Part shown: positions 1 to 13,914 of the stretch, piece after piece
Numbering within the stretch: position 1 is the stretch's first letter
Layout of the letters: every line of letters begins with the position of its first letter
Assembly: GCA_934630735.1 (NCBI GenBank)
Contig: CAKTWK010000044.1
Coordinates: 1 to 13,914 of the forward strand
DNA from: an uncultured Collinsella sp.
Lineage (GTDB): Bacteria; Actinomycetota; Coriobacteriia; Coriobacteriales; Coriobacteriaceae
Length of the DNA stretch: 13,914 nt
Direction of reading: 5' to 3'
The notes under the pieces: model-generated
What the model saw: the letters and a program-made list of their open reading frames with translations, nothing else
What the model was told of the DNA's origin: nothing
Database searches by the model: none
Program-made: the position numbers and the translations under genes

Positions 1-158
1 TCCAGATGATCAAGGGCAAGATCACGCCCGAGGAGCTGGACGATCTGGAGGATGTGGCCGCTTTGCAGGGCATTGCCCACGTCCCTGCCCGCGTCAAGTG
101 CGCCGAGCTCGCCTGGCGCACCCTCGACGGCATGCTCGAGAGGCAAGCTAACCAGTAG
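1..158 (+). CDS. sufU: SufU-type iron-sulfur cluster scaffold, C-terminal end (5' partial)
   Basis: Only the last 51 codons are present, read from position 3 to the TAG at 156-158; the start lies left of the window. SufU proteins of the SUF pathway accept sulfur from the cysteine desulfurase SufS and pass it on for iron-sulfur cluster assembly in the cytoplasm. The visible C-terminus carries the family pattern: an acidic helix (ITPEELDDLEDVAAL), then GIAHVPARVKCAELAWRTL. The Cys in RVKCAEL matches the third conserved metal-binding Cys of SufU/IscU proteins, and the preceding segment matches the 'G..P.R.KC..L.W..L' ending of Gram-positive SufU. A strong terminator follows 30 nt after the stop, so this is the last gene of its operon, presumably a suf operon lying to the left. 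Assignment as SufU rather than IscU is from the C-terminal pattern only. Confidence 0.85.
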   Translation, partial: QMIKGKITPEELDDLEDVAALQGIAHVPARVKCAELAWRTLDGMLERQANQ

Positions 159-188
159 CGGATGTCCCGAATCCAAGGATTTTGATTA

Positions 189-221
189 CCGAGCCGCCCG
201 ATACGGGCGGCTCGGCTTTTT
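189..221 (+). terminator. Rho-independent terminator after sufU
   Basis: Perfect 12-bp stem (189-200 with 204-215) rich in GC, three-base loop ATA, followed by CTTTTT. It sits 30 nt after the sufU stop and ends that operon. Confidence 0.9.
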
Positions 222-794
222 CATAGAGAGCGCACACGCAGCCCACGCGTCCGGCGCCCCGTCTGTCATTTATCGCACGGCCAACCGCGAACACGAGCGT
301 TTTCCACCGTACTAAAGCTTGTGACAAGACCACGGGCACGCCAGGCAATGTCCCAAGCCTCGTCTTACTGGGCTCCGGCTCGCCTCACGCCTGCCGCAGA
401 TGGGTCCCATAGGGTGCGGCGTGCATTTTTGCGAATATTCAGCACGCCAAGTCGTGTGTATACGCATTGGAAGCGTTAATCAACATCTCCAGTGGCCTTT
501 ATATTGCGTTTTAGAACAAGAATCGTGGTCTCAGGGGCGCAAACATGAGCTTCGGGAGCGCATCGGCAGGCATAAATAGCTTCAGAGCCCGTATGTTGCA
601 AAATTGCGGCGGTGCCGACAGTACCACGATGCAGAAAACTCCGCTTTTTGCACGGCGCAGACGGGGGTAGGTACGGGCAAAACCGAGCTAAGGCGTTATT
701 ATATGCATAACGGCGTCTGTTCTATGCAAATTAAGAAGTGTAGTTACCGTACCCGAGCTTTTAGAACAATAGCTGTGGCGTATGGGCGACCCCA
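222..794. other. Gene-poor intergenic stretch, no supported gene
   Basis: No reading frame here has a convincing start, codon bias or recognisable product. The segment from about 430 to 780 is richer in A and T than the rest of the window. Visible but unassigned structure: a weak nested hairpin (GCCGCA 393-398 with TGCGGC 415-420) followed by a short T-run at 426-430, and the 11-mer TTTTAGAACAA occurring twice in the same orientation (509-519 and 759-769). It may be decayed sequence between the sufU operon and the transposase-like gene. No known RNA family was recognised. Confidence 0.5.
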
Positions 795-813
795 GCCGCG
801 GTGCACCGGCGGC
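795..813. repeat. Imperfect palindrome at the 3' end of the transposase-like gene
   Basis: GCCGCGG and CCGGCGGC flank TGCA, forming a GC-rich hairpin with one bulged base that ends one base before the stop codon of the minus-strand transposase-like gene (stop complement at 815-817). No T-run follows on the minus strand, so it is not a classical terminator. RAYT-type proteins recognise REP-like hairpins, so it is a candidate site, but no second copy was seen in the window. Confidence 0.35.
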
Positions 814-814
814 C

Positions 815-1618
815 CTACACCACGTTTCCGCCAGTCCGCACCGCCGCTCGCGCACGGGCGCGCACAATACGAGAAACGGTACTTTTGCCAATCCCCGTAT
901 ACCGCTCAATCTGACGCACCGTAAAACCAGCATCGTGCAATCCAAGAATAACGACATTGCGTTGCGCCGACGGTGCGGCTTTAACCACGTGGAGCGGAAC
1001 CCCGAGCCCCTTCGCCAACTTTTCGGCAAAGGCGTGGCGTTCCCACTCCGTCTCTTTCATATCGCACAGCGCTGGCTCGCCGCTGTCGGGCGTCGAAAGC
1101 GAATAGGCAATAAAAGCCTTAGCAGAACCGAAAAGCTCAAGCACGCATGAAGGGTCGGAAAATCCCCTCGTCATATCATTGTCATAGGCCCGTAGATACT
1201 CGGCAAAGCTGCTCCACGGATAGCGCTCAATCAGAGCAATGCCCGCCTCCTGCGGATTGGCATGTACGGAGCGAATAGCCTCCATCACCTGCCAGTCGGT
1301 ATCGAGCGAGCGACGCTCAAAACGCTCACGAAACAGGCAGCCCGTGCGCCCGGTACGTTTATTGAACCGACGGACATACGTCAGCAGCAACCGCTGCATG
1401 ACTGCGCTCATTTCGTCCTCATAATCCAAAAGCGCCAGATCCACGTGGTCGTCCATAAGGCACCACGCCACGATTGTCACCCCCGCCTCCCGGCAGCAGT
1501 CGCGCATCAGCTCCAGAAACTCCCAGCGGTCGTCATCGGTCTCAAAGATCAGTTGCTTGCCTGTACCGCGGGCACAGACATGGTAAAAGCCGGTGACCGT
1601 TCTCCAAACGCGCTGCAT
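815..1618 (-). CDS. Y1/RAYT-type (IS200-like) transposase-like protein with C-terminal HTH, probably catalytically inactive
   Basis: 267 residues. Family members are HUH tyrosine enzymes that nick single-stranded DNA at REP or IS200/IS605 hairpins. The fold is recognisable: YHVCARG near residue 12, the block WCLMDDHVD at 52-60, the F-R-E-R-F region near 96-100, and the HANPQEAG...YPWSSF block at 119-138. A C-terminal helix-turn-helix (about 221-256, VRQIERYTGIGKSTVSRI) is added. Two key positions deviate: the HUH motif normally reads H-V-H but here is H58-V59-D60, and the Tyr four residues before the conserved NP is Ser117. The frame is otherwise intact, so this looks like a retained non-catalytic DNA-binding protein rather than random decay. 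The start at 1618 is chosen because GAGGGGAG lies 4 nt upstream; an in-frame ATG 32 codons earlier adds an unconserved tail. No mobile-element ends are visible. Confidence 0.75.
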   Translation of the reverse strand: MQRVWRTVTGFYHVCARGTGKQLIFETDDDRWEFLELMRDCCREAGVTIVAWCLMDDHVDLALLDYEDEMSAVMQRLLLTYVRRFNKRTGRTGCLFRERFERRSLDTDWQVMEAIRSVHANPQEAGIALIERYPWSSFAEYLRAYDNDMTRGFSDPSCVLELFGSAKAFIAYSLSTPDSGEPALCDMKETEWERHAFAEKLAKGLGVPLHVVKAAPSAQRNVVILGLHDAGFTVRQIERYTGIGKSTVSRIVRARARAAVRTGGNVV

Positions 1619-2010
1619 GACGCTCCCCTCGCCGGGATCTGCTTGCCATCCAATACAGCACGATTGAAGCGTGCCATCAAAACATTCACGCAAAACAACT
1701 GCGCCACACGACAAAAGGCAGTATCCAGGCGGCGAACGGCATCATAGCTACAGGTCAGACAACGCGACATAGTCAAAAGCTTGAACAGAACCGACCCCCT
1801 TCAGCGAACCGCACAGCCGCAAACAGCTTTGTTAAATCGCTTCAATTGAAAGTTCCGCGCTTCTCGCTACGAAAACTGGGCCGTTCGCCGAATATTCCGT
1901 GCATTTCGCGGTATTATAGGGGCTGCATGTCATGTCCCTTTCGAAGGGTCGCCCGGCAATCGCCAGCCACGACCCCCAGACGGGACGCCAACACGATAGA
2001 GAGGAGAGGC
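1619..2010 (+). promoter_or_regulatory. Intergenic region with probable promoter and leader of the iron-sulfur/GGGtGRT operon
   Basis: This 392-nt stretch separates the divergent transposase-like gene from the scaffold gene. A -10-like TATTAT at 1912-1917 precedes the operon by about 95 nt, but no good -35 stands at 16-18 nt. An alternative pair is TTGAAA at 1846-1851 with TACGAA at 1868-1873. The leader contains a small hairpin (CCCTT 1936-1940 with AAGGG 1944-1948). The ribosome binding site is GAGGAGAG just before the ATG at 2011. No gene is supported here. Confidence 0.35.
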
Positions 2011-2745
2011 ATGCAGTACTCACAGGAAGTGGAGAACATGTGCCCCGTTGCCAAGGGTGCATACCACGGCCCCGCACCCATCCCCGAGGAGGGCAAGTGG
2101 GTTCAGGCTAAGGAGATTTCCGACATCTCCGGTCTTACGCACGGTGTGGGTTGGTGCGCACCTCAGCAGGGCGCCTGCAAGCTCACGCTGAACGTCAAGG
2201 ACGGCATCATCGAGGAGGCCCTCGTTGAGACCATCGGCTGCTCGGGCATGACCCACTCTGCCGCCATGGCTTCCGAGATCCTTCCCGGTAAGACCATCCT
2301 CGAGGCCCTCAACACCGACCTCGTCTGCGACGCCATCAACGTTGCTATGCGCGAGATCTTCCTGCAGATCGTTTACGGCCGCAGCCAGACCGCGTTCTCC
2401 GAGGGCGGCCTGCCCGTGGGCGCCTCCCTCGACGACCTCGGCAAGGGCCTTCGCTCTCAGGTCGGCACCATGTTCGGCACCAAGGCCAAGGGCGCTCGTT
2501 ACCTCGAGCTCGCTCAGGGCTACGTCACCCGCATGGCTCTCAACGACAAGAACGAGATCATCGCGTTCGAGTTCCTGAACCTCGGTAAGTTCACCGACGC
2601 CGTCAAGGCCGGCAAGACCCCCGAGGAGGCCATCGCTGGCGCTATGGGCCACTATGGTCAGTGGGAGAACGCTGCCAAGTACATCGACCCGCGCACCGAC
2701 GAGGAGACTCACTCCGTCGCCAGCGTGTTCCCGGTTCACGAGTAG
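2011..2745 (+). CDS. NifU/IscU-like iron-sulfur cluster assembly scaffold protein
   Basis: 244 residues, cytoplasmic. The middle resembles NifU_N/IscU scaffolds, on which iron-sulfur clusters are built before transfer: GACKLTLNVKDGIIEEA (54-70) then ETIGCSGMTHSAAMAS (73-88), matching the IscU 'C..K.....DG.IE......GC..A.A.S' region. Cysteines are at 11, 49, 56, 77 and 106. C77 matches the second IscU ligand, and C49 or C56 the first. The usual Asp two residues after the first Cys is not evident, and the third ligand cannot be placed by eye. About 100 extra residues follow the scaffold-like part, making it longer than a standalone IscU or SufU (about 130-150). The start at 2011 has GAGGAGAG upstream; Met10 is an alternative. 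The next gene begins 18 nt after the stop, so the two are surely cotranscribed. Codon use is strongly biased, suggesting high expression. Its cluster type and targets are unknown. Confidence 0.8.
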   Translation: MQYSQEVENMCPVAKGAYHGPAPIPEEGKWVQAKEISDISGLTHGVGWCAPQQGACKLTLNVKDGIIEEALVETIGCSGMTHSAAMASEILPGKTILEALNTDLVCDAINVAMREIFLQIVYGRSQTAFSEGGLPVGASLDDLGKGLRSQVGTMFGTKAKGARYLELAQGYVTRMALNDKNEIIAFEFLNLGKFTDAVKAGKTPEEAIAGAMGHYGQWENAAKYIDPRTDEETHSVASVFPVHE

Positions 2746-2763
2746 AAAGGGAGGGAAATAACT

Positions 2764-3768
2764 ATGACTGTTACGTTCGAAGGTTACGAGCGCCGCGCTG
2801 ACAAGATCAACAAGTGCCTCGCCGACAACGGCATCGCCTCCCTCGAGGAAGCTCTGCAGATCTGCACCGACAAGGGCTTCAACCCGCGTGAGATCGTCAA
2901 CAACACCCAGTCCATCGCCTTCCAGAACGCCGAGTGGGCCTACACCCTCGGTTGCGCTCTCGCTGTCAAGCGTGGCGCCATGTCTGCTTCTGAGGCTGCT
3001 GCCATCATCGGCGAGGGCATCCAGGCCTTCACCGTTCCCGGCTCCGTCGCCGAGGACCGCAAGGTCGGTCTGGGCCACGGCAACCTGGGCGCTATGCTGC
3101 TCTCCGACGACACCGAGTGCTTCGCCTTCCTGGCCGGTCACGAGTCCTTCGCTGCCGCTGAGGGCGCTATCGGCCTGGCTCTGAACGCCAACAAGGCTCG
3201 TAAGAAGCCGCTGCGCGTTATCCTCAATGGTCTGGGCAAGGACGCCGCCCAGATCATCGCCCGCATCAACGGCTTCACCTATGTGCAGACCCAGTTCGAC
3301 TACTACACCGGCGAGCTGAAGATCGTCGAGACCATCCCCTACTCCGATGGTCCCCGCGCTGCCGTTAACTGCTACGGCTCCGACGACGTCCGCGAGGGCG
3401 TTGCCATCATGTGGCACGAGAACGTCGACATCTCGATCACCGGTAACTCCACCAACCCCACCCGCTTCCAGCACCCCGTCGCTGGCACCTACAAGAAGGA
3501 GCGCATCGAGGCTGGCAAGAAGTACTTCTCCGTCGCTTCTGGTGGCGGCACTGGCCGTACCCTGCACCCGGACAACATGGGCGCCGGCCCTGCCTCTTAC
3601 GGCATGACCGACACCATGGGCCGTATGCACTCCGACGCCCAGTTCGCCGGTTCTTCCTCCGTGCCTGCGCACGTCGACATGATGGGTCTCATCGGCATGG
3701 GCAACAACCCCATGGTCGGTGCTACCGTCGCCTGCGCTGTCGCCGTCGAGGAGGCCCTCAAGGCCTAA
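2764..3768 (+). CDS. GGGtGRT-family protein of unknown function
   Basis: 334 residues, no signal peptide or membrane segment. The family is named after the motif seen here at residues 260-266 (GGGTGRT), followed by the conserved stretch LHPDNMGAGPASYGMTDTMG and a His/Met-rich tail (H268, H289, H303). Other candidate metal or cluster ligands are C18, C34, C64, C119, C203, C324, H105, H126, H218 and H237. Length fits a complete family member. No biochemical function is known to me. It follows the iron-sulfur scaffold by 18 nt behind a strong site (AAAGGGAGGG at 2746-2755), shares its extreme codon bias and ends at a strong terminator, so the pair forms a closed two-gene operon. The context suggests a client, maturation partner or regulator of the scaffold; that is inference. 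Confidence 0.85.
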   Translation: MTVTFEGYERRADKINKCLADNGIASLEEALQICTDKGFNPREIVNNTQSIAFQNAEWAYTLGCALAVKRGAMSASEAAAIIGEGIQAFTVPGSVAEDRKVGLGHGNLGAMLLSDDTECFAFLAGHESFAAAEGAIGLALNANKARKKPLRVILNGLGKDAAQIIARINGFTYVQTQFDYYTGELKIVETIPYSDGPRAAVNCYGSDDVREGVAIMWHENVDISITGNSTNPTRFQHPVAGTYKKERIEAGKKYFSVASGGGTGRTLHPDNMGAGPASYGMTDTMGRMHSDAQFAGSSSVPAHVDMMGLIGMGNNPMVGATVACAVAVEEALKA

Positions 3769-3803
3769 TCGCGCCCGCGCGATGCTCATATAGTTGAGCT
3801 TTG

Positions 3804-3840
3804 GAGCCGCTATCCACCCGGGTAGCGGCTCTTTTTGTTT
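3804..3840 (+). terminator. Rho-independent terminator of the scaffold-GGGtGRT operon
   Basis: A 12-bp stem (GAGCCGCTATCC paired with GGGTAGCGGCTC, one G-U pair) with loop ACCC, ending at 3831 and followed by TTTTTGTTT. It lies 36 nt after the GGGtGRT stop codon. Confidence 0.92.
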
Positions 3841-4069
3841 GCGCAGCCCCCTGCCGCAAAGCAGTCTTTTTGGGACGGGGCTCTTTTGACTACTTTCCAC
3901 GTGGGCTATCCGATATATCAGTTACGCCGAGCTATGAGTCGAAACGAGGCGAAATGCCAGAGCACCCCTGACATCCACCTGCCATATTCGCCCTTTACCG
4001 AATTGCCGAGCCTTTGCAATGCCTTTACCGCTGTCCCATGCGACAATGCGCGAACGAGAAAGGAGTCCC

Positions 4070-5596
4070 ATGGAATCGACTGATGTACTGGTAATTGGAT
4101 CTGGCATTGCGGGCCTTTGCGCCGCCATCGAAGCGGCGCGCACGGGTGCAAGCGTCACTGTGGCAAGCGCCGGTAAAACTATGAGCGGATCGAGCTTTTT
4201 CCCGGGAACCTGGGGTCTCGGCCTTATTGGCCCCGTCGACGAAAACGACGAACAGGACCTCATCGACACCATCCAGACCGTCGGCGGCGGCGTTGCCGAC
4301 CCCGAGCTCGTCCAGACGTTTGTTCACGGTATTCCTAAGGCCATCCAATGGCTCGAGCAGGATCTGGGTGTTGAGCTCCAGCGTCCGCAAAGCGCCGAGA
4401 GCGCCCAGCAAAAGCAATTTATCCCCTGCTTTGACCATAAGACACGCAAATGGCGCGGCCTCACCCGCAAGCCCCTTGAGGACGCGTGTACGGCCCAGAT
4501 CGAGTCTCTCGGCATTCGCCTGCTCCCCCGCCACGAGCTTATCGATCTCGTTGAGAACACAAACGGAAAGATTACCGGCGCCGTGCTCTACAACCAAACA
4601 GACGAGCGCATTGTGACCTTTACAGCTAAAGCCACTATCATTGCTGCGGGCGGCACGGGCGGCCTATTCGAGCGCAGCCTCACTTCCGCCGACGTGCTCA
4701 GCTCATCACAGGCCATCGCGCTGGCGCACGGCGCGTCCCTTACTAATATAGAGTTCATGCAGATGATGCCCGGCTTCATCGAGCCCAAGCGAAACCTTGT
4801 CTTTAACGAGAAGACCTGGCGCTACGTACATGTAGACCAGCCGGTCGATATCGCCGACGACAAGCTGGGCGACCTGCTTGAGCAACGCTCCGGATATGGC
4901 CCCTTCACTTCGCGCCTGGCTTCCCGCGCCATCGATCTTACCATCGATCAAGCAGGCGCCGAAGGCCTGGCGCTCCACTACGACTTCCCCCGCAAGGACG
5001 TCCCTGAGTTTGTGCAGACCTTTGCCACCTGGCTACAAGATGAGCACGGCATCGCACCGACCGACGAGATGCGCGTGGCGATGTATGCCCACGCCGCCAA
5101 CGGCGGTATCAAAATCGACAAGACCGCGTACACGGGCGTTAAGGGCCTCTACGCCTGCGGCGAGGCTACAGGCGGCATGCATGGCGCCGACCGCATCGGC
5201 GGCTTGTCGAGTGCCAACGGCATCGTCTTCGGGCGCATCGCAGGCGCATCGGCAGCCCTTGCAGCGCGGAAAGAGCCTGAGGCAGCCCTGAAGGAGGATA
5301 TCGCCCTCCCACAGCACGGCATTGCTACAACAGATGCCGAACGCCTGACACGCAGCCTTAAGCACACGATGAGCACCTATTGCATGATCAACCGCACCGA
5401 GACGGGCCTATCCAAGGCACTACACGAGCTTGAGGGCTTGAAGACGGAAGCAACGACCTTGAACACACAGAAAGCTCAGGACAGCGAAATCGCAGCCCTC
5501 GCCCGCCTGCAATCGCAGATTCAGCTGGCAACGGAGATGGTCAAAGCCATGCGCAAGCGGACCGAAAGCCTAGGATCACACTATCGCGCAGACTAA
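4070..5596 (+). CDS. FAD-dependent oxidoreductase, L-aspartate oxidase/fumarate reductase flavoprotein family
   Basis: 508 residues, predicted cytoplasmic. An N-terminal Rossmann FAD site is clear (VLVIGSGIAGLCAAIEAARTG, residues 7-26), as are IIAAGGTGGLF (190-200) and the C-terminal flavin motif GVKGLYACGEATGGMHGADR...GLVFG-like (356-388). The end TESLGSHYRAD resembles the NadB/SdhA helical C-terminal domain. Substrate-pocket positions diverge: the family 'AQGG' is replaced near SSFFPGTWGLG (41-51), and 'FMQ.HPT' by FMQMMPG (229-235). H341 and R375 fall where substrate-binding His and Arg are expected. True L-aspartate oxidase is therefore not assured, and no nadA or nadC is nearby; an electron-bifurcating or fumarate-reducing role cannot be judged. 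The start at 4070 follows AAAGGAG with short spacing; the upstream in-frame ATG at 4019 adds an unconserved 17 residues. It is a single-gene unit. Confidence 0.8.
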   Translation: MESTDVLVIGSGIAGLCAAIEAARTGASVTVASAGKTMSGSSFFPGTWGLGLIGPVDENDEQDLIDTIQTVGGGVADPELVQTFVHGIPKAIQWLEQDLGVELQRPQSAESAQQKQFIPCFDHKTRKWRGLTRKPLEDACTAQIESLGIRLLPRHELIDLVENTNGKITGAVLYNQTDERIVTFTAKATIIAAGGTGGLFERSLTSADVLSSSQAIALAHGASLTNIEFMQMMPGFIEPKRNLVFNEKTWRYVHVDQPVDIADDKLGDLLEQRSGYGPFTSRLASRAIDLTIDQAGAEGLALHYDFPRKDVPEFVQTFATWLQDEHGIAPTDEMRVAMYAHAANGGIKIDKTAYTGVKGLYACGEATGGMHGADRIGGLSSANGIVFGRIAGASAALAARKEPEAALKEDIALPQHGIATTDAERLTRSLKHTMSTYCMINRTETGLSKALHELEGLKTEATTLNTQKAQDSEIAALARLQSQIQLATEMVKAMRKRTESLGSHYRAD

Positions 5597-5642
5597 ATCG
5601 ATTCTCGCTTTGAGTTTGATCACAACTTCTCAACATGCATCG

Positions 5643-5688
5643 AGCTCCGTAAGCATGATTCCCCTAAGGAGAACACGCTTACGGAGCT
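5643..5688 (+). terminator. Hairpin downstream of the FAD oxidoreductase gene, possible weak terminator
   Basis: Perfect 12-bp inverted repeat (AGCTCCGTAAGC 5643-5654 with GCTTACGGAGCT 5677-5688), loop 22 nt. It is followed only by TT and, after a gap, TGTTTT, so it is at best a weak terminator. The loop segment GATTCCC (5657-5663) can instead pair with GGGAATC (5708-5714), giving a mutually exclusive fold. It lies 46 nt after the oxidoreductase stop. Confidence 0.55.
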
Positions 5689-5770
5689 TTAGCCGTGTTT
5701 TCCCTAAGGGAATCACAGCGCAGATTTCTCAGCTCCGAGCCCTTTCGGGTTCGACACCATGTGAGGTCAA

Positions 5771-5802
5771 CAAAAAAGCGACCAGCCGAAGCCAGTCGCT
5801 TT
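5771..5802 (-). terminator. Second minus-strand UUCG-loop terminator
   Basis: Read on the minus strand: AAAGCGACTGGC, loop TTCG, GCTGGTCGCTTT, then TTT. The two imperfect positions are G-U pairs only when read on the minus strand, which fixes the orientation. It lies beyond the main tRNA terminator and now follows only a tRNA fragment, so it would be a backup. Confidence 0.8.
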
Positions 5803-5811
5803 AACATGCTT

Positions 5812-5831
5812 TGGTGGGCCGTCAGGGGGTC
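5812..5831 (-). pseudogene. 20-nt remnant of tRNA-Lys 3' end
   Basis: Identical to the last 20 nt of the two intact tRNA-Lys genes downstream in the window, including the encoded CCA (complement TGG at 5812-5814), the acceptor strand and part of the T-arm. Homology stops abruptly at 5831/5832, where the sequence turns into GC-rich hairpins. Either a truncated third tRNA-Lys copy or a leftover integration-type site. Confidence 0.75.
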
Positions 5832-5946
5832 AGCCTGCTGCGCAGGCGGCCGCTGCGGCGCTTCGCGCCTTGCGCGCTGCGCTGGCAAATGCTTACGCAT
5901 TTCCTCAGCTCCGCGCCCCGACGGGTTCGACCCCATGCGACGTTAA

Positions 5947-5979
5947 TAAAAAAGACGGCCAACCGAAGTTGACCGTCTT
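5947..5979 (-). terminator. Rho-independent terminator of the tRNA-His/Lys/Lys operon
   Basis: On the minus strand: AAGACGGTCAAC, loop TTCG, GTTGGCCGTCTT, then TTTTATT. Twelve base pairs including one G-U pair that exists only in the minus-strand RNA. It begins about 10 nt after the CCA of the last tRNA-Lys. Confidence 0.92.
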
Positions 5980-5988
5980 AACATGCTT

Positions 5989-6064
5989 TGGTGGGCCGTC
6001 AGGGGGTCGAACCCTGGACCTTGGGATTAAGAGTCCCCTGCTCTACCAACTGAGCTAACGACCC
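5989..6064 (-). tRNA. tRNA-Lys (CTT), distal copy
   Basis: 76 nt with encoded CCA. The acceptor stem GGGTCGT pairs with ACGGCCC (one G-U), discriminator A. The D-arm contains AGCTCAGTTGGTAGAGC, the anticodon loop reads CTCTTAA (anticodon CTT, reading AAG), and the T-loop is GTTCGAC. It is the last gene of the three-tRNA operon and identical to the copy at 6108-6183. Confidence 0.96.
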
Positions 6065-6068
6065 AAAG

Positions 6069-6094
6069 CTAAAGTCCGTTGTGGCGGACTTTAG
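6069..6094 (-). other. Perfect hairpin between the two tRNA-Lys genes
   Basis: Ten-bp perfect stem (CTAAAGTCCG 6069-6078 with CGGACTTTAG 6085-6094), 6-nt loop. On the minus strand it follows the first tRNA-Lys and precedes the second, without a T-run. It may be a processing signal or a partial attenuator that lowers expression of the distal copy. Confidence 0.6.
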
Positions 6095-6107
6095 AGGAGA
6101 TATCGTG

Positions 6108-6183
6108 TGGTGGGCCGTCAGGGGGTCGAACCCTGGACCTTGGGATTAAGAGTCCCCTGCTCTACCAACTGAGCTAACGACCC
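6108..6183 (-). tRNA. tRNA-Lys (CTT), proximal copy
   Basis: 76 nt, identical to the copy at 5989-6064, with anticodon CTT in loop CTCTTAA and encoded CCA (complement at 6108-6110). It is separated from tRNA-His by 22 nt and belongs to the same minus-strand transcript. Confidence 0.96.
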
Positions 6184-6205
6184 GATATCAACACGAAGCA
6201 AGAAC

Positions 6206-6283
6206 TGGGGTGGGTAAAGGGACTCGAACCCTCGACCTACGGGACCACAACCCGTCGCTCTAGCCAACTGAGCTACACCCACC
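6206..6283 (-). tRNA. tRNA-His (GTG)
   Basis: 78 nt. The anticodon loop TTGTGGT gives anticodon GTG. The extra 5' G (G-1, complement of c6283) opposite discriminator C73 is the identity mark of tRNA-His and is encoded in the DNA. The acceptor stem GTGGGTG pairs with 3' TACCCAC (one G-U), and CCA is encoded (complement at 6206-6208). First gene of the tRNA operon. Confidence 0.96.
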
Positions 6284-6309
6284 GTGTCCTGTGCGCTTCG
6301 CGCTCGACT

Positions 6310-6338
6310 ATTATTGCAAGGAACGCCACGCGATGCAA
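6310..6338 (-). promoter_or_regulatory. Promoter of the tRNA-His/Lys/Lys operon
   Basis: On the minus strand, TTGCAT (complement of 6333-6338), 17-nt spacer, AATAAT (complement of 6310-6315). The expected start is about 20 nt before tRNA-His. The segment just upstream (about 6343-6365) is AT-rich and contains the inverted repeat TTTTCAA/TTGAAAA (6346-6352, 6358-6364), suitable for an UP element, as is usual for stable-RNA promoters. Confidence 0.7.
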
Positions 6339-6369
6339 GCCCCAATTTTCAAGAATTTTGAAAAGAGTT

Positions 6370-6440
6370 TTTCGAGCGCGTTTCGAGCAATTCCCACCGG
6401 TTTCATAGGAGTAAACTTGCCCCACTGCAAATGCTCGAAA
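6370..6440 (+). promoter_or_regulatory. Repeated TTTCGAGC sites before the aminotransferase gene
   Basis: TTTCGAGC occurs at 6370-6377 and 6381-6388, one helical turn (11 bp) apart, and inverted (GCTCGAAA) at 6433-6440, where it abuts the AAAGGA ribosome binding site. The spacing suggests an operator, but no regulator is known and the -35/-10 of the aminotransferase gene is not clear. Confidence 0.35.
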
Positions 6441-6448
6441 GGACAAGC

Positions 6449-7630
6449 ATGAAAGAACTCTCCAATCGCACGGCAACGTTTACCGATTCGGTCATCCGCC
6501 GCATGACGCGCATCTCCAACAAGTACGGTGCCGTCAACCTCTCGCAGGGCTTCCCCGACTTCGATCCTCCGGCGCAGCTGCTCGAGAGCCTCAGCGCCAT
6601 CGCGACCGACCCCAAGCCGCTCTATCACCAGTACTCCATCACTTGGGGCTCCCAGGCCATGCGTGAGGCGCTCGCGGCCAAGCAGGAGCACTTTATGGGT
6701 ATGCCGATCAACCCCAACGAGAACATCGTAGTCACATGCGGCTCCACCGAGGCCATGATGGCCGCCATGATGACGGTTACGAACCCCGGAGATAAGGTCG
6801 TCATCTTCTCGCCGTTCTACGAGAACTACGGTGCCGACACGATTCTCTCGGGCGCTGAGCCCATCTATGTGCCGCTCAACCCGCCCATGTTCGACTTCGA
6901 TCGCGAGGTCCTCGAGGCGGCCTTCCGCGACAACGATCCCAAGGCCATCGTCCTGTGCAACCCGTCCAACCCCTGCGGCAAGGTCTTTACGCGCGAGGAG
7001 CTCACCTTTATCGCCGACCTCTGCAAAAAGTACGACGCCTACTGCATCACCGACGAGGTCTACGAGCACATCGTCTATTCGCCCCACGAGCATGTCTATA
7101 TGGCCACGCTGCCCGGCATGTTCGAGCGCACCATCAGCTGCAGCTCACTGTCCAAGACCTACTCCATCACCGGTTGGCGCCTGGGCTACACCATCGCTCC
7201 GGCCGAGATTACCGAGCGCATCAAAAAGGTCCACGACTTTCTCACGGTGGGCGCCGCCGCTCCCCTGCAGGAGGCCGTCGTCACCGCCCTCAATTTCGAC
7301 GACAGCTATTACCAGGAGGTCCTCGACCTCTACACCGCCAAGCGCGACCTGTTCTGCCAGGGGCTCGACAGCATCGGCCTCACGCACAACGTGCCGCAGG
7401 GCGCCTACTACGTAATGATGGACATCTCGGAGTTTGGCTATGACAGCGACCTCGAATTCTGCGAGGATCTCGCGTCTAAGGTGGGCGTGGGCGCCGTGCC
7501 CGGCTCAAGCTTCTTCCGCGAGCCTGTCAACCATCTGGTCCGTTTCCACTTTGCCAAGCGAGACGAAACGCTCAACGCAGCACTCGAGAACCTCAAGTCC
7601 CTGCGAGGTAAAATCAAGCCGCGCGGGTAG
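6449..7630 (+). CDS. Class I/II PLP-dependent aminotransferase
   Basis: 393 residues, cytoplasmic, fold-type I. Substrate-binding and PLP motifs are in the expected order: LSQGFPDFDPP (31-41), YSITWG (62-67), CGSTEAMMAAMM (97-108), NPSNPCGKV (171-179, with N174), TDEVYE (201-206, with D202 and Y205), and SSLSKTYSITGWRLGY (232-247), where K236 forms the Schiff base with PLP. The C-terminal VRFHFA carries the carboxylate-binding Arg. The sequence style matches the kynurenine/methionine/aspartate aminotransferase-like subgroup, but the amino donor cannot be fixed from sequence. The start at 6449 follows AAAGGAC; an in-frame ATG at 6431 is possible but overlaps the repeated TTTCGAGC element. It is a single-gene unit ended by a terminator, with the tRNA operon divergent upstream. 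Confidence 0.88.
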   Translation: MKELSNRTATFTDSVIRRMTRISNKYGAVNLSQGFPDFDPPAQLLESLSAIATDPKPLYHQYSITWGSQAMREALAAKQEHFMGMPINPNENIVVTCGSTEAMMAAMMTVTNPGDKVVIFSPFYENYGADTILSGAEPIYVPLNPPMFDFDREVLEAAFRDNDPKAIVLCNPSNPCGKVFTREELTFIADLCKKYDAYCITDEVYEHIVYSPHEHVYMATLPGMFERTISCSSLSKTYSITGWRLGYTIAPAEITERIKKVHDFLTVGAAAPLQEAVVTALNFDDSYYQEVLDLYTAKRDLFCQGLDSIGLTHNVPQGAYYVMMDISEFGYDSDLEFCEDLASKVGVGAVPGSSFFREPVNHLVRFHFAKRDETLNAALENLKSLRGKIKPRG

Positions 7631-7655
7631 AGACGGCCCAACAACTAAAAGCACC

Positions 7656-7698
7656 AAAGAAACCTCGCATCGTCCGTTGGGCTGCAAGGTTTCTTTTT
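7656..7698 (+). terminator. Rho-independent terminator of the aminotransferase gene
   Basis: AAAGAAACCT (7656-7665) pairs perfectly with AGGTTTCTTT (7687-7696), further T residues follow, and the loop is 21 nt. It lies 25 nt after the stop codon. Confidence 0.85.
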
Positions 7699-7732
7699 AT
7701 AGCGCTTTCTTAGTTTTTTAGGGCGCTATACT
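7698..7732 (+). promoter_or_regulatory. Promoter with overlapping inverted repeat upstream of the ROK kinase
   Basis: The inverted repeat TATAGCGC (7698-7705) and GCGCTATA (7723-7730), 17 nt apart, overlaps a -10-like TATACT (7727-7732). TTTCTT at 7706-7711 may serve as a weak -35 with 15-nt spacing. This geometry suits a repressor operator on the kinase promoter. The ribosome binding site GAGAGGGA lies 4 nt before the ATG at 7771. Confidence 0.45.
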
Positions 7733-7770
7733 TTAGAGGTGAAGTAACTCGCCCAATAGAGAGGGACGCT

Positions 7771-8664
7771 ATGGCAGAGCAGCAGCTTATCGGAGCGCTC
7801 GAGGCCGGCGGCACAAAGATGGCGTGCGCCACGGGCTATGCGGACGGCACGGTCCTGGAGCGCGAGCAGATTGCGACCACAACCCCGCAGGAGACCGTTG
7901 AGGCCGTCAACGCATGGTTTGCAGACAAAGGCATCGCCGCCCTGGGCATCGGAGCTTTTGGTCCCACCGCAGTCAACCCTGCCTCGCCACAGTATGGCAA
8001 GATTTTGGAGACGCCCAAGACCGCATGGCGCTACTTTGACCTGCTGGGCACCATCCAAAACGAGCTCAACGTCCCCTGCGGCTACGACACCGACGTCAAC
8101 GTCGCCTGCCTGGGCGAGGTCACCTTTGGCTGCGCACAAGGCCTTACCGACGTGGTGTACCTGACCATCGGCACCGGCGTGGGCGCCGGCGTGCTCTCGG
8201 GCGGTCAGCTCGTTCATGGCATGATGCACCCCGAGGCCGGTCACATCCTGGTCACACGCGACCCGCGTGACACCATCGGCGAGCACAGCGGCTGCCCCTT
8301 CCACGACAACTGCCTCGAGGGCCTCATCGCCGGCCCCGGAGTCAAAAAGCGCTGGAGCGGTAAGTCCGCCGGCGAGATGGCCGACGACCCGGAGGCCATG
8401 GACCTGCTCGCAGGCTATCTGGCGCAGGCGCTCATGACCTACACGCTGTGCTATGCCCCGCAGAAGATCATCATCGGCGGTGGCGTTGCCGATCACACCC
8501 CTATCGTGCCGCTCGCCCGCAAAAAGTGCGCCGAGATGCTCAACGGCTACATCGTCACGCCCGAGGTCAACGATATCGACACCTACATTGTCAACAATAG
8601 TCTCGAGGGCAAGCAGGGCATCATGGGCTGCCTGGCCCTGGGTGCCGCCGCGCTTCAGCAGTAG
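7771..8664 (+). CDS. ROK-family sugar kinase, fructokinase-like
   Basis: 297 residues, cytoplasmic. It probably phosphorylates fructose (or mannose/glucosamine-type sugars) with ATP. The N-terminal phosphate-binding motif is ALEAGGTK (9-16), the catalytic Asp is in DTDVN (D108), and TIGTGVGAGVLSGGQLVHGMMHPEAGH (132-158) is the second ATP/sugar segment. The zinc site of this ROK subgroup is seen as H158, C175, H178 and C181 in CPFHDNCLEGL, a pattern typical of the Bacillus YdhR/GmuE fructokinases rather than of NagC-like repressors. No HTH domain is present, so it is a kinase and not a ROK regulator. It is a single-gene unit behind a promoter with an inverted repeat, and it converges on vanZ through a shared terminator. 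No sugar transporter is nearby to confirm the substrate. Confidence 0.87.
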   Translation: MAEQQLIGALEAGGTKMACATGYADGTVLEREQIATTTPQETVEAVNAWFADKGIAALGIGAFGPTAVNPASPQYGKILETPKTAWRYFDLLGTIQNELNVPCGYDTDVNVACLGEVTFGCAQGLTDVVYLTIGTGVGAGVLSGGQLVHGMMHPEAGHILVTRDPRDTIGEHSGCPFHDNCLEGLIAGPGVKKRWSGKSAGEMADDPEAMDLLAGYLAQALMTYTLCYAPQKIIIGGGVADHTPIVPLARKKCAEMLNGYIVTPEVNDIDTYIVNNSLEGKQGIMGCLALGAAALQQ

Positions 8665-8748
8665 GCGCGCCAAAAGGGCGCTGCAACTTGCAGCGATCCC
8701 ATCCTACGGGATAACGCCGTCACGCCCCGTATAAGCCCCCAAACAAAG

Positions 8749-8792
8749 AAAGGCCGCCTAGGACCAAGCAATGTGTCCTAGGCGGCCTTTTT
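8749..8792. terminator. Bidirectional terminator between the ROK kinase and vanZ genes
   Basis: A perfect 16-bp stem (8749-8764 with 8775-8790), 10-nt loop, with T-runs on both sides (TTTTT on the plus strand, TTTCTTTG on the minus strand). The last four vanZ codons plus its stop fall within the right arm, so the stem is both coding and terminating. Confidence 0.93.
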
Positions 8793-9227
8793 GGCACATA
8801 TGAGCGATCGTAGAAGATATCGAAGCACAACGCCCGTCATCGCCCCGCAGCAGTCGATCATCACGTCGGTGATCATACCGGCGCGACCGGGCACAAAGAG
8901 CTGAATCGTCTCGTCAATCGAGGGAATCAGCAGCAAGAACACCGCCGTGGGAAGCAGTACGTCAAAGGTGCGACGGCCATCGACATCGAAAGCGCGCGTC
9001 GCCAGAATGCCGAGCACCATGTACTCGGTAAAATGCGCGCACTTGCGAACGACGAAGTTGGTCACCCACTCATACGGAAGCCCCATGCCGTGCAGAAAGC
9101 CGCGAACGGCCTCCATAATCGACAGGCTCAATGAACCGGACCCCGTGCCGGGAACCATCGAATTGCCCCAGATGAGCAGCACCATCAGGCAGGTCGCGAC
9201 CGCCCATTTTCGATCGAGTTTAAGCAT
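8778..9227 (-). CDS. VanZ-family membrane protein
   Basis: 149 residues, about four membrane segments (roughly 9-25, 66-80, 89-106, 119-140). Family signatures are RKCAHFTEYMVLGIL (61-75) and SIDETIQLFVPGRAGMITDVMIDCCG (103-128), matching the VanZ 'K..H...Y..LG', 'DE..Q.F.PGR' and 'D...N/D..G' motifs. VanZ proteins are small membrane proteins; the founding member raises teicoplanin resistance, but most homologues have no known role and resistance should not be inferred here. The start at 9227 is chosen over a TTG/ATG frame extending to 9275, which would overlap the upstream gene; GGAGG lies about 12 nt upstream, and the gap to the preceding stop is only 7 nt, implying coupled translation with the two-TM protein gene. 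Confidence 0.85.
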   Translation of the reverse strand: MLKLDRKWAVATCLMVLLIWGNSMVPGTGSGSLSLSIMEAVRGFLHGMGLPYEWVTNFVVRKCAHFTEYMVLGILATRAFDVDGRRTFDVLLPTAVFLLLIPSIDETIQLFVPGRAGMITDVMIDCCGAMTGVVLRYLLRSLICAKKAA

Positions 9228-9234
9228 GCAGGAG

Positions 9235-10704
9235 TTATGCCTCCGCACAGAGCGGCTCAAAGCTGGCGGTACCACCCTCGATAACGCTCAGATAGGCACG
9301 GCCCGTGCGCCTCACCGCTGCAGACTGCAGGCGGTCGATCTCCTCCTCGAGAATCTGATTGACACGCTCGTGGCGGCGATTCTCCATAACGCCGACAGCG
9401 ATGGCCTCGGCGCGCTCGATACCTTCGCGCGAGATGCGGGCGGTATCCTCGGGGAACACGGCGCTGTGTCGACCAACGTACGCGGGGGCAGCGGGCTGAG
9501 GAGCAGGCGTAAACACCGGAGCGGCAACGGGAGCAGGCTCGACGACCTCGTCCAAAATTGCGGCAGCGGCTGCCCACATGCCCTCGTGCCCCGAATAATC
9601 GGCCATGGGGACGTCTTCTTCGGAAGTCGCATCGACAGGCTCGTCGACTGCGACGTACTGGGACGCAGAGGCCGGGACATCGACCGGGGCAGCGACCACA
9701 TACGGCATGTCGTTCGAGATGACCGGCTCGTCAAGGTCATCGAGATCGATAGCCGCAGCAGAGGCGTCGCTGATGATCGGCATGTTGGCAAGGTTCGCGT
9801 TGTACGGCACAGCCTCCGCCGCCTGCTGCTGTGCAGGAGCGCCCCACAGCGAGCTTTCGGCAGCACGACGGGCGGCAATAGCCTCCTCGTCGACGGCCAG
9901 CGGCTCGTCGGCGTAGGGGTCAACGGCGGTGGCGGCAGCCGGAGTCACGGGCGCGGCAGTGTCATACGTAACGGATTGAGCCGTGGCGGCGTTGTTGGCG
10001 GCATTGGCCACCAGCGCCACAAAGGCGGCCGTGCTGCCCGCAGGGGCGGCATGAGAGCCCGAGACGGCGCGCGCAGCGGCAGCGATGTCATCACGGTTAT
10101 AGGAGCCGGTCTTACCGCCGTAGGTGAGTTCGTCGATAGCGACCTGGTAGACGTCGCGTGAGCGCGTGGGATCACAGCTGACCGGCGAATCGTCGTCGAG
10201 CATGCTATCGATCATGGACCAAGCGTCGGCCTCGCTCATGGCGTCTGCGGCGCGGGCGATGGTGGGGACGCCATCGTCGGCACGGCGACGCTGGAAGGCA
10301 CCGGTCAGGCCGGAGAAAACCGAAGAGGGCTGCGCGGCGTTTGCCTGAACGGCAGGAGCCGCAGTAGCAACGCCCTGAGGGGCAGCCCACTGCTGTTGGG
10401 CGGGCATCGAGGCGGTCTGGAACTCATTTTGATGCTGGTTGACGTTCGCGGCGCCACCCATGGCGTCGGGCTGGAACAGGCGCTCGGCATGCTGCGCACG
10501 ATATTCAGAAATGCCGAGCGAGGCGGCATAGATACCCACGCCCGCCACCGCACCCACGGCAAAGGGAACAGCGCCCGCGACGACCGTCTCGTTCACCGAC
10601 GAAAACGGCAGCGTGGCAGCATACATCACCACGGGAGCGGCAAGGCCGATTCCGCAGGAAAGTCCAGCAAGGACTGCTCGTTGTGTTGCATCAGAAGAAG
10701 CCAT
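9235..10704 (-). CDS. Two-TM, Ala/Pro-rich protein of unknown function
   Basis: 489 residues; not recognised. Two hydrophobic segments near the N-terminus (about 11-34 and 41-64) are followed by a long polar stretch rich in Ala, Pro, Gln, Asp and Glu (about 80-410). A better-ordered C-terminal part then follows (410-475): GRHSAVFPEDTARISREGIERAEA and a charged helix ENRRHERVNQILEEEIDRLQ that could form a coiled coil. The segment from 170 to 215 (CDPTRSRDVYQVAIDELTYGGKTGSYNRDDIAAAARA) also looks folded. No signal-peptide cleavage site is evident, so it is probably anchored with the tail on the cytoplasmic side; the topology is uncertain. The start at 10704 has GGGGAGAG 3 nt upstream; a start at 10731 adds 9 residues without support. 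vanZ follows after 7 nt, so they share a transcript. Confidence 0.75.
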   Translation of the reverse strand: MASSDATQRAVLAGLSCGIGLAAPVVMYAATLPFSSVNETVVAGAVPFAVGAVAGVGIYAASLGISEYRAQHAERLFQPDAMGGAANVNQHQNEFQTASMPAQQQWAAPQGVATAAPAVQANAAQPSSVFSGLTGAFQRRRADDGVPTIARAADAMSEADAWSMIDSMLDDDSPVSCDPTRSRDVYQVAIDELTYGGKTGSYNRDDIAAAARAVSGSHAAPAGSTAAFVALVANAANNAATAQSVTYDTAAPVTPAAATAVDPYADEPLAVDEEAIAARRAAESSLWGAPAQQQAAEAVPYNANLANMPIISDASAAAIDLDDLDEPVISNDMPYVVAAPVDVPASASQYVAVDEPVDATSEEDVPMADYSGHEGMWAAAAAILDEVVEPAPVAAPVFTPAPQPAAPAYVGRHSAVFPEDTARISREGIERAEAIAVGVMENRRHERVNQILEEEIDRLQSAAVRRTGRAYLSVIEGGTASFEPLCAEA

Positions 10705-10770
10705 GAGCTCTCCCCATCTTCCAGCACCCAAATCGCATCATTCAGTTGGCTGCGCGAGAGAAGATGAAGC

Positions 10771-10783
10771 GGGGCTACGCCCC
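10771..10783. other. Small GC hairpin in the leader of the two-TM protein gene
   Basis: GGGGC-TAC-GCCCC, a 5-bp perfect stem within the roughly 130-nt leader between the proposed promoter and the ATG at 10704. No T-run follows; its role is unknown. Confidence 0.4.
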
Positions 10784-10840
10784 AAAGCAACGGTATAAGG
10801 TTCGTTTCATCTGCGTTTTCCGTCGCGAAGCTTAACAGCT

Positions 10841-10869
10841 ATTATGCGAAACCCCCTTGGGGAATGCAA
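10841..10869 (-). promoter_or_regulatory. Promoter of the two-TM protein/vanZ operon
   Basis: On the minus strand: TTGCAT (complement of 10864-10869), 17-nt spacer, CATAAT (complement of 10841-10846). Same -35 and spacing as the tRNA operon promoter. It implies a leader of about 130 nt. Confidence 0.65.
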
Positions 10870-10947
10870 GCGACGAAGCGGGATTGAAACGGGAAAATCG
10901 CTGCTTGCCGGTCGTGAGGTCAATAATCGTTGGCGAGCGGCTATACG

Positions 10948-10977
10948 AAAAGGGCCAGGATCTAAACCCCGGCCCTT
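10948..10977 (-). terminator. Rho-independent terminator of rho
   Basis: On the minus strand AAGGGCC, then G-U and two G-C pairs, loop GTTTAGAT, closing with GGCCCTT and TTTT. It lies 39 nt after the rho stop codon. Confidence 0.85.
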
Positions 10978-11016
10978 GTGGCATGTCTATGGTTGTTGTC
11001 GCGTGCGGCGGACGGC

Positions 11017-13629
11017 CTAGAACGTCTGCTCGTAATCGCTATGCTTCTTTGCCGAACGCACCAGGAACTCCTGGTTGGTATTGGTGCCCTTGAGGCCCTT
11101 GATAAACGATGCGGCCGCGCGCTCGGTATTGTTCATGCCGGCGAGGATACGGCGCAGGCCAAAGACAAACGGGCGCATCTGCTCGTCGACCAGCAGGTCC
11201 TCGTTGCGCGTGCCCGAGGCAACGGGATCGATGGCCGGGAAGATACGGCGGTCGGCCAGGTCTCGGTCGAGTTTGAGCTCCATGTTGCCGGTACCCTTGA
11301 ACTCCTCAAAGATGACCTCGTCCATCTTGGAGCCGGTATCGATGAGGGCGGACGCCAGGATGGTGAGCGAGCCACCGTTCTCGATGTTGCGGGCAGCGCC
11401 CAAGAAACGCTTGGGCGGATACAGGGCCGCCGAATCGACGCCGCCCGACAGGATACGGCCCGAGGCGGGAGCGGCCAGGTTGTAGGCGCGGGCAAGGCGC
11501 GTGATGGAGTCGAGCACCACCACGACATCGCCACCCAGCTCCACGATGCGTTTGGCACGCTCGATCACGAGCTCGGCCACGCGAGTATGGTTGTCGGCGG
11601 GCATATCGAAGGTCGAAGCCACGACCTCGCCCTTGATGGAGCGCTGCATATCAGTGACCTCTTCGGGGCGCTCGTCGACGAGCAGGCAGATGAGGTGCAC
11701 CTCGGGGTTGTTGATGGAGATGGACTGGCAGATCTTCTTGAGGATCGTGGTCTTGCCGGCTTTTGGCGGCGACACGATCAGGCCACGCTGGCCCTTGCCG
11801 ATCGGCGACACGATGTCGATGGCGCGACCGGTGATGGAATCCTTGCCGTGCTCCATACGCAGAGGCTCATTGGGATAGACCGGGGTAAGGTCGCCGAACT
11901 TGGGGCGATTGCGGATCTGCTCGGGATCCATGCCGTTAACGGTCGTGATCTTGGCGAGGCCGGCGCGCTTGTCGCCGCCGCGTGAGGGGCGCAGCGAGCC
12001 CTCGATCACATCACCCGTACGCAGGCGTGCAGAGCGGATGAGATATGCGGGAACAAAGGCGTCGTCATTGGACTTCATGTAGCCGTGGGCATGGATGATG
12101 CCGGAACTGTCCGGGCGAATCTGCAGGATGCCCTGGATATCGCGGAAGCCCTCGGCCTTCGCAGCGGTGGTGTAGATTTCCTCGACGAGCTCGGCCTTCT
12201 TCTTGCCGGTCGTCTCGATCTCGAACTCCTTGGCCTTTTCACGCAGCTCGGCGACCTTCATGGCTGCGAGTTCCTCGCGCGAAAGCGTGGGCTCAGTCGG
12301 GGCGGCGTTGCGCTCCTTGTTGCGCTGCTTGCGATCGCGCTGACGGTTACGGCGATCGTTGTTACGCTCGTCTTTGCGCTCGTTGCGCTCGTCGTTGCGC
12401 TTGTGCTGACGGCGGTTGGGACGAACGTTCTCGCCGGCCTCGGCGGTCGTGGCGCCCTCGGCCGCCGGAGTTGCGGAGTCGGTGCCGGCCGGGACTTCGT
12501 TATCGGCCTTGGTATCGGCAGCGGCATTGGGCTCAGCATCGGCCTGCTGCTCGACGGCCTTGGCCTTTGAAGGCTTCTTGCGCGTACGCTTGGACTTCTC
12601 GGCTGCCGGCTGACCGGCGTTCTCGGCATCGGAAGCGGAGTCGACGGTTGCCTCGGCGACCTCGTTGCCAGAATCCTCGGACGCGTCCTTTTTCGAACCC
12701 TTGGCCTTGGAAGAGCGCTTAGCGGCCGTGCGACGGCTGCGACCGGGGCGAACATCGGCGGGCTCGCCCTCGGCGGGCGCGTCGGCCTCAGTGGCAGTGG
12801 CTCCCTGGGCAGGAGCGTCGGCGACAGGCGCAGGCGCGGCGGTCATCGCGGCTTCCTGAGCTGCGGCTGCTGCAGCGGCGGCAGCCTTCTCGGCCTCGAC
12901 GAAGGCTTTGGGCTTGCGGCCGCGACGGTGCGGGCGAAGAGCGGGATCGACAACGGGAACCTCGTTGGCCTCGGCAGGTGTTGCAGACTCAGAAGGCTGC
13001 AAACCCTCCCCTACTGCAGAACGAGCCGGAGCTTCACCGGACTCTTGAGCCGCCTGCTCAGCATCCTGCTGAGACTTGGCCACACGACGACGCGTGCGCG
13101 GAGCCGGCTTCTCGGTCGGCTGTCCCGCGACAGGGGCCTCGGTGGCCGCAGACGCCTCGGAGACGACCGGCGCTGCAAGCTCGGTCAGTGCCGCGGCCTC
13201 GCGCTCGGCAGCACGGCGACGGGCGCGCACAACCTGGGCCTCGCTAATCTGCGCCAGCGCACGGGCCTGTGCAACCTCATCGGAAATGGGGGCCGAAGCA
13301 TCGGCGGCAGCGGGCCGCTTCGCGCGCGTGGTGCGCGTGGCGCGACGCTTGGGCTTTGCAACCTCCTCGCCGTCAGCGGCGGGCTTAGGCGCACGGCGTA
13401 TGCGCTTGGGCTTTACGGGCGCGGCATCCTCTTCGGCGGCAGGGGCAACTCCCTCGCCAGCGGCAGGCGCGACTTTCTCAGCCGATGCGGGCGCAGGCGT
13501 CGAAGCGGCCTTGGAGGCCTCAGGAGCCGAAGCCTGCACCGGCGCAGGCATCACGACCTGGTCCAACGCAGCCGGTGCAGCGGGAGCGGCCGTCGTCGTT
13601 ATTTCGTTTTCTCGCTGTTGATCAGACAC
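11017..13629 (-). CDS. rho: Transcription termination factor Rho with long low-complexity N-terminal extension
   Basis: 870 residues. Rho is a hexameric RNA-dependent ATPase that ends transcription of untranslated RNA. The core is complete: Rho N-terminal helix domain (449-490), cold-shock RNA-binding domain (about 494-565), Walker A PPKAGKTT (621-628, K626), Walker B DVVVVLDS (701-708), Q-loop region LSGGVDSAALYPPKRFLGA (727-745), and R-loop KGTGNMELKLDR (778-789). The end matches standard Rho. Before the core lie about 445 residues of Ala/Pro/Glu with Lys/Arg patches (such as KPKRIRRAPK, HRRGRKPK and KRTRKKPSKAK) and an Arg/Asn/Asp-rich run just before 445; no fold is seen there. Actinobacterial Rho proteins often carry such insertions, which bind RNA. 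The start is GTG at 13629 with only a weak GTTGAG upstream; no in-frame ATG with a better site was found. The 138-nt leader may allow self-attenuation. Confidence 0.95.
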   Translation of the reverse strand: MSDQQRENEITTTAAPAAPAALDQVVMPAPVQASAPEASKAASTPAPASAEKVAPAAGEGVAPAAEEDAAPVKPKRIRRAPKPAADGEEVAKPKRRATRTTRAKRPAAADASAPISDEVAQARALAQISEAQVVRARRRAAEREAAALTELAAPVVSEASAATEAPVAGQPTEKPAPRTRRRVAKSQQDAEQAAQESGEAPARSAVGEGLQPSESATPAEANEVPVVDPALRPHRRGRKPKAFVEAEKAAAAAAAAAQEAAMTAAPAPVADAPAQGATATEADAPAEGEPADVRPGRSRRTAAKRSSKAKGSKKDASEDSGNEVAEATVDSASDAENAGQPAAEKSKRTRKKPSKAKAVEQQADAEPNAAADTKADNEVPAGTDSATPAAEGATTAEAGENVRPNRRQHKRNDERNERKDERNNDRRNRQRDRKQRNKERNAAPTEPTLSREELAAMKVAELREKAKEFEIETTGKKKAELVEEIYTTAAKAEGFRDIQGILQIRPDSSGIIHAHGYMKSNDDAFVPAYLIRSARLRTGDVIEGSLRPSRGGDKRAGLAKITTVNGMDPEQIRNRPKFGDLTPVYPNEPLRMEHGKDSITGRAIDIVSPIGKGQRGLIVSPPKAGKTTILKKICQSISINNPEVHLICLLVDERPEEVTDMQRSIKGEVVASTFDMPADNHTRVAELVIERAKRIVELGGDVVVVLDSITRLARAYNLAAPASGRILSGGVDSAALYPPKRFLGAARNIENGGSLTILASALIDTGSKMDEVIFEEFKGTGNMELKLDRDLADRRIFPAIDPVASGTRNEDLLVDEQMRPFVFGLRRILAGMNNTERAAASFIKGLKGTNTNQEFLVRSAKKHSDYEQTF

Positions 13630-13773
13630 AGTGTTTGCTCAACTTTCTTTTCAAGCCCTGTGATCACATGCTCCCTGCATAAACCTTCAGGGCGGCTAAA
13701 CAGTCTAGCTCCGTCAAATACCGACGGACATCATTGATCTGTATCGAGATGATTGCGTCATATACGCAGGGTT

Positions 13774-13801
13774 AGTGTAACACAACCGCAACCACCTGCA
13801 A
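13774..13801 (-). promoter_or_regulatory. Probable promoter of rho
   Basis: On the minus strand: TTGCAG (complement of 13796-13801), 16-nt spacer, TACACT (complement of 13774-13779). This would start RNA near 13767, about 138 nt before the GTG. Confidence 0.5.
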
Positions 13802-13865
13802 CTTAGTCATTGGACGTTCTTATACAACTGGTCATAAGCCTTGATTGGCAACTTCATCCGAACAC

Positions 13866-13905
13866 TTCCCACATTCATCCGTACATGTACGGATGAATGT
13901 GGGAA
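13866..13905. repeat. Perfect 40-bp palindrome at the right edge
   Basis: The 20 bases from 13866 (TTCCCACATTCATCCGTACA) are followed at once by their exact reverse complement up to 13905, with no loop. The half-site TTCATCCG[A/T]AC also occurs once more upstream at about 13853-13863 as a direct copy. No T-run borders it, so it is not a standard terminator. It could be an operator, a REP-like element or a cruciform site; the neighbouring gene lies outside the window. Confidence 0.9.
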
Positions 13906-13914
13906 TCCGATACC

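Follow-up and report, generated by a model that had tools for sequence, protein, structure and literature searches.

The locus studied here raises the question of why a NifU/IscU-like protein is encoded next to a member of the GGGtGRT family, and what the two proteins might do together. The window, that is, the whole stretch of 13,914 nucleotides from an uncultured Collinsella that was analysed, encodes an extended scaffold-type protein of 244 aa with a NifU_N match (2011-2745, + strand; the scaffold), followed by a 334-aa protein that matches the GGGtGRT family profile (PF14057) over its full length (2764-3768, + strand). The stop of the first gene is separated by 18 nt from the start of the second, in the same frame; the gene order, strand, coordinates and spacer are as given in an earlier note on this DNA. 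An IS200-like transposase-type gene (Y1_Tnp, 30.5 bits) lies upstream of the pair at 1020-1714 on the - strand. The window also contains three consecutive tRNA genes on the - strand (5992-6064, 6111-6183 and 6209-6282; Rfam RF00005), and a related Collinsella locus (L007) likewise has three tRNA genes on the same strand and with equal spacing.

To what extent do the two genes travel together? We scanned one genome per species, from 84,980 species, and kept the best 80 of at least 588 relatives (L007-L086). These best matches are from Coriobacteriia, Clostridia, Bacilli, Bacteroidales, Treponema and Succinivibrio, with at least 73% identity over the best segment. Of these 80, 78 have the scaffold upstream and on the same strand; in the two exceptions (L038 and L039), contig ends leave just 117 and 64 nt ahead of the matched gene. 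Because the best-80 set is skewed to close relatives, a second sample was drawn by family profile. GGGtGRT carriers were found in 6 of 149 genomes in the phylum of G001, in 16 of 249 in the Clostridium phylum, and in 3 of 247, 6 of 249 (counted as genomes over the cut-off) and 10 of 149 genomes in the other samples; each phylum sample includes its centre genome, and four centres had been picked as pair carriers. The scaffold is directly upstream of all 42 GGGtGRT genes sampled in this way, where one gene split over two contigs (L125 and L126) is counted once. Two C-terminal GGGtGRT fragments (L104 and L108) and a sub-cut-off match (L115) were left out of this count and have no scaffold alongside; the fragments lie about 7 and 24 kb from an intact gene on the same contig (genomes G152 and G151, respectively). 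The two samples overlap (e.g., L074/L088, L058/L106, L028/L109, L021/L119 and L011/L003). In the reverse direction, a search of the 249 Clostridium-phylum genomes with the scaffold alignment (E<=1e-10) recovered the identical 16 genomes, the numbers of scaffolds and of full GGGtGRT genes in them both being 17. GGGtGRT genes thus do not mostly lack a scaffold neighbour, as the earlier note had proposed to check, and its view of a dedicated pair agrees with the finding that the genes do not occur apart in these samples.

Spacing within the pair is at most 70 nt in 115 of 120 measured pairs from both samples, and is wider in L091 (97 nt), L050 (143 nt), L072 (248 nt), L026 (317 nt, with a broken frame) and L081 (1,398 nt). 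In L081, three small frames lie between scaffold and GGGtGRT (4602-6001) and the scaffold continues from an upstream frame; a GSRARGD motif in one of these small frames is, judged by eye, nucleotidyltransferase-like. Parabacteroides distasonis (L132) has a 63-aa hypothetical gene at 5791-5982 between the NifU-like and GGGtGRT genes. Two candidates for a natural fusion of the proteins were rejected: P0050 (585 aa) corresponds to the two genes joined by reading the TAG stop as Gln, with an identical KGREIT spacer, and is most likely a gene-calling product, and P0124, on a contig of 1,133 bases, is similarly doubtful.

The first protein was compared with IscU-type scaffolds. The NifU_N profile scores 21.3 bits over residues 55-102 of the window scaffold and does not reach its curated cut-off of 22, and all 32 scaffold homologues scanned match it at E<=1 (best 9.9e-6). 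Among 12 carrier genomes, the scaffold of the pair was matched at 21.4-24 bits in eight, seven of them over the cut-off, and was not reported at E<=0.001 in the other four. NCBIfam gave weak NifU/IscU/SufU matches only. Alignment by hhalign to six canonical IscU-type proteins covers 47 columns (E 4.4e-7, 92.6% probability), a PDB sequence search with the scaffold matches ISCU and NifU, and Foldseek with a fused two-protein model lists IscU 7c8m (E 0.022, prob 0.94, TMt 0.46), so an IscU fold is possible. At 244 aa the window scaffold is longer than most IscU/NifU chains compared (128-157 aa), in line with the roughly 100 extra residues recognized previously.

The five Cys of the scaffold are at positions 11, 49, 56, 77 and 106, exactly where the earlier note had placed them. 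Among 118 sequences, that of the window included, just C49, C77 and C106 are invariant; Cys is kept at position 56 in 111 and at position 11 in 101 of them. H44, Q53, D103 and D107 are also invariant in this set, and the motifs CAPxQG, GC[ST]GM and NTDLVCDAIN each occur in all 118 scaffolds, as opposed to none with LPPxK and none with CGD. The equivalent of Cys63 is C77, within GC[ST]GM. The position of E. coli Cys37 falls on Gln53 in the alignment to human ISCU, and is Gln in 118 of 118; C49 stands three to four residues before it. In the HMMER alignment the Asp39 position is Ala55 (A in 102, T in 10, G in 3 and C in 3 of 118). The hhalign register is shifted by one, placing Cys37 at Gln52 and Asp39 at Gly54, which are again neither Cys nor Asp, and position 52 is Cys in 0 of 118 (CAP[QKE]QG in 118 of 118). 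C106 is invariant, yet it lies outside the hhalign-aligned region. The absence of the IscU Asp, which had been noticed in the single sequence, therefore extends to 118 of 118 scaffolds in either register. With Gln throughout at the Cys37 position, the normal three-Cys site may not form, and C49 or C56 would have to stand in for the Cys that is absent there.

As judged from these alignments, the scaffold is not an ordinary IscU. According to the part of a 2026 review available to us, Asp39 is often the fourth cluster ligand in IscU-type proteins; E. coli IscU, the S. pombe protein and B. subtilis SufU all have a more stable cluster when it is changed to Ala, and the Asp is required for efficient cluster release (PMC13423590). 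Loss of this residue in every homologue thus suggests that the scaffold is a cluster holder rather than a releasing scaffold. A separate strong NifU_N match (canonical IscU or SufU) is present in 10 of the 12 carrier genomes, so the pair is not the housekeeping scaffold in those genomes; among the 12, Bacteroides fluxus and Segatella copri gave no strong canonical IscU/SufU match.

The partner is an unequivocal family member (PF14057, 628.9 bits against a cut-off of 27, profile positions 1-327 of 327). It had been described as lacking an assigned function, and this agrees with the accessible parts of the literature naming GGGtGRT, in which no tested function is assigned. The protein had no match in NCBIfam and no clear sequence match among solved structures. 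The GGGTGRT motif is at residues 260-266, as previously located, and is kept in 121 of 122 sequences; 131 positions, E127 among them, are at least 99% identical in this set. Both Cys and His had been thought conserved. The His part of that claim stands, with H105, H126, H237 and H303 invariant (together with K159, D160, D270 and D283), but the Cys part does not, since no Cys is invariant (C119 in 119, C34 in 117 and C203 in 115 of 122). GGGtGRT proteins of the Spirochaete loci L121-L124 are 345-348 aa long, compared with 332-339 aa for most others, and share a long tree branch. GGGtGRT is listed among the high-scoring software-predicted virulence factors of Clostridium innocuum in the portion of that study consulted (PMC9942572). 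A virulence role finds no support in any data of this analysis.

An AlphaFold2 model of GGGtGRT (51 rows; mean pLDDT 82.1, pTM 0.82) predicts an N-terminal helical part and then a Rossmann-like alpha/beta part at about 115-320. The VIA-align rows on this model cover 115-319, and fold comparison returned no clear match. Segments 230-233, 262-275 and 295-302 have pLDDT under 50, and 81% of these 26 positions are invariant, compared with 36% elsewhere. Such invariant loops of low pLDDT would be expected if they become ordered around a cofactor, ligand or partner. A one-chain model of both proteins (first row P0050; pLDDT 78.3, pTM 0.62) counts neither for nor against a complex; in 46 of the 103 rows of its alignment, about 30 residues at the GGGtGRT N-terminus are misplaced. 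Two motifs of GGGtGRT, GGGTG and GxGxNPxxG, resemble FtsZ loops. By hhalign, GGGtGRT 289-322 aligns with FtsZ 37-74 at a probability of 1.0-1.7%, with a score of 22.0 versus at most 19.5 in 60 column shuffles and up to 20.3 in 20 control families, and the structural alignment of the model has a register that differs from this match.

Several features point to strong expression of the pair as its own unit. A promoter-like TCGCGnTAnnAT element, with an extended -10-like character, lies at 1905-1919 on the + strand, 92-106 nt before the scaffold start; its TCGCG, TA and AT columns are invariant in six Collinsella-group upstream regions (window included), and we infer that it is a putative promoter. 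It is not among the sites listed by a sigma-70 scan of the window, and no element of this type was seen by eye in Olsenella and Thermophilibacter upstream regions. Just downstream (1925-1932, + strand) is a conserved GCATGTCA, with 8 of 8 columns invariant in the same six sequences, two of which are near-identical; it is a possible operator or initial transcribed sequence. In two Clostridium species (L046 and L047), the leader upstream of the scaffold contains a strong hairpin-like inverted repeat, which was not seen by eye in other groups. The RBS sequences AGGAGAGG and GGGAGGG are visible in the window. The unit is closed by an intrinsic terminator at 3803-3832 (+ strand) with a stem, a loop of four and TTTTTG; a simple scan found two such sites where 1.8 are expected by chance, but the stem of this one has 13 pairs (8 GC). 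Nc values of 29.9 (scaffold) and 28.3 (GGGtGRT) are the two lowest among the nine window genes scored (34.1-50.7 for the rest), and suf genes in a Collinsella aerofaciens record have values close to these (30.4-31.6). The codon bias supports strong expression of the pair. Thus, the ribosome-binding sites, closing terminator and extreme codon bias described in the earlier note all hold; the abundant expression that it proposed has its signs in the codon bias and in mentions in metaproteome studies, as far as those texts are accessible.

The surroundings of the pair vary. With the pair region masked, the most frequent third gene family is ABC-transporter ATPase-like and occurs in 10 of 80 loci, and the next reaches 6 of 80. 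Three of the 80 loci, each from Collinsella, have sufD, sufS and sufU close to the pair, and two single sufC matches in other loci may be other ABC ATPases. In C. aerofaciens (L130) the order is an Rrf2 regulator, sufCBDSU, a transposase, the pair, which begins 1.9 kb downstream of sufU, and a FAD protein; the window matches this order from its transposase-type gene onward. With its own terminator, a conserved promoter-like element and, in C. aerofaciens, a transposase in between, the pair is a unit apart from SUF, as had been suggested.

The pair is present in five phyla (Coriobacteriia, Clostridia, Bacteroidota, Spirochaetes and Proteobacteria), and PLSDB contributes records from Vibrio and Persicobacter. 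We take these two genera not to be strict anaerobes, so carriers are not just strict anaerobes. In a tree of 117 concatenated pairs, built by a quick method and with weak deep forks, the 18 Coriobacteriia rows fall into a single group, as do the 24 Bacteroidota rows, and well-supported branches force three label changes in Proteobacteria and likewise three in Spirochaetes. One Succinivibrio assembly is placed with Clostridia, mainly Oscillospiraceae, with 98% SH-aLRT; it is a metagenome bin, and mis-binning is possible. It appears that the two genes have passed from phylum to phylum together. The mirror-tree correlation is 0.80 over 117 pairs and comes without a species-tree control, hence we do not count it as evidence of contact.

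Published expression data link the pair to iron supply. In the printed table for iron-depleted B. thetaiotaomicron, BT0173-74 (GGGtGRT and NifU) are down 11 to 12.8-fold (P printed as 0). Ferritin drops by 2.7-fold, and genes for hydrogenase, Rnf and fumarate reductase by 2.5-3.6-fold; larger falls are printed in some other rows, and the authors count nitrite reduction among the most drastically reduced functions (PMC10434189). In the text available from that paper, NifU alone of the pair is mentioned, under nitrogen regulation. As other iron-dependent operons of this organism also fall strongly, the same direction would be expected of a general iron-sparing response. In C. pasteurianum under iron excess, GGGtGRT is up 7.1-fold early and 2.2-fold late, the early figure being the highest Fe+ entry of the table; F502_05017, a NifU-related protein of neighbouring locus number, is higher by 2.4 and 3.7-fold early and by 1.6 and 2.9-fold late (two spots; PMC5395762). 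GGGtGRT is named once in the available text of that study, in the table. Taken from print, these data support iron-linked expression of the pair in two relatives from other phyla. Chicken caecum, rumen and colorectal studies, in the excerpts consulted, report GGGtGRT and a NifU, possibly that of the pair, as expressed or changing. In phage-exposed B. thetaiotaomicron, according to the part of the paper available, the NifU homologue BT_RS00855 had the protein change of highest significance of all proteins whose RNA did not change significantly (PMC12118408); this gene falls within the BT0173-74 rows of the printed iron-depletion table. The NifU gene of a C. difficile iron study, in its accessible text, lies beside iscR and iscS2 and is, by its position, probably a housekeeping one, and a text search of PMC12000045 and PMC10102347 found no mention of NifU. 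Among the literature retrieved, much of it as extracts, no metal, cluster or interaction measurement for the pair was found.

Our best reading, which we consider almost evenly balanced, is that the pair forms a stoichiometric Fe-S complex, produced under iron-replete conditions, in which the NifU-like protein is the holding subunit. It is based on linkage, conservation, the lost IscU features and codon bias, and on the printed iron-linked expression in two relatives. The Gln at the Cys37 position and the lack of an invariant Cys in GGGtGRT speak against it. The two genes would make an obligate iron-sulfur protein pair in roughly equal amounts, and the cell would produce it when iron is plentiful. 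The NifU-like protein would keep the IscU core with a different ligand set (C49, C77, C106, H44, D103 and D107); given this changed set and the absence of Asp39 and LPPxK, it most likely holds an Fe-S cluster firmly, as a permanent subunit that would not release it to many clients. In the GGGtGRT partner, the predicted Rossmann-like core carries invariant His/Asp/Lys/Gly-rich loops, including GGGTGRT, which are a likely binding site for a cofactor, cluster or partner. The complex may be a redox unit or a sink for Fe-S, present in large amounts and turned off under iron shortage; a store or a sensor are other possible roles.

It is possible, if doubtful, that GGGtGRT is instead a redox or metal enzyme, as the earlier note had inferred, and the NifU-like protein a dedicated maturase that assembles the cluster and passes it on. 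The one-to-one linkage would fit such an arrangement, as would the enzyme-like appearance of a Rossmann-like core with invariant polar residues and the separate canonical IscU or SufU in most carriers examined. However, the codon bias of both genes is equally extreme, above the apparent need of a catalytic maturase, so equal partners would fit better than a maturase made in low amounts; moreover, the release-promoting Asp is absent and no recurrent neighbour indicates a substrate. We regard it as quite unlikely that the pair is an extra general Fe-S assembly or carrier system for iron-abundant conditions, in which GGGtGRT would supply sulfur, electrons or energy. The NifU-like subunit, the sufD, sufS and sufU genes nearby in three loci and the position of the C. 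aerofaciens pair past the Rrf2-sufCBDSU locus speak for it, but among the 80 loci it is just those three, all Collinsella, that have SufU and a cysteine desulfurase (SufS) close by, and the LPPxK motif is lacking throughout. Fe-S assembly systems also usually rise in iron shortage, and the 11-fold fall runs against this behaviour. We think it very unlikely that the pair is iron-free, with expression that tracks iron indirectly (e.g., through growth or redox state), GGGtGRT being an enzyme that depends on a nucleotide or sugar nucleotide and its NifU-like partner being degenerate.

A further, unlikely reading is that anaerobes and facultative anaerobes use the pair as a two-protein store or buffer for iron-sulfur, and that gene transfer has spread it among gut bacteria. 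The NifU-like subunit would then build and hold iron-sulfide clusters, and GGGtGRT, with its Rossmann-like fold and Gly-rich loop, would pack or release them under nucleotide or redox control; the pair would work like IssA or ferritin and be a member of neither family. Replacement of ferritin by the pair was also considered, with a ferritin threshold (E<1e-20) that was set after seeing the first table and then kept for later samples. In the Clostridium-phylum sample a ferritin match was found in 2 of 16 carriers versus 84 of 233 non-carriers (Fisher p 0.061, or 0.023 without the centre genome). This hint in one phylum was not repeated in Spirochaetes (7 of 10 carriers versus 117 of 139 non-carriers, p 0.37), and a strong match is present in 16 of 22 other carriers. 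Replacement is thus not supported overall, and the frequency of ferritin in the Spirochaete and other carriers indicates that the pair does not simply replace it. In the literature accessible to us, proteins of the pair are named among those that gut, rumen and caecal communities express, and in two phyla they track iron supply; if they do form a cluster-holding or cluster-storing complex, the iron economy of gut anaerobes would be read differently from metaproteomes.

Compared with IscU, NifU and SufU (PF01592), the scaffold shares the core over residues 55-102 and keeps the Cys63 equivalent C77. Unlike them, it is 230-244 aa long with a C-terminal extension, has Gln at Cys37, never Asp at Asp39 and no LPPxK, a feature of IscU as a client of the ISC chaperone; it has a new invariant C49 and the NTDLVCDAIN segment, and it occurs with GGGtGRT in every genome sampled for both. 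Within the GGGtGRT family, the window protein is a full-length member with no difference. The minimal Fe-S biogenesis systems MIS and SMS also have few genes and a scaffold-type protein; the pair has no recurrent desulfurase or SufB/C-type neighbour. At E<=1 in Pfam, NifU_N is the sole match in the scaffold and GGGtGRT the sole match in its partner, and neither contains a NifB/NifX-like domain. This sets them apart from IssA of Pyrococcus furiosus, described in the available part of its report as a single protein that has a cationic tail and belongs to the NifB/NifX family (IPR003731), made when iron and sulfide are abundant and proposed as an Fe-S store (PMC5524996). The likeness to IssA would be one of working, as a protein of anaerobes produced with iron abundant.
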